Positions 1-64,000 of a stretch of 64,000 bases of DNA are shown here, piece by piece; within the stretch, counting starts at the first letter, position 1, and every line of letters begins with the position of its first letter. The stretch is taken from NCBI RefSeq assembly GCF_015709525.1, contig NZ_JADNRA010000035.1:62001-126000 (forward strand), given 5' to 3'. The position numbers and the translations under genes were made by a program. The notes beneath the pieces are model-generated. The model made no database searches. It was not told the DNA's origin and saw nothing but the letters and a program-made list of their open reading frames with translations. Source of the stretch: Methylocystis sp. L43. Lineage in GTDB: Bacteria > Pseudomonadota > Alphaproteobacteria > Rhizobiales > Beijerinckiaceae.

Positions 1-754
1 GGGCGCGCCGATTTTCGGCGGCGTGGGTTGGAACCGCAAGTCCAACCTCAGCGGCGTGATCGGCGGCGGCCAGATCGGCTACAACTATCAATTCAATCCC
101 TGGTTCGTCGTCGGCGTGGAAACGGACTTCCAGGGCGCCGGAATTCAGAACACCACCAACGGTTGGGGCCCGGGCGTGACGACGCCTGGGATCGCCATCC
201 CGGGCGTGCTCTCAAGCGCTTATGCCGGCGCCGGTACCGTCAACAGCCGCGTCAATTGGTGGGGCACAGTCCGCGGCCGCGTCGGCGTCACGCCGTTCAT
301 GCCCAACCTGATGTTCTACGCCACGGGCGGCTTCGCTTACGGCCAATCCAGCAGCAACTTCAACTATGGATCGACGCGCGGCATCTCCGGCGCCATCCCC
401 TTCGGCCCGTTCGCCATCCCCTACAACATCACCTCGGGCGCCTTCGGCAGCGCGAGCTTCGACAACGTCAAGACCGGCTGGACCGTCGGCGGCGGTTTCG
501 AATATGCGCCGCTGATGTTCCCGAACTGGTCGTTCAAGCTGGAATATGACTATGTCGACCTCGGCCGCACGACCTTGACGACCCTTGGTCTGGGCACCAC
601 GACGTTTGCCATCGGACCGTTCGCCGCATCTGCGCCGTTCTTCAACAGCGCGACGACGAGCGTTCAGACACGCTTCCATGTGGCGCGCGTCGGCCTCAAC
701 TATCGGTTGAACTGGTTCAGCGCGCCGTCGGCGCCGGTGCTCGCCAAATATTGA
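1..754 (+). CDS. Omp25/Omp31-like outer-membrane beta-barrel protein (5' end cut off)
   Basis: The reading frame is open from the window edge, so the signal peptide and first strands are missing. The visible ~250 residues show the alternating aromatic/glycine pattern of an eight-stranded barrel, with motifs such as YNYQFNPWFVVGVE, GTVRGRVG and KTGWTVGGGFEY, and a terminal strand (RVGLNYRLNW) followed by a short tail ending in AKY. The same three motifs recur in the N-terminal half of the protein at 54098-55807, so the two are paralogues. Proteins of this family are abundant structural or porin-like proteins of the alphaproteobacterial outer membrane. The specific substrate cannot be told. A hairpin terminator follows at 791-820. 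Confidence 0.85.
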   Translation, partial: GAPIFGGVGWNRKSNLSGVIGGGQIGYNYQFNPWFVVGVETDFQGAGIQNTTNGWGPGVTTPGIAIPGVLSSAYAGAGTVNSRVNWWGTVRGRVGVTPFMPNLMFYATGGFAYGQSSSNFNYGSTRGISGAIPFGPFAIPYNITSGAFGSASFDNVKTGWTVGGGFEYAPLMFPNWSFKLEYDYVDLGRTTLTTLGLGTTTFAIGPFAASAPFFNSATTSVQTRFHVARVGLNYRLNWFSAPSAPVLAKY

Positions 755-790
755 GCCAACGGCAAAGCGGCAAACTCCACGCAAATAGAA

Positions 791-820
791 GCTCGGCCTT
801 TTGGCCGGGCTTTTCTTTTT
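791..820 (+). terminator. Rho-independent terminator after the Omp25-like gene
   Basis: An 8-bp stem (GCTCGGCC / GGCCGGGC, one G-T pair) with a TTTT loop is followed by TTTTCTTTTT. It starts 36 bases after the stop codon and separates the porin gene from the efflux operon. Confidence 0.8.
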
Positions 821-1007
821 AAAAACTGCGGCATGTGCGAAAGAGCCGAGAACCGCCGCATAGACCGGGTCAGCCAACTCCTTTAAAGAAAGATGAATCA
901 ACGCCGGGCGCGCGATATCCCCCTTGCGTCCGCGGCGGCCAATGGCTCGAGCGGCGCGCCAACGCCACGCCTTTCAGACCGCTCGTGACGGAGCTGACTT
1001 CGCGATC

Positions 1008-2207
1008 ATGACCCGTTATCGGTCCGTCCTGGTTCTTGCCGTTCTCGCGAGCCTGGCGATTGGCGCCGCGCTGCCGTCGCTCTTTGGCGCCATGCGCAGC
1101 CGCGTCTCGCCTGACCGCCAAAGCGAGGCGACTGAGCCCGGGCCCGCCGACGGCGAAGTTCGGCTTTCCGCCGCTCAGATCGAAGCGTCCAAGATCGCGA
1201 CGGCGAAGGTCGGCCCTGGCGTCATTACGCGCCGGATCACGGCGCCTGCCGCCGTCAAACCCGATCCGGACAAAATCGCGCGGGTCGCCGCCAAGGTCGC
1301 AGGCGTCGTCGAAGAGATGCGCAAGCGTCTGGGAGACCAGGTCGCGCGCGGCGAAATCATCGCGATTATCGACTCCCGCGAAGTGGCCGAAGCGAAAAGC
1401 GAGTATCTCGCCGCATCGGCGAATTTCGATCTGCAGAATGTGCTTTTTCAACGCGAAAAAGGGCTTTTCGAAAAGAAGATCACCGCAGAGCAGCTGTTTC
1501 TGAAAGCCAAAACCGTCTTCATGGAAGCCAAAGTGAAGCTCGATCTTGCGCGGCAGAAGCTCGCCGCGCTGGACATGAGCGAGCAGGAGATCGCCGCCCT
1601 GCCCTCTCAGCCCATCGCCGATCTTCGCCGCAAGGAGATCCACGCGCCGATCTCCGGGCGCGTCATCGAGCGTCTGGTCAGCGTCGGCCAGCCCGTCGGG
1701 GGGGAAGGTCAGGCGAAGGAACTCTACGTCATCGCAGATCTCTCTGTCGTAGAGGTCGAACTTGCGGTGCCTGCCGCCGATCTCGGCCTGTTGCGCGATG
1801 GCCAGGAGGTTCGGCTGCAAAACGCGGAAGGTCGCGGATTCGACGGCAAGATCACTTATGTCAACGCGCTCATCACGCGCGAGACGCGTTCGGGCCAAGT
1901 CCTCGCGCGCTTTGCGAACCCCGATTTCGCACTGCGGCCGGGCAGCCTGCTGGAAGCGGATATCTCGCTCAAGGAGACCCGGGTGAAGCTCGAGGCTCCG
2001 CGCTCGGCGGTGATGATCATCGACGGCAAGCCCAACGTCTTCGTTCGCACGACTGAGGGCTTTGCCAAGCGCGAAATCGAGTTGGGACGTGGCGATGATG
2101 ACTCGGTCGAGGTCGTCGACGGCCTGAAGGAAGGGGAGGAGATCGCCGTTTCTAACGTCTTTCTGCTGAAGGCCGAGCTCGGAAAACAGAGCATCCCGGA
2201 GGAATGA
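1008..2207 (+). CDS. RND efflux periplasmic adaptor (HlyD/CusB family)
   Basis: The 399-residue product begins MTRYRSVLVLAVLAS, a single N-terminal membrane anchor. It then shows the adaptor order: a lipoyl half (about 85-115), a long alpha-helical hairpin (about 125-200), the second lipoyl half with HAPISGRVIERLVSVGQPV, a beta-barrel domain and a membrane-proximal C-terminus. It would bridge the inner-membrane pump encoded next (2290-5508) and the TolC-like channel at 5511-6917. The ATG at 1008 was chosen because the hydrophobic anchor follows it at once; in-frame starts at 924 and 942 would add only an Arg-rich leader. No Met- or His-rich metal-binding tail is seen, so the metal is not predictable from this subunit. 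Confidence 0.9.
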   Translation: MTRYRSVLVLAVLASLAIGAALPSLFGAMRSRVSPDRQSEATEPGPADGEVRLSAAQIEASKIATAKVGPGVITRRITAPAAVKPDPDKIARVAAKVAGVVEEMRKRLGDQVARGEIIAIIDSREVAEAKSEYLAASANFDLQNVLFQREKGLFEKKITAEQLFLKAKTVFMEAKVKLDLARQKLAALDMSEQEIAALPSQPIADLRRKEIHAPISGRVIERLVSVGQPVGGEGQAKELYVIADLSVVEVELAVPAADLGLLRDGQEVRLQNAEGRGFDGKITYVNALITRETRSGQVLARFANPDFALRPGSLLEADISLKETRVKLEAPRSAVMIIDGKPNVFVRTTEGFAKREIELGRGDDDSVEVVDGLKEGEEIAVSNVFLLKAELGKQSIPEE

Positions 2208-2289
2208 TGCGCGCGGACGGCCTTTTGTTCTCGTTTCCGTCGATTCAACCGGGCGCCTCTAATGCGCCTTCGACCGCCAGTTGCCGTCG

Positions 2290-5200
2290 ATGATCAAGAA
2301 TCTCATCGCCTTCTCGGTCCGAAGCCGGTGGCTCGTGGTGTTGATGACAGCGCTCGCCGTGCCGCTTGGCGTCTGGTCGCTCTTGCGATTGCCGATCGAC
2401 GCCGTGCCGGACATCACGAATAACCAAGTTCAGATCAACGCCTTCGGACCGGCGCTTTCCGCCTTCGAGATCGAAAAACAAGTCACCTATCCGATCGAGA
2501 ACGCCATCGCGGGAATACCTGGGCTCGAATATACCCGTTCGCTTTCCCGCAACGGCTTCGCCCAGGTGACCGCCGTCTTCGGCGACAGCGTCGATATTTA
2601 TTTCGCCCGCCAACAGGTGGGCGAACGCCTCACGCTCGCCAAGGAGTATTTTCCACCCGGCGTAGAGTCGCATATGGGCCCGGTCGCCACCGGGCTTTCA
2701 GAGATCTACATGTGGTCGGTCGCCTACACGCCGAGAGGCGGGGATGAACCGGCGCCGGAAGGAAAGCCGGGCTGGCAGAGCAATGGCGATTATCTGACGC
2801 CGGAGGGGCAGAGACTTCGCAACTTGGTCGAAATGAACGCCTATCTGCGGACGGTGCAAGATTGGATCATCCGGCCTTTGTTGCGCACCGTGCCCGGCGT
2901 CGCCGGCGTCGACTCGCTTGGCGGCTACGTCAAGGAATATCACGTTCAGCCCGACCCCGCGAAAATCTTCGCTCTCGGACTGTCCTTCGCCGATCTCGCC
3001 GGCATTATCGAGCGCAATAACATCAGCCGCGGCGCAGGCTACGTCGAGCGCAATGGCGAGGGCCTCGTCGTGCGTAGTCCGGGGCGGCTCGAGTCCATGG
3101 ACGACATCGCCAAGGTCGTCGTGTCGACGAGAGGCGGCACCCCCGTGCGCGTCGAGGATATCGCGGAGGTGGGCGTCGGACGCGAGCTGCGCGTGGGCAG
3201 CGCCAGCATGAACGGCGAAGAAGTGGTGATCGGCACCGCGCTGATGCTGATCGGCGCCAACAGTCGTGAAGTGTCGGGCGCCGTCAATGCGAAGATGAAC
3301 GAGATTCGCCGGCTGCTGCCGCCCGGCGTCGAAGTGCGCACGATCTTAAACCGCACCGTGCTCGTCAACGCTACGATCAAAACGGTCGCCCTGAATCTTG
3401 TTGAGGGCGCCGCGCTCGTCATCCTCGTGCTCTTTGTCATGCTCGACAATTTTCGCGCGGCGCTCGTGACGGCGATGGTCATACCGCTGACGATGCTGCT
3501 GCTGGGCATAGGCATGCATGTCGGAAAGATCAGCGCCAATCTGATGAGTCTCGGCGCGCTCGATTTCGGGTTGATCGCCGACGGGGCCATCATTGTCACC
3601 GAGAACTGCCTGCGCCGTCTTTCGCAGCGTCAGAGCGCCTTGGGCCGCGCGCTCACGCTGGAAGAACGGCTGACGACCGTGATCGACTCGGCGGTCGAGA
3701 TGCGACGGCCGACCGTCTACGGCCAGGCGATCATCATCCTCGTCTATGTGCCGATCCTGACCTTTTCAGGGGTCGAAGGCAAAATGTTCCATCCGATGGC
3801 GATGACCGTCATCATGGCGCTCGCCTCCGAGTTCGTCCTGTCGCTGACGTTCTTTCCGGCGATGATCGCCATTGCGCTTTCAGGTCGCGTGCGCGAATCC
3901 GAAAACGTCGTCGTGAGCGTCCTCAAGCGCGCATATGAACCCATTTTGAAATGGGCGATGGCTGCGCCTTTGAAGCCGATCGCGCTGGGCGCGGGCGCCT
4001 TCGTCCTCGCGGCGCTTCTCTACTTGACGCTGGGCGAAGAGTTCGTGCCGACGCTCGACGAAAAAAACCTCGCGATGCAGGCGAACCGAATTCCCAGCGC
4101 GTCGCTGACGCAGGCGCAGGCGATGCAGTTCGAGATCGAGAGCGCGCTACGCAGTTTTCCCGAAGTCGACTATGTCTTCTCCAAGACCGGCACGGCCGAG
4201 ATCGCGACCGATCCCATGCCGCCAAACCTGACCGACACATTCATCATGTTGAAGCCGCGCGACAAATGGCCCAACCCAGGCCTCGACAAGGCGGCGCTGA
4301 TTCAAAAATTGGAGGCGCGGCTCGCGCAACTGCCGGGCAACGCCTATGAGTTCTCGCAGCCCATTCAATTGCGCTTCAACGAATTGCTCGCCGGCGTGCG
4401 CGGCGACATCGCCGTAAAAGTGTTTGGCGAAGACTTTAACGTCATGTTGAAGGCTGCCAATCAGATCGCCGGCATTCTCAATTCGATCAAGGGCGCGAGC
4501 GACGTCAAGGTCGAACAAGTGGCCGGATTGCCGATTCTCGATGTCGCCGTCAACAAGGGCGCGATTGCGCGGCTTGGCCTCAGCGTCGCCGCCGTGCAGG
4601 ACGTGATCGGCGCGGCGATCGGCGGACAAAGGGCTGGAGTGGTGTTCGAGGGCGATCGCCGCTTCCCTATTGTCGTCCGGCTGCAAGACAATTTGCGCGA
4701 GGACGCGCAGGCTTTGGAGTCCATTCCCGTCGCGCTTCCCGGAGCGGCGAACGACAACGCGCCGGTCGTGCTGCTGAAGCAGGTGGCGAAATTTTCCATC
4801 CAGGACGGCCAGAACCAGATTTCGCGGGAAAACGGCCATCGCCGCGTCGTGGTCACCGCCAATGTGCGCGGCCGCGACATCGCGTCCGTCGTCGATGAGG
4901 CGCGGGCGAAAATCGAGTCAAAAGTTATCCTGCCGCCCGGCTACTGGATTGCCTGGGGCGGCCAGTTCGAGAATCTCGCGGCGGCGCGCACGCGTTTGAT
5001 GTTCGTCGTGCCGATCTGCTTTTTCCTCATTCTTCTGCTGCTCTACTCCTCGCTCGGCTCGGCGCGTGACGCGCTGCTGGTGTTCACCGCGGTGCCGCTG
5101 GCGCTTTCCGGCGGCGTCGCCGCGCTGTGGCTGCGCGGCATGCCCATGTCGGTCTCGGCCGCTGTCGGCTTCATCGCGCTCTCGGGCGTCGCTGTGCTGA

Positions 5201-5508
5201 ACGGCCTCGTCATGCGCACCTATATTTCGCAGTTGATCGCAGGCGGCATGGCCGAACGCCAGGCGATCTTCAAAGGCGCCATGACGCGACTGCGCCCTGT
5301 CGTGATGACGGCCCTTGTCGCCTCGCTCGGATTTCTGCCGATGGCGCTTGCCACGAGTACCGGAGCCGAAGTGCAAAAGCCGATCGCGACAGTCGTCATC
5401 GGCGGCCTGATCAGCGCCACGCTTCTCACTCTTGTCGTTCTGCCGGCCCTTTACGCGTTCTTTTGTCGCTCGCCAGAGTCAGCTTCCGCGCAACAAAGCG
5501 GGGGCTGA
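2290..5508 (+). CDS. Heavy-metal efflux RND transporter (CzcA/CusA type)
   Basis: The 1072-residue protein has the RND plan: one N-terminal helix, a large periplasmic loop, helices 2-6, a second large loop and helices 8-12. In helix 4, LGALDFGLIADGAIIVTEN places D425, D431 and E438 with the same spacing as the proton-relay acids D402, D408 and E415 of CzcA. This D-F-G-x3-D-G signature marks the metal-exporting HME branch rather than drug exporters. The pump would export a divalent or monovalent heavy metal in exchange for protons; which metal is not resolved. The ATG at 2290 is preferred to the TTG at 2281. It lies 82 bases after the adaptor and 2 bases before the TolC-like gene, clearly one operon. 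Confidence 0.93.
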   Translation: MIKNLIAFSVRSRWLVVLMTALAVPLGVWSLLRLPIDAVPDITNNQVQINAFGPALSAFEIEKQVTYPIENAIAGIPGLEYTRSLSRNGFAQVTAVFGDSVDIYFARQQVGERLTLAKEYFPPGVESHMGPVATGLSEIYMWSVAYTPRGGDEPAPEGKPGWQSNGDYLTPEGQRLRNLVEMNAYLRTVQDWIIRPLLRTVPGVAGVDSLGGYVKEYHVQPDPAKIFALGLSFADLAGIIERNNISRGAGYVERNGEGLVVRSPGRLESMDDIAKVVVSTRGGTPVRVEDIAEVGVGRELRVGSASMNGEEVVIGTALMLIGANSREVSGAVNAKMNEIRRLLPPGVEVRTILNRTVLVNATIKTVALNLVEGAALVILVLFVMLDNFRAALVTAMVIPLTMLLLGIGMHVGKISANLMSLGALDFGLIADGAIIVTENCLRRLSQRQSALGRALTLEERLTTVIDSAVEMRRPTVYGQAIIILVYVPILTFSGVEGKMFHPMAMTVIMALASEFVLSLTFFPAMIAIALSGRVRESENVVVSVLKRAYEPILKWAMAAPLKPIALGAGAFVLAALLYLTLGEEFVPTLDEKNLAMQANRIPSASLTQAQAMQFEIESALRSFPEVDYVFSKTGTAEIATDPMPPNLTDTFIMLKPRDKWPNPGLDKAALIQKLEARLAQLPGNAYEFSQPIQLRFNELLAGVRGDIAVKVFGEDFNVMLKAANQIAGILNSIKGASDVKVEQVAGLPILDVAVNKGAIARLGLSVAAVQDVIGAAIGGQRAGVVFEGDRRFPIVVRLQDNLREDAQALESIPVALPGAANDNAPVVLLKQVAKFSIQDGQNQISRENGHRRVVVTANVRGRDIASVVDEARAKIESKVILPPGYWIAWGGQFENLAAARTRLMFVVPICFFLILLLLYSSLGSARDALLVFTAVPLALSGGVAALWLRGMPMSVSAAVGFIALSGVAVLNGLVMRTYISQLIAGGMAERQAIFKGAMTRLRPVVMTALVASLGFLPMALATSTGAEVQKPIATVVIGGLISATLLTLVVLPALYAFFCRSPESASAQQSGG

Positions 5509-5510
5509 CC

Positions 5511-6917
5511 GTGAGCGTGCGCGGCGTCGCCTCGGTCCTGATCTGCTTCATTCTGAGCGGCGGCGCGTCCCACGCCGAAACCTTGATGGGCGCGATGTGT
5601 CGCGCCTACAACGCCAATCCGCAGCTCAACGCCGGCAGAGCGGAGCTGCGCGCGATTGATGAGAATGTGCCGCAGGCGCAGGCCGGCATGAGGCCGCGCA
5701 TTACGGGCGACGGCTACCTCGGCGTCCAGCGCAATCGCTATATCACGCAACAACGAGACGTCGATCTCAACGACCCCACCCTCTCAGCCCGCACGAAGAG
5801 CATCCAAAACGGCGGCAGCGTTCCTCGCTCCGCCACTTTGACCATCGAGCAGCCGATTTTCGACGGCTTCAAGGCGCGAAACGAAACGCGCGCGGCGGAA
5901 TCGGGCGTATTCGCCGGACGCGAACGTTTGCGCCTCACCGAGCAACAGGTCTTATTTGATGCCGTCGCCGCTTATATGAACGTCTTGCGCGACACGGCGG
6001 CGCTCAAACTTCAGGAGAGCAATGTCGCCGTTCTGAAGGAGCAATTGCGCCAGACGCGGGAGCGCTATCAGTACGGACAGATCACCTTGACGGATGTCGC
6101 GCAGGTCGAGGCGCGGCTCGCGGGCGGAAAATCTCTTGCCGGCGCCGCGCGCGCGACGCTCGACGCCAGCATCGGCGTCTATCGCAAAACGGTCGGCGTC
6201 GAGCCGACGAAGCTCGCGCCGGGCGCGCCGATCGACCGATTGCTGCCGAAGTCGCGCGAAGAAGCGGAACGCATCGCGCAACACGAACATCCGTTCATCC
6301 TCGCGGCCCTTCACGAGGCCGACGTCGCCGATCTCGACATCAAGGCGCTCGAAGCCGACTTCATGCCCAAACTATCAATCGTCGGCGACGTTTTTACGCA
6401 GACCGACATCGCGGGCATTGGCAATCGCAACATCGGGGCCAAGCTCGGAGGCCATCTCAGCGTGCCGATTTACGAGGGCGGCCTGACGTCCTCCCGCGTG
6501 CGGCAGGCGAAGGAGACCGCCGGCCAGCGCCGGTTTGACGCCGACGTCGCGCGCGCCGAGGTTCTCTCGCTCGTGCGCGCCTATTGGGGCGCGCTGCAGG
6601 CGGCGAAAACTCAGATTTCAGCAGCGCAAACGCAGATCGCCGCGGCCGAGCGCGCGCTTTACGGCATAAGAGAAGAAGCCAAGGCGGGTCAGCGGACGAC
6701 GCTCGAAATTCTTATCGCGCAGCAAGAGCTGCTCTACGCCCGCATCGCGCTCGTCTTCGCTCAGCGCGATCGCGTCGTCGCCTCCTATGCCGTGCTCTCT
6801 TCGCTCGGGCGGCTTTCTTCGGCCTGGCTTGGCCTTACGCCAAACGGCTATGATCCTGCGATTCACTTCGAGCAGGTGAAGGATCTCTGGGGCGACCCGA
6901 CCACGCCCGACCGCTAA
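5511..6917 (+). CDS. TolC-family outer-membrane efflux channel
   Basis: The 468-residue protein starts at a GTG two bases after the pump gene's stop codon. A signal peptide of about 22 residues ends near GGASHA. The remainder shows two copies of the outer-membrane-efflux repeat, rich in long Ala/Gln/Arg helices, with the typical TLTIEQPIFDGFKARNE and LSVPIYEGGLTSSRVRQAKE segments where the strands enter the helices. It supplies the outer-membrane exit duct for the RND pump encoded just upstream. Its length is normal for the type-I-secretion/TolC subgroup. A 113-bp repeat element starts 38 bases after the stop. Confidence 0.92.
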   Translation: MSVRGVASVLICFILSGGASHAETLMGAMCRAYNANPQLNAGRAELRAIDENVPQAQAGMRPRITGDGYLGVQRNRYITQQRDVDLNDPTLSARTKSIQNGGSVPRSATLTIEQPIFDGFKARNETRAAESGVFAGRERLRLTEQQVLFDAVAAYMNVLRDTAALKLQESNVAVLKEQLRQTRERYQYGQITLTDVAQVEARLAGGKSLAGAARATLDASIGVYRKTVGVEPTKLAPGAPIDRLLPKSREEAERIAQHEHPFILAALHEADVADLDIKALEADFMPKLSIVGDVFTQTDIAGIGNRNIGAKLGGHLSVPIYEGGLTSSRVRQAKETAGQRRFDADVARAEVLSLVRAYWGALQAAKTQISAAQTQIAAAERALYGIREEAKAGQRTTLEILIAQQELLYARIALVFAQRDRVVASYAVLSSLGRLSSAWLGLTPNGYDPAIHFEQVKDLWGDPTTPDR

Positions 6918-6954
6918 GATTTACGACGCGTCGCGAATGCTGCGATAAGATGCG

Positions 6955-7067
6955 AGAGCGCTTCCCGATCACATGGAATCATGTGATCGATAAGGAATCG
7001 CTCAAAATCAAAACATTGGAGCAGGTTCTCGTCGAAAAAGTCTGTCAACTTTTTCGGAACCTGCTCT
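6955..7067 (+). repeat. 113-bp inverted-end repeat element, copy 1
   Basis: It begins AGAGCGCTTCCCGATCAC and ends GGAACCTGCTCT, so the ends are AGAGC/GCTCT inverted. Inside are a perfect palindrome (GATCACATG-GAAT-CATGTGATC) and a long hairpin: GAGCAGGTTC and GAAAAAGT on one arm, ACTTTTTC and GAACCTGCTC on the other. Three further copies lie at 35628, 39254 and 43175. This copy sits between the TolC-like gene and a downstream secreted-protein gene on the same strand. Confidence 0.9.
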
Positions 7068-7130
7068 AAAGTTTAAAAAACGGACGCGCCCTGGGCGGCG
7101 GAAATCATAAAGGTTGAGGGAGAGGACATC

Positions 7131-7610
7131 ATGCGAGGCGCTTTCACAACATTCGCCGTTGCGATGCTGCTGGCGTTGCTACCGGCGATCCCGGCCAATG
7201 CTTTTTGCATGTTCGGCTGCAATCCGACTGAAGCGCATGCGCGGCAGATTTTCGAGAACTTGCTGAAGCAGCGCGTCGACAAGCCGTTCAAGATCGTCGA
7301 GTTCAAACAGACGATGACCGAGCGCCTTGAGATGCACGCCACCGGAGAAAAGGGCTACGAAATCTTCTTCAATGCGCGGGTCGAGTTTCCGGAAGGCGCA
7401 AATCTCGAATGCAAAGCTGACGAGGCTGGAAAGTTTCCCGAGGGCTGTTCGCCGAGCAACCATTATGTGACTGCGCCGCGCAGTTCCGATCCCCCGGGCA
7501 AGCAATATATCGCGCCCGGCTCAACGGTTCTGTTCGATGAGGAATATCGCTTTTATGAAGCGGGCAGCGGCTGGAAAGGCCCGGACGGGAAGGTCTATAC
7601 GGTCGATTGA
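7131..7610 (+). CDS. Secreted protein of unknown function
   Basis: The 159-residue product has a clear signal peptide (about 24 residues, cut near PANA-FC), and GAGAGGAC precedes the ATG as ribosome-binding site. The mature part has four cysteines (two near the new N-terminus in FCMFGC, one in LECKADE, one in EGCSP), suggesting disulfides in the periplasm. No family is recognised. It lies downstream of a repeat element and converges with the small cysteine-rich genes; hairpins at 7620-7680 separate them. The promoter would lie in or after the repeat element. Confidence 0.75.
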   Translation: MRGAFTTFAVAMLLALLPAIPANAFCMFGCNPTEAHARQIFENLLKQRVDKPFKIVEFKQTMTERLEMHATGEKGYEIFFNARVEFPEGANLECKADEAGKFPEGCSPSNHYVTAPRSSDPPGKQYIAPGSTVLFDEEYRFYEAGSGWKGPDGKVYTVD

Positions 7611-7618
7611 TAAAAAAA

Positions 7619-7680
7619 CGGGCGCGCAGTGAATGCGCGCCCCGTCTCTACCGACCTCGCTCGCGAGGCTCGGGTTTTTT
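7619..7680. terminator. Two convergent hairpin terminators
   Basis: The first hairpin, GGGCGCGC-AGTGAAT-GCGCGCCC (7620-7642), reads into a T-run only on the minus strand and so fits the minus-strand gene at 7679-7915. The second, with stem core CCTCGC-TC-GCGAGG, is followed by TTTTTT at about 7675-7680 on the plus strand and fits the gene ending at 7610. Confidence 0.75.
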
Positions 7681-7915
7681 ATTCCTTGGTGTTCTGCGGA
7701 CAGCCGCAGGCGGCGTCGCAGGCCTTCTTGTTGGCGGCAAGCTCAGCTTTATTGGAGCCGTAATTCATCTTGCGGGCCAGATACTCGTCGTCGCATTTCT
7801 CGGCGCATTTGGCCTGCTTGTCTTCGTCCGCTTTATGGACGTCGCAATCTGCGAAGGCCGGGCTGATCATGCCGACGACGAGCGCCGCCGCCGTCACAAT
7901 GGCGAAATTCCTCAT
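7679..7915 (-). CDS. Small secreted six-cysteine protein, paralogue A (CX3C-X24-CX3CGC)
   Basis: The 78-residue product has a signal peptide ending near SPAFA-DC and a mature part of about 55 residues. Its cysteines are C24, C37, C41, C66, C70 and C72: two CX3C motifs exactly 24 residues apart, the second extended to CGC, in a charged, helix-prone background (AEKCDDEYLARKM, ANKKACDAACGCP). This suggests a disulfide-stapled helical hairpin or a metal-binding site in the periplasm. AAGGA lies well placed before the ATG. It is paralogous to the gene at 8245-8526 on the same strand. The function is unknown; binding of copper or another metal is only a guess. Confidence 0.8.
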   Translation of the reverse strand: MRNFAIVTAAALVVGMISPAFADCDVHKADEDKQAKCAEKCDDEYLARKMNYGSNKAELAANKKACDAACGCPQNTKE

Positions 7916-8244
7916 ATGGTCGTTTCCTTCCCTTACCCATTCAGGGCGTTTAGACTGCGCTTGCGCTCGACCCCTCCCGCCTTGGAACAGCAACGGCCGC
8001 ACATAACGCAATGAGCGGCGGGACGATGTCGTATGTGGCCTCTCATGTCAATTGCGCGCCACTGGCGCCATGTCTCAAGCCGCTTCGCCGGTCTATGGCG
8101 CGGTTCGCGAAAATCGTCTTGTTTCCATGTTCTTGATGAACACGAAGACGCGGCGTGACGGTTCCTGCGTTTGATCGGCGCAACGCGAAAAGGGCGCGCG
8201 ATCGCTCGCGCGCCCTAGTACCGCTGTACGAACCAATGAGACTG
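7916..8244. other. Gap between the two cysteine-rich genes
   Basis: It holds the upstream region of the gene at 7679-7915 and, at 8192-8215, the terminator of the gene at 8245-8526. The separate terminator suggests the two paralogues are separate transcripts. No further gene is seen here. Confidence 0.6.
8188..8215 (-). terminator. Hairpin terminator after cysteine-rich paralogue B
   Basis: GGGCGCGCGA and its near-perfect complement form a very GC-rich stem. On the minus strand it is followed by TTTTCG. Confidence 0.7.
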
Positions 8245-8526
8245 TTAAAGGCCCTTCGAGTTCTCCGGGCAGCCGCACTTTTCGTCGCACGCTTTCTTGG
8301 CGGACTTGATCTTGCTCATGTCCGCCGTCCAGCCCTGCTGGTCCTTGAGATAGGCGTCCTCGCATTTGCTGGCGCAAACGGCCTGATCGTCTTCAGCGTG
8401 CGTGTCGCAGCTGATGCGCGTCGCCTGGCTCGGTGCGCGCGAACCGACGCCGGCGTCGAAGGCGAACGACGGCGCGGTCGTCGCCAGAAACAGGGCGGCG
8501 GCCGCCGTAAGGGCGTATTTATTCAT
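8245..8526 (-). CDS. Small secreted six-cysteine protein, paralogue B (CX3C-X24-CX3CGC)
   Basis: The 93-residue product has a signal peptide of about 22 residues ending PSFA-FD. The mature part carries C40, C51, C55, C80, C84 and C86. The spacing CX3C-X24-CX3CGC is identical to paralogue A, and short blocks match (CD-H-ED-Q, KCED-YL, KKACD-KCGCPEN). The first cysteine is 10 residues before the first CX3C, against 12 in paralogue A. GAGGAAAA precedes the ATG as ribosome-binding site. Conserved spacing with otherwise divergent sequence argues that the cysteine framework is the functional part. No named family is recognised. Confidence 0.8.
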   Translation of the reverse strand: MNKYALTAAAALFLATTAPSFAFDAGVGSRAPSQATRISCDTHAEDDQAVCASKCEDAYLKDQQGWTADMSKIKSAKKACDEKCGCPENSKGL

Positions 8527-8678
8527 ATGCTGATTTTCCTCTTCTTCGCGTCGTGAGCTTTTTTGTTTTTGTAGAGCGCTGCGTTGAAGACATTGCAACC
8601 GCAACGGCTCGAATCCAACGCAAAGCACAGCAACGCTGTCGGAGGACCTCGACTGAGTCAATGGTTTTTTGTCCAGAT

Positions 8679-11390
<2,712 letters not shown>

Positions 11391-11482
11391 GGAAGGGTCC
11401 TTGCGGCGCGGGAAGGCGGAATCTTTCTAGAAAATTCCATGCCATGGGGGCAAATAGAAAAGACGGGAGCAAAATCGACCCG

Positions 11483-12919
11483 TCAGCTGCGCCGCTCGCC
11501 GCGCAGCGGCCGCTCCTCCATACGCGCGAGGAAAAGCAGGGACAGGCCCACGCAAACGGCAAGCGCCAGAAAAACGAGACGAAAGCTCGAAAACAAAGCG
11601 GCGCCGTCGACGTCCGTCTTCATCTCCTCAAGCAATTGCGCGCGGCCGCCGCCAATCGCCAGGGCGGCGAAAAGTGCGACGGCCGCCCCGGCCGCGAGCT
11701 GCCGAAAGAATTGCATCGAGGCCGTCGCCGTCCCGAGATCGCGCGAATCGACCGCATTCTGCACCGAAACTGTGGCGACAGGCAGCATCGCGCCGATCCC
11801 GAAGGTCGTGACGGTGAGCAAGGCGTTGAGCCAAAGCAGCGAGCGGCCCGAGCCCATCATCGCCGCCGCGCCCAGCGCCGCGAGAGCGCCGGCGCCGAGC
11901 CCGAGGAGCGGAGCCGTCTTGTAATGCGTCAAACGCCCCATCAATCGTCCCGACAGTGTGGCGCCGGCGACGGTGCCGACCATCAGGGGAATAAGCGTCA
12001 GCCCCGATTCGCTCGCATTCATCCCGCCGCAGATTTCGTAATAGATCGGCATCACGACCGAAAGTCCGACGAACCCGCCGAGCCCAAAGGAGCTCGACAG
12101 GATGGCGTCGCGAACGATCCGTAGCCGGAGAATGCGCAGCGGAATGAGCGGCTCCTCGGCGCGCGCCGTGCGCCAGGCGAAAAGTCCCCAGGCGAGGGCG
12201 GAGGCGGTCAGGAGCCCGACGATCGGCGCCGACCGCCACGGATAGCGCACGCCGCCCCAGCCGAGCGCCAGCACGAGAAGGCCGGAGCCGGCGATCAGCA
12301 ACATCGCGCCCAGATAGTCGACGCGATGCGGATGACGCCGCTCCGGCACGCGCTTCAACCTCGAATTGACGATCAGGAGCGCCGCGAGCCCCAGCGGCAG
12401 ATTGATCCAGAAGATCAGCGACCAATGCCAATATTGCGCAAAAATGCCGCCGAGCGCCGGACCGGCGATGCTGGAGGTGATGAACACCGCGGCGAAATAG
12501 GACTGATATCGGCCGCGCTCGCGCGGCGAGACAAGATCGGCGACGATCGTCTGCGCGAGCGAAATCAGGCCGCCGCCGCCAAGTCCCTGAATGACCCTCG
12601 CGCCGGCGAGCGCCGCCATGCTCGGGGCCAAAGCGCAAGCGACCGATCCGATCACGAAAGTGATCACCCCGACCAAAATGACGCGCCGCCGTCCGTAGAC
12701 ATCGGCGAATTTGCCGTAGAGCGGCGTCACCACCGTCGCCGCGATGAGATAGGCGGTCACGATCCAGGGCAGATCCTGCGGATCGCCGAGGTCCGCCGCG
12801 ATGGTCGGCATGGCCGTGACGACAATCGTCTGGTCGAGGGCCGAGAGCAGCATCGCGAGGCCGAGCCCGAACATGACCTGTCGCAGTTCGGCGGGGTTTG
12901 GCGGCGGGTTAGCGGACAT
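11483..12919 (-). CDS. MFS drug exporter, DHA2 (14-helix) family
   Basis: The 478-residue membrane protein carries the DHA2 signature LDQTIVVTAMPTIAADLGD in helix 1 and motif A (GKFADVYGRRRVILVG) after helix 2. Motif C appears as a Gly-rich SSIAGPALGGIF in helix 5. About fourteen hydrophobic segments are seen, as in EmrB/QacA-type proton antiporters. The substrate is unknown. There is no adjacent EmrA-like adaptor or regulator, so it probably works alone in the inner membrane. The C-terminus ends in an Arg-rich cytoplasmic tail. Confidence 0.88.
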   Translation of the reverse strand: MSANPPPNPAELRQVMFGLGLAMLLSALDQTIVVTAMPTIAADLGDPQDLPWIVTAYLIAATVVTPLYGKFADVYGRRRVILVGVITFVIGSVACALAPSMAALAGARVIQGLGGGGLISLAQTIVADLVSPRERGRYQSYFAAVFITSSIAGPALGGIFAQYWHWSLIFWINLPLGLAALLIVNSRLKRVPERRHPHRVDYLGAMLLIAGSGLLVLALGWGGVRYPWRSAPIVGLLTASALAWGLFAWRTARAEEPLIPLRILRLRIVRDAILSSSFGLGGFVGLSVVMPIYYEICGGMNASESGLTLIPLMVGTVAGATLSGRLMGRLTHYKTAPLLGLGAGALAALGAAAMMGSGRSLLWLNALLTVTTFGIGAMLPVATVSVQNAVDSRDLGTATASMQFFRQLAAGAAVALFAALAIGGGRAQLLEEMKTDVDGAALFSSFRLVFLALAVCVGLSLLFLARMEERPLRGERRS

Positions 12920-12990
12920 GGCCTCGGGGGAACAGCACGGGGAGCCCTAACTACAGTGTTGCGGCGCCGAACGAAACCCTCACGCCGGCC

Positions 12991-14568
12991 TTATAGGGCT
13001 TCGCGGATCACCCGCAGCAGCGCCGCCGCATCTTCGAGCCCCCGCAGCAGCGGATGGTCGGCGCCTTGCGGCCTTTCCCGCGCGAGGGCGCGCAGCGCCT
13101 GTTCGGAGGCGACGATTCGCGGCGCCAAACCGCGCCGTTTGGCGATGGCGAGCCGCTCGGCCTCGAGCGCGCGCAGCAGGCGCGCCTCGGCCACCGTCAG
13201 CGGCGGCTCCTGCTGTTGTCGCGGCGTGTCGATCGGCGCTGGCGTGAGCTCAGGCAGATCGGCATCATCTTCCGAAAGGTCGGCGCGCGCGGCGAAGCCG
13301 CTTGCGAGCGCGACGCGCCATCCGAGCGCGAATGATGAGAGGCGCCGGGGCCACGCCAGCGGTCCGCCGCGGCAATGATCGCATCGGCCGCAAGGCCCGC
13401 TCTCTTCGCCAAATTCTGCGAGGAGACGCTGAAAGCGGCAGCCCGGCGCGGCTGCAAGCCGGGCCATCGCCTGACGTCTGGCGTAATCGCCGGCGGCCGC
13501 GTCATTGTCTTGCGCCGCTTCCGGAATGCGCCAGCGCAGCGCCAGCTCCGCGGGCGAGAACAGCGTCAGCGCGCGGGCCGGCGCGCCATCGCGTCCGGCG
13601 CGGCCGATCTCCTGATAATAGCCTTCGACCGAGGTCGGCAGATCGGCGTGAACGATGAAGCGCACGTCGGGCTTGTCGACGCCCATGCCGAAGGCGATGG
13701 TCGCCACCATCACCGCGCCCTTGCGGGTAAAGAAAGCGTCCTGGCTCTCCGAGCGCGTGTGGGCGTCGAGCCCCGCGTGATAGGGCAGCGCATCGAAGCC
13801 GAGCCGCGAGAGTTCGCGCGCCAGCGCGTCGGTCTTGTTGCGCGAGTTGCAATAAATGATGCCGCTTTCCTTCCCGGCGCCGCGGCCTTTGCGCGCGAAT
13901 TCGACGATCTGTCGCAGGCCGGCGCGCTTCTGTGCGAAATCGAGCGCAAGATTCGGCCGCGCGAAGGAGCGCTGAAAAATCTCGGGAGGCCGAGAAAACA
14001 GCGTGCGGGCGATGTCGTCGCGGGTGCGCGGACCGGCCGTCGCGGTGACGGCGAGCATCGGCGGGGCGCCGAGCTTTCGGGCGATGTCGCCGAGCGCGCG
14101 ATAGTCGGGGCGAAACTCATGGCCCCAATGCGAGACGCAATGCGCCTCGTCGACCGCGAAGAGTTTTATGCGAATGCTGCGCAATAAATTCTGCATTCCG
14201 TCCTGGGCGAGACGTTCGGGGGCGGCGTAAAGCAGCTTTGCCCGGCCCGATGCGACGGCGTCGATCGCGGCGGCGGCCTCATTGTCCTCCTGCATGGAGT
14301 GAAGCGCGACGGCGCCGACGCCCGAATCGGCGAGGGTTCGAAGCTGGTCGCGCATCAGCGCGATCAGCGGCGAGCAGACGAGAACGAGCCCGCCCCCCGG
14401 CGCCGCGGCCGGCAGCTGATAGAGCAGCGATTTGCCGGAGCCCGTCGGCATGATGGCGATGGCGTCGCGGCCGTCGAGCACCGCCTCGACGATCTCCGCC
14501 TGCCCCGGCAGAAAGTCCGGAAAGCCGAAAATGCTGCGCAGCAATTCTTGCGCGGACAGTCCCATCAT
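12991..14568 (-). CDS. RecQ-family ATP-dependent DNA helicase
   Basis: The 525-residue product has the SF2 helicase motifs: FLPGQAEIVEAVLDGRD, Walker A MPTGSGKSLLYQLP, DEAHCVSHWGHEFRPDY, VTATAGP, a motif V/VI segment (FGMGVDKPDV and QEIGRAGRDG) and the RecQ zinc cysteines in GPCGRCDHCRGG. The C-terminal ~65 residues resemble an HRDC-like helical unit. The winged-helix region is very short, so this is a compact RecQ rather than a full RecQ. The start at 14568 was chosen because its ATG overlaps the stop codon of the gene at 14565-14861 (ATGA), giving translational coupling. Confidence 0.9.
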   Translation of the reverse strand: MMGLSAQELLRSIFGFPDFLPGQAEIVEAVLDGRDAIAIMPTGSGKSLLYQLPAAAPGGGLVLVCSPLIALMRDQLRTLADSGVGAVALHSMQEDNEAAAAIDAVASGRAKLLYAAPERLAQDGMQNLLRSIRIKLFAVDEAHCVSHWGHEFRPDYRALGDIARKLGAPPMLAVTATAGPRTRDDIARTLFSRPPEIFQRSFARPNLALDFAQKRAGLRQIVEFARKGRGAGKESGIIYCNSRNKTDALARELSRLGFDALPYHAGLDAHTRSESQDAFFTRKGAVMVATIAFGMGVDKPDVRFIVHADLPTSVEGYYQEIGRAGRDGAPARALTLFSPAELALRWRIPEAAQDNDAAAGDYARRQAMARLAAAPGCRFQRLLAEFGEESGPCGRCDHCRGGPLAWPRRLSSFALGWRVALASGFAARADLSEDDADLPELTPAPIDTPRQQQEPPLTVAEARLLRALEAERLAIAKRRGLAPRIVASEQALRALARERPQGADHPLLRGLEDAAALLRVIREAL

Positions 14569-14861
14569 GGCGCCGCTTGCGGCAGCAGCGCCTCGGCGAT
14601 TTCGCGCCATTCGTCTTCGAGCGGGCCTCTTTGCGGCTCTCGCCCGGCGCGGCGATACCAGTAGAAGGCGTTCGAAAGATCGCCTTCCTTGCGATGGAGG
14701 TAGGCGTGGACCCACATGCTCTGGGGGTCGGATTTGTCGTCGACGCATTTATGCGCCGCGTTCCAATCGCCCGTGGCGTCGAACCACAGCGCGCGCAGCG
14801 GCGGCGGGAGCGCCGGCGGCTCGGGTGCCGAAAGCGATTCGAGAAAAGCGTCGACGGTCAT
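14565..14861 (-). CDS. Conserved small protein of unknown function coupled to the RecQ-like gene
   Basis: The 98-residue product is acidic and Trp-rich (ALWFDATGDWNAAHKCVDD, MWVHAYLHRKEGD, AFYWYRRAGR). The pattern recalls a short TPR-like helical pair with conserved aromatic residues. Its stop codon overlaps the start of the helicase gene by four bases, so the two are co-translated. No function is assigned. No signal peptide is seen, so it should be cytoplasmic. Confidence 0.75.
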   Translation of the reverse strand: MTVDAFLESLSAPEPPALPPPLRALWFDATGDWNAAHKCVDDKSDPQSMWVHAYLHRKEGDLSNAFYWYRRAGREPQRGPLEDEWREIAEALLPQAAP

Positions 14862-15398
14862 GGGCTGCTCTCAAATCATAAGAAGAGCATCATGGCGGCG
14901 CGAAGCAGCGCAACAGCTCTTTCTGCATTTCGCCGCGCCAACCATAATTAATCGAGCGAACGACTCTGCTCGGTAGTTAGCGGAAATACCTCCCCCTTGC
15001 GGGGAGGTCGGCGGTCGCAGACCGCCGGGTGGGGGTCTCACCGCGCCAGCATGCAATGACCCCCACCCGACCCCGCTTCGCGGGGCCACCTCCCCGCAGG
15101 GGGGAGGGAATACGCAAAACCCCAGCCCTCGACTCGATCCAAAGTCGCCAAGCCGACCAACGCGACCGATATTCGTGAAGTTCGCGCTTAGCTATTCGCG
15201 TCGGATTCCTGCTCTGAAGTTATGAGTATAACCCCCAGATGTTGACGCACGAAACCATCCCGCGTATCAATTCCTCCAATCTCGAAAGAGAACCCTAATA
15301 CGCCGAGCCGCCCGAGAGGCGGTAGGCCAACGCCCGGCAGCGCGATGCGCCCCCGGGCGCGTTTTGCTTTGGAGCCTTCGCGCTCGCGGGAGAACAGC
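14862..15398. other. Gene-free gap upstream of ffh
   Basis: The gap of about 540 bases holds a long palindromic repeat at 14989-15108. The remaining ~290 bases before ffh show only short GC-rich inverted pieces (for example GCCGCC..GGCGGT near 15305) and no supportable gene. The ffh promoter should lie here. No 4.5S RNA was recognised. Confidence 0.5.
14989..15108. repeat. REP-like palindromic element (CCTCCCC/GGGGAGG type), intergenic copy
   Basis: The outer arms CCTCCCCCTTGCGGGGAGG and CCTCCCCGCAGGGGGGAGG are each hairpins. The inner arms GGGTGGGGGTC and GACCCCCACCC are inverted with respect to each other. The same layout occurs at 26341-26451 inside ileS. Confidence 0.85.
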
Positions 15399-16937
15399 AT
15401 GTTCGAGAGCCTTTCCGATAAGCTCTCCGGCATTTTCGACAAGCTCACACGGCGCGGCGCGCTTTCCGAAGCCGACGTCAATGAGGCGCTGCGCGAAATC
15501 CGCCGCGCGCTGCTGGAGGCCGACGTCGCGCTCGACGTCGTGCGCTCCTTCACCGACAAGGTCCGCGACCGCGCGATCGGCGCCGGCGTCATCAAATCGG
15601 TGACGCCCGGCCAGATGGTCGTCAAGATCGTCAATGACGTGCTGATCGAGACGCTCGGCCAGGACGCGGAGCCGATCGATCTCGTCGCCGCGCCGCCGCT
15701 CGCCATCATGATGGTCGGCCTGCAAGGCGCCGGCAAAACCACGACCACCGCCAAGATCGCCAAACGGCTGAAGGAGCGCCACGGCAAGCGCACGCTGATG
15801 GCCTCGCTCGACGTCAAACGCCCGGCGGCCCAGGAACAGCTCGCCGTGCTCGGCCGGCAAGTCGAGGTCGACACGCTGCCGATCGTGCCCGGCCAGACGC
15901 CGGTGCAGATCGCCAAGCGCGCGATGGAGGCGGCGCGGCTGCAGGGCTATGACGTGGTGCTGCTCGACACCGCCGGCCGCACGCATATCGACGAGCCGCT
16001 GATGGCCGAGATGGCGGAGATAAAGACCTCCTCCAAGCCGCATGAAATCCTGCTCGTCGCCGATGCGCTCACCGGCCAGGACGCGGTCAATCTCGCCCAG
16101 AATTTCGATGCGCGGGTCGGGCTGACGGGCATTGTATTGACGCGTATGGACGGCGATGGCCGCGGCGGCGCGGCGCTCTCTATGCGCTATGTCACCGGCA
16201 AGCCGATCAAGCTCATCGGCGTCGGCGAAAAGATGGACGCGCTCGACGAATTCTCGCCGACGCGCATCGCCAACCGCATTCTCGGCATGGGCGACATTGT
16301 CGCGCTGGTCGAAAAGGCCGCCCAGGCGATCGACGCCGAACAGGCCCGCAAGGCCGCCGAGCGGATGGCCAAGGGCAAGTTCGATCTGCAGGACCTTTGC
16401 GATCAGCTCGCCCAGGTGGAAAAGATCGGCGGATTGGGCGGCATCATGGGTCTGCTTCCGGGCGTCGCTAAGATGAAGGATCAGATCGCCGCGTCCGGTT
16501 TCGACGACAAGATGGTCAGGCGCCAGCGCGCCATCATCCTTTCGATGACGCCCAAGGAGCGGCGCAATCCCGATCTGATGAAAGCCTCACGCAAGAAGCG
16601 CATCGCCGCAGGCTCGGGCGTCAAGGTCGAGGACGTCAATAAGCTCCTCAAGCAGCATCGGCAGATGGCCGATCTGATGAAGTCCTTCGGCGCAGGCAAG
16701 CGCGGCGGCGGCATGATGGGCAAGGCGGCGCAAATGATGGGGCTCGGCCCCGGCATGCAGATGCCGTCTCAGGAAGAGCTGCAGCAGCTGCAGGCGAAGC
16801 TTGGCGTCCAGCAGCCGAAAGCGCCGCCCGGCGGCATTCCGGCGGCGCCGCCCCCCGATCTTCTCGCCAAGCCAAGCCTGCCGGGGCTCGGCGGCGGCTT
16901 GCTGAGCGGATTGAACCCCTTCGGGAAGAAGAAATAG
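15399..16937 (+). CDS. ffh: Signal recognition particle GTPase Ffh
   Basis: The 512-residue protein targets nascent membrane and secreted proteins to FtsY/SecYEG with the SRP RNA. It has an N domain ([16 protein letters not shown]), the G1 motif [18 protein letters not shown], the DTAGR G3 motif and [15 protein letters not shown]. The M domain is rich in methionine (for example [20 protein letters not shown]). The C-terminus has a Pro/Ala/Gly-rich extension ending LNPFGKKK. The ATG at 15399 starts the N domain directly; earlier in-frame codons would add an unrelated leader. It heads the ffh-rpsP-rimM-trmD series. Confidence 0.98.
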
Positions 16938-16996
16938 CAAACCGGCGATTGTCGTCGCCGGCCCTTCACTCACCTCAACGCAACAGGAACGAAAAC

Positions 16997-17356
16997 ATGT
17001 CCCTTAAAATTCGTCTCGCCCGCGGCGGCGCCAAGAAGCGTCCCTTCTATCGTGTCGTCGTCGCCGACTCGCGCTCGCCGCGCGACGGCCGCTACATCGA
17101 GAAGATCGGTTATTTCGATCCCTTGAAGGAGAAGGACGCGGCCGACCGCCTCGTGCTCGACACGGAAAAGGCGAAGGCCTGGATGGAGAAAGGCGCGCAG
17201 CCAACCGACCGCGTCGCGCGCCTGCTCGACGGCCTTGGCGTGATGAAGCGCGAAGCGCGCAACAATCCGCAGAAGGCGCAGCCCAAGAAGAAGGCGCAGG
17301 AGCGCGCCGCCGCGGCGGCCGAGGCCGCAGGCGCGGCGGAAGCGCCGGCGGCGTAA
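16997..17356 (+). CDS. rpsP: 30S ribosomal protein S16
   Basis: The 119-residue product begins [20 protein letters not shown], the S16 hallmark, and continues with [13 protein letters not shown]. After the ~80-residue core there is a Lys/Ala-rich tail, as is common in alphaproteobacteria. AGGAAC precedes the ATG. It follows ffh by 59 bases and is separated from rimM by a large inverted repeat. Confidence 0.98.
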
Positions 17357-17383
17357 GCCTTCTGTGCGTCACGTTTCATTCGC

Positions 17384-17496
17384 CCTCATGCTGAGGAGCG
17401 CCCAACGGGCGCGTCTCGAAGCACGAGGGCGGACAGCGCGCGCGGCGATTTCCTCGTCCTTCGAGACGCCGCCTGCGGCGGCTCCTCAGGATGAGG
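17384..17496. repeat. Long inverted repeat (paired ~45-bp arms) between rpsP and rimM
   Basis: The left arm runs from CCTCATGCTGAGGAGCGCC to GCGTCTCGAAGCACGAGG (about 17384-17428). The right arm, about 17452-17496, is its reverse complement with a few changes (CCTCGTCCTTCGAGACG to GGCTCCTCAGGATGAGG). The arms flank a ~23-base spacer. The right end, GGATGAGG, lies seven bases before the rimM ATG and acts as its ribosome-binding site. Confidence 0.85.
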
Positions 17497-17503
17497 AAAT
17501 CGA

Positions 17504-18085
17504 ATGAAAGGGCCTGCGAAAGGCCTCGTCCTCCTCGGCCGCTTCGGCGCGGCGCATGGCGTGCGCGGCGAGATCCGACTGCAGAGCTTCACCGCCGATC
17601 CTTTGGCGATCGCGGCCTATGACGGCCTCACCGATAAAAGCGGGACGCGCCATTTCAGGCTGCGCGCCGTGCGCCCGCAGGGCAAGGACATGCTCGTCGC
17701 GCAAGTCGAGGGCGTCGACGACCGCGCCGGCGCCGAGGCCTTAAGCCGCGTCGAAGTCTACGTCGCGCGCGACAAACTCCCCGCGCCGGAAGAGGACGAA
17801 TTTTATATCGCCGATCTCATCGGCCTTCGCGCCGAAACGGCGGATGGCCAAATGGTCGGCGTCGTCGTCGCGGTGAGAAATTTCGGCGCGGGCGATATTC
17901 TCGAGATTGCGCCCGCGCAGGGCCCCGAAAAATTATCAGACTTTGCGGACGAAGCCCCGCGAAGCAAGGTCGGCGTCGAGACGCTGCTTCTGCCCTTCAC
18001 CAAGGCCACAACGCCCCTCATCGACGTGAAAGCGGGGCGCGTCGTGATCATTCCGCCGACGGAGGTGGAAGGGGAAGCTCCGTAG
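17504..18085 (+). CDS. rimM: Ribosome maturation factor RimM
   Basis: The 193-residue protein assists 30S head assembly with S19. It has an N-terminal RimM barrel (VLLGRFGAAHGVRGEIRLQS) and a C-terminal PRC-like barrel (DEFYIADLIGLRAETADGQ, ending in the conserved VKAGRVVIIPP). The ATG at 17504 is set by the GATGAGG ribosome-binding site donated by the upstream repeat. The order rpsP-rimM-trmD is the usual one. Confidence 0.97.
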   Translation: MKGPAKGLVLLGRFGAAHGVRGEIRLQSFTADPLAIAAYDGLTDKSGTRHFRLRAVRPQGKDMLVAQVEGVDDRAGAEALSRVEVYVARDKLPAPEEDEFYIADLIGLRAETADGQMVGVVVAVRNFGAGDILEIAPAQGPEKLSDFADEAPRSKVGVETLLLPFTKATTPLIDVKAGRVVIIPPTEVEGEAP

Positions 18086-18148
18086 GCGTTCGCCAGGCAG
18101 ACTGCGCCGCTCTTCTCCGCTTCCCGCGCTTCATGCCATAACCGCACC

Positions 18149-18856
18149 ATGTTCCGCGCGACGGTCCTGACGCTCTTTCCCGAAATGTTTCCAGGTCCCT
18201 TGGGCCTGTCGCTCGCCGGCGACGCGCTGTCGCGCGGCGTCTGGGCGCTTGAGCCGCGGCAGATCCGCGAGCATGGGCTCGGCCGCCATCGCGCCGTCGA
18301 CGACACGCCCGCCGGCGGCGGCCCGGGCATGGTGATGCGCGCCGACGTGCTAGCGGCGGCGATCGACGCCGCTGCGCCCAAGGACGATCCGCGCCCGCGC
18401 CTGCTGATGAGTCCGCGCGGCGCGCCGCTGACCCAGGCGCGCGCGCGCGCGCTCGCCCAAGGCCCCGGCGCGATCATTCTCTGCGCCCGATTTGAAGGCG
18501 TCGACGAGCGCATCATCGACGCTCGCGCGCTCGAAGAAATGTCGATCGGCGATTTCGTGCTTTCGGGCGGCGAGATCGCGGCGCTGGCGCTGATCGACGC
18601 CTGCGTGCGGCTCATTCCCGGCGTGATGGGCGAAGAAGCCTCAGGCGTCGAAGAAAGTTTTGAGGCCGGGCTCCTCGAATATCCGCATTACACGCGGCCA
18701 CGCGAGTTCGAGGGGCGCGACATCCCCGACGTGCTGCTCTCCGGCGACCATGCCAGAATCGCCAAATGGCGCCATGAACAGGCGCTGGCGCTGACCCGCG
18801 CGCGACGCCCCGACCTGTTGGCGCCCCAGACAGGCGACGCTTCCCGCCACCGCTAA
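18149..18856 (+). CDS. trmD: tRNA (guanine-37-N1)-methyltransferase TrmD
   Basis: The 235-residue SPOUT methyltransferase makes m1G37 in tRNAs that read CNN and GGN codons. It begins [18 protein letters not shown] and shows [17 protein letters not shown], the knot motif [16 protein letters not shown] and [19 protein letters not shown] with the catalytic Asp region. The length is typical. In related genomes rplS normally comes next; here the next gene is dps. Confidence 0.97.
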
Positions 18857-18968
18857 ATCTCCGCGCTCTGCTCTATTTTTCATCTGGTCCGCCAGCGCGC
18901 GCGATCTAGCTAATAGCAGCGCACCCCGAGCTTGAGCCTGGAGCCAGGGCGCAAGGAGGCCCACCCAA

Positions 18969-19508
18969 ATGCAAAAAACAAAGACGCCGATGAAGCCCGA
19001 CACCGAACGTTCGGCGCTGGATACGCCGACCGATCTCGAAAAACAGTCGACGATGAAGGTCGCCGCGGAGGTCAACAAGCTCGTCGCCGACGCCCTCGCG
19101 CTTTATATGAAGACCAAGAATTTCCACTGGCACATGAGCGGCCCGCATTTCCGCGACTACCATCTGCTGCTCGACGAGCAGGCGACGCAGATCTACGCCG
19201 CCGTCGACCCGCTTGCCGAGCGCGTGCGCAAGCTCGGTCAGCCGACCCTGCGCTCGATCGGGCAGGTGGCGCAGATGTCCCGCATCAAGGACAATGACGA
19301 GGAATTCGTTTCGCCTTACGACATGCTGTGCGAATTGCTCGACGACAACAAGGGCATGGCCGAGTCGCTGCGCAACGCCCATAAGGTCTGCGACGACAAT
19401 GAAGACATCGCAACGGCGAGCCTTCTCGAAACTTTTCTTGACGAGACCGAAAAGCGAACCTGGTTCCTGTTCGAGGCGGCGCGCGGCGCCGGCCCCGGCG
19501 GCCACTGA
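18969..19508 (+). CDS. dps: Dps-family ferritin-like DNA-protection protein
   Basis: The 179-residue protein stores iron and protects DNA in starved or oxidatively stressed cells. The intersubunit ferroxidase residues are visible in NFHWHMSGPHFRDYHLLLDEQ (His, His, Asp, Glu). The N-terminal ~35 residues form a polar, Lys-containing tail of the kind that binds DNA. AAGGAGG precedes the ATG. It stands alone between trmD and the convergent hbd gene. The 110-base upstream gap should hold its promoter; no OxyR or Fur site could be identified with confidence. Confidence 0.92.
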   Translation: MQKTKTPMKPDTERSALDTPTDLEKQSTMKVAAEVNKLVADALALYMKTKNFHWHMSGPHFRDYHLLLDEQATQIYAAVDPLAERVRKLGQPTLRSIGQVAQMSRIKDNDEEFVSPYDMLCELLDDNKGMAESLRNAHKVCDDNEDIATASLLETFLDETEKRTWFLFEAARGAGPGGH

Positions 19509-19529
19509 CACAAGGCGGCCGTTCGAACG

Positions 19530-20411
19530 CTAGCGCGTCGGAACGGGCGTGCCGCTGCGATAATCGTAGAAGCCGCGCTGCGTCTTTTTGCCGAGCCAGC
19601 CCGCTTCGACATATTTCACGAGCAGAGGGCAGGGGCGGTATTTCGAATCCGCCAGGCCCTCATGCAGCACCTGCATGACCGAAAGACAGGTGTCCAGGCC
19701 GATGAAATCGGCGAGTTGCAGCGGACCCATCGGGTGGTTGGCCCCGAGCTTCATCGCCGTGTCGATGGCGTCGACCGAGCCCACGCCTTCGTAGAGCGTG
19801 TAGATCGCCTCATTGATCATCGGCAGCAGAATGCGGTTGACGATGAAGGCGGGGAAGTCCTCAGAAACGCTGATCGTCTTGCCAAGCTTGACGACGAACG
19901 CCTTCGTCTCCTCGAAAGTGACGTCATCGGTCGCAATGCCGCGAATGAGTTCGACAAGCTGCATGCGCGGCACCGGATTCATGAAATGAATGCCGATGAA
20001 GCGCTCCGGCCGACCGGTGACGGCGGCAAGGCGCGTGATCGAAATCGATGACGTATTGGAGCTGATGATCGCGCCGGGCTTCACGAACTGCGCGAGCTCG
20101 GTCAGAATCTTTCGCTTGAGGTCTTCGACCTCGGTCGCCGCCTCGATTAAGAGGTCGGCGTCGGCGAAGTCGGCCATTTTTGGCGCGCCGGATATACGCT
20201 CGAGCGCCGGTTCGACCGCCGCGGCGTCGATCTGGCCGCGCTCCACGGCGCGTCGCATCTGCGCGGCGACATCGGCGATGCCGGCGTCGATGCGTTCCTG
20301 CGAAATGTCGTTCAGGGCGACGTCATAGCCGGCAAGCGCGCAGACATGGGCGATCCCCTTGCCCATCTGGCCCGCGCCGATGACGCCGATCTTGCGAATT
20401 TCGAAGCCCAT
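19530..20411 (-). CDS. hbd: 3-hydroxybutyryl-CoA dehydrogenase
   Basis: The 293-residue enzyme oxidises 3-hydroxybutyryl-CoA to acetoacetyl-CoA with NAD(P). It has the Rossmann motif GVIGAGQMGKGIAHVCALAGYDV, the catalytic FIGIHFMNPVP (His) and SEDFPAFIVNRILLPMINEA, and a C-terminal dimerisation domain (NHPMGPLQLADFIGLD). It lies downstream of etfBA on the same strand, a common pairing that links acyl-CoA oxidation to electron transfer. It could also take part in polyhydroxybutyrate or ethylmalonyl-CoA metabolism. Confidence 0.94.
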   Translation of the reverse strand: MGFEIRKIGVIGAGQMGKGIAHVCALAGYDVALNDISQERIDAGIADVAAQMRRAVERGQIDAAAVEPALERISGAPKMADFADADLLIEAATEVEDLKRKILTELAQFVKPGAIISSNTSSISITRLAAVTGRPERFIGIHFMNPVPRMQLVELIRGIATDDVTFEETKAFVVKLGKTISVSEDFPAFIVNRILLPMINEAIYTLYEGVGSVDAIDTAMKLGANHPMGPLQLADFIGLDTCLSVMQVLHEGLADSKYRPCPLLVKYVEAGWLGKKTQRGFYDYRSGTPVPTR

Positions 20412-20579
20412 TTTTTACCACCGTCAGCCAAGCTCGCGCCGGATAGCAAGCGGCGCGCCCGCGCTGAGTGCGTGCCGCAGTGCAATATAACTTGCGTTCC
20501 TTCGCAAAGAAAACAAAGAAAAAGCTCTGGGCGCCGACGCGCCGGACCATGCGGACCGAAGCGACGGCGGTTTTTGTGG

Positions 20580-21524
20580 TCAGCGGCCGATCTTCACCAG
20601 TTCGGCTTCAAGCTCGGGCAGCGCCGTGAAGAGGTCGGCGACCAGGCCATAGTCGGCGACCTGGAAAATGGGCGCCTCCTCATCCTTGTTGATCGCCACG
20701 ATCACCTTCGAATCCTTCATGCCGGCGAGATGCTGGATCGCCCCCGAAATCCCGGCGGCGATGTAGAGATCGGGCGCCACGGCCTTTCCGGTCTGGCCGA
20801 CCTGCAAGTCGTTTGGCGCATAGCCGGCGTCGACGGCGGCGCGAGACGCCCCGATCGCGGCATTAAGCCGCGTCGCGACCGGATCCAGCACCTTCTGGAA
20901 ATTCTCCGCCGACCCGAGCGCGCGCCCGCCGGAAAGAATGATCCGCGCTGAGGTGAGTTCGGGGCGCTCCGACTTCGCCAGCTCTTCGCTCTTGAAGGCG
21001 GAAACGCCGGGATCGGCGGGCGCCGAAATCGCCTCGATGGGCGCCGAGCCGCCTTCGGGGGCCGCCGCGAATGCGGTGGTGCGCACGGTGATCACTTTCT
21101 TTGCGTCCTTCGCGCGCACGGTCTGGATCGCATTGCCGGCGTAGATCGGCCGCTCAAATGTGTCGGCCGAAACGACCTTGATGATGTCCGAGACCTGCAT
21201 CACGTCGAGCAGCGCCGCTACGCGCGGCAGCACGTTCTTCGTCGCCGAGGTCGACGGCGCGATGATGACGTCATAAGCGCCGGCGAGCGAGACGATCAGC
21301 GCGGCGACAGTCTCGGCCAGAACATGGTCGAGCGACGCGTCTTCGGCGACGAGGACCTTCTCGACCCCGGCGAGCTTGGCCGCCTGCTCGGCCGCGCCCT
21401 TGAGGCCGGGCCCGACGATGAGGACATGAATGGGACCGCCGATCTCCTTCGCCGCGGTGAGCGCCTTGGCGGTCGCCGGGGCGATCGCGTCGCCGGCGGT
21501 TTCGGCAAGAAGCAGAATCGTCAT
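20580..21524 (-). CDS. etfA: Electron transfer flavoprotein alpha subunit
   Basis: The 314-residue subunit carries FAD and passes electrons from acyl-CoA and related dehydrogenases to ETF:quinone oxidoreductase. The FAD signature is seen as [20 protein letters not shown] followed by [21 protein letters not shown]. It starts two bases after the etfB stop codon, so the subunits are co-translated. Length and motifs are normal. Confidence 0.97.
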
Positions 21525-21526
21525 CT

Positions 21527-22273
21527 TTAAAGCACTCCCGCTTCCTTGAGCTTGCCAACGAGCTCGACGACCGAGCCGACCTTGACGCCCGCCTTGCGTT
21601 TCGCAGGCTCAGTGGTTTTCAACACGTCAAGGCGCGGCGAAATGTCGACGCCATAATCGGCCGGCGACTTCACGGCGACTTCTTTCTTCTTGGCCTTGAT
21701 GATGTTGGGCAACGAGGCGTAGCGCGGCTCGTTGAGGCGCAAATCCGTGGTGACGACGGCCGGCAGCTTCAGGCTGACGGTCTGCAGCCCGCCGTCGATC
21801 TCGCGCGTCACGTCGACGGAGCCGTCCGCCATCTCGACTTTCGAGGCGAAGGCGCCCTGACCCCAGCCGAGCAACGCCGCGAGCATCTGGCCCGTCTGAT
21901 TGCAATCGTCGTCGATCGCCTGCTTGCCCATGATGACGAGCTGCGGCTGTTCCTCGGCGACGATCTTGGCCAGGATTTTGGCGACGGCGAGCGGCTCGAC
22001 GGTCTCGTCGGTTTTGACCAGAATGCCCCGGTCGGCGCCCATGGCGAGACCGGTGCGCAAGGTCTCGTCGGCCTTGGCCGGTCCGATCGTGACCACCACG
22101 ACTTCCGTCGCCTTGCCGGCCTCCTTGAGCCGCAGCGCCTCTTCGACGGCGATCTCGTCGAAGGGGTTCATCGACATTTTCACATTGGCGAGATCGACGC
22201 CCGAACCGTCCGCCTTGACCCTGATCTTGACGTTGTAATCGACGACCCGTTTGACGGGCACGAGAATCTTCAT
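21527..22273 (-). CDS. etfB: Electron transfer flavoprotein beta subunit
   Basis: The 248-residue subunit binds AMP and completes the ETF dimer. It begins [19 protein letters not shown], exactly as in other alphaproteobacterial EtfB, which fixes the start at 22273 rather than an upstream codon. The signature [22 protein letters not shown] and the AMP-site region [19 protein letters not shown] are present. It is first in the etfB-etfA unit. Confidence 0.97.
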
Positions 22274-22435
22274 CGCGCGACCCCTTGGTCCTTCTGACCC
22301 TTTGGCGAGACGGTGTCGGAACGCCGCTTGCGCGCGCTCCATTCTGGCTAAAGCCGTCGCGCGGTCTGGTAGCGGGGGCGCGCGCGCAAGTCAAACCGCC
22401 CAAGTCAAACAAAGCGATCGCGCCGAACTGATCGA

Positions 22436-23254
22436 TCAGGGGGCGTCGTCGCCGGCGTCCTGCGCGCGCGGCGTGGGGGCGAGCGCGCCGCTCCTGTCGA
22501 AAAGCCGGTGCCGGCGGCGCTTGAAGATCGGCGTCAGCACCAGACCCGCGGCGATGCCGCCGACATGCGCCATCCAGGCGACGGCGCCGCCCTCGCCCAT
22601 GGAGGCGTTGATCAGCTGCATCACAATCCAGGCGCCGACGAATAGCCAGCCGGAGGCGACAAAAGAGAACAGCGGCGCCCGCAGCCCCAGGATCGACCTC
22701 GGCCGCGCCCCGGAGAGCCAGGCGCCGAGATAAATCGGCGCGAGCGCCAGCGAGAGGGGCGGAAAAATTCCCGCGACCGTGGCGCGTGGATGGAGCAGCA
22801 GAAAGGCCGCGCAGACGCCGGAGATCGCGCCCGACGCGCCGACGAGCGGCAAGATCGAATGCGGCGTGGCGTAGATGTAGAACACGCCGGAGGCGACGCC
22901 GCAGGAAAGATAAAACAGTAGATAGTGGAGCGACCCCATGGCGTCTTCGACATTGTCGCCGAAGACGTAGAGGAACAGCATATTCGAGCCGAGGTGCACC
23001 CAAGACGAGTGAAAGAACAGCGCGGTGACGAGCGTCAGCGCAGCCGGCGGCCCGACGATCCAGTCGGCGAGCTGGGCCTCGCCGAAGAGCACGCGCGGGA
23101 TGATCGCGAAGCCGCGGACGACGGTCAGGGGGTCGCCGAAAATCTCGCTCTGCACGACGAGGAAGACGATGACGTTGAGCGCGATCAGCGTCCAATTCAC
23201 GATCGGCCGCCGCAAATAGCGCAACGGCGCATCGTCATAGATCGGCATCACCAT
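22436..23254 (-). CDS. Rhomboid-family intramembrane serine protease
   Basis: The 272-residue protein has six or seven hydrophobic segments and cuts membrane proteins within the bilayer. The catalytic dyad is visible: Ser141 in LVGASGAISG and His230 in AWMAHVGGIAAG. The oxyanion-region motif HSSWVHLGSNMLFLYVFGDN (about 82-101) is also present. The last ~30 residues are a polar cytoplasmic tail. Substrates are unknown. Confidence 0.92.
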   Translation of the reverse strand: MVMPIYDDAPLRYLRRPIVNWTLIALNVIVFLVVQSEIFGDPLTVVRGFAIIPRVLFGEAQLADWIVGPPAALTLVTALFFHSSWVHLGSNMLFLYVFGDNVEDAMGSLHYLLFYLSCGVASGVFYIYATPHSILPLVGASGAISGVCAAFLLLHPRATVAGIFPPLSLALAPIYLGAWLSGARPRSILGLRAPLFSFVASGWLFVGAWIVMQLINASMGEGGAVAWMAHVGGIAAGLVLTPIFKRRRHRLFDRSGALAPTPRAQDAGDDAP

Positions 23255-23308
23255 GGGCGCGCTCCTTTCGACCGCTAGCCTAACATAGGGCGACGCCGAC
23301 TGGCCGCG

Positions 23309-24736
23309 TCACGACCGGGCAAGTCGCCGATTGAGCCACGTCGTCGCGAGAACGCCCAGCCCGGCGATGTCGAAGGCGACGGTCAGCAGTCCGTAGACGA
23401 CCGCGCCGGCCAGGATCTGCGCAATCAGCGTGGAAATGCCCGGACTCATCTCGCGTAAAGGCGTGAGCGCGAGCGACATCGCGCCCGTCGCCACAAGCGC
23501 CGCGAACATGTCCCAGAACGACGGCCAGATCGGCTGCGTGCGCAGCGCGAAATAGACCGTCGCCACAAGCGCCGCGATATAGGCGCCGGCTTGCGCGATC
23601 GCGAGATTGGACGCGTCCTCGCCCCAGGGCAGAAAAAGCAGCAGCGCAAGGCCGAAGGCGACCGCCGCAAGCGCCGCGACCATCAATGGCGCCGTCTTCT
23701 TCTCAATCTGAAAGACGGGATTCACGCCGAACAGAATGACGCCCATCGCGAAAAGTCCCGGAAGCAGCAGGCCGAGGTAATGACCGAAGGGACCGCGATA
23801 TTGCGCCGGCACGATCAGCGCTTCGATCGACGGCATGACGAACCACAGGCCGGCGCACGCCGGCAGTAAAAAGGCGACGACGATGCCCATGTTGCGCGCG
23901 ACCTGCTCCTTGGCGCGGTCGACGCCATGGAGTTCATGCGCCGCGACGGCGATCTGAAACAAGAGCACGTCGAGCGCCGAACCGAGCGCCTGCACCGCGC
24001 GCACGCCAAGATCATACGCCAGCGCGAACTGCCCGGTTTCGGCGAAACCGAAGACGCTGGCCACGATGGAGCGCGCCGCGAGCGGCATCGCCTGGTAGAG
24101 AAGATGCGCGGTGACGATCGGCGCGCTATAGGCCGCAAGCGCACGCGCATTCTGACTCGAGGCGGCGCGAATATCGGCGCCGGGATCGAGCAGCGCGCGA
24201 CGCCCGAGAACGACCGTGCCGAACAGGCTCGCGACGCCGCCGGCGAGCGCCACCGCCGCCGAGTGAAAAATAAAGGCGCCGCCGCCAATCAGGACAAGCG
24301 ACAGCGCGTTCTTAGCGAGCATGAGGCGCACATAGGCGTGGTCATGAAAACGTGCGCGCACAAGCGCGGTGCAATAGTCGAAAAGCCCGTTGGCCACCGA
24401 CGTCAGCAGCGCAAGCAGGATGAGATTGGTTTCGAAGTCGAGCGGCGGCCCGGCAAGCGCATAAAGGCCTGTGGCCAATGCAAGGAAGAGCGTGACGCCG
24501 ATGAAGGCCGCGTCGAGCGTCGAGCGCACCACCGGCTCTTTGTCGCGCGTGCGCTTTGAGTAAAAGCGCGTCGCGGAAAGACGCAACCAGTCGTAGAGCG
24601 CCGTCTGCACGACGACCGCGATGGAGAAGGCGAGCGCAAAGCGGCCATATTCCTCGGGGCCGAGAAATTTCGCCACCGTGAGGCCGATGACGAAATTGAC
24701 GATCGTATTGGCGAGAAATGCCAGAAGGACGTTCAC
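23309..24736 (-). CDS. Polysaccharide/lipid-linked oligosaccharide flippase-like membrane protein
   Basis: The 475-residue protein has about 12-14 hydrophobic segments arranged as in the Wzx/MATE-fold exporter group. It begins VNVLLAFLANTIVNFVIGLTVAKFLGPEEYG (conserved core: KFLGPEEYGRFALAF). Such proteins flip undecaprenyl-linked sugars for O-antigen or exopolysaccharide. The GTG start follows the ileS stop codon with no gap, so it is probably co-transcribed with ileS. No glycosyltransferase is nearby, so the sugar product is unknown. Confidence 0.85.
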   Translation of the reverse strand: MNVLLAFLANTIVNFVIGLTVAKFLGPEEYGRFALAFSIAVVVQTALYDWLRLSATRFYSKRTRDKEPVVRSTLDAAFIGVTLFLALATGLYALAGPPLDFETNLILLALLTSVANGLFDYCTALVRARFHDHAYVRLMLAKNALSLVLIGGGAFIFHSAAVALAGGVASLFGTVVLGRRALLDPGADIRAASSQNARALAAYSAPIVTAHLLYQAMPLAARSIVASVFGFAETGQFALAYDLGVRAVQALGSALDVLLFQIAVAAHELHGVDRAKEQVARNMGIVVAFLLPACAGLWFVMPSIEALIVPAQYRGPFGHYLGLLLPGLFAMGVILFGVNPVFQIEKKTAPLMVAALAAVAFGLALLLFLPWGEDASNLAIAQAGAYIAALVATVYFALRTQPIWPSFWDMFAALVATGAMSLALTPLREMSPGISTLIAQILAGAVVYGLLTVAFDIAGLGVLATTWLNRRLARS

Positions 24737-27700
24737 TTACGAGCCTGCCCCGCTCCAGCGGCCGAGCGCGACAAGCTCGCGCAACGCCTGCGCGTCGCGC
24801 GGCGTCACGTCGGGATAATCAGGATCCGCCGTCGCGGGATCGAAATATTTCCACGAGCGGGCGCATTTGACGCCGGCCGCGCGTTGCGAAACGACGCCGA
24901 CGCCCGGCGCTTCCGGCAGGCGGAAGGCCTCGATCGGCGCTTCTCCCGGCAAGACGCGGATATCCGAGGCGATGCAGATTTCGGCGAAGTCGACGCCGTC
25001 GAGCCCGGCGCGCAACGACTCATCTTCTACATAAACGGTCGGCGCCGCTTCCAGCGAAGAGCCGATGCGTTTTTGCGCGCGCTCGATTTCAAGCGCGCCG
25101 GTGACGACCGAGCGGATCTTGCGAATCTTCTCCCATTTGGCGGCAAGCGCGTCGTCGCGCCACGCCTCGGGAATGGTGGGAAAATGCTCGAGATGCACGG
25201 ATTGCGCGTTCGGAAAGCGCGAAAGCCACGCCTCCTCCGCGGTGAAGACGAGAATCGGCGCGAGCCAGGTCGTGACGCTGCGGAAGATGCGATCGATGGT
25301 CGCGAGCGCCGCCTTGCGTTTGACGCTCGAGGGCGGATCGCAATAGAGCGCGTCCTTGCGCACGTCGAAATAGAAAGCCGACAGCTCGCTCGTCATGAAA
25401 TGGGTGAGCAGCGCGACGACGCGCTTGTAGTCATAGGCCGCATAGGACGCGCGGATCGACTCGTCGAGCTGATGCAGACGATGCAGCATGAGACGTTCAA
25501 GCTCTCCCGCCTCGCGCATCGCCGCATCGTCATTTGGCTGATAATGCGCCAGCGCGCCGATCATCCATCGCGTTGTGTTGCGCAGCTTGCGATAAAGCTC
25601 GACGAAAGTCTTGAGGATTTCGGGGCCAACGCGCAGATCGTCGGCGTAATCGGACGCGGCGACCCAGAGGCGCATGATGTCGGCGCCGGAATCGGCGATA
25701 ATTTTTTGCGGCGCGACGACATTGCCCAGCGACTTCGACATTTTGCGGCCCCGCTCGTCGAGCACGAAGCCATGCGTCAGCACGGAGTCGTAAGGCGCGC
25801 GGCCGCGCGTGCCGCAGCTTTCGAGAAGCGAGGAATGAAACCAGCCGCGATGCTGATCGGAGCCTTCAAGATACATGATCTCGTCTTCGCCGCCGTCGCG
25901 CTTGCGACGAATGCCCGCGAGCATCGGAAAATGCTGCGGATCTTCGAGCGTGAAGGCGTGGGTCGAGCCTGAATCGAACCAGACGTCGAGAACGTCGGAG
26001 ATTTTCTCGTAATCCTCCGCCTTGTAATCGGGCGAAAGAAAACGCTCGGCGGCCTTCGCTTCATACCAGGCGTCGGCGCCTTCCTTCTCAAAGGCCTCGA
26101 TGATGCGGGCGTTGACGCGCGCGTCGACAAGCGGCTCATGCGTGCCCTTCTTGACGAAGACGGCGATCGGCACGCCCCAGGCGCGCTGGCGCGACACGAC
26201 CCAATCGGGACGATTGGCGATCATGCCGCGAATGCGGTTTTCTCCGGCCGACGGCGTCCATTGCGTGCGGGCAATTTCCTCAAGCGCGATCTCGCGCAGC
26301 GTCGACGCGTTAGGGCGCGCACTTTCAATGCTCGCGCTATCCCTCCCCTCGACGGGGAGGGTCGCATCGCGAAGCGATGCGGGGTGGGGTGTGTCGTCTT
26401 GATCCCCCACCCGGCCGCCTTCGGCGGCCGACCTCCCCGCAAGGGGGAGGTAGGGCGCCGCGCCAAACGGCCGATCCATCGCGATGAACCCAGACGCGAT
26501 GGATTTATCCATCGCGATGAACCATTGCGGCGTGTTGCGGAAAATTACCGGCTTCTTCGAGCGCCATGAATGCGGATATTGATGCTTGAGCTTTCCGCGC
26601 GCGACGAGATTGCCGGCCTGAACGAGGGCGGCGATGACCGCCTCATTGGCGTCGCCCTTCTCGCCCTTGTCGGTGATGACGCGCTTGCCTTCAAAGCCCG
26701 GCGCGTCCTTCGTGTAGAAACCGTCCTCGTCGACCGTATAGGGAATGCGCGTCTCGACGCCGCGCGATTGCAGTTCGCGCGCGTTCGCCATCCAGATGTC
26801 GAAGTCCTCGCGGCCGTGGCCCGGCGCGGTATGCACGAAGCCCGTGCCCGTGTCGTCGGTGACATGTTCGCCGTCAAAGAGCGGCACGTCGAAATCATAG
26901 CCAAGATGCGCAAGCGGATGCGCGCAAACGAGTTCTAGAAGCTCATCAGTACTGACATCGCGAACGCGAGTGGATTTGCCCTTAGCTTTCGCGAATACGT
27001 CATCAGCGAGATTATCAGCCAGGATATATGCGTCGCCCTCCCGAGCGTTGCTGAATTCTGTTATTTCATCAAGGCGATACAATCCGTATGAAATCTTGCT
27101 CGAAAACGAAATCGCGCGGTTTCCAGGCAGCGTCCACGGTGTTGTGGTCCAAATGACGACTCGGACATTTTCGTAGCTCGGAAAATTTCCGGAAGAGACC
27201 TTGTCGAGTTCTCTAAGCGGCCGTAGCGGTGCTAATTCCCCGATCGCCCGAAATCCGCTGCGATGAGACGCGCCTTTGATCGGAAACGCCACCCAGACCT
27301 GGTCGCTCGTATAATCCTCATATTCGACTTCGGCTTCGGCGAGCGCGGTCTTTTCGACGACGCTCCACATCACCGGCTTCGAGCCGCGATAGAGCAGGCC
27401 GCTGGCGGCGAATTTCATGATCTCGCGCGCGATCGTCGCTTCCGCCGGAAAAGCCATCGTCGAATAGGGATGGCCCCAATCGCCGGCGACCCCTAAGCGC
27501 TTGAACTCCTCGCGCTGAACGCCGAGCCAATGTTCCGCATAGGCGCGGCATTCGCGCCGGAAGGCGATCATGGCGCCTGGATCGGTGAAATCGGGCTTCT
27601 GCTTGCCTTTGGCGCGGTAATTCTCCTCCTCGATCTTCCATTCGATGGGCAGACCGTGGCAATCCCAGCCCGGCACATAGACGCAGTCCTTGCCAGTCAT

Positions 27701-27970
27701 GCGCTGACTGCGCGTCACGAGATCCTTGAGGATCTTATTGAGCGCGTGGCCGATATGGATATTGCCGTTGGCGTAAGGCGGGCCGTCGTGGAGCGTGAAT
27801 TTCGGACGGCCTTCGCCCGATTCGCGCATTTTTTGCTCCAGGCCGATGGTCTCCCAGCGCTTGAGGATTTCCGGCTCGCGCTCCGGCAGGCCGGCGCGCA
27901 TCGGAAAATCCGTGACCGGCAGATAGAGGCTTTTGGAATAGTCAGGCCCTTTTGGGCTGTCGTCGTTCAT
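24737..27970 (-). CDS. ileS: Isoleucyl-tRNA synthetase with an in-frame repeat insertion
   Basis: The 1077-residue class I synthetase has the HIGH motif in [18 protein letters not shown], the editing domain, [15 protein letters not shown] and an anticodon-binding C-terminus. It is longer than usual. After [10 protein letters not shown] a short segment is duplicated (residues 484-494 resemble 495-505), then about 50 extra residues (about 506-555) precede [16 protein letters not shown], where the family sequence resumes. Residues about 507-543 are the translation of a REP-like palindrome (26341-26451). The reading frame is kept throughout and the other motifs are intact, so the enzyme should be functional. 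The insert would sit in the region joining the editing domain back to the catalytic core. Confidence 0.97.
26341..26451. repeat. REP-like palindromic element inside ileS
   Basis: It has the same architecture as the intergenic copy at 14989-15108: outer hairpins (CCCTCCCCTCGACGGGGAGGG; CCTCCCCGCAAGGGGGAGG), inner hairpins (GCATCGC-GAA-GCGATGC; CGGCCGCC-TTC-GGCGGCCG) and opposed GGGTGGGG / CCCCCACCC blocks. It is translated on the minus strand without a stop codon. Confidence 0.9.
26474..26523. repeat. 17-bp direct repeats (33-bp period) next to the ileS insertion
   Basis: ATCCATCGCGATGAACC occurs at 26474-26490 and again at 26507-26523. The 33-base period equals 11 codons and duplicates the FIAMD segment of the synthetase. 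Confidence 0.9.
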
Positions 27971-28220
27971 TGTCGTGAAAACCGGCTGGGGCGGGACGCA
28001 GGCGCCATAAGCGCCGCTATTGCGCGCTGATTAGAGGATTTGTGGAAAGAGCGCCAATCGCGCCGCGCCCGGACCCTGCGCGAGCCTTTAGCTCAGGAGC
28101 GCGCTGCGAAAAAAATGCAGCGTGATCTCGCGCAGGCCGGGCCGGTAATTCGAATGGCGGTCAGGAAAAGCATCTGGTCCTCAGTAGCAGCGCAGACCCA
28201 ACGGGAAAAGAGGCCAGGTC

Positions 28221-28493
28221 CTAACGCGGCCGCCTCAGCCCAAGCATTCCGGCGAGATACGCGAAGCCTCCCGCCACGACGGCGACAAACAGCAACACCA
28301 GAAACGCGCCCGACAGCAGCGTGAACCCGATGAAGAGCAACAACAGCAGCACGGCGGTGACGATCAGGCTCTGCCACGGCGAGAGCTTGACCACCTTGAT
28401 CCGGCCGGCGCCTCTCCCGACCCAGATCCGGGAGGCGTCCGTCTCCTCGCCCGGCAAGATGATTTCGACGCGTCCCTTGGGTTCTTCGTCCAT
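28221..28493 (-). CDS. Small membrane protein of unknown function
   Basis: The 90-residue product has a polar N-terminus (MDEEPKGRVEIILPGEE), then two hydrophobic helices (about 37-57 and 60-80) and a basic tail (GLRRPR). It is probably an inner-membrane protein with both ends in the cytoplasm. The ATG at 28493 was preferred because an upstream in-frame start adds only a Ser/Gly-rich leader. It lies between ribF and ileS on the same strand. No family is assigned. Confidence 0.65.
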   Translation of the reverse strand: MDEEPKGRVEIILPGEETDASRIWVGRGAGRIKVVKLSPWQSLIVTAVLLLLLFIGFTLLSGAFLVLLFVAVVAGGFAYLAGMLGLRRPR

Positions 28494-28543
28494 ACGTTTT
28501 CCTCCTGTCGAGGATGATGTCCCCAAGCTAGATCGCGCGCAAC

Positions 28544-29527
28544 TTATGGCAACAGATCATTCGCTCGGCTCAAAGCGCCGCTTTCGGCCAATAGTCTTCG
28601 CGCCTCTTCGACGTCGACGCGCATTCTTTCGACGAGCGCCTCGACGCTGTCGAATTTCGCTTCACCGCGTATGAAGCCGTAGAAGGCGACTTCCACCTCC
28701 TTGCCGTAGAGGTCGCCATCGAAATCGAAGAGGAAGACTTCAAGCAGCGGCGCGCCATTGTCAAAGGTCGGCCGGCGTCCGAAACTGGCGACGCCCTCAT
28801 AAATCTTCCCCTCGAATTCGACCGTCACGGCGTAGATCCCGTGCTTGAGCCGATTGGCGGGATCGAGCGCGATATTGGCGGTGGGAAAGCCGAGCGCGCG
28901 CCCGCGCTTCTCGCCGTGGCGCACGACGCCGCGAATGAAATAAGGGTGGCCGAGGAGCCGTCGCGCCAGCGCCGCGTCGCCGCGTTCCAGCGCTTCCCGC
29001 GTCGCTGTCGAGGAGACGGCTTCTAAGCTGCCTTCTTCGTCCTGGGTGATGCGATCGACGATCTCCACGATCATCCCGAGCCGTTCGCCTTCGGCGCGCA
29101 AAAACTCCGGTCCGCCTTCGCGGCCGGCGCCGAAACGAAAATCATAGCCCGCGACGACGGCCGAAAGCTGCAGGCGCTTGTGCAAGATCTCTTGCGTGAA
29201 GATGCGGGCGGAGCTTTTCGCGAAGTCCTTGTCGAAGGTGAGCACGATCATTCCGTCGAGCCCCAGCCGAGCGGCCTGCGCCGCCTTTGCATCGGGCGGC
29301 GTGAGCCGAAAAATCACCGTCTGTCCCGCAAAAAAATCCGCCGGATGGGGCTCGAAGGTCAGCAGAATGCAAGGACGCGAGAGTTTCGCGGCGAGCGCCT
29401 GCGCGCGTGCGATGACGCCGCGATGGCCTCTGTGCAGCCCGTCGAAATTGCCCACCGCCGCGACCGCGCCTTCCAATCCAGGCGGCGGCGCTTGAGGGTC
29501 GCGCGCGACGATGAAGGAGGCGGACAC
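28544..29527 (-). CDS. ribF: Bifunctional riboflavin kinase / FMN adenylyltransferase
   Basis: The 327-residue enzyme converts riboflavin to FMN and then FAD. The nucleotidyltransferase half shows VAAVGNFDGLHRGHRGVIA and TFEPHPADFF. The kinase half shows GRALGFPTANIALDP (ATP/riboflavin site) and GVASFGRRPTFDNGAPLLE. Length and domain order are normal. It is preceded on the same strand by the MaoC-like gene, 16 bases away. Confidence 0.96.
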   Translation of the reverse strand: MSASFIVARDPQAPPPGLEGAVAAVGNFDGLHRGHRGVIARAQALAAKLSRPCILLTFEPHPADFFAGQTVIFRLTPPDAKAAQAARLGLDGMIVLTFDKDFAKSSARIFTQEILHKRLQLSAVVAGYDFRFGAGREGGPEFLRAEGERLGMIVEIVDRITQDEEGSLEAVSSTATREALERGDAALARRLLGHPYFIRGVVRHGEKRGRALGFPTANIALDPANRLKHGIYAVTVEFEGKIYEGVASFGRRPTFDNGAPLLEVFLFDFDGDLYGKEVEVAFYGFIRGEAKFDSVEALVERMRVDVEEARRLLAESGALSRANDLLP

Positions 29528-29543
29528 GGCCCGGCCGGAGGCG

Positions 29544-30029
29544 TTAAGCCGAGGCCGGCTTCGCCTCTGCTGGCGCTGGCGCCGCGACGCGCATCACCTG
29601 CTCGCGGCTCGGCACCATAACGAAGGCCTCGCCGTCGAGCACGACTTTGCCGTCGACGAGACATTCGCATTTGAGCTTGGCGCGCCGGCCTTTTTCGATC
29701 AGCTCCACCACCTCGACGATGACGGTGATCACGTCGCCGATCTTCACCGGCGCGCGGAAATTCAGCGTCTGCGACAGATAGACGGCGCCGGGGCCCGGCA
29801 GATACATGCCGATGACCGTCGAAATGAGCGACGCCGTATAAAGACCGTGCACGATTCGCTCGCCAAAGCGCGTCTTCGAGGCGAAGTGATCTGAAAGATG
29901 AATCGGATTGCGGTCGCCGGAAAGATCCGCGAAGGCGATGACGTCGTCGTCCATCACCGCCTTCATCAGCGTCTCGCGCATGCCGACGCTCAGATCTTCG
30001 AAATAGTAGATTTTGAACGGCGTCGACAT
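29544..30029 (-). CDS. MaoC-like hot-dog dehydratase
   Basis: The 161-residue product has the MaoC hydratase-2 motif: FADLSGDRNPIHLSDHFASK supplies the Asp/His pair, followed by FGERIVHGLYTASLISTVIG. Enzymes of this type hydrate enoyl-CoA, as in PhaJ or the mesaconyl-CoA/ethylmalonyl pathway. The ATG at 30029 begins STPFKIYYFEDLSVGM, the usual N-terminus; the open frame upstream is not conserved-looking. The substrate is uncertain. A role in PHB or C4/C5-CoA metabolism would fit hbd and etf in the same window. Confidence 0.88.
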   Translation of the reverse strand: MSTPFKIYYFEDLSVGMRETLMKAVMDDDVIAFADLSGDRNPIHLSDHFASKTRFGERIVHGLYTASLISTVIGMYLPGPGAVYLSQTLNFRAPVKIGDVITVIVEVVELIEKGRRAKLKCECLVDGKVVLDGEAFVMVPSREQVMRVAAPAPAEAKPASA

Positions 30030-30090
30030 GGAAGCCACCGGAAAGTTGCGCGCGGATCGTGACCGCAGATGAGGCCTGTGCAGCCCCCTT

Positions 30091-30999
30091 TTACCAGAAA
30101 AGCTCGCGAGCCAAAGCCTTGGGACGAGCGCCGGCGCGCACGAAGAGCGATTCGAGCGCCGCTTCGTCAAGCGCGCCGCCGCCGGGATGCAGCTCGGCGC
30201 GATGCACGCCATGGATGATGAAGAGGCAGTCGAGCCCGGCGCGGCCCGCGCCGGCAAGGTCGGTGAAGGCGCCGTCGCCGATCGCCAGCGTGCGCGCCTT
30301 GTCGAGTTCGCCCCCGCGCAAATTCTTGAGCCGCTCCAAGGCGGCGGCGTAGATCGGGGCGTGGGGCTTGCCGAAGGTCAGAACGCGGCCGCCGATCGCC
30401 GCATAGCGATCGGCGATGGCGCCGGCGCAGTAGACGAGATCATTGCCGATGGCGACGACAACATCGGGATTGGCGCACAGCATCGTCAGGTCGCGCGCTT
30501 TCAGCGCCGCGAGCTCTTCGTCGTAATCCGAGGGGGTTTCGTTGCGGTCGTCAAAGAGGCCGGTGCAGACGATGTAATCGGCGGCTTCCGGCCCGACGCG
30601 CATGATCGGCGCGCCGAGACGCCGCGCGGCCGCCCGGAACAGACCGTCGTCGCGCGAGGGACCCAGGTGGTAGACCGCCTGTCCGTCCCGCGCGACGATT
30701 TCGCGCAGCGCCAGCTCCCCCGCGGAGAGGAGATCGTCGAAACAATCCTGCGGCACGCCAAGGCCGAGGAGCTGGCGGCGCACTTCTTCGTCGGGACGCG
30801 AGGCGTTGGTGATCAGCACGACGGTTCCGCCTTGCGCGCGAAAGCGCCGCAGCGCCTCGGCGGCTTCCGGGAAATGCCGCCGGCCGTCGATCAGCACGCC
30901 CCAGCCATCGCACAGAATCGCGTCATACCCGTTCGCGATGTCGCGCAGACCGGCGATGAAGGGAATGCGGCTGCGGTCTGGCGCGGGCCCTGCCGTCAA
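30091..30999 (-). CDS. HAD-superfamily sugar-phosphatase-like hydrolase
   Basis: The 302-residue protein shows the class IIA HAD pattern. Motif I is seen as ILCDGWGVLIDG, in which the second acid is replaced by Gly-Trp-Gly, typical of the subfamily whose members are often found near ribF-type genes. Motif II is LITNASRP and motif III/IV is GDGAFTDLAGAGRAGLDCLF. The TTG start overlaps the stop codon of the carbonic anhydrase gene by two bases. The substrate is unknown. Confidence 0.85.
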   Translation of the reverse strand: MTAGPAPDRSRIPFIAGLRDIANGYDAILCDGWGVLIDGRRHFPEAAEALRRFRAQGGTVVLITNASRPDEEVRRQLLGLGVPQDCFDDLLSAGELALREIVARDGQAVYHLGPSRDDGLFRAAARRLGAPIMRVGPEAADYIVCTGLFDDRNETPSDYDEELAALKARDLTMLCANPDVVVAIGNDLVYCAGAIADRYAAIGGRVLTFGKPHAPIYAAALERLKNLRGGELDKARTLAIGDGAFTDLAGAGRAGLDCLFIIHGVHRAELHPGGGALDEAALESLFVRAGARPKALARELFW

Positions 31000-31712
31000 A
31001 AGCGCGCCTCGGCGAATGCGGCGGCGTAGGCTCCATCGCAGACGGGATTGAAGAGCCCGGTCGATTCGTCGAGCAAGAACAATCGCCCGTCCATGATTCG
31101 AAACAGCGCGCCGTGCAGCCGCAGATGCCGGTGATGTTCGAGCACCTGGATCATGGGAAAGGAGCGCAAGTTACGCAGCGTCTGCTTCACCGACTCGAAC
31201 TCCAGGCGCTCGACATAGGCGGCGTCCTTGGGATTAGGCCGAATGCCCAGGCGATCAGCCGCCGGGCCAAGCATTTTGATCCAGTCGCCGATGAAGTCGC
31301 TGTGGCTCAGCCGCGGGGCGTCGGGATCGGCGGCGATCTCCGCATAGGCGCGCACGCCGCCGCATTGCCCATGGCCAAGCACCACGAGGTCCGTAACCTT
31401 TAGCGCCATGACGGCGTATTCGAGCGCCGCGGACGCGCCGTGATAATGATCGTCAGGCTCGTAAGGCGGCACCAGCGCCGCGACGTTGCGCAAGACGAAA
31501 AGCTCGCCGGGGCCAGCGTTGAAGATGGTCTCAGGCGCGACGCGCGAATCGCAGCAGCTGATGATCATCGTTTTGGGGGTCTGGCCCCTGACCGCCAATT
31601 CTTCGAATCGGTCGTGATCGGCCAGGAAACGCCCGCTGATGAAGGACTCATAGCCCGTTATGAGGGTTTCCGGCAGACCGGCCGCGCCGTATGACTGCTC
31701 GTGATCCGCCAT
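30996..31712 (-). CDS. Beta-class carbonic anhydrase
   Basis: The 238-residue enzyme hydrates CO2 to bicarbonate. The zinc ligands and the Asp-Arg dyad are seen in IISCCDSRVAPE (Cys, Asp-x-Arg) and VVLGHGQCGGVRAY (His-x2-Cys). It is co-translated with the HAD gene downstream (two-base overlap) and divergent from the CitE-like gene, with about 160 bases between them for promoters. It may supply bicarbonate to carboxylases, but the sequence does not say which. Confidence 0.95.
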   Translation of the reverse strand: MADHEQSYGAAGLPETLITGYESFISGRFLADHDRFEELAVRGQTPKTMIISCCDSRVAPETIFNAGPGELFVLRNVAALVPPYEPDDHYHGASAALEYAVMALKVTDLVVLGHGQCGGVRAYAEIAADPDAPRLSHSDFIGDWIKMLGPAADRLGIRPNPKDAAYVERLEFESVKQTLRNLRSFPMIQVLEHHRHLRLHGALFRIMDGRLFLLDESTGLFNPVCDGAYAAAFAEARF

Positions 31713-31870
31713 TTAACGTTCCCTTCGCGCCACTTGACCAGATCCGCTTTGGCGCAGTCGCCTTGGTCCAGTTCGCCTTTGGCCGCGCGGATGGCGGACC
31801 CCGCGGTTATTGTGTAGATCACGCGGCGGGGTCAAGAGCAGGCCGAATCCTTTCGATACCGGAGTTTCGA

Positions 31871-32740
31871 ATGATTTCCCGACTAAAGCGCAGCGTGCTG
31901 GCGATGCCGGGCTCGAACGCCCGAGCGCTGGAGAAGGGCAAGACGCTCGCCGCCGACGTCCTGATGTTCGAACTTGAAGACGGGGTCGCGGAATCCGCCA
32001 AGGCGACGGCGCGCGCACAGGTTGCGGCGGCGGTGGCCGACGGCGGCTATGGCGCGCGGCAACTCGTCGTGCGCGTCAACGCCCGCGGCTCCGAATGGTA
32101 TAAGCCCGACATCGCCGCCATCGCGCCGCTCGGCCCAGACGGAATCGTCATTCCCAAGGTCAATTCACGCGACGAAATTTTGAAGGCGGCCGCCGATCTC
32201 GTGGCCGCCGGCGCGCCGTATAAGACGCGCCTCTGGGCGATGATCGAGACGCCGCGCGCCGTCTTTGACATCGAAAAAATCGCCAGCGCCGCAGACGATC
32301 GGGCTTCGCGACTCGAGGTCCTGGTGCTTGGCCCCAACGACATCGCCAAATCGACGCGTGCGCGGCTCACGCCCGGACGGCCGGCGCTTTTGTCCTGGCT
32401 TTCGGCCGGCGTGCTTGCGGCGCGGGTCCACAACATCGAGATCATCGACGGGATCTACAACGACTTCAACGATCTCGACGGCCTGCGGCGCGAGGCGGCG
32501 CAGGGGCGCGACTTCGGCTTCGACGGCAAAATGCTCATTCATCCAGGTCAGATCGGTCCGGTGAATGAAATTTTCGCGCCGAGCGCCGATGAGGTCGATT
32601 TCGCCCGCCGGATCATCGCCGTGTTCGACGAGCCGGAAAACGCCGACAAGGGCGTCGTGCAGATCGACGGGAAGATGGTCGAACGTCTGCATCTCGACAT
32701 TGCGCGCCGCACGTTGCAGCTTGTCGAGGCGTCAGGCTGA
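31871..32740 (+). CDS. CitE-like CoA-ester lyase (HpcH/HpaI aldolase family)
   Basis: The 289-residue protein has the CitE/malyl-CoA lyase TIM-barrel motifs: RSVLAMPGSN, VLMFELEDGVAESAK (acid ligand), VRVNARGSEW, LWAMIETPRAV (metal-binding Glu) and GFDGKMLIHPGQIGPVNEIF. Members cleave (3S)-malyl-CoA or citramalyl-CoA, or act as malyl-CoA thioesterase. It lacks the extended N-terminus of canonical serine-cycle malyl-CoA lyases, so the CitE-like or thioesterase subgroup is more likely. The ATG at 31871 follows a GGAG site. It is not in an obvious operon with Mic60. Confidence 0.87.
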   Translation: MISRLKRSVLAMPGSNARALEKGKTLAADVLMFELEDGVAESAKATARAQVAAAVADGGYGARQLVVRVNARGSEWYKPDIAAIAPLGPDGIVIPKVNSRDEILKAAADLVAAGAPYKTRLWAMIETPRAVFDIEKIASAADDRASRLEVLVLGPNDIAKSTRARLTPGRPALLSWLSAGVLAARVHNIEIIDGIYNDFNDLDGLRREAAQGRDFGFDGKMLIHPGQIGPVNEIFAPSADEVDFARRIIAVFDEPENADKGVVQIDGKMVERLHLDIARRTLQLVEASG

Positions 32741-32806
32741 CGGCCGCCTGTTTTGCGGGCGCCCAACGCATCAACTATAAGGATGCGGGACAGCAAGGAT
32801 TAGCCA

Positions 32807-34210
32807 ATGGTCTTGCCGAACGACGAAGAACCGAAGCGCGTCGAATCTTCGGAAGCGCCCATCGATTATACAGAATCGCCGTCTGAACCGCCGCCTCCGC
32901 CGCCGGTCAGACGCAAGCGGCGCTCCTTCTTCAGCCTGCTGGCGTCGACGCTGCTGCTGCTCGCGGTCGTCGCGGGCGCGGCGCTTTATGCGGCGATCGC
33001 GTTCAAGGACCGAGACGAGCGCCTAAAGGTCGTCGCCGACTATGCCGAGCCTTATGTGGATCAGGCGAGCGGCGCCTTAGGCGTGTTGAAGGACCGCGCC
33101 GCTTCGCTCATCGGCGAGACCGAACCGGCGCAGACGACGACGCCCGAGACGCCGGCGGAAGGACAGTCAGCCACGAGCAGCGCGGAAGCGCCCCAGCCCT
33201 CCACCGCGGCCCCGCCTACCACGCCGCAGTCCGCCACCGCGCCCATGAAATCCCCCGAACCGGCGGTCGAACCGACGCCGCTGGCGCCGCCCACGTCGGC
33301 GCCTAACGCCACAATGGAAGCACAGAAGGCGGCCATCGAATCGCAAAAAGCGGCGATCGCGGCGTTGCAGGGCCGCGTCGATTCGGCCGAAGACCTGGCG
33401 CAACGCGCTTTGCGCGCCGCCGAAGCGGCCGAGGCGGCCGCCAACGCCGCGAAGAGCGCCGCCGATGCGGCGGCGAAGGCGAGCCCGGCCCCCCTCGCTC
33501 CGGTCGCTCCCGTTGAACAGGGCGAGCCCGGGGCGCTAACCGCCAGCGAGCAGATGACGGCGCTTGAAGGCCGCATCGACGAACTCGGGAATGAGACCAA
33601 GGCGCTGCGCGAGCGCTTCGAGTCTTCGAAGGGCGAGACGCGCGCGGCGCCAGAAACCACGGCGGCCACGGCGGCGAAGACTCCCGACGGCCCCGCGGCG
33701 ATCGTGGTCGTCGCCTTTGCGCTGCAGCGCGAGTTGGAGGCCGGCCGGCCCTATGCGCTCGAGACGAAGGCGCTGACGCGGCTCGGGGCCGATCCCACCG
33801 CGCTGGCGGCCCTCTCGCCATTGGCCGAAAAGGGCGCGCCGACCGCCGCGCAATTGAAGACGGACTTCGCGCCAGCCGCCAAGCGCATTCGCGCGCTCGA
33901 GACTGGCGCTTCCGGCGATCTTGCAGAGCATCTGATGAAGGGCGCCAGCAAACTCGTGCGCGTTCGACCCTCGGGTCAGGCGCCGGCGACCGAGGCTCAG
34001 ACGGTGGAAGAAAAAGTCGCTCACATCGAAGCGGCGCTCACCCATGGCGACCTCGCTCAGGCGAGCGCCGTTTTCGCGGCGCTCCCCGAAGCGGCCCAGA
34101 ACGAAGCCAAAGATTTCGGCGCGACCTTGCGCGCCCGCGTCGACGCAGGACGGGCGGCCGACGATCTGCTGCATGGCGCGATCGCCGCGCTTGGCGCAAC
34201 GAAGGAATAA
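32807..34210 (+). CDS. Mic60/mitofilin-family membrane-shaping protein
   Basis: The 467-residue protein has an N-terminal Pro-rich cytoplasmic stretch, one membrane helix (about 44-66), an Ala/Pro/Thr-rich linker, a coiled coil (about 165-225, heavy in Ala/Glu/Lys) and a C-terminal mitofilin domain with VVAFALQRELEAGRPYALE. Alphaproteobacterial Mic60 bends the inner membrane and is normally encoded in a heme operon (hemC-hemD-mic60-hemY). Here hemY follows 15 bases later, but hemD is not upstream. It could organise intracytoplasmic membranes if the host has them, which is inference. Confidence 0.88.
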   Translation: MVLPNDEEPKRVESSEAPIDYTESPSEPPPPPPVRRKRRSFFSLLASTLLLLAVVAGAALYAAIAFKDRDERLKVVADYAEPYVDQASGALGVLKDRAASLIGETEPAQTTTPETPAEGQSATSSAEAPQPSTAAPPTTPQSATAPMKSPEPAVEPTPLAPPTSAPNATMEAQKAAIESQKAAIAALQGRVDSAEDLAQRALRAAEAAEAAANAAKSAADAAAKASPAPLAPVAPVEQGEPGALTASEQMTALEGRIDELGNETKALRERFESSKGETRAAPETTAATAAKTPDGPAAIVVVAFALQRELEAGRPYALETKALTRLGADPTALAALSPLAEKGAPTAAQLKTDFAPAAKRIRALETGASGDLAEHLMKGASKLVRVRPSGQAPATEAQTVEEKVAHIEAALTHGDLAQASAVFAALPEAAQNEAKDFGATLRARVDAGRAADDLLHGAIAALGATKE

Positions 34211-34225
34211 GCGGGATCCATCGCC

Positions 34226-35629
34226 ATGCTGTTTCTGTTTTTCTTCATCATCGCGCTTGCCGCGGTCGCCTATGGCCTCGAATTGCTGATCGAACAGCCC
34301 GGTTCGCTGACGCTGGATTTCGCCGGGTACCAGTTCGAAGCGTCGATACCGGTGGCGGTTGCAGGTCTGCTGCTGGTCATCGCCGCGACGATCGTCCTCT
34401 GGGCGATCGCCATGGCGGTGCTGCGGGCGCCTAGCCGTTGGAGCGGCGGCTCCCGAATGAAGCGCCGCGATAAGGGATTCGATGCGCTTTCGCAGGGATT
34501 GATCGCCGTCGGCTCAGGCGACGCCGCCCGCGCCCGCAAGGCCGCGCACGTCGCCGAACGGCTGCTGCCAAGCGAGCCGCTCACACAAGTGCTGAAGGCC
34601 CAGGCGGCGCAGCTCGCCGGCGATCGGCGGGTCGCGGAAGAGACCTTCCACAAGATGACGTTGAAGCCGGAGACAAAGCTGCTCGGGCTCCGCGGGCTGC
34701 ACATCGAGGCGCGGCGCCGCGAGGATACGGACGCGGCGCATCATTTCGCCAAGGAGGCGCATGACATCGCGCCAGTGCCCTGGGCGGGCGCCGCGATGCT
34801 TGAGCACCTCGCCGCGCAAGGCGACTGGCAGAAGGCGCGCGAGGCGATCGAGGCGAGCCTCACCGCCAAGGCGATCGACGCGCCGACGGCGCAGAACCTT
34901 CGCGCCGTGATCGAAACCGCCATGGCGATGGAGAAGGAGCGCGACCATCCCCATGACGCGCTCCATCTCGCACGCCAGGCGTTGAAGCGCCGGCCGGGCT
35001 TCGCGCCGGCCGCCGTCGCCGCGGCGCGCGTGCTTGCCCGCCATGGCGACCAGAAGCAGTCGCTGAAGCTGATCGAAACGGTCTGGGCGACGAAACCGCA
35101 TCCGGACCTCGCCGCCGCCTATCTCGAGGCGCTGTCGGGCGAGTCGAATACGACGAAGCTCGCGCGGGTGGAGAGGCTCGCCCGCGCCGCCCCCAATGCG
35201 CCGGAGAGCCGGCATATCGTCGCGGAGGTCGCACTGTCGGCGCGCGATTTCGCCAAGGCCCGCGACGCGCTCGCGCCGCTCATCGCCGCCGGCCGTCATC
35301 CGACGGCGCACACCTGTCTGATGATGGCGGAGATCGAAGACGGAGAGCACGGACCGTCAGGTCCGGTGCGCGAATGGCTCGCCCGCGGCTCGCGCGCCCC
35401 GCGCGATCCAGTCTGGATCGCCGACGGCGTCGTCTCCAAGAACTGGCTGCCGATGTCGCCGGTCACCGGCCGGCTCGACGCCTTCGAATGGAAGCCGCCG
35501 CCGGACTCCGCGCAACATCTGACCGAAGAAGGCAAGCCCAACATTCCGGCCGCCTTTTTGACCCGTCCCGCCGAACCCGTGGCGCTGCCAGCGGCCGAGG
35601 TCTCGGGCGCGGCCGGGCAGCAGGCTTAG
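34226..35629 (+). CDS. hemY: HemY-like membrane protein with TPR repeats
   Basis: The 467-residue protein starts with two membrane helices (about 1-20 and 40-65), followed by HemY_N and a chain of TPR-like helices (for example PWAGAAMLEHLAAQGDWQKA). It belongs to the proteobacterial HemY family found with heme genes, not the protoporphyrinogen oxidase HemY of Gram-positives. It forms a two-gene unit with Mic60. Its TAG stop codon overlaps the first bases of the repeat element at 35628. Confidence 0.9.
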   Translation: MLFLFFFIIALAAVAYGLELLIEQPGSLTLDFAGYQFEASIPVAVAGLLLVIAATIVLWAIAMAVLRAPSRWSGGSRMKRRDKGFDALSQGLIAVGSGDAARARKAAHVAERLLPSEPLTQVLKAQAAQLAGDRRVAEETFHKMTLKPETKLLGLRGLHIEARRREDTDAAHHFAKEAHDIAPVPWAGAAMLEHLAAQGDWQKAREAIEASLTAKAIDAPTAQNLRAVIETAMAMEKERDHPHDALHLARQALKRRPGFAPAAVAAARVLARHGDQKQSLKLIETVWATKPHPDLAAAYLEALSGESNTTKLARVERLARAAPNAPESRHIVAEVALSARDFAKARDALAPLIAAGRHPTAHTCLMMAEIEDGEHGPSGPVREWLARGSRAPRDPVWIADGVVSKNWLPMSPVTGRLDAFEWKPPPDSAQHLTEEGKPNIPAAFLTRPAEPVALPAAEVSGAAGQQA

Positions 35630-35740
35630 AGCGCTTCCCGATCACATGGAATCATGTGATCGATAAGGAATCGCTCAAAATCAAAGTATTGGAGCAGGTT
35701 CTCATCGAAAAAGTCTGTCAACTTTTTCGGAACCTGCCCT
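35628..35740 (+). repeat. 113-bp inverted-end repeat element, copy 2
   Basis: This copy fills the space between the convergent genes hemY and smr. The hemY stop codon (35627-35629) overlaps its left end, and the smr stop codon (35741-35739, minus strand) overlaps its right end. The sequence is near identical to copy 1, with the same palindromes. Confidence 0.92.
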
Positions 35741-36290
35741 AGCGTATCCGATCCGCCCGTCGGATGCGCACATAGAGCGCGCCTTCGCCGCCGTGATGGC
35801 GCGCCGCTTCGCCAAAGCCGACGACGACGTCGCGCAGATTCGGCGCTTCGAGCCACATCGGCACGACGCGCCGCAGCACGCCGCCTTCGTCCCGCGTCAG
35901 CCCCTTGCCCGTCACGATGATCGCGATTCGCGCGCCATTCGCCTGACATCGGCGCAGGAAGGCCGTTAGCGAGCGCTGCGCCTCCGCCTGCCGCAGGCCG
36001 TGAAGGTCGAGCTTGGCGTCGACGTCAATCCGTCCGCGCTTGATCTTCACGAAGGTGCGCGGGTCGATGTCGATCGGCCGCGGCGCCGGCTTCGGCGCCG
36101 TTGGGCGGTCGCCGTCCACCGAAGGCTCCAAAGGCGCCAAGCGCACGGGGCCTTCGGTCGACGGCGTCGGCGACACGTGCTTTTTTGGACGCGCCCGCGC
36201 AGGTCGAACGTCAGCCGTCGCTATTGTCCAGAGCTCGGCCTCGGCCTGCGAGAGCCGGCGCGCATATCGGCGGGAATTCTCCTCGCTCAC
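35739..36290 (-). CDS. Smr/MutS2-domain endonuclease-like protein
   Basis: The 183-residue product has a basic, Pro-rich N-terminal half and a C-terminal Smr domain with the hallmark KLDLHGLRQAEAQ and IIVTGKGLTRDEGGVLRR. Smr domains nick DNA or cleave RNA, and in bacteria some act in ribosome rescue. The GTG start at 36290 overlaps the mltA stop codon (GTGA), so it is co-translated with mltA. Confidence 0.9.
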   Translation of the reverse strand: MSEENSRRYARRLSQAEAELWTIATADVRPARARPKKHVSPTPSTEGPVRLAPLEPSVDGDRPTAPKPAPRPIDIDPRTFVKIKRGRIDVDAKLDLHGLRQAEAQRSLTAFLRRCQANGARIAIIVTGKGLTRDEGGVLRRVVPMWLEAPNLRDVVVGFGEAARHHGGEGALYVRIRRADRIR

Positions 36291-37402
36291 GGATCGTCCC
36301 CAACGTCCTTCGGCAGCAGCACAATCATTTCGGCGGCGTGCCGGATGTCGCCGGCCCGCCTCCCCGCCGCTTCGCCCGCGCCGAAAAAAAGATCGGCGCG
36401 CGCTGGACCAATTATGGCAGATCCGGTGTCCTGCGCGATCATCAGTCGACGAAATGGCGTTTCCGCCTCTCCTTGCCATGGAATTCGCGCGGCAATCCAG
36501 AAGGGCAGGCCGTAGCACCAGATCGAGCGGTCGACGGCGATCGACCGGAATGGCGTCAGCGGCGCGCCCTGCCCGCCGATCGGTCCGATCCTGCGCCGCT
36601 CAGACGCATCGATCTCGAAGAACACATAGGAACGGTTCTCCTGCAACAGCCGACGACCCGCTTCGCCGGGGCCGGCGCCGAGCCGCCGCAATGTCTCCTT
36701 CATCAGATCGAGCGACATCTCGGCTTTCGTGACCAGCCCGCGCTCAATCATCAGCCGGCCAATGGACGTATAGGGCCAGCCGTTGCGCCCCGCATAGGTC
36801 AGCGTCATGACGCCGCCGCCGGGAAGTCGCAGCCGCGCCGAACCCTGCACCTGGATGAGAAACAATTCGACGGGATCGCGAACATAGGCGAGAGGATGCG
36901 CGCTCGGCGCCGCGCTTTCCTCTTCGATCGCGCGGCGATCGGGATAGGGCGCGAGCGCGCCATCGGCCTGCAGGCGCGCGCTGGTCAGCGTCTCGCCGGT
37001 GGGCAGCGAGAGCGGCGAGTCGTTCAGAGTGATGAGATCGCGCGGACGCGACAGGACCGGGGTCGTGAAACCCGGCTCGGGCGACAATCTGGCGTCGACC
37101 TCCACCTCGTAATAGGCGGTCACGAAGCCCTTCGTCTTGATGGCGTGCGGGCGAAACCAATCCTGAAAAAAGCGGCCAGGATGGTCGAGGGCGCCGAGCG
37201 CCGCGCGCGCCGCGGCGATGAGCGAAGGGGGCGGCGCGACGGCGCCACGTTGCTCTTGCGCCTTGGCGTCGATGATCTCGGCGGAGCGTCGGAAGGCGTC
37301 GAATGCGGCGGCGAGATCGTCGGCCGCAAAGCCGTCGATCTCTTCAAATTCTATCTTTTGCAGCAGATCGGAGGCGGAAAACTGCGGCGCATTCCGCGAC
37401 AT
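36287..37402 (-). CDS. mltA: MltA-domain murein lytic transglycosylase
   Basis: The 371-residue protein has the MltA plan: FVTAYYEVEVDARLSPEPGF, the catalytic region LAYVRDPVELFLIQVQGSAR and the C-terminal 3D domain with the Asp motif MIAQDTGSAIIGPARADLFF. It cleaves peptidoglycan to 1,6-anhydro products. From the ATG at 37402, just after the upstream stop codon, no signal peptide or lipobox is visible (MSRNAPQFSASDLLQ), which is odd for a periplasmic enzyme. The long frame that starts earlier (37438) lies inside the tim44 gene and also lacks one. Confidence 0.92.
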   Translation of the reverse strand: MSRNAPQFSASDLLQKIEFEEIDGFAADDLAAAFDAFRRSAEIIDAKAQEQRGAVAPPPSLIAAARAALGALDHPGRFFQDWFRPHAIKTKGFVTAYYEVEVDARLSPEPGFTTPVLSRPRDLITLNDSPLSLPTGETLTSARLQADGALAPYPDRRAIEEESAAPSAHPLAYVRDPVELFLIQVQGSARLRLPGGGVMTLTYAGRNGWPYTSIGRLMIERGLVTKAEMSLDLMKETLRRLGAGPGEAGRRLLQENRSYVFFEIDASERRRIGPIGGQGAPLTPFRSIAVDRSIWCYGLPFWIAARIPWQGEAETPFRRLMIAQDTGSAIIGPARADLFFGAGEAAGRRAGDIRHAAEMIVLLPKDVGDDP

Positions 37403-37404
37403 GC

Positions 37405-38106
37405 TCAGTCTTCGGTTTGCGTCGCGACGAGCTTCCAATTGGGATCATTCGCCTTTGCATCGCGCGCAAAGGTCCAGCGCTCGACGACTTTGCGCGTCTG
37501 CCCGCCGTCGATCGTTTCGCCGGCCTGGTCACGCCGCACGCTCATCAGTCGAACGACGAAACGCACCGTCACCTCATTGCGGCCGGCGATGGCCCGGGCG
37601 GCGTCGACCGTCGCCGAGTCGATCGCGACGACGGCGGTCTCCATGCTTTCGCCCTGCTGCTCACGCCGGGCAATCTCCGCCGAAAACCCGTCGAAGACGT
37701 CCTGCGACAGCAGCGGCTTCAAGGTTTCCCGGTCGCCCTTGGCGAAGGCCGTGACGATGAGTTCATAGGCGCGGCGCGCCCCGCCCACGAAGGATTTGCC
37801 ATCGAAATTGGGGTCCGACGCCGCCACGGCGTCGAGGCCGCTCCAGGCGGAGGCGACGCCTTTCTCAGCCACGCCCTCCCAACGCTCCGCGCCAGTGGGG
37901 CGCGATGGCGCTTCGGGGGGCGGCGCGACGCCCGGGGCCGGGGTGACCGCAGCTGGGGCCGGACCACGCGGCGCGAAGCGGGCGGGGGGCGGCGTGTCGC
38001 GATCCACCCGCATTCCGAGCACCGAGCGCAGCTTCCAGATGACGAAAACCGCGAGCGCCGCGAAAACGATAAGGCTGGGATCGAAGAGATCGCCGGAGGC
38101 CGGCAT
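37405..38106 (-). CDS. Tim44-domain inner-membrane protein
   Basis: The 233-residue product has one N-terminal membrane helix (SLIVFAALAVFVIWKLRSVLG), a Pro/Ala-rich linker and a C-terminal Tim44-like domain (about 95-230; FVGGARRAYELIVTAFAKGD). Alphaproteobacterial homologues (TimA type) are the likely ancestors of mitochondrial Tim44. The ATG at 38106 is favoured over 38142 because GGGAG lies directly before it. It is upstream of mltA and smr in one minus-strand unit and divergent from fxsA. Confidence 0.9.
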   Translation of the reverse strand: MPASGDLFDPSLIVFAALAVFVIWKLRSVLGMRVDRDTPPPARFAPRGPAPAAVTPAPGVAPPPEAPSRPTGAERWEGVAEKGVASAWSGLDAVAASDPNFDGKSFVGGARRAYELIVTAFAKGDRETLKPLLSQDVFDGFSAEIARREQQGESMETAVVAIDSATVDAARAIAGRNEVTVRFVVRLMSVRRDQAGETIDGGQTRKVVERWTFARDAKANDPNWKLVATQTED

Positions 38107-38220
38107 TGGCAACTCCCGAATGAATTTGTCGTCGGCTATCATGTCGCTTCGTACATGTCACGAATCAAGGGGCGGGCGTATCGCCGCGGGCGGTCAATGG
38201 CCGCAAAGATCGGATGATCG

Positions 38221-38664
38221 GTGAAATCTAAGCTTGTCGGCGCCGTCCTCGCAACCTGGATCGTGCTGGAGATTCTGTGTTTTGCGCTGGTCGTCCACGC
38301 CGTCGGGCTTCTCGCGGCGATCGCGCTCGCCATCGGCGCTTCACTGCTCGGCCTCTCCGACGTGCGGCGCCTCCTCGATTTTGTCCGCGCCGGATTGGCC
38401 GCCAAGGCGAAAGGCGAAAGCTCCGCCCTGCACGACGGGGCCTTTCTTGACGCAGCGATGCAGGCGCTCGCCTCCATCCTGCTCATTCTGCCTGGCTTCG
38501 CCTCGGATTTTGTCGGGCTGGCGCTGAAGTCGCCGTCCGTGCGGCAGAGCCTGGCGCGGCGGCTGCGCGCGCGGTCCCGGAACGCTGACCCGCGGCTGAT
38601 CGACCTCGACCCGCGCGAATGGCGGCGCGACGCGCGTCGCCCGCGGCGAACCGCGCCGAAGTAG
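38221..38664 (+). CDS. fxsA: FxsA-family membrane protein
   Basis: The 147-residue product starts at GTG and shows the FxsA domain: hydrophobic helices at about 7-26 and 28-50, then the conserved LLILPGFASDFVGLAL segment and a very Arg-rich cytoplasmic tail. The E. coli protein, when overproduced, relieves exclusion of phage T7 by F plasmid; its normal role is unknown. The position between tim44 and secB is conserved in Hyphomicrobiales. Confidence 0.88.
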   Translation: MKSKLVGAVLATWIVLEILCFALVVHAVGLLAAIALAIGASLLGLSDVRRLLDFVRAGLAAKAKGESSALHDGAFLDAAMQALASILLILPGFASDFVGLALKSPSVRQSLARRLRARSRNADPRLIDLDPREWRRDARRPRRTAPK

Positions 38665-38762
38665 GCCGGCGAAGTAGAACCAGGGGCGCGCCTTGTTCGC
38701 TTCTGACAGACGTGTTAGGCGGGCGCGAATTCTCATGACAACGGCTTTGCTGGAGATCCTAC

Positions 38763-39251
38763 ATGACCGACACCAATGGCAACGGCGCGCAAGGAGCGCC
38801 GGGCGGCGCTCCGGCCCTCAATTCGCTTGCTCAATATCTGAAGGATTTCTCCTTCGAGAATCCCAATGCGCCGCGTTCGCTCGGCGCGCAGGAGAAGGCG
38901 CCAAACATCTCGATTCAGGTCAACGTCAACGCCAAACAGCTGGCGCCGACCGACTTCGAAGTCAGTCTGATGCTCGACTGCAAGGCGGGCGAGGGAGACG
39001 GACTGCTCTTCAAGCTCGACCTTGAATATGGCGGCGTGTTCCGACTGTTGAACATTCCCGAAGACCAGGTGCATCCGATCGTGATGATCGAATGCCCGCG
39101 CATGCTGTTTCCCTTCGTTCGCCAGCTTGTGGCCGACGCGACGAGCAAGGGCGGTTATCCGCCGCTCTATATCGATCCGATCGACTTCGTCGCGCTCTAT
39201 CAGCAAAAGGCCGCCGAAGCGGGCGTCCAGAGCGGCGCTCAGGGCAATTAG
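38763..39251 (+). CDS. secB: Protein-export chaperone SecB
   Basis: The 162-residue protein holds secretory precursors unfolded for SecA. It has the SecB core (SLAQYLKDFSFENPNAPRSL, ISIQVNVNAKQL and the VLL-like ECPRMLFPFVRQLVADAT), then a short acidic/polar tail. GGAG lies before the ATG. It converges with dnaQ, with a repeat element filling the gap. Confidence 0.97.
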   Translation: MTDTNGNGAQGAPGGAPALNSLAQYLKDFSFENPNAPRSLGAQEKAPNISIQVNVNAKQLAPTDFEVSLMLDCKAGEGDGLLFKLDLEYGGVFRLLNIPEDQVHPIVMIECPRMLFPFVRQLVADATSKGGYPPLYIDPIDFVALYQQKAAEAGVQSGAQGN

Positions 39252-39253
39252 CC

Positions 39254-39374
39254 AGCAGGTTCCGAAAAGTTGGCAGACTTTTTCGACGAGAACCTGCTCC
39301 AGCTTTTCGATTTTGAGCGATTCCATATCGATCACATGATTCGATGTGAATTCCATGTGATCGGGAAGCGCTCT
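39254..39374 (-). repeat. 113-bp-type inverted-end repeat element, copy 3 (reverse, 121 bp)
   Basis: It lies in reverse orientation between the convergent genes secB and dnaQ. The dnaQ stop codon (39375-39373) overlaps its end. The GATCACATG palindrome is enlarged here by about eight bases (extra GATTCGATGTGAATT), so this copy has diverged. Confidence 0.9.
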
Positions 39375-40089
39375 AGCCAGCGACGCTCGGCGCGGCGTCT
39401 TCGTCGCTTGCGAGGTAGCGATCCCAGATCGGGGATTTGATCGTCGCGACAAAGACAGAGTGGGCCGTCTCTTCGGCCGCGCTTAACCGCGGCGCGAGCG
39501 GCTCGGGGCGACGGCGCAACAGATCGTTCAAGGCGGCGATGCGCACAGCCTGAACGGTCTGAAGCGACAACGCAGACTGGCGTCCCCCGCAAAGCTCGGC
39601 ATAGACCTCGGCGAGGAGATTGGCGTCAAGCAGGGCGCCATGCTTCTCGCGCCGCGACAGATCGATCGCGTAGCGCTGACACAGGGCGTCAAGAGAATTT
39701 GGGCCGCCAGGGTGGCGGCGGCGCGCCATGGCGAGCGTGTCGATGATGCGCGCGCCGCCGAGCGGCGGCAAATTCATGAGGGCGAATTCGGCGTTGAGAA
39801 AGCGCGTATCGAATTCGGCGTTGTGAATAACCAGCGGCGCATCCTCGATAAAGTCGAGAAATTCGGCGGCGATTTCCTTGAAGATCTGGTGCTGCGCCAG
39901 AAATTCGCGCGAGAGGCCATGCACCCGGAAGGCCTCGTCCGGCATGTCGCGCTCTGGATCGATGTAGCAGTGGAAATGTCTGCCCGTCGGGATGAGATTG
40001 GAAATCTCGACCGCGCCGATTTCGACCACGCGATGCCCGCTCGACGGATCGAGCCCCGTCGTTTCAGTGTCGAGAACGATCTCCCGCAT
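39373..40089 (-). CDS. dnaQ: DNA polymerase III epsilon subunit (3'-5' proofreading exonuclease)
   Basis: The 238-residue protein has the DEDDh exonuclease motifs: Exo [16 protein letters not shown], Exo [17 protein letters not shown] and Exo [19 protein letters not shown]. It proofreads replication errors within the Pol III core. It follows coaE with a three-base gap. The C-terminal ~55 residues include the region that contacts the alpha subunit. Length is normal for alphaproteobacteria. Confidence 0.96.
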
Positions 40090-40092
40090 TTT

Positions 40093-40698
40093 TCACCCGA
40101 GCCGCGCGTTAAGCGCTTTCACAATGTTTCGCACCTCTTCGCGCGCTGCGTCGAGACCCTGGTCGGTATGGACCACAAAATCGGCGCGGGCGCGCTTTTC
40201 TGAATCAGGCGTCTGCTTCGACAGAATGGACGCGAATTTCTCCGCCGTCATGCCGTCCCGGGCAAGAACGCGCGCCTTTTGCACATCTTCCGGCGCGGTG
40301 ACGACGACAATGACCTCGAAGTCCTTTTCGGCGCCGGTTTCAAACAGCAGCGGGATATCGAAAACGACGATGCGGTCGCCCTGATTTTTACGTTCTTCGA
40401 TCAGAGCGTCCCGCGCCGCCCACACCATCGGATGCACGATCGCTTCCAGACGCTTGAGCGCCGCGGGATCGTCAAGAACGCGGGCGGCGAGCCGCGGACG
40501 GTCGACGACGCCATTCACGACCACGCCGGGAAACGCGCGCTCGATCTCGGCCGCCGGCGGTCCTTTATAGAGGTCATGCACGAACTGATCGGAATCGAGA
40601 ACCGCGATGCCTTCGGCGCGAAACATGTCGGCCGTCGTCGACTTGCCCATGCCGATCGACCCGGTCAGCCCCACACGCAGCATCTTTGGCTGTGTCAC
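40093..40698 (-). CDS. coaE: Dephospho-CoA kinase
   Basis: The 201-residue enzyme performs the last step of CoA synthesis. The P-loop is GLTGSIGMGKSTTADMF, followed by VLDSDQFVHDLYKG and VVFDIPLLFETGAEKDFEVI. The GTG start overlaps the maf stop codon (GTGA). It forms the maf-coaE-dnaQ unit. Confidence 0.97.
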   Translation of the reverse strand: MTQPKMLRVGLTGSIGMGKSTTADMFRAEGIAVLDSDQFVHDLYKGPPAAEIERAFPGVVVNGVVDRPRLAARVLDDPAALKRLEAIVHPMVWAARDALIEERKNQGDRIVVFDIPLLFETGAEKDFEVIVVVTAPEDVQKARVLARDGMTAEKFASILSKQTPDSEKRARADFVVHTDQGLDAAREEVRNIVKALNARLG

Positions 40699-41315
40699 GA
40701 AAGGAGCGCCCCCTCGCGCCGAAGCGCCTCGAGAAGCTCCAGCAGCGGAAGCCCCATGATGGTCCAGTAATCGCCTTCGACCCTGGAGAAGAGTTGCGCG
40801 CCCAGGCCTTCGATCTGATAGGCGCCGGCTGAAGTCAGCGCATTCTCTCCGATCGCCGCCAGATAAGCGGCGATGAAATCTTCGCTCAGCGCGCGCATGG
40901 TGAGGTCGGCGACGCCGACCGTCGCAAAGACGACGGCGCCGTCCCGCGCCAGGGCGATTGCCGAATGCAGGCGGTGCCGGCGGCCGGAGAGGAACCGCAG
41001 AAGCGCTTCGGCGGCACGCATATCCGCCGGCTTGCCGAAAATCCTGCCTTCGCAGCTTGCGACCTGATCGGCGCCGAGCACGAGCCGGCCGCCAGCGGAA
41101 ACGACGAGCGCCTTGGCGCGCGCCAACGCTAAGGCGATCGCGTCGGCGTCGGCGCCGCCGAGCCGCGATTCGATCGCCCGTTCGTCGACATCGGCGGGGA
41201 TTATCTCAAAAGGGACGCCCGAATGCAGCAGCGCCTGCCGCCGGCCGGCGCTCTTCGAGGCGAGAATCAGCGGCGCCGATTCGCGCCAGAAGGTCGAACT
41301 TAGCCTCGCGGTCAC
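40695..41315 (-). CDS. maf: Maf-family nucleotide pyrophosphatase
   Basis: About 206 residues. The Maf signature LILASKSAGRRQALLHSGVPF and the catalytic Glu/Lys/Gln residues in ADVDERAIE, LVLGADQVA and GAYQIEGLGAQLFSRVEGDY are present. Maf proteins hydrolyse non-canonical or pyrimidine nucleotides and affect septation. The start is ambiguous: GTG codons at 41321 and 41315 both follow a GGGAGG site, and either gives a normal length. In relatives a DUF299 (ppsR) gene and sometimes aroE lie beside maf; both are missing here. Confidence 0.92.
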   Translation of the reverse strand: MTARLSSTFWRESAPLILASKSAGRRQALLHSGVPFEIIPADVDERAIESRLGGADADAIALALARAKALVVSAGGRLVLGADQVASCEGRIFGKPADMRAAEALLRFLSGRRHRLHSAIALARDGAVVFATVGVADLTMRALSEDFIAAYLAAIGENALTSAGAYQIEGLGAQLFSRVEGDYWTIMGLPLLELLEALRREGALLS

Positions 41316-41716
41316 GTCCACAGCCCTCCCGCATAAGCCGAAGAGCGGGGATAAAACGCGCTCAAAAAATGCTCCGCTTCGGTTAGCGGGCACAGAGTCC
41401 CCAAACGCTCAACAGGAGAAGCCCTGTCGAACGGATTCCCGCCGGCGCCGGTACAGGAGGGATTCACAGGCCATCCACAATCTCTTGCGCCGAGAACGAC
41501 CGATACGTCCATGATTCCATTCACTGTCTGAATTTTTCCCGCTACGGCCCCCGCGACCGGGTCTTCGCGGCTCGCCTGTGGGCGACTGGTTAATGAAAAT
41601 TAACTTTTGTCCGCTACGCGATACAACTGAAGAATCAATTCTTATTAAAATGAATTTTGTTTTAATGGCGTTTCGCGCTACCCCGCTTGTCGAGGACGAC
41701 AGACGGAGCGAACGCG
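41316..41716. other. Candidate chromosomal replication origin (oriC) between maf and hemE
   Basis: This 400-base gap between divergent genes has an AT-rich tract (about 41588-41666) that stands out in GC-rich DNA. It contains the inverted repeat GTTAAT-GAAA-ATTAAC (41589-41604) and further TTAA blocks at 41645 and 41662, reminiscent of CtrA-type sites though the spacing is not exact. DnaA-box-like pieces are GATTCACAG (41461-41469), CCATCCACAA (41471-41480) and GTCCACAG (41317-41324). In Caulobacter and several Hyphomicrobiales oriC lies beside hemE. The parAB locus and parS are 8-12 kb away. No single perfect DnaA box was found. Confidence 0.5.
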
Positions 41717-42748
41717 ATGGCGGAAGAGAAGGCGCTTCTTTCGGTTCTGCGCAGACAGGTGCGAAGCGTTCCGCCGCTCTGGCTGATGCGTCAGGCGGGC
41801 CGTTACCTTCCCGAATATCGGGAGGTTCGGGCGACGACGAAGAGCTTCCTCGATTTTTGCTATTCGCCGCAGAAGGCGGCCGACGTGACGCTGCAGCCGA
41901 TCCGGCGCTTCCACTTCGACGCAGCGATTTTATTCTCCGACATTCTTGTGGTGCCCGACGCCATGGGCCAACGGGTTTCCTTCGAGAGCGGCTCGGGTCC
42001 GCGGCTGGAGCCGATTGAAACCCCGGAGCAGGCGCAGCGGCTCGGTGCGTTCAAGATCGAGCATCTTTCGCCGGTCTTTGAGACGATCGATCTTGTAAAA
42101 ACCGCGCTGCCTTCGGACGTGGCGTTCATCGGTTTTTGCGGCGCGCCGTTCACGGTCGTGAGCTATATGATCGCCGGGCAGGGCACGCCCGATCAGGCGC
42201 CGGCGCGTCTGTTCGCCTATCGTTATCCCGACGCGTTCGCGCAGCTGATCGATCGCGTCGTTGAGGCGTCGATCGACTATCTTGCGCGTCAGATCGAGGC
42301 TGGCGTCGAGGTCGTGCAGATCTTCGACAGCTGGGCGGGCGTCTTGCCGGCGAATGAATTTCAGCGCTGGTCGGCGGAGCCGGTCCGGCGGATCGTGGAA
42401 GGCGTCAAAGCGCGCCATCCGCAAACGCCGGTAATCGCCTTCATACGCGGCGCCGATGCGCATCTGCCCAAGCTCACGCAGACGATCGGCGCCGATGGCT
42501 ATGGCATCGATACGGCGCTCGATCCCGCATGGGCCGTTGCGCAAACCCAATCGAACGTGCCGCTGCAAGGCAATCTCGACCCTCTCGTGCTTGTCGCGGG
42601 CGGAGACGCGCTGGACCGCGAAGTCGATTCGATTCTCGCCGCCTTCGAAGGCCGTCCGCATATTTTCAATCTGGGTCACGGCATCTTGCAGCAGACGCCG
42701 ATCGAAAACGTCGAGCGGCTTGTCGCGCGCGTTAGGGGGGCCGGCTGA
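41717..42748 (+). CDS. hemE: Uroporphyrinogen decarboxylase
   Basis: The 343-residue enzyme converts uroporphyrinogen III to coproporphyrinogen III. The signature PPLWLMRQAGRYLPEYREVR is at the N-terminus, with CGAPFTVVSYMIAG and VQIFDSWAGVLP in the barrel and FNLGHGILQQTPIENV near the C-terminus. The ATG at 41717 follows ACGGAGCG. It is one base from hemJ, giving a heme sub-operon. Confidence 0.97.
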   Translation: MAEEKALLSVLRRQVRSVPPLWLMRQAGRYLPEYREVRATTKSFLDFCYSPQKAADVTLQPIRRFHFDAAILFSDILVVPDAMGQRVSFESGSGPRLEPIETPEQAQRLGAFKIEHLSPVFETIDLVKTALPSDVAFIGFCGAPFTVVSYMIAGQGTPDQAPARLFAYRYPDAFAQLIDRVVEASIDYLARQIEAGVEVVQIFDSWAGVLPANEFQRWSAEPVRRIVEGVKARHPQTPVIAFIRGADAHLPKLTQTIGADGYGIDTALDPAWAVAQTQSNVPLQGNLDPLVLVAGGDALDREVDSILAAFEGRPHIFNLGHGILQQTPIENVERLVARVRGAG

Positions 42749-42749
42749 C

Positions 42750-43169
42750 ATGTACCTCTGGATCAAAGCGCTGCATGTGATCGCCATCATCTCGTGGATG
42801 GCGGGGCTTCTCTATTTGCCGCGTCTCTTCGTCTACCATGCAAGCGCGGGCGAGGGAGCGCTCTCTGAGACGTTCAAGATCATGGAGCGGCGGCTGTATC
42901 GCTACATCATGACGCCGGCGATGCTCGTCGCCTGGATGACCGGAATCTATCTGGCCATTGAGGGCGGCGCGCTGTCGTCAGGATGGTTTCATGCGAAAGC
43001 GACGCTCGTGGTGCTGCTCACCGCCGCGCATATTCACGACGGCGCGCTGATGCGCCGTTTCGCGGCGGACGCCAATGTTCATTCGCCGCGCTACTATCGC
43101 ATCTTCAATGAACTGCCGACCCTGCTGATGATTGGCGTCGTTATTCTGGTGATCGTCAAGCCGTTCTGA
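42750..43169 (+). CDS. hemJ: Protoporphyrinogen oxidase HemJ
   Basis: The 139-residue four-helix membrane protein oxidises protoporphyrinogen IX. It begins MYLWIKALHVIAIISWMAG with the conserved His in helix 1, and carries ERRLYRYIMTPAMLVAWMTG and WFHAKATLVVLLTAAH. It starts one base after hemE and provides the step two reactions later in the pathway. It converges with the amidohydrolase gene; a repeat element fills the gap. Confidence 0.95.
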   Translation: MYLWIKALHVIAIISWMAGLLYLPRLFVYHASAGEGALSETFKIMERRLYRYIMTPAMLVAWMTGIYLAIEGGALSSGWFHAKATLVVLLTAAHIHDGALMRRFAADANVHSPRYYRIFNELPTLLMIGVVILVIVKPF

Positions 43170-43174
43170 CTCGC

Positions 43175-43286
43175 GAGCAGGTTCCGAAAAAGTTGACAGA
43201 CTTTTTCGATGAGAACCTGCTCCAATATTTCGATTTTGAGCGATTCCTTATCGATCACATGAGTCCATGTGATCGGGAAGCGCTCT
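43175..43286 (-). repeat. 113-bp inverted-end repeat element, copy 4 (reverse)
   Basis: It lies in reverse orientation between the convergent genes hemJ and the amidohydrolase. The amidohydrolase TAG stop codon (43287-43285) overlaps its end. The internal GAGCAGGTTC / GAACCTGCTC stem is intact; the ATG palindrome has one changed base (GATCACATGAGTCCATGTGATC). Confidence 0.92.
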
Positions 43287-44340
43287 AGGCGATGATCTTC
43301 TCCCAGTCGGGAGCGATCGGCCGCGGTGCGCCATTCACCTTGCCCTTGTTGGCGCCATAGATGCGCTCCGCGGTTCGCCAGCAGAGATCCGCGCAGGCCT
43401 TGTCGCTCAGCTGGTCGAGAAAAACGTCGTAGCGTTGGAGTTCAGGTCCCAAGCGCTCGAATTTGGCGACGAGATCGGAGCCCAAACAAATGCGCTCGCT
43501 ATGACGTTCGGTGAGAGCCAGCCAATTTTCGTCAGGCGCGCAATCGGGGCAGATGGCGACGTCGTAGATCACCCATGAATAATCGACGCACACGTTAGGA
43601 TATTGGTCGAGCAGTCGCTCGACCATCTGATAATAGAAGGGCGCATTCACGCGGCGCGACATGCCGCAATGCGCGAAGATAAAGCGCGTGCGCGGAAATT
43701 CGCGCAGCGCCTCTTCAAGTTCGAAGAGATAGACGGGATGATCGCCCTTCGAAACGGCTGTGACGTTTTGATGCAACAGCACCGGAAGGTCGTAGTGGCT
43801 GGCAAATTCGTAGATCGGGTAGAGCGCGCGATGATTGGCGCGCGCATTTTCGCCGAAGGTGAAGGCGGTGAGATCGTCGTGGCGCAACAGCATTTCGCCA
43901 ATCCCGCTCCACACGTCGGGATATTGCTCATATAGCCGCTCGACGTGACGAATGGCGTAACGATCGACTGGATTGAAGCCGCAGATCAAAGGATAGAGTC
44001 GGCTCCGATGCTCTGCGGGGAGCGCGCGCACCATTTCGGCGACGATGACGTCCGTATGGGCGTAATAATAGCAGTGCGCGTCGTTGGCGAGATAATAGTC
44101 CGGCGGCTCGCGGTCGTATTCGTTCCATAGTTTGCGCACGGGCAGTCCGAAAATCACCGCCTTATCGACGTTGGCGCGATCCATGTGATCGATCAGCGCC
44201 GGTCCGCCTGGCGTCTCCTGAACGAAATCGACGACGTGAAGATGCGCGTCGATCATCCGGCGTCTGCTGCCGCGAAGCCGCGCAAGCGAACCGACGTCTT
44301 GCGATTTGCGGCGCGAAATACGCGATGGTTCATAGGGCAT
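43285..44340 (-). CDS. Amidohydrolase (metal-dependent TIM-barrel hydrolase)
   Basis: The 351-residue protein shows the amidohydrolase-2 pattern: IDAHLHVVDF near residue 30 (metal His-x-His), LPVLLHQNV, FIFAHCGMSRRVN and a late Asp in ERICLGSDLVAKF. Relatives include decarboxylases and lactonases acting on aromatic or carboxylate substrates; the substrate here is unknown. The ATG at 44340 follows GGAG at a good distance and overlaps the end of the gene at 44330-45106 by about 11 bases. A later ATG (44256) that starts directly at IDAHLH is also possible. Confidence 0.85.
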   Translation of the reverse strand: MPYEPSRISRRKSQDVGSLARLRGSRRRMIDAHLHVVDFVQETPGGPALIDHMDRANVDKAVIFGLPVRKLWNEYDREPPDYYLANDAHCYYYAHTDVIVAEMVRALPAEHRSRLYPLICGFNPVDRYAIRHVERLYEQYPDVWSGIGEMLLRHDDLTAFTFGENARANHRALYPIYEFASHYDLPVLLHQNVTAVSKGDHPVYLFELEEALREFPRTRFIFAHCGMSRRVNAPFYYQMVERLLDQYPNVCVDYSWVIYDVAICPDCAPDENWLALTERHSERICLGSDLVAKFERLGPELQRYDVFLDQLSDKACADLCWRTAERIYGANKGKVNGAPRPIAPDWEKIIA

Positions 44341-45106
44341 TGTCCGCTCCGAGCTTGGCGAGCAATTGGACGGCCTCGTCCGGCCTGATTCGATTGTAGA
44401 GGTAAAGCCAGGCCCGGCGATCGCCGATGATCTCGACGAGCTGTCGGCGATCGAATTGATCAAGCAGAGTCGCGCTGATGGCTGGCGGGAGCGCGCGCAG
44501 CAGCAGCGCCAGATCGCGCGCGTTGCGCGTCAACTCCGCGACGCGCGCGAATCCGATGCTGTCGAACAGCGCGCGTTGAGCGTCTTCGGCGAGCGCGTTT
44601 AACGCGAGCGCTAGATCGTCGCCATGGCGGATGAGGCGACGCAAATAATCGGCGCCGAGAAGTTCAAGAAGCCGCCGGCTGCGTTGCGCATAGGTCCATT
44701 CCAGAACGCCTGAAAGGTCTCGCGCGGTGACGATGAGCTTGCGTAATCCTGGTCCGCCAAGAGTCTCGATGACGCTCAACCTGACTTGCGGCTCCGCGAT
44801 CGTCGCCAGCAGCTCGCGCAGGTGACGCGCGGTCTGCAGAGCGTCGGCCAAGGAATCGCCCATCGCCTCGACGAGGAAGATCTGGTCGTCGCGACCGAGC
44901 CCGCGCATCAGCAGCGGCAGGTCCGAAGGCTTGCGAATGATTTGCGGCAAATGCGGGCGCAGCTGCGTGAGAACCTCCCGGTCGCGGCGGCCGTTGAGAA
45001 CGTCGAGAAGGACGACAAGCTCCTCGGCGTCGCCGACGTCGGCGCTTTCGCCGTCCAATCGAACCGGATAGCGAGCGAGAGTGATGGCGGACATCTGAAG
45101 TCCCAT
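44330..45106 (-). CDS. Protein built of seven 34-residue helical repeats, unknown function
   Basis: About 258 residues. After a ~27-residue leader the chain divides into units at about 28-61, 62-94, 95-129, 130-163, 164-197, 198-231 and a partial 232-258. The shared pattern is [D/E]L-x2-LL-x2-L-x9-LL-x2-G-x3-L-x2-LI-x2-AR, as seen in DLALALNALAEDAQRALF, DLALLLRALPPAISATLL and HLRELLATIAEPQVRLSV. Two amphipathic helices per unit predict an alpha-solenoid, presumably a protein-binding scaffold. It has no signal peptide or membrane segment. It matches neither the TPR (W4-L7-G8-Y11) nor the HEAT consensus. Its 3' end overlaps the amidohydrolase gene, so they are co-translated. The start is uncertain (45130, 45106 or 45094). 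Confidence 0.75.
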   Translation of the reverse strand: MGLQMSAITLARYPVRLDGESADVGDAEELVVLLDVLNGRRDREVLTQLRPHLPQIIRKPSDLPLLMRGLGRDDQIFLVEAMGDSLADALQTARHLRELLATIAEPQVRLSVIETLGGPGLRKLIVTARDLSGVLEWTYAQRSRRLLELLGADYLRRLIRHGDDLALALNALAEDAQRALFDSIGFARVAELTRNARDLALLLRALPPAISATLLDQFDRRQLVEIIGDRRAWLYLYNRIRPDEAVQLLAKLGADNAL

Positions 45107-45433
45107 GAGCGAAGAGGGAGAGATGAGCAAAGGGGAAAAGATTATGCGGCGCCCAAGTTCGGCAGCGCCAGTCCGGCAGCGCCAGTCCGGCAGCGCCAGT
45201 CCGGCAGCGCCAGCGGCGCTGACCGGTTTGGCGCGATAGGGCCGCTTTAACGGAACTCTTGATTCATGTCTGGAAATTGTCTAAGTGAACCCTATCCCTC
45301 TGAGGCCCGTGTCTGCTTGTAGCGGCATCGCCGGATTTTCGCCGGCGCTCCCCGAAGGCCGTCTCCCCCGCCACACCTCTTCTCTCCGGCTCGTTTCCAT
45401 CTGCGCGCCAGTAATACCCAAGGTTCCTCCTGA
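45107..45433. other. Divergent gap between the solenoid-repeat gene and rho
   Basis: It holds four tandem 14-bp repeats (45161-45216) and, nearer rho, a leader of about 180 bases. The leader has a short GC-rich hairpin (GCCGG-ATTTTC-GCCGGC region near 45325) and then a C-rich, low-G stretch before the rho start. A C-rich, unstructured leader would fit Rho binding to its own message, as known for rho autoregulation in other bacteria. Confidence 0.45.
45161..45216. repeat. Tandem 14-bp repeat, four units
   Basis: The unit GGCAGCGCCAGTCC starts at 45161, 45175, 45189 and 45203; the last unit diverges at its end (GCCAGCGG). Confidence 0.9.
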
Positions 45434-46699
<1,266 letters not shown>

Positions 46700-46713
46700 C
46701 GGCGATAAGCGTT

Positions 46714-46731
46714 GAGCCGACTCGTCGGCTC
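46714..46731 (+). terminator. Possible hairpin after rho
   Basis: A perfect 7-bp stem (GAGCCGA-CTCG-TCGGCTC) lies 14 bases after the rho stop codon, but no T-run follows directly, so it may only stabilise the 3' end. Confidence 0.35.
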
Positions 46732-46748
46732 TCGTCTCGCCGCCTGTT

Positions 46749-47261
46749 TTATTCGTTGAAACGCAGCGCCATCAGCGTTTCGTCGAGATAATCGCCGTCG
46801 CCGTTTTTCGCTGAGCGCTCTTCGACGCCATAGGCGCGAAATCCCCATCTCTCGTAGAAACGCAGCGCGCGAAAATTCGTCGAGACGACGGTGAGCGTGA
46901 CGATCTCGACGCTGCCGCGCGCCTCGTCTATCAGTCTTTTCATGATCGCGTCGGCGGCGCCGGATCCGCGCTCAGCAGCCTTCACATACATGCCGTAGAG
47001 CAGCGCTTTGTGGCGCGTCTTCACGCCGTCGCTCCAAGCCAGTCCGCCAACGCCAATCATTCGCGAATCTTCTGCGTTGAACGCGCCGATGACAAAGTCG
47101 CGCTGAAGGCGTGCGGCGACCGCGTCTGGCGCGATGTGAGCTTCATCTTCCGGCGCGAAGCGAAAGGCGCGGGGCTCCAATGTAAAGCTCTCAAGTCGCA
47201 GCGCTTGAAAGCGTTTCGCGTCCGAGCCGTTGAGCCGGCGACATATTGCTTGCGTTCGCAT
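46749..47261 (-). CDS. GNAT-family N-acetyltransferase
   Basis: The 170-residue product has the GNAT fold. The acetyl-CoA loop is seen as MYVKAAERGSGAADAIMKRL (R/Q-x2-G-x-G/A), and the late beta-strand segment is NFRALRFYERWGFRAYGVEE. The substrate is unknown; such single-domain members acetylate small amines or protein N-termini. It is divergent from the Rieske oxygenase gene with a 59-base gap. Confidence 0.85.
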   Translation of the reverse strand: MRTQAICRRLNGSDAKRFQALRLESFTLEPRAFRFAPEDEAHIAPDAVAARLQRDFVIGAFNAEDSRMIGVGGLAWSDGVKTRHKALLYGMYVKAAERGSGAADAIMKRLIDEARGSVEIVTLTVVSTNFRALRFYERWGFRAYGVEERSAKNGDGDYLDETLMALRFNE

Positions 47262-47320
47262 ATGTCTTTGTGCCGGACAGTCCTTGCGAATTCCAGCGGC
47301 GAAAGGAATAAGCGGCGCGC

Positions 47321-48298
47321 ATGTTCAAGGATTTCGCCAATGTGTGGACGATCGTCGGCCTGGCGCGCGACTTAAAGCGCGACGCGCCGCTGGCGATGCG
47401 CGTCGCCGGCGAGCGCGTCGTCTTCTTCCGGGACGCCGGCGGCAAGGCCTGCGCCCTCATCGATCGCTGTCCGCATCGCGGCGTCGCGCTCTCGCTCGGG
47501 CGAGTCGAAAAGGGCGTCATCGAATGCCCCTTCCACGGCTGGCGTTTCGACGGCGCCGGCCGCAACTGCCACGTCCCCTGGAATCCGGACGCCAAACGCG
47601 AAAACTTGAGCGCCGTGGCCCTGCCGTGTCGCGAGTCCGGCGGTCTGCTGTGGCTCTACACGGGGTTCGATCCCAACGAGGAACCTTCGCCATCTCAGAG
47701 GCTTATGGCGCCGCAGGGCGTCGCGCTGTGCGCCCAATCGGTGGTCTGGAAGGCGCATTGGACGCGAGTCATGGAAAACATGCTCGACAGTCCGCATCTG
47801 CCTTTTGTGCACCGCAGCACGATCGGGCGCGATCTTTCTAAGCACGTCGGCGCCGGCAGGCTGGACATGATTTTTGAAGCGACGCCCTACGGCGGACGCA
47901 TTTGCGCGAGCGTCGATGGCGCGCCCCGCGCCGGCAATATGGATTATCGCTTTCCCAATGTGATGGAGCTCTTCATCGACCCGCCGGGGAAGATTTTTCG
48001 GCTCATGGTCGCCTGCATCCCCGAAGACGAGCAGACGACCCGGCTTTGGCTCCTGACCGTGCGCAGTTTCGCGCGTGCGCCGCTGTTTGATTTCGGCTTC
48101 CGCTGGATGAATCGCAGGATCGCCCGCGAGGATCAGGCGATCGTTGAATCCTCTCTGCCGCCCGTGGTTCCGCCGGCGGCCGAAGAGGCGTCCGTTCGCA
48201 CCGATGCGCCGACCCTGGCGTTTCGCAAGATTTATCGCGAGCGGTTGCTGGGAAGTTCCGGATCTGCGCCGCGCGGAAACCAGGCAGCCTCGCCGTGA
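47321..48298 (+). CDS. Rieske non-heme iron oxygenase
   Basis: The 325-residue protein has the Rieske [2Fe-2S] ligands C50-x-H52 (CPHRG) and C69-x2-H72 (CPFHGW). The mononuclear iron site is seen in ENMLDSPHLPFVH (H159, H164). This is the layout of ring-hydroxylating or demethylating oxygenase alpha subunits (VanA-like or pheophorbide a-oxygenase-like). No reductase or ferredoxin gene is nearby, so an electron donor must come from elsewhere. The substrate is unknown. Its stop codon overlaps the mnmE start (GTGA), so it is translationally coupled to a housekeeping gene. Confidence 0.9.
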   Translation: MFKDFANVWTIVGLARDLKRDAPLAMRVAGERVVFFRDAGGKACALIDRCPHRGVALSLGRVEKGVIECPFHGWRFDGAGRNCHVPWNPDAKRENLSAVALPCRESGGLLWLYTGFDPNEEPSPSQRLMAPQGVALCAQSVVWKAHWTRVMENMLDSPHLPFVHRSTIGRDLSKHVGAGRLDMIFEATPYGGRICASVDGAPRAGNMDYRFPNVMELFIDPPGKIFRLMVACIPEDEQTTRLWLLTVRSFARAPLFDFGFRWMNRRIAREDQAIVESSLPPVVPPAAEEASVRTDAPTLAFRKIYRERLLGSSGSAPRGNQAASP

Positions 48299-49593
48299 CG
48301 CCGGATGACACGATCTTCGCGCTCGGCACCGGCGCAGGGCGCGCCGCCATCGCCGTCATCCGGATTTCGGGGCCAGGGGCCGGGGAGGCGGTCATGGCGC
48401 TCGCCGGCAAGCTCCCGGCGCCGCGGCAGGCGAGCTTTGCGGTTCTGCGCGATCCAGAAACTGGGGAAATGCTTGATCGGGGGATTGCGCTGTTCTTTCC
48501 CGGTCCCGCGTCGACAACGGGCGAGGATTACGCCGAACTGCAGCTCCATGGCGGCCGCGCGGTCGTGGAGGGCGCGCTCGCCGCTTTGCATCGGCTCCCT
48601 GGCCTTCGGCCGGCCGAACCCGGTGAATTCGCGCGCCGCAGCTTCGCCAATGGCAAGCTCGATCTCTCTCAAGCGGAAGCGCTGGCGGATCTCGTCGACG
48701 CGCAGACCGAGGCGCAGCGGCGACAAGCGTTGCGGGTGGCGGGCGGCGCGTTGCGCCGGAAGGTCGAGGGCTGGCGGGCGACGCTGGTGGAGTCGCTGGC
48801 GCTTGTTGAAGCCGAACTCGACTTCAGCGACGAGGCGGACGTCGGGGTGTTTTCGCCGGCGCGGCTCGGCGCGCTGCTTTCGCCGCTTGCCGAAGACATG
48901 CGCGCGGCGCTGCAGCTCGCGCCAGCCTCAGAGCGCATGCGCGATGGGTTCGTCGTTATGATTCTCGGGCGGCCGAACGTCGGCAAATCGACGCTGATCA
49001 ACGCGCTGACCCGGCGCGACCTGGCGATCGTCTCGCCGATCCCCGGCACGACAAGGGATATGATCGAAGCCCATCTCGATATTGGCGGATTGCCGGTCAC
49101 GCTGATCGACACGGCAGGTCTGCGTGAGGCGGCGGACGCGATCGAGCGGATTGGCGTCGATCGGACGCTGGCGCGGGTCGAAACCGCCGATCTGGCGCTT
49201 TGGCTCTCGGATTCTGCAGAGGCGCCGCCGGCGCACGACGTCGAGACAATCCGCGTCGCGACCAAAACCGATCTGACGCCGGCGCCTCAAGGCGCGATCG
49301 GCGTCTGCGCCTTGAGTGGCGAGGGGCTCGAGACTCTGGCGGCAGCGATTGGAGCGCGCGCCCGGGCGCGCCTGGGCGACGGCGCGGCGTCGCTGATCGC
49401 GCGAGAACGGCATCGCCATGCGTTGGAACAAGCCGTTGAAAATATTGAAGTTGTCCTTGCTGGCGGCGAGGCGCTCGAGCTTCAGGCCGAGGAACTGCGC
49501 CGCGCCAGCGCCGCGCTCGGGCGGATTGTCGGCGCCGTCGATGTTGAGGAAATTCTCGATGCGGTCTTCTCGCGTTTCTGTATCGGCAAATGA
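48295..49593 (+). CDS. mnmE: tRNA modification GTPase MnmE
   Basis: The 432-residue protein, with MnmG, makes the xm5U34 wobble modification. It has the N-terminal folate-binding domain (TIFALGTGAGRAAIAVIRIS), the G1 motif GRPNVGKSTLIN, the IDTAGLREA G3 motif and the C-terminal catalytic FCIGK. The GTG start overlaps the Rieske stop codon by four bases. A perfect parS palindrome begins three bases after its stop codon. Confidence 0.97.
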   Translation: MTPDDTIFALGTGAGRAAIAVIRISGPGAGEAVMALAGKLPAPRQASFAVLRDPETGEMLDRGIALFFPGPASTTGEDYAELQLHGGRAVVEGALAALHRLPGLRPAEPGEFARRSFANGKLDLSQAEALADLVDAQTEAQRRQALRVAGGALRRKVEGWRATLVESLALVEAELDFSDEADVGVFSPARLGALLSPLAEDMRAALQLAPASERMRDGFVVMILGRPNVGKSTLINALTRRDLAIVSPIPGTTRDMIEAHLDIGGLPVTLIDTAGLREAADAIERIGVDRTLARVETADLALWLSDSAEAPPAHDVETIRVATKTDLTPAPQGAIGVCALSGEGLETLAAAIGARARARLGDGAASLIARERHRHALEQAVENIEVVLAGGEALELQAEELRRASAALGRIVGAVDVEEILDAVFSRFCIGK

Positions 49594-49595
49594 TA

Positions 49596-49611
49596 TGTTT
49601 CACGTGAAACA
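49596..49611. promoter_or_regulatory. parS centromere site 1
   Basis: A perfect 16-bp palindrome, TGTTTCACGTGAAACA, identical to the general ParB-binding consensus, lies between mnmE and mnmG. It ends seven bases before the mnmG ATG, and the AGGAG ribosome-binding site overlaps its right end. Confidence 0.92.
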
Positions 49612-49617
49612 GGAGAA

Positions 49618-51471
49618 ATGATTTACGGGATGAAGCAATTCGACGTCATTGTAATCGGCGGCGGCCACGCCGGCTGCGAGGCTGCGGCCGCGGCATCGCG
49701 TCTTGGCGCCCGAACGGCGCTGGTGACCCAGAATCGCGCAAAAATCGGCGAAATGTCCTGCAATCCGGCGATCGGCGGGCTCGGCAAGGGCCAGCTGGTG
49801 CGAGAGATTGACGCGCTCGACGGGCTGATGGGGCGGGTCGCCGACGCCGCCGGCATCCAGTTCCGCGTGCTCAACCGCTCCAAGGGCCCGGCGGTGCGTG
49901 GTCCCCGCGCCCAGGCCGACCGCATGCTCTATCGCGCGGCGATGCAGGCGGCGCTCGACGCAACCGCAAATCTGACGATCGTCGAAGCCTCCGTCGAAGA
50001 TCTGCTGATGGAGCGCGAAACTGTTCGTGGCGTCGTCACCGCCGAGGGCGAGATCAGGGCCGCATCCGTCGTCGTCGCCACCGGCACGTTTCTCGGCGGG
50101 GTGATCCATATCGGCGATGAGCGCACGCCGGCGGGTCGGATGGGCGACGCGCCGTCCAACGGACTGAGCCGACGGTTGCGGGCGGCAGGCTTTGCGGTCG
50201 CGCGGCTCAAGACCGGCACGCCGCCGCGGCTCGACGGGCGCACCATCCGCTGGGAGGCTCTCGAAGTCCAATGGGGCGACCCGACGCCCGAGCCCTTCTC
50301 CTATTTGACGACGGCGATCGCGAACCGCCAGATCGCCTGCGGCGTCACCCGCACGACGCCTGCCGCACATCAGATCATTCTCGACGATCTGCATCGCTCG
50401 CCAATGCGGACGGGGGCCATCTCCGGCCCGGGACCGCGCTATTGCCCCTCGATCGAGGACAAGGTGACGCGCTTCGCCGACCGCGACGCCCACCAGATCT
50501 TTCTCGAACCCGAAGGGCTCGACGACGACACGGTCTATCCGAACGGCATTTCGACCTCGCTGCCGCTCGCGACCCAGCAGGCCTTCATCAACGCCATTCC
50601 TGGGCTCGAGAAGACCCGCGTTCTGCGACCGGGCTATGCGATCGAATATGACTATGTCGATCCGCGCGAACTCTGTGCGACGCTCGAGACCAAGCGTTTT
50701 CGCGGGCTCTTCTTCGCCGGGCAGCTCAACGGCACCACCGGCTATGAAGAGGCTGCGGCGCAGGGGATTCTTGCCGGGATCAATGCGGCGCGCTACGCCG
50801 CCGGAACGGCTGCGATCATCTTCGATCGGGCCGAAGCCTATCTCGGGGTGATGATCGACGATCTCGTCACCCGGGGGGTCGGCGAGCCCTATCGCATGTT
50901 CACGTCGCGCGCCGAATATCGCCTGTCGCTGCGCGCCGACAATGCCGACGAGCGCCTGACGCCGCGCGGGATTGAGATCGGCTGCGTCGGCGCTGATCGG
51001 GCGTCGCATCACGCAGTTCGCGCGGCCAGCCTGCAGGCGGCGCGAACGATGCTGCAGACGCGCGAATTGACCTCGGCGGCCGCGCGCCGGCATGGGCTGC
51101 CGGTCAATCAGGACGGGCTGCGCCGCAGCGCCTATGCGCTGCTGTCGTTTCCGGACATCACCCTCAATCGCCTCGCGGCGATCTGGCCCGAGTTGAGCGG
51201 AATTGACCCGCAAACTGCTGAACGCATCGAGACCGAGGCGCACTACGCCGTCTATCTCGACCGCCAGCAGGCCGATATCGACGCGTATCGACGTGATGAG
51301 CGGCTGGCGCTGCCGGATGGGTTAGATTATGCGGCGATCGCCGGGCTCTCGGCGGAATTGCGCGGAAAATTGAGCTATCTGCGGCCGCGCACCATCGGTC
51401 AGGCGCAGCGCATCGACGGCATGACGCCTTCGGCGTTGACGCTGTTGGCGGCGCGGGCGCGCCGCGCGTGA
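49618..51471 (+). CDS. mnmG: tRNA uridine-5-carboxymethylaminomethyl modification enzyme MnmG
   Basis: The 617-residue FAD protein partners MnmE. It has [20 protein letters not shown] (FAD site), [19 protein letters not shown] and the C-terminal MnmE-binding helices. Two starts are possible: the ATG at 49618, very near an AGGAG site, or the ATG at 49630, which starts KQFDVIV. Homologues use either distance. It is followed without a gap by rsmG (GTGA overlap). Confidence 0.97.
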
Positions 51472-52106
51472 GAGACAGATCTTGCCGGGAAGAGGCGCTC
51501 AGTCTTTTCCCAGAGCTCAAACCGATTGAAGCCGAGCTTGAGATCTACGAGTCGCTGCTGCGTCGCTGGCAGGCGAAGATCAATCTCGTTTCCTCGGCGA
51601 CGCTCGACGACATTTGGTTGAGGCATTTTGGCGATTCGGCGCAGGTTCACGCCGCCGCGCCGCACGTCAGGCGTTGGGCGGACCTGGGGTCCGGCGCGGG
51701 ATTTCCGGGGCTGGTGACCGCGCTTTTGTTGAAGTCAACGCCGCACGCGCTGGTGCATCTGATCGAGAGCGATCAGCGCAAGGCTGGATTCCTCCGCGCT
51801 GTTTCACGTGAAACAGGAGCGCCGGTGGTCATTCATGCTGAGCGGATCGAAAGCATTCTGCCAGTTTTGGCCGCCGAAGTTGGCGGCGTCAGCGCACGCG
51901 CCCTCGCGCCGCTCTCCCGTCTCGTGCAACTTGCCGAAGCGCCGTTAGAAAAAGGCGCCCTTGGCGTGTTTTTAAAGGGGGAAGAGTGGCGAGACGAATT
52001 GACCGCGGTTGAGGCGCTCGGTAGCTTGAGCTGCGAATCGGCGGACAGCCGCACCCGTAAGGGCGCGCGAGTCGTCGTCGTCAAGCACAAGGTTTCCCCA
52101 TCGTGA
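51468..52106 (+). CDS. rsmG: 16S rRNA (guanine-527-N7)-methyltransferase RsmG
   Basis: The 212-residue enzyme makes m7G527 in 16S rRNA. The SAM site is seen as [18 protein letters not shown] and the family segment as [20 protein letters not shown]. The GTG start overlaps the mnmG stop codon, and its own stop overlaps the parA start. The second parS site lies inside the gene, so the codons for Val-Ser-Arg-Glu-Thr also form the ParB site. Confidence 0.96.
51800..51815. promoter_or_regulatory. parS centromere site 2, inside rsmG
   Basis: A perfect TGTTTCACGTGAAACA palindrome lies within the rsmG coding sequence, 2.2 kb from site 1. It encodes part of the conserved AVSRETGAP segment. Confidence 0.92.
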
Positions 52107-52915
52107 CCGCTTCCGCTTCGCCGCGCATTTTTGTGCTGGCCAATCAAAAGGGCGGCGTGGGCAAGACGACCACCGCCATCAATCTCGGCACAGCGCTCGC
52201 GGCGGTCGGCGAGGAAGTTCTCGTCATCGACCTCGATCCGCAAGGCAATGCCTCGACCGGCCTCGGCGTCGACCGTCATCAACGAACGATTTCCACCTAT
52301 GACGTGCTGCTCGGCGAATCGAGCCTCGCCGACGCGATCATCGCGACGGCCGTGCCGCGGCTGTCGATCGCGCCGTCGACGCTCGACCTTCTTGGCGTCG
52401 AGCTCGAAATCGCCAATGACAAGGATCGCGCCTATCGGTTGAAGCGCGCCTTCGCCGAGCTGGCGGCCGATCACGATGCTGAGCGGCGTTACAGCTATAT
52501 TCTGATCGACTGCCCGCCATCGCTAAATCTCTTGACAATCAATGCGTTAGCGAGCAGCGACGCCGTCGTTGTGCCGCTGCAGTGCGAATTCTTCGCGCTG
52601 GAAGGCCTGTCTCAGCTCCTCTCGACTGTCGAACAGGTTCGGCAGACTCTCAACCAAAAGTTGTCGATCCACGGCGTCGTTCTGACGATGTATGACCCCC
52701 GCAACAACCTCGCCAATCAAGTCGTCGCGGATGTGCGTCGTTTCATGGGCGAGAAGGTCTATCAGACGATGATCCCGCGCAACGTCAGGGTCTCGGAGGC
52801 GCCTTCACATGGCAAGCCGGTGCTGCTCTATGACCTCAAATGCGCGGGCAGTCAGGCCTATCTGAAGCTCGCCTCGGAAGTGATCCAGCGCGAGAAGCGG
52901 TTGCGCGCGGCCTAA
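52103..52915 (+). CDS. parA: Chromosome partitioning ATPase ParA
   Basis: The 270-residue deviant Walker ATPase drives origin segregation. It has LANQKGGVGKTTTAINL (signature Lys in KGGVGKT), DLDPQGNASTGLG and IDCPPSLNLLTINAL. The GTG start overlaps the rsmG stop codon. It shows no N-terminal DNA-binding extension, as is usual for chromosomal ParA (Soj). Confidence 0.97.
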   Translation: MTASASPRIFVLANQKGGVGKTTTAINLGTALAAVGEEVLVIDLDPQGNASTGLGVDRHQRTISTYDVLLGESSLADAIIATAVPRLSIAPSTLDLLGVELEIANDKDRAYRLKRAFAELAADHDAERRYSYILIDCPPSLNLLTINALASSDAVVVPLQCEFFALEGLSQLLSTVEQVRQTLNQKLSIHGVVLTMYDPRNNLANQVVADVRRFMGEKVYQTMIPRNVRVSEAPSHGKPVLLYDLKCAGSQAYLKLASEVIQREKRLRAA

Positions 52916-52948
52916 GAGTCACGCAGCCCAAGATCAAGCAGTCCGAGC

Positions 52949-52980
52949 GCCAAGCAGTCTTAGAGCCAAGCAGCCTTAGA
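52949..52980. repeat. Tandem 16-bp repeat between parA and parB
   Basis: GCCAAGCAGTCTTAGA (52949-52964) is followed directly by GCCAAGCAGCCTTAGA (52965-52980). A weaker third piece (AAGATCAAGCAGTCCGAG) lies upstream and AACCAAGAAGGAG downstream. Confidence 0.85.
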
Positions 52981-53000
52981 ACCAAGAAGGAGCCTTCAAG

Positions 53001-53873
<873 letters not shown>

Positions 53874-54018
53874 CTTTCCTCTTGGTCACAACGTCGACGT
53901 CAGCTGGTCGGCGTGGTCAGAATAGACGGCGCCGTCTTGCTGCGGCAATGGCGCTCCGCCACGCGCAGCGCGGCTTTCCTCGATCGGCGTTGGCGCACTC
54001 TCAGCGATGCCCCGCAAC

Positions 54019-54050
54019 AAAAAACCCCCGGCTCGCGCCGGGGGCTTTTT
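54019..54050. terminator. Strong bidirectional terminator between parB and the fused outer-membrane gene
   Basis: The stem CCCCCGGC-TCGC-GCCGGGGG has AAAAAA before it and TTTTT after it, so it can stop transcription from both convergent genes. Confidence 0.92.
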
Positions 54051-54097
54051 GTATCGGAAACCGACCCGCAAGGGCCGGTTTCACGTGACTGCTAACC

Positions 54098-55807
54098 TTA
54101 GAACAGCGGCGACAGAAGGCTGCCGCCGAAGCGATAGGTGAGGCCCGCCGAGATAACCACCGGATTGATCGGCAGAGACACCTTGACCGGGATGTAGACC
54201 GCTCCCAGCGCCGGCGCTTGCGGCAGGAAAGAGACGACGGTGGAGTGAACCATTGGGTGCAGCCCGATATATTTGAAGTCGACGTTCACGCCCCAATGTT
54301 CGTTCAGCATATAATCGAAGCCGATCTGTCCGACGGGGCCCCAGGACGGCGCGACCGTGGCGTATTGGAAGGTGCTGCGGACTCCCCCCAGACCCAGGGT
54401 GCTAAGCGGCGCGCCAGGGGCGAAAGGAATCGACCAGGTGTCGTTATTGACGCGGGTGTTCCAGAAAGTGGTGAAGTTCAAGCCGACGCCGATGTAGGGC
54501 TGGAAAGCGCCGAAATTGGTGACGTGGTATTGCGCCATGATAGACGGCGGGAACAGCCAGGCGCGGGCGAAGTCGCTGGAGATTGTGCCGGTGCCCTGGA
54601 TATGATGGTGCGCGACGCAGCAAATCGCTTCGATCGCCCAGTTCTTGTTGAGATAATAGGCCACGTCAAGCATCGGGATAATGGCCGACGAGGTATTGGT
54701 GCTCGCGCCGGCAATGACGCCATTAGCGCCGGTCAGGCCCGAAAGCCGACCAATGGAGCCCAAGCCGGGATATCCGGAGCCCGAGTCGTAGACCGTGCCA
54801 TGGCCGTTGAGCGGAATGACGCCGGCAACCTTCAGGCGCACCTGAAAGGGCTGATAGCTATCCACCAAGACCGGCGGCGGTCCCTTGATCGAGGGTAGAG
54901 CGCCGCCCGCGCTGGATGAAGCAGACGCGATAGCCGCCAGGGGATCGAAGTGCCAGTTTATGCCCGCGCGAACGACTTGAAAGCGCGTCGGCGAGCTATG
55001 CGTCGCTGCGAACACAGGAGATGTGGGGCCGATCAGAGCCGGGACGCCGCCGTTGAGCGGCACGGAATTCGCGGTCGTTGAGCCGAGATCGACGTAGAGA
55101 TACTCGGCCTTGAGCGACCATGAGGGGAACATGGAGGGCGACCATTCGACGCCGCCGCCCGCGGTCCAGCCGGTTTTGGTGTTGTCGTAATAGCCGTTGC
55201 CGATGCCGCTTATTCCCAGATTGATAAAATTATCGGCGAAGCCCACATTGTTGACGACTTGGCCATAGGCGAAACCACCCGTGCCATAGATCATCAGATT
55301 CGGTATCGAAATCGGGGTGAAGCCGATCCGGCCGCGCACAGTGCCGAACCAGTCGACGTTCTTCGTCGAATTCATGCTCTGCAGGTGGCCTCCGGCGGCG
55401 TCGAACCGCCCGAGGGTCGACCTGCTGTGGGAGACCGCATCGGTGGCCTGGATGTCGGCCTCGGCGCCGAAGACGAGCCAGGGGTTGAACTGATAATTGT
55501 AGCCGAGCTGCGCGCCGCCGGCGATCCCGTGCAGATCTTGCCCGACGCTCCAGGTGGAGCCAAGCGGCGCTAGCGGAGCCGCCCCGATCACCGGAATGCC
55601 GGTGAGGTAGCCCAGGCCGCCGGTTTCCCGAGTGTTGTCGCCGAAGGCGTAACCGATGTTGACGCCCCCGTAGAGACCCGTCCAGGTGAACGTCGGCGGC
55701 GGCGGCGGCGGCGGCGCCTTATAGCTGGGCAGGTCGGCGGCCTGGGCGGCGGCGCCCACGCTCCCGACCACAAGTGCGGCTAGCGCGCCGCGAACAAAAT
55801 TCTTCAT
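54098..55807 (-). CDS. Two-barrel outer-membrane protein: Omp25-like barrel fused to OmpW-like barrel
   Basis: The 569-residue protein has a signal peptide (about 1-23) and a seven-proline stretch (32-38). The first barrel (about 41-288) has LGYNYQFNPWLVFGAEAD, FGTVRGRIGF and KTGWTAGGGVEW, close to the protein ending at 754. An Ala/Ser/Pro-rich linker (about 289-318) leads to a second barrel (about 320-569) of OmpW type: FQVRLKVAGVIPL, MLDVAYYLNKNWAIEAICC, FPPSIMAQYHVTNFGAFQPYIGVGLNFT (key core QPYIGVGLNFTTFW), GQIGFDYMLNEHWGVNVDFK and the final strand SAGLTYRFGG. Each half is a full-length family member, so this is a fusion rather than one large barrel. OmpW proteins form small hydrophobic-solute channels. 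Confidence 0.88.
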   Translation of the reverse strand: MKNFVRGALAALVVGSVGAAAQAADLPSYKAPPPPPPPTFTWTGLYGGVNIGYAFGDNTRETGGLGYLTGIPVIGAAPLAPLGSTWSVGQDLHGIAGGAQLGYNYQFNPWLVFGAEADIQATDAVSHSRSTLGRFDAAGGHLQSMNSTKNVDWFGTVRGRIGFTPISIPNLMIYGTGGFAYGQVVNNVGFADNFINLGISGIGNGYYDNTKTGWTAGGGVEWSPSMFPSWSLKAEYLYVDLGSTTANSVPLNGGVPALIGPTSPVFAATHSSPTRFQVVRAGINWHFDPLAAIASASSSAGGALPSIKGPPPVLVDSYQPFQVRLKVAGVIPLNGHGTVYDSGSGYPGLGSIGRLSGLTGANGVIAGASTNTSSAIIPMLDVAYYLNKNWAIEAICCVAHHHIQGTGTISSDFARAWLFPPSIMAQYHVTNFGAFQPYIGVGLNFTTFWNTRVNNDTWSIPFAPGAPLSTLGLGGVRSTFQYATVAPSWGPVGQIGFDYMLNEHWGVNVDFKYIGLHPMVHSTVVSFLPQAPALGAVYIPVKVSLPINPVVISAGLTYRFGGSLLSPLF

Positions 55808-56153
55808 CGGAACCCCCGGATTAAATTCTGCGGTAGACGGTCGACGACGAAGGCGCCGAAGTCCCGTTCACGTTGCTATAAATTTTTGGTAATGCAACTA
55901 ACTCTGATGCAAAATTAGGCTGTGGCATGCTCATTCTTGGCCGCTGTGGCTATCGGGCAACAATCCCCTGAGATTCATGTGGGATAGCGAGCATAGCTTT
56001 GCTGCAGGCGCTGCCGTGCACAGCGTCTTAGATGCGATTTTAGGCGTGTGCGCGGCTTGCCGCGCCAGACGGCGCACAGTAATCCTTGCGCCGCCGCAGC
56101 GCGGCGAAGACGCTCGAAGAGCGGCCGGGATTTTCACGTCAATGCGAGGTTAA
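55808..56153. other. Divergent promoter region between the fused outer-membrane gene and purL
   Basis: About 345 bases. The part near the outer-membrane gene is AT-richer (TTGCTATAAATTTTTGG near 55870-55890, ACTAACTCTGATGCAAAATTAGG near 55898-55920), as expected for a strong promoter or leader. No further gene is supportable here. Confidence 0.45.
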
Positions 56154-58397
<2,244 letters not shown>

Positions 58398-58398
58398 A

Positions 58399-58629
58399 AT
58401 GCCCATGCCCTCCGCTGAAATCGAGCGTCTCATCAAGTCCGCCATACCCGACGCGCAGGTGGAGCTGACCGCGCTCGTCAACGATGACGATCATTGGGCG
58501 GCGACGGTCGTCTCCGAAAGCTTCCGCGGCCTCACCCGCGTCAAGCAGCACCAGATGGTCAACGCCGCGTTCGGCGACCGGCTCGGCGGCGAATTGCATG
58601 CGCTGCAGCTGACGACGCGCGCGCCCTAA
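58399..58629 (+). CDS. bolA: BolA-family protein
   Basis: The 76-residue product has the BolA fold with the conserved FRGLTRVKQHQMVNAAFG segment, including the invariant His. Partnered with the monothiol glutaredoxin encoded 43 bases later, it probably handles [2Fe-2S] clusters or iron sensing. The ATG at 58399 follows the purL stop codon by one base. Confidence 0.95.
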   Translation: MPMPSAEIERLIKSAIPDAQVELTALVNDDDHWAATVVSESFRGLTRVKQHQMVNAAFGDRLGGELHALQLTTRAP

Positions 58630-58672
58630 TCTCTCTCCTCAACCGGCGCCTTGAACGCCGCAAGAAAGGCAA

Positions 58673-59023
58673 ATGACAATGTCCGAAGACGCCAACGCCC
58701 GCATCAAAAGCGAAATTGAATCCTCCGACGTCGTGCTCTTCATGAAGGGCACGCCGCAGGCCCCGCAGTGCGGTTTCTCCATGCAGGTGGTGCAGATCCT
58801 CAATCACCTCGGCGTGCCTTACAAGGCGATCAACGTGCTTGCCGACGGCGCGATACGTGACGGCATCAAAGCCTATTCCAATTGGCCGACGATCCCGCAG
58901 CTCTACGTGAAGAATGAATTCATCGGCGGCTGCGACATCGCCAAGGAAATGTTCCAGAGCGGCGAACTCGTCGCTTTGCTCGACAAAGAAGGCGTGCCGC
59001 GCGCTCAGGCCAGCAAGGCCTAG
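58673..59023 (+). CDS. grxD: Monothiol glutaredoxin Grx4/GrxD
   Basis: The 116-residue protein has the CGFS active site in MKGTPQAPQCGFSMQVVQIL and the glutathione-binding WPTIPQLYVKNEFIGGCDI. It carries [2Fe-2S] clusters and pairs with BolA. The start is ATG at 58673, or at 58679 two codons later. A hairpin terminator follows at 59065. Confidence 0.97.
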   Translation: MTMSEDANARIKSEIESSDVVLFMKGTPQAPQCGFSMQVVQILNHLGVPYKAINVLADGAIRDGIKAYSNWPTIPQLYVKNEFIGGCDIAKEMFQSGELVALLDKEGVPRAQASKA

Positions 59024-59064
59024 CGCGCGTCGCACACATCTCGGTCGAATACGTCTTCGGAATA

Positions 59065-59102
59065 ATCCGGCGCGCTGTTGGCAGGCGCGCGCCGGATTTT
59101 TT
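59065..59102 (+). terminator. Rho-independent terminator after grxD
   Basis: An 11-bp perfect stem (ATCCGGCGCGC / GCGCGCCGGAT) is followed by TTTTTT. It closes the purL-bolA-grxD unit. Confidence 0.88.
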
Positions 59103-59244
59103 GCGTGTGCGTGGACCTATGAGAATTTCGGGCGGCGCCCCTACCACGGTTTCATGACAGTGATATTACAGTAAGGGTCGAGTATCCGGGCGCCCGGCTT
59201 TTCGGGGCCTCAGGCGGATGAGCTTCGACTGAAGGAGCGCTCCC

Positions 59245-59481
59245 ATGAAACGCATGCTTACGGTTGTCGCGCTGGCGGCTTTCGTTGCGCCCGCATCAAT
59301 CTCCTCGGCGTTTGCCCAAGACAATTATGGCTCCGCTGACGCTCGTCACTTTGGCTATCCCGACGAACCGATGATCGCGGATCAAAGCCCCGCGCAGTGG
59401 TCCGCGGCCACCCCGCGCCGCAAAAGCTATGCGTGGCCGGATCAGCGTTACTATGGCGTACATGGCATGATGTACGACTGA
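59245..59481 (+). CDS. Small secreted protein of unknown function
   Basis: The 78-residue product has a clean signal peptide (MKRMLTVVALAAFVAP.., cut near AFA-QD) and a short mature part rich in Tyr, Asp and Pro (DNYGSADARHFGYPDEP, YAWPDQRYYGVHGMMYD). AAGGAG lies before the ATG. There are no cysteines. It probably folds poorly on its own or binds a partner in the periplasm. No family is recognised. Confidence 0.7.
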   Translation: MKRMLTVVALAAFVAPASISSAFAQDNYGSADARHFGYPDEPMIADQSPAQWSAATPRRKSYAWPDQRYYGVHGMMYD

Positions 59482-59628
59482 ATAAGTCCAGATGAGCGCG
59501 TCCTGGCCGCCGCCATGACGCGATTTGCTCTGGAACGGATTTGATTTCCTGAGTGCGTTGCGCCAATTTCGCGCAATGTCTTCTTGGCCCCGGTTTGACC
59601 TTCGCGCTTCGCTGCGTTTCGCGGCGAG

Positions 59629-60630
59629 ATGAACGCCGCAGCGCCCATCGCCCTCACTCAAGGCGACCCTTCAGGCATCGGGCCGGAGCTCGCGCTCATG
59701 GCCTATGTCTTGCGCGAATCACGCGATCTGCCACCATTTTTTTTGCTCAGCCATCCCGCTTTTATCGCCCGAGTCGCGGCCACTCTCGCGCTCGAAATCC
59801 AGATTGAAAGCACAACGGCGGCGCAGGCCCGCGATGTCTTCTCCCGCGCGTTGCCTGTCGTCGATACGGGGCGTCATGTTGTCGCCGGCGCGCCAGGCAG
59901 ACCCGATTCTCAAGACGCTCAATCAACAATTAGCTCGATCGAGAAGGCGGTGGCGTGCGTCGCAAAGGGCGAAGCGCGCGCCGTCGTCACCAATCCGATC
60001 GCGAAATCGGTTCTCTATGAAGCCGGATTCAAACATCCCGGGCACACCGAGTTTTTGGCGGAGCTCGCGCATCGCTATTATGGCGGCGACTATCGCGCAG
60101 TGATGATGCTGTGGTCGGAGGAGCTCGCCGTCGTTCCGATCACGATCCACATTCCGCTGGCCGACGCGTCGAAAAGCTTGACGCGCGAACTGATCGTCGA
60201 GACTGGAGAGATTGTGGCCCATGATCTGCGCGCGCGTTTTCACATCAGTAAGCCGCGCCTCGCCTTCGCCGGCCTTAATCCTCATGCAGGCGAAGAGGGC
60301 GCGCTCGGCCGCGAGGAGATTGACGTCATCGCGCCGGCGATCGCGCAATTGCGCGCGCGCGGCGTCAATGCGTCTGGACCCTTTCCCGCCGACACGATGT
60401 TCCACGAATCCGCTCGCGCGAAATATGACGTGGCGCTGTGTCCGACGCATGATCAGGCGCTCATTCCGATCAAGACGCTCGCCTTTGAGCGCGGCGTCAA
60501 TGTCACGCTCGGCCTTCCTTTCGTGCGCACGTCGCCCGATCACGGAACGGCCTTTGACATCGCCGGCAAAGGAATCGCCGATCCGACAAGCCTGATCGAG
60601 GCGATCAAACTTGCAGGACGAATCAGTTAA
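59629..60630 (+). CDS. pdxA: 4-hydroxythreonine-4-phosphate dehydrogenase
   Basis: The 333-residue enzyme works in pyridoxal phosphate synthesis. It has IALTQGDPSGIGPELAL, TNPIAKSVLYEAGFKHPGHTEFL (metal His) and GLNPHAGEEGALGREE, and the C-terminal FVRTSPDHGTAFDIAGKG. Its stop codon is directly followed by the rsmA start. The pdxA-rsmA pair is widely conserved. Confidence 0.96.
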   Translation: MNAAAPIALTQGDPSGIGPELALMAYVLRESRDLPPFFLLSHPAFIARVAATLALEIQIESTTAAQARDVFSRALPVVDTGRHVVAGAPGRPDSQDAQSTISSIEKAVACVAKGEARAVVTNPIAKSVLYEAGFKHPGHTEFLAELAHRYYGGDYRAVMMLWSEELAVVPITIHIPLADASKSLTRELIVETGEIVAHDLRARFHISKPRLAFAGLNPHAGEEGALGREEIDVIAPAIAQLRARGVNASGPFPADTMFHESARAKYDVALCPTHDQALIPIKTLAFERGVNVTLGLPFVRTSPDHGTAFDIAGKGIADPTSLIEAIKLAGRIS

Positions 60631-61554
60631 GTGGTCGACACGCTGCCGCCTTTGCGAGACGTCGTCGCCCGTTACGGGCTCGACGCAAGAAAATCGCTTG
60701 GACAGAATTTTCTGTTCGATCTCAATCTCACCGCGCGCATCGCCCGCGCCGCCGGACCTTTCGATGACACGATCATTGTCGAAATCGGCCCGGGTCCCGG
60801 CGGGCTGACGCGCGCGCTGCTCGAGCAAGGCGCGCGACTGATCGCCGTCGAACGCGATCCTCGCTGTCTGCCAGCGCTTGAAGAGATCGCGGCGCATTAT
60901 CCAGGCCGGCTGACGATCATCGAAGGCGATGCGCTGGAGATGGACGTCGCCGCGCTCGTGCGGACACACGCGCCTGTCATTCCGGACGCGGATAACAACG
61001 CCATTGCTCTGGACTCCCGATCAGGCCTTCGGCCTGTCGGGAATGACAACCGAGTTTCTGCGCGCATCTGCGCCAACCTTCCGTATAACGTCGCCACGGC
61101 GCTGCTGACGAGGTGGATCGCAGCGGAACCCTGGCCCTCGGTCTTCGACCGGTATGTGCTGATGTTTCAAAGAGAGGTCGCGCTGCGCATCGTCGCGACG
61201 CCGAAAGAGCGCGCCGATTATGGTCGGCTCGCTGTGCTGTGTGGCTGGCGCGCGAAGGCGCGCATTCTTTTCGATGTGTCGCCCGCCGCTTTCACGCCGC
61301 CGCCGAAAGTGACCTCTTCCGTCATTGAGCTGACGCCAAATCCGAAGCCGCTTCACTGCGATCCGCGCGCATTGTCGCGCGTCACGCAAGCCGCCTTCGG
61401 ACAGCGCCGCAAAATGTTGCGGCAAAGTTTGAAGTCGCTTGGCGTCGACGCCTCGGCGCTGCTCGAGGCGGCCAAAATAGACGAAACCAAGCGGGCGGAA
61501 GAAATCGACGTCGCCGGTTTCGTCGCTCTGGCCAACGCGCTTTCGGCTCAGTAA
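60631..61554 (+). CDS. rsmA: 16S rRNA dimethyladenosine transferase RsmA (KsgA) with an in-frame insertion
   Basis: The 307-residue enzyme dimethylates A1518 and A1519 of 16S rRNA. It has [18 protein letters not shown], the SAM motif [19 protein letters not shown] and the catalytic [12 protein letters not shown]. Between the acidic SAM-binding segment ([13 protein letters not shown]) and NLPYN there are about 25 extra residues. Residues 116-139 are the exact translation of a 72-bp palindromic repeat (60976-61047). The motifs on both sides are intact. The GTG start follows pdxA with no gap. Confidence 0.96.
60976..61047. repeat. 72-bp palindromic element inside rsmA
   Basis: The ends GTCATTCC and GGAATGAC are inverted, and a hairpin CCCGATCAGGCC-TTC-GGCCTGTCGGG fills the right half. 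Its length is exactly 24 codons and no stop occurs in the rsmA frame. Confidence 0.88.
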
Positions 61555-61620
61555 CGCTTGGGGGGAATCGTGGTGCATGGCGCGATGAAGCGATGGGCAC
61601 GTTTTTCCGCGAATGAAATT

Positions 61621-61920
61621 TCAGAAAAGCCAGGGCCGCCGGCTGGAATGACGGATATGAATTACTTCGATCGTTTCTTCTTGAATGCGGGAGAAAATCT
61701 TATAGGCGGATTTTGGAACGAATTTGACGAATATTCCTGGCCGTTGCGTTCGCACGTCAATGGCGGGGTTGTCGGCGATGAGGAGGATCGCGTTACTTAG
61801 TCTTGCGGCGATGAGTCGCTTCGCTTGCGGAGAACGTTCGGCGAGATAGGCGAATATTGAAGCGAGGTCACGTTGTGCGGCCGGCGCATAGCGGTTTTTT
61901 AAGCCATGAATTTCTTCCAC
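61621..61920 (-). CDS. ParE/RelE-type toxin
   Basis: The 99-residue product has the ParE/RelE fold pattern: NRYAPAAQRDLASIFAYLAE, then DVRTQRPGIFVKF and the C-terminal IEVIHIRHSSRRPWLF with the usual His-Arg-x2-Arg/Lys ending. ParE toxins poison gyrase and RelE toxins cut mRNA; the ending (RHSSRRP) favours the ParE group. The GTG start lies inside the antitoxin gene (22-base overlap), the usual arrangement for co-translated antitoxin-toxin genes. Confidence 0.88.
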   Translation of the reverse strand: MEEIHGLKNRYAPAAQRDLASIFAYLAERSPQAKRLIAARLSNAILLIADNPAIDVRTQRPGIFVKFVPKSAYKIFSRIQEETIEVIHIRHSSRRPWLF

Positions 61921-62132
61921 AACGCCGCCATTTCTTCGGCCGGGGCGAAGTCCCCGCGCTCGACCTCGGCCAGTCCTTCCAGAACCGCCGCCTCTTCTTC
62001 AGGCGTCATCGCGTAATGGCCGGCCCGCGCCGCCTCAATCTCGCGCGCGGCCTCGGCCAGAGCCTCTTGGTCCTCGGCGGGCCAGTTCTCGATCGCGGGC
62101 AGCAGGTGCTTGAGAGCGCTGATCATGGCCAT
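61899..62132 (-). CDS. Antitoxin-like partner of the ParE/RelE toxin
   Basis: The 77-residue acidic protein (SALKHLLPAIENWPAEDQEAL, then MTPEEEAAVLEGLAEVERGD) precedes and overlaps the toxin. The C-terminal part resembles the helical toxin-wrapping tails of the Phd/ParD-like group, but the DNA-binding N-terminus is atypical. It is assigned as antitoxin mainly from position, size and charge. Confidence 0.78.
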   Translation of the reverse strand: MAMISALKHLLPAIENWPAEDQEALAEAAREIEAARAGHYAMTPEEEAAVLEGLAEVERGDFAPAEEMAALWKKFMA

Positions 62133-62171
62133 AGCATAACATGAAACGGACGCTCGGCGAGTGACCGCGCC

Positions 62172-62813
62172 TCATTCGCTCAAGAGCTTGGCGACGAATT
62201 GCTCGATTTCCTTGTCGCGCCTCGGCCGTCTCTGCCGTTCGGCGCGCAGGATCGCGATCAGATCGTCGAAGGCGCGCTGCAGATCGTCGTTGACGATCAC
62301 ATAGTCGTAATCTTTCCAACGCGCGATTTCCTTCCGCGCGTTCTCCAGCCGCCGCGCCATCGCCTCGCGCGAATCCTCAGCGCGCCGTTCAAGTCGGGCG
62401 CGCAGTTCATCCATCGACGGCGGCAGGATGAAGACGGTGACGGCGTCAGCGCCCATCTTCTCGCGCACCTGGCGCGTACCCTGATAATCAATATCGAACA
62501 GGCAGTCGCGGCCTTGCGCAAGAATGTCTTCGACCGGCCCGCGCGGCGTGCCGTAAAAATTGCCGTGAACCTCGGCCCATTCCAAAAGTTCGCCGGCGTC
62601 GCGCATGGCGGCGAATCGACGCTCGGGGATGAAGCTGTAATGGATGCCGTCGACTTCGCTCGAACGCCTTGTGCGCGTCGTCACCGAAATTGACAGCGTC
62701 AGATCGAGATCGCGGTCCTGCAGCAGCATCCGCGTCAGCGTCGTCTTGCCCGCGCCGGAGGGCGAGGAAAGGATGAGGACAATGCCGCGGCGGCTGGATG
62801 GAGTTGGAAGCAT
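62172..62813 (-). CDS. gmk: Guanylate kinase
   Basis: The 213-residue enzyme phosphorylates GMP. It has the P-loop LILSSPSGAGKTTLTRMLL, SVTTRTRRSSEVDGIHYSF and the GMP-binding EWAEVHGNFYGTPRGPVE. It is downstream of yicC, as is usual. The C-terminus is normal in length. Confidence 0.97.
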   Translation of the reverse strand: MLPTPSSRRGIVLILSSPSGAGKTTLTRMLLQDRDLDLTLSISVTTRTRRSSEVDGIHYSFIPERRFAAMRDAGELLEWAEVHGNFYGTPRGPVEDILAQGRDCLFDIDYQGTRQVREKMGADAVTVFILPPSMDELRARLERRAEDSREAMARRLENARKEIARWKDYDYVIVNDDLQRAFDDLIAILRAERQRRPRRDKEIEQFVAKLLSE

Positions 62814-62885
62814 GACTTTTCGAGAGCGAGTAACGAATAGTGAGTAGCGAGTTAGCGAGTAGCGGCCGCGCTGTCCACTCGCGAC

Positions 62886-63773
62886 TCACTCGATGTTTTG
62901 AACCTGCTCGCGCAGCTGCTCGACCTCGATCTTCAGTTCAAGCCCGATCGCCGAGAGTCCGGCGTCGTTCGATTTGGCGCACAGCGTGTTGGTCTCACGG
63001 CCAAGCTCCTGCGCCAGAAAATCCAGACGACGGCCGATCGGCCCACCCGCGACGAGCAGTTTGGACGCGCTGTCGACATGCGCCTTCAATCGGTCGAGCT
63101 CCTCGCGAATGTCGGCTCGAACCGCAAGCAGCGCCGCCTCCTGATGCAGTCGCGCCGGATCGAGGGAATCGGCGTTCTCCAGGAGGCGCGCGAGCTGCTG
63201 CTTCAGCCGCGCGCGAATCGCTTCCGGCTGGCGCGCCGGCGCCGCGTCGGCCTGCGCGGCTAGGATCGATATGCGATCGAGCCGCTGACGAAGGACCGCC
63301 GCCAGAGCGTCGCCCTCCGCGGCGCGCGAGGCGATCAGCGCGTTCAGCGCTTCATCCAGCGATCCGAGAATCTGCGCGTCAAGCTCGGCGCGATCGGCGT
63401 CGGACAGCTCCGGCTCGACGATCTCGACCACGCCGCGCACCGCGAGCAGACCATCGAGCGTCGCGGGGCCGATATTAGCGGGCGGCGGGCGTTCGGAGAG
63501 CGCGGTGAGAAGGGCGTCGAGAGCGACGCGGTTGAGGCGGGCGACCTGGCTCTCGTCTTCGCGCTTTGCGACAAGATTGGCGAAAACCGCCCCGCGCGCG
63601 AGCCGCGCGGCGATTTTTTCCCGCGCCTTGATCTCCACGGAGTCGAAATCGGGCGGGGCGCGCAGACGCAGATCGAGCCCCTTGGCGTTGACGCTCTTGA
63701 GCTCCCACGCATAGCGAAAGGCGGCGACGGCGCCCTGAACGCGGGCGAATCCCGTCATGCTGTGAATGCTCAT
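62886..63773 (-). CDS. yicC: YicC-family endoribonuclease
   Basis: The 295-residue protein has the YicC N-terminal domain (MSIHSMTGFARVQGAVAAF and ELKSVNAKGLDLRLRAP) and the C-terminal DUF1732 end (GGPIGRRLDFLAQELGRETN, AKSNDAGLSAIGLELKIEVE, ending LREQVQNIE). The family acts as an endoribonuclease on small RNAs in E. coli. It lies between mltG and gmk. Confidence 0.95.
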   Translation of the reverse strand: MSIHSMTGFARVQGAVAAFRYAWELKSVNAKGLDLRLRAPPDFDSVEIKAREKIAARLARGAVFANLVAKREDESQVARLNRVALDALLTALSERPPPANIGPATLDGLLAVRGVVEIVEPELSDADRAELDAQILGSLDEALNALIASRAAEGDALAAVLRQRLDRISILAAQADAAPARQPEAIRARLKQQLARLLENADSLDPARLHQEAALLAVRADIREELDRLKAHVDSASKLLVAGGPIGRRLDFLAQELGRETNTLCAKSNDAGLSAIGLELKIEVEQLREQVQNIE

Positions 63774-63848
63774 GGGCGGCGGCGTCTCCGAGACGGCGAA
63801 TCGGCGTGAGGCCGACGTGCGCCGCGCCTGACTATCGCCGGGTCGGCG

Positions 63849-64000
63849 TTACCGCAAATCGCTCGTCATAGGAACCGTCTTCGCCGAGGTGAGATCCCAG
63901 CTCTTGTCGCGCAGCGGGTCGAGCGGCGTGCCTTCTGAGGCGTCGAAGGCGCGCGGACGAAGGGGCCGACCGTCCGTCGCGGCCAAAGCCGTCGCGCCCG
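63849..64000 (-). CDS. mltG: Endolytic murein transglycosylase MltG, C-terminal end (cut by window)
   Basis: Only about 50 residues are visible. They read RAFDASEGTPLDPLRDKSWD and end in KTVPMTSDLR, the typical C-terminal tail of Hyphomicrobiales MltG. The catalytic YceG domain lies outside the window. The position upstream of yicC supports the assignment. Confidence 0.75.
   Translation of the reverse strand, partial: GATALAATDGRPLRPRAFDASEGTPLDPLRDKSWDLTSAKTVPMTSDLR

Follow-up and report, generated by a model that had tools for sequence, protein, structure and literature searches.

Introduction

CGTC REPs are described by Di Nocera et al. 2013 as elements with a tag, an 8-9 bp stem starting with AT, a 4-5 nt loop and a CCA tail, which occur mostly as HH dimers with the tags outward and without an associated transposase (PMC3733652). 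The same paper reports intragenic copies in many genes, in frame in conserved ones including tRNA synthetases, and a CGTC REP that struck recB of two Xanthomonas at about the same site; it also notes odd loops in Bradyrhizobium CGTC-1 and classes the Rickettsia palindromic elements (RPE) RPE-4 and RPE-6 as CGTC REPs (PMC3733652). That repeats colonise protein-coding sequence as a general process has already been published, both from Rickettsia and with REPs of the CGTC and GTAG types (PMC3733652, PMC10969869, PMC2229807). The main text of the CGTC REP paper contains no word starting with "methylo", and the available text of the Methylocystis SC2 genome paper mentions palindromes only for CRISPR and oriC (PMC3794950). 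Within a literature coverage that leaves out most subscription journals, we found no work on rsmA/ksgA inserts, Methylocystis repeats or same-site insertion beyond the REP and RPE papers cited here.

We analysed a stretch of 64,000 nucleotides of Methylocystis DNA, called the window below, in which part of rsmA consists of repeat DNA that is translated. Our data indicate that this insert is a non-autonomous REP-type repeat carried as an in-frame passenger in a tolerant loop of RsmA, an explanation that we hold, as a whole, with a probability of roughly 0.82. The repeat families are named A to E in the present analysis; the genome that contains the window is G000, and its relatives are G001 and so on.

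Results

A shortened repeat copy encodes a loop of RsmA

The host gene is intact and has a single match in its genome. The NCBIfam model TIGR00755 (ksgA) matches rsmA with 224.9 bits against a cut-off of 171 (E 1e-66), the best Foldseek matches of the RsmA model are KsgA and TFB1M structures, and the NLPYN motif is invariant among 46 aligned RsmA proteins. The features of the locus are as follows.

60631..61554, forward strand: rsmA (ksgA), 307 codons, the host gene (open reading frame, NCBIfam TIGR00755, Foldseek)
60975..61048, forward strand: family A element (TGTC...GACA), 74 nt, an internally deleted CGTC-REP-like inverted dimer that encodes the loop before NLPYN
60975..60990, forward strand: left-hairpin remnant, with a deletion scar at its right end where 36 nt are missing relative to the 110-nt form (compared with G004, G023 and G012)
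60991..61005, forward strand: residual inter-hairpin spacer (comparison with full copies)
61013..61044, forward strand: right hairpin, with outer arms ACTCCCGA/TCGGGAAT (one mismatch), a bulged T, a 6-bp inner stem and a 3-nt loop
61075..61089, forward strand: residues 149-153 (NLPYN motif), part of the core strand after the loop

The sequence-only reading had described a 72-bp palindromic element at 60976-61047. We found that this interval indeed covers exactly RsmA codons 116-139, ahead of NLPYN at residues 149-153, that it is in frame and free of stop codons, and that it has the inverted ends GTCATTCC/GGAATGAC. The internal hairpin, which had been called perfect, is present with one bulged base, and its perfect part is only 6 bp with a 3-nt loop. 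The repeat unit proved not to be 72 bp long; the window holds instead a shortened copy of a double hairpin of approximately 107-110 nt (TGTCATTCC...GGAATGACA). Similarly, a length of exactly 24 codons is correct for 60976-61047 and hinges on the choice of ends, because the window loop is 25-26 codons longer than that of relatives without an insert (129 vs 54 or 51 nt). The longer copies of family A among those listed (97-110 nt), which have the ends TGTCATTCCCG...CGGGAATGACA, consist of two hairpins separated by a spacer, the right hairpin being an inverted relative of the left one. The strand of the insert with its flanks (60960-61060) folds at -39.8 kcal/mol (z -3.71), and 2 of 200 dinucleotide shuffles fold equally well or better. 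An Rfam search of 60900-61120 gave no match at E up to 1.

Family A is dispersed in the genome and in part of the genus

A BLAST search of G000 with an 86-nt query gave 32 rows, including the query locus, and a covariance model of the full element gave 54 rows, counting both strands. After merging by hand, family A occupies 32 places in this genome, rsmA included, with a 20-nt match at C35:354251 left out. These dispersed copies establish that the rsmA segment is a genuine repeat. Ten of them align over all 110 columns with the rsmA inserts of eight relatives, and by eye the dispersed copies have conserved arms and diverged spacers. We found family A in 13 of 19 other genomes of the genus (E up to 1e-6), including all six that carry it in rsmA, with only two rows in G009. 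The six genomes that lack it (G010, G020, G031, G003, G007 and G024) are all empty at the rsmA site. Among the plasmids of PLSDB, family A occurs in only two records, both from Methylocystis iwaonis, and a family C query gave no plasmid match.

Two insertion-sequence ends adjoin family A hairpins at ends of the G000 contigs C3, C34, C6, C9, C5, C4, C14, C33 and C30, and also at L007 (1-400) and L014 (1-520). Five contig ends carry the first end, joined to AATCCAGAGC, and four carry the second, joined to CCCGATC. In the second, Pfam recognises an IS110-family transposase domain (PF02371, E 2e-22); in the first it gives no match, but this end resembles an IS110 start by eye. We infer that both belong to one IS110 element that uses the target GGATT^CCCGATC. 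IS elements that target REPs are already known (PMC1525189).

The rsmA loop is filled, shortened or empty across the genus

From 37 genomes of the genus, two of which (G008 and G027) gave no rsmA match, we obtained 35 loops between GDA and RICANLPYN. Family A is present in 14 (G000, G005, G018, G004, G023, G014, G021, G006, G001, G035, G012, G032, G016 and G028), of which the copy in G028 runs off a contig end and 13 are read through. Family B fills three loops (G029, G036 and G002), a B remnant is found in G030 and a B-like variant in G009. Another 14 loops are empty, with 51 or 54 nt, and two are ambiguous (75 nt in G034 and 69 nt in G011). The empty loops identify the repeat copy in rsmA as an insertion. 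Both flanking motifs lie in one frame in all 34 loops that are read through. Among 110 rsmA loci that were read, some of them two records of one genome, those with titles unlike Methylocystis have 74-81 residues in the segment and no such insert.

The family A elements in rsmA are 110, 107, 104, 101 or 74 nt long and those of family B 78 nt. The window copy, with 74 nt, compares with 101-110 nt in 10 relatives; the short form is found in three of the 13 inserts read through (G000, G005 and G016), with an identical deletion junction, and the right hairpin is damaged in G018 and G006. In G009 the net gain equals the length of the element (132-54=78), hence there is no target duplication there. 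The family A inserts have 1-4 extra nt beyond the element, which are assignable to neither side.

Exchange of rsmA alleles may explain part of the patchy distribution

On a tree of pdxA and rsmA with the loop removed (41 rows), A, B, B-like and empty states are interleaved and need at least six changes (39 of the 41 rows, with G034 and G011 dropped). The sisters G035 and G036, which join with 100/100 support, carry A and B, respectively. Rather than many insertions, one insertion per family followed by exchange of rsmA segments between species might have produced this pattern, and we give such a history slightly less than even odds. The 74-nt form, with its single junction, is shared by G000 and by G005/G016, which are not its sisters on the tree; the tree groups G000 with G023/G004 (branch 94/96). 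Despite that placement, the 162 nt just upstream of the insert are 96% identical between G000 and G005/G016, vs 91% between G000 and G023 or G004. Since this identity conflicts with the tree, part of the A/B/empty pattern is probably the product of recombination. By eye, the spacers of most A copies are alike. Furthermore, the B copies in rsmA resemble one another (G036 is 91% identical to G029 and 88% to G002); among the matches listed, dispersed B copies of nearly full length reach 87%, and a single partial one reaches 89%. The greater likeness of the G036 copy to other rsmA copies suggests that some seemingly independent insertions may be transferred alleles.

Exchange does not account for everything, however. 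Neither of the families A and B can be derived from the other, which leaves a minimum of two arrivals, and the sisters G035 and G036 are 90-93% identical around the site with only a small dip, to 86% over 91 nt just after it. Given the signs of recombination and the likeness among the rsmA B copies, the sole count that we hold certain from sequence comparison is that unrelated families reached the same rsmA loop at least twice.

A second loop, in IleS, holds several families

The window contains a second gene with a translated palindromic repeat.

24737..28030, reverse strand: ileS, a frame open over 1097 codons with the true start inside it (TIGR00392, E 7e-230 on the part in L141)
26325..26470 (approximate), reverse strand: family C palindromic insert in ileS (inverted repeats, dispersed family, loop comparison)

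The repeat in ileS belongs to a family different from that in rsmA, as the sequence-only reading had proposed. We compared 30 IleS loci and sorted their inserts by eye. Family C of the window type is found in the loop of seven genomes, a C-like element in another frame in G012, G021 and G004, and another C-like element in G007. The loop of G014 holds family D, with a similar peptide in G037 (from another family of the order); G011, G017 and G020 hold family E and G010 a short piece. The loop of G002 has 53 residues and may contain a remnant. Short loops have 37 residues (G003, G013, G015, G019 and G008) or 41 (G022). When the 19 longer loops were folded, z was -3.4 to -8.4 in 15, and -2.9, -2.1, -1.4 and 0.6 in G002, G020, G010 and the outgroup G048, respectively. 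Family E is dispersed in all four genomes searched, and family D in three of four, being absent from G000. The loop states require at least ten changes on a tree of 22 rows, with C counted in three versions and the remnant as a state of its own. The IleS loop is thus occupied by at least three unrelated families (C, D and E).

We considered whether these loops are true insertion hot spots, at which the REP machinery prefers a DNA target beyond the mere survival of tolerated inserts. Measured from the same GDA codons, the left junction follows after 41 nt in A, 40 nt in B and 37 nt in the B-like variant, and ileS was likewise struck at one loop, both of which would be expected of a preferred target. 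The tolerant loop of RsmA is only approximately 18 nt wide, however, so that a coincidence within a few bases is unsurprising, and a shared target motif or duplication was not seen. The A and B junctions, one base apart, also differ in codon phase, and therefore neither family is a simple swap of the other. Taken together, a hot spot seems clearly unlikely.

In-gene copies are few in the window genome

Frames open through the element were sought in the flanks of 32 family A, 10 family B and 36 family C places (merged by hand), with the three longest kept per place. Among the frames listed, at least 12 have at least 100 residues before the element and at least 55 after it. We scanned 10 of the 11 frames other than rsmA against NCBIfam, with L163 left out: in ileS and cobN the family match encloses a family C element, in valS such an element lies upstream of the conserved start, and seven frames have no match. 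The element in cobN (cobaltochelatase subunit), at L147 (G000:C32:106871-107020), is an in-frame family C palindromic repeat. By eye, a glyS-like frame at L215 (G000:C32, about 245.7-247.1 kb) contains two or three family C pieces. A recognised gene around the element is shown only for rsmA among the 32 family A places and for none of the 10 family B places, four of which have long open frames that gave no family match in the NCBIfam scan. In-gene copies shown in this genome are therefore few. The proposal of a general colonisation of protein-coding sequence in this genome holds to the extent that rsmA, ileS, cobN and the glyS-like frame (by eye) are affected; commonness is not supported, with one of 32 places shown for family A and none of 10 for family B. 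A further candidate within the window, LRAEGE in RibF, was judged native by eye.

The hairpin arm is more conserved than silent sites

Ten full family A copies in rsmA were compared, giving 45 pairs that are not independent. The left arm (40 nt; alignment A3, columns 1-40) has no difference in seven of the 45 species pairs. In six of them (G035-G012, G023-G012, G023-G035, G001-G032, G006-G012 and G006-G035) the fourfold sites of rsmA are 28-38% different, and the seventh pair, G006-G023, has 13%. Between the two arm subtypes, 3-10 of the 40 positions are different. The rates over the 45 non-independent pairs are 0.108 for the left arm, 0.145 for the right arm, 0.323 for the spacer and 0.262 for fourfold sites. 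The arms are thus far more conserved between species than silent sites, which speaks against the passenger reading in that simple neutral decay predicts otherwise. Protein constraint fails to explain the conserved arm because the spacer is free; conversion, short-tract exchange or selection on the nucleic acid remain.

Selection could mean that the hairpin is kept for an RNA or DNA role in rsmA, such as translation pausing, mRNA stability or protein binding. Identical left arms beside a drifting spacer point in this direction, and it is paired changes that separate the two arm subtypes. Covariation scores 0.115, vs 0.077 for shuffles, none of 500 of which scores as high. Nine cells are changed on both sides of a pair, where shuffling gives 4.5 on average and again none of 500 reaches the observed value; kinship inflates both scores. 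No excess is seen, however, in how many pairs have such two-sided changes (4 vs 3.2; 188 of 500 shuffles as high) or in how many pair types occur (8 vs 9.4; 497 of 500). Moreover, the window lineage deleted its left hairpin, which speaks against a strong need for the arm, the right one is damaged in G018 and G006, and other genomes hold B or nothing. Dispersed family A copies, too, keep their arms beside diverged spacers (by eye), and Rfam gave no match. We regard an RNA or DNA role as very unlikely.

That the many dispersed copies of a genome homogenise its rsmA arm is poorly supported, because in G023 the arm pattern (at most one mismatch) was found in rsmA and otherwise in a single copy, which is of the other subtype. 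Arm-to-arm correction by template switching was set aside by reasoning, as it would be expected to give compensatory changes but not lower divergence. The left-arm pattern (at most one mismatch) was found 51 times in G002, 72 times in G030 and 86 times in G061, at most four times in the other 36 genomes searched and not at all in G000; the matches listed for G030 and G061 are mostly GCTCGCG.AGCGAGC.

A bolder reading would be that certain protein loops are recurrent docking sites, where DNA cassettes from unrelated palindrome families insert, are exchanged and are renewed by ongoing conversion or re-insertion. We consider it rather unlikely; if true, the arm that stays identical between species, with silent sites of the gene about a third diverged, would mean that conversion or re-insertion keeps acting on a palindrome inside the coding sequence of an essential gene.

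The insert falls in a predicted disordered loop

AlphaFold2 modelled RsmA (46 sequences) with a normal KsgA fold (mean pLDDT 87.8, pTM 0.84). The insert falls in a predicted disordered loop, residues 118-140 (pLDDT <50), between the helix 106-113 and the strand 143-149. For the insert together with the last few loop codons, five chosen pairs give a summed pN/pS of 0.76, vs 0.13 in the rest of rsmA, on the basis of few changes (18 synonymous, 37 not). Because of the predicted disorder and the relaxed constraint, the insert looks tolerated rather than selected as protein, and it may well be neutral for enzyme function. The mitochondrial homologue TFB1M, in its murine form, has additional residues at this loop in the alignment, and therefore this place tolerates length.

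That the RsmA loop is native and slightly long, with a palindrome that arose by chance or codon bias, has almost no chance of being correct: loop length is somewhat variable among the alphaproteobacterial RsmA read, and TFB1M has its extra residues, but the DNA matches a dispersed, mostly intergenic family whose copies already refute such an origin, the fold has a z of -3.71, 14 of 35 genomes are empty, and the dispersed copies together with the fold statistics rule out a chance palindrome.

Discussion

Our data are best explained by a REP-type passenger. Family A appears to be an inverted dimer, with the tags outward, of a CGTC-REP-like hairpin that is mostly intergenic and present in one part of Methylocystis. 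A copy would have entered rsmA of an ancestor at the flexible loop between the helix and the NLPYN strand. Since neither a transposase nor a target duplication was found, the insertion step and its enzyme are matters that we infer. The copy would have survived through a frame that was open by chance and through the tolerance of the loop for extra disordered residues. The insert would then drift as a protein passenger, undergoing in-frame deletions (110 to 74 nt in the window lineage) or loss, and recombination appears to carry its alleles from one species to another. In other lineages, family B and the B-like variant would each have taken this rsmA loop separately, and families C, D and E would have taken the IleS loop.

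One genus thus offers a natural series in which the loop is empty, filled by A, shortened, filled by B or nearly cleared, with a second loop in ileS, so that tolerated palindromes can be tested against site-directed or DNA-maintained ones in culturable methanotrophs. Annotators should be aware that a conserved enzyme can contain 20-40 residues that are encoded by repeat DNA. More generally, the case shows how selfish hairpin DNA can become part of working proteins.

Relation to known systems

The predicted hairpins of family A fit the CGTC-tagged REP dimers except for loop size. An unpaired TGTC lies outermost in family A and CGTC in family B, corresponding to the tag; the stem of family A (ATTCCCGA/TCGGGAAT) has 8 bp and starts with complementary AT; GGGAATCCAG at the inner ends corresponds to the CCA tail; and full-length copies are double hairpins with the tags outside, as in HH dimers. 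Where CGTC REPs have a loop of 4-5 nt, an inner stem of 6-7 bp with a 3-nt loop is found in family A. Alphaproteobacterial hosts are common to both. By description, RPE are also similar, being approximately 100-150 bp long and in frame in conserved protein genes (PMC10969869, PMC2229807); here, in contrast, the host is a methanotroph with a 4-Mb genome and few in-gene copies. Family A shares with BIME/REP moved by RAYT the form of short dispersed hairpins in inverted pairs. A Y1_Tnp (PF01797) profile search of G000 found no such gene, the same search being positive in 5 of 14 control genomes, and this result speaks against a RAYT transposase as the mover.

The kind of element is therefore known. 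What stands out here, besides the conserved arm, is how clearly unrelated families have occupied the same loops again and again: compared with the CGTC REPs of Di Nocera et al. 2013, same-loop occupation extends across a genus, in which the loop may be filled, shortened, filled by another family or empty.
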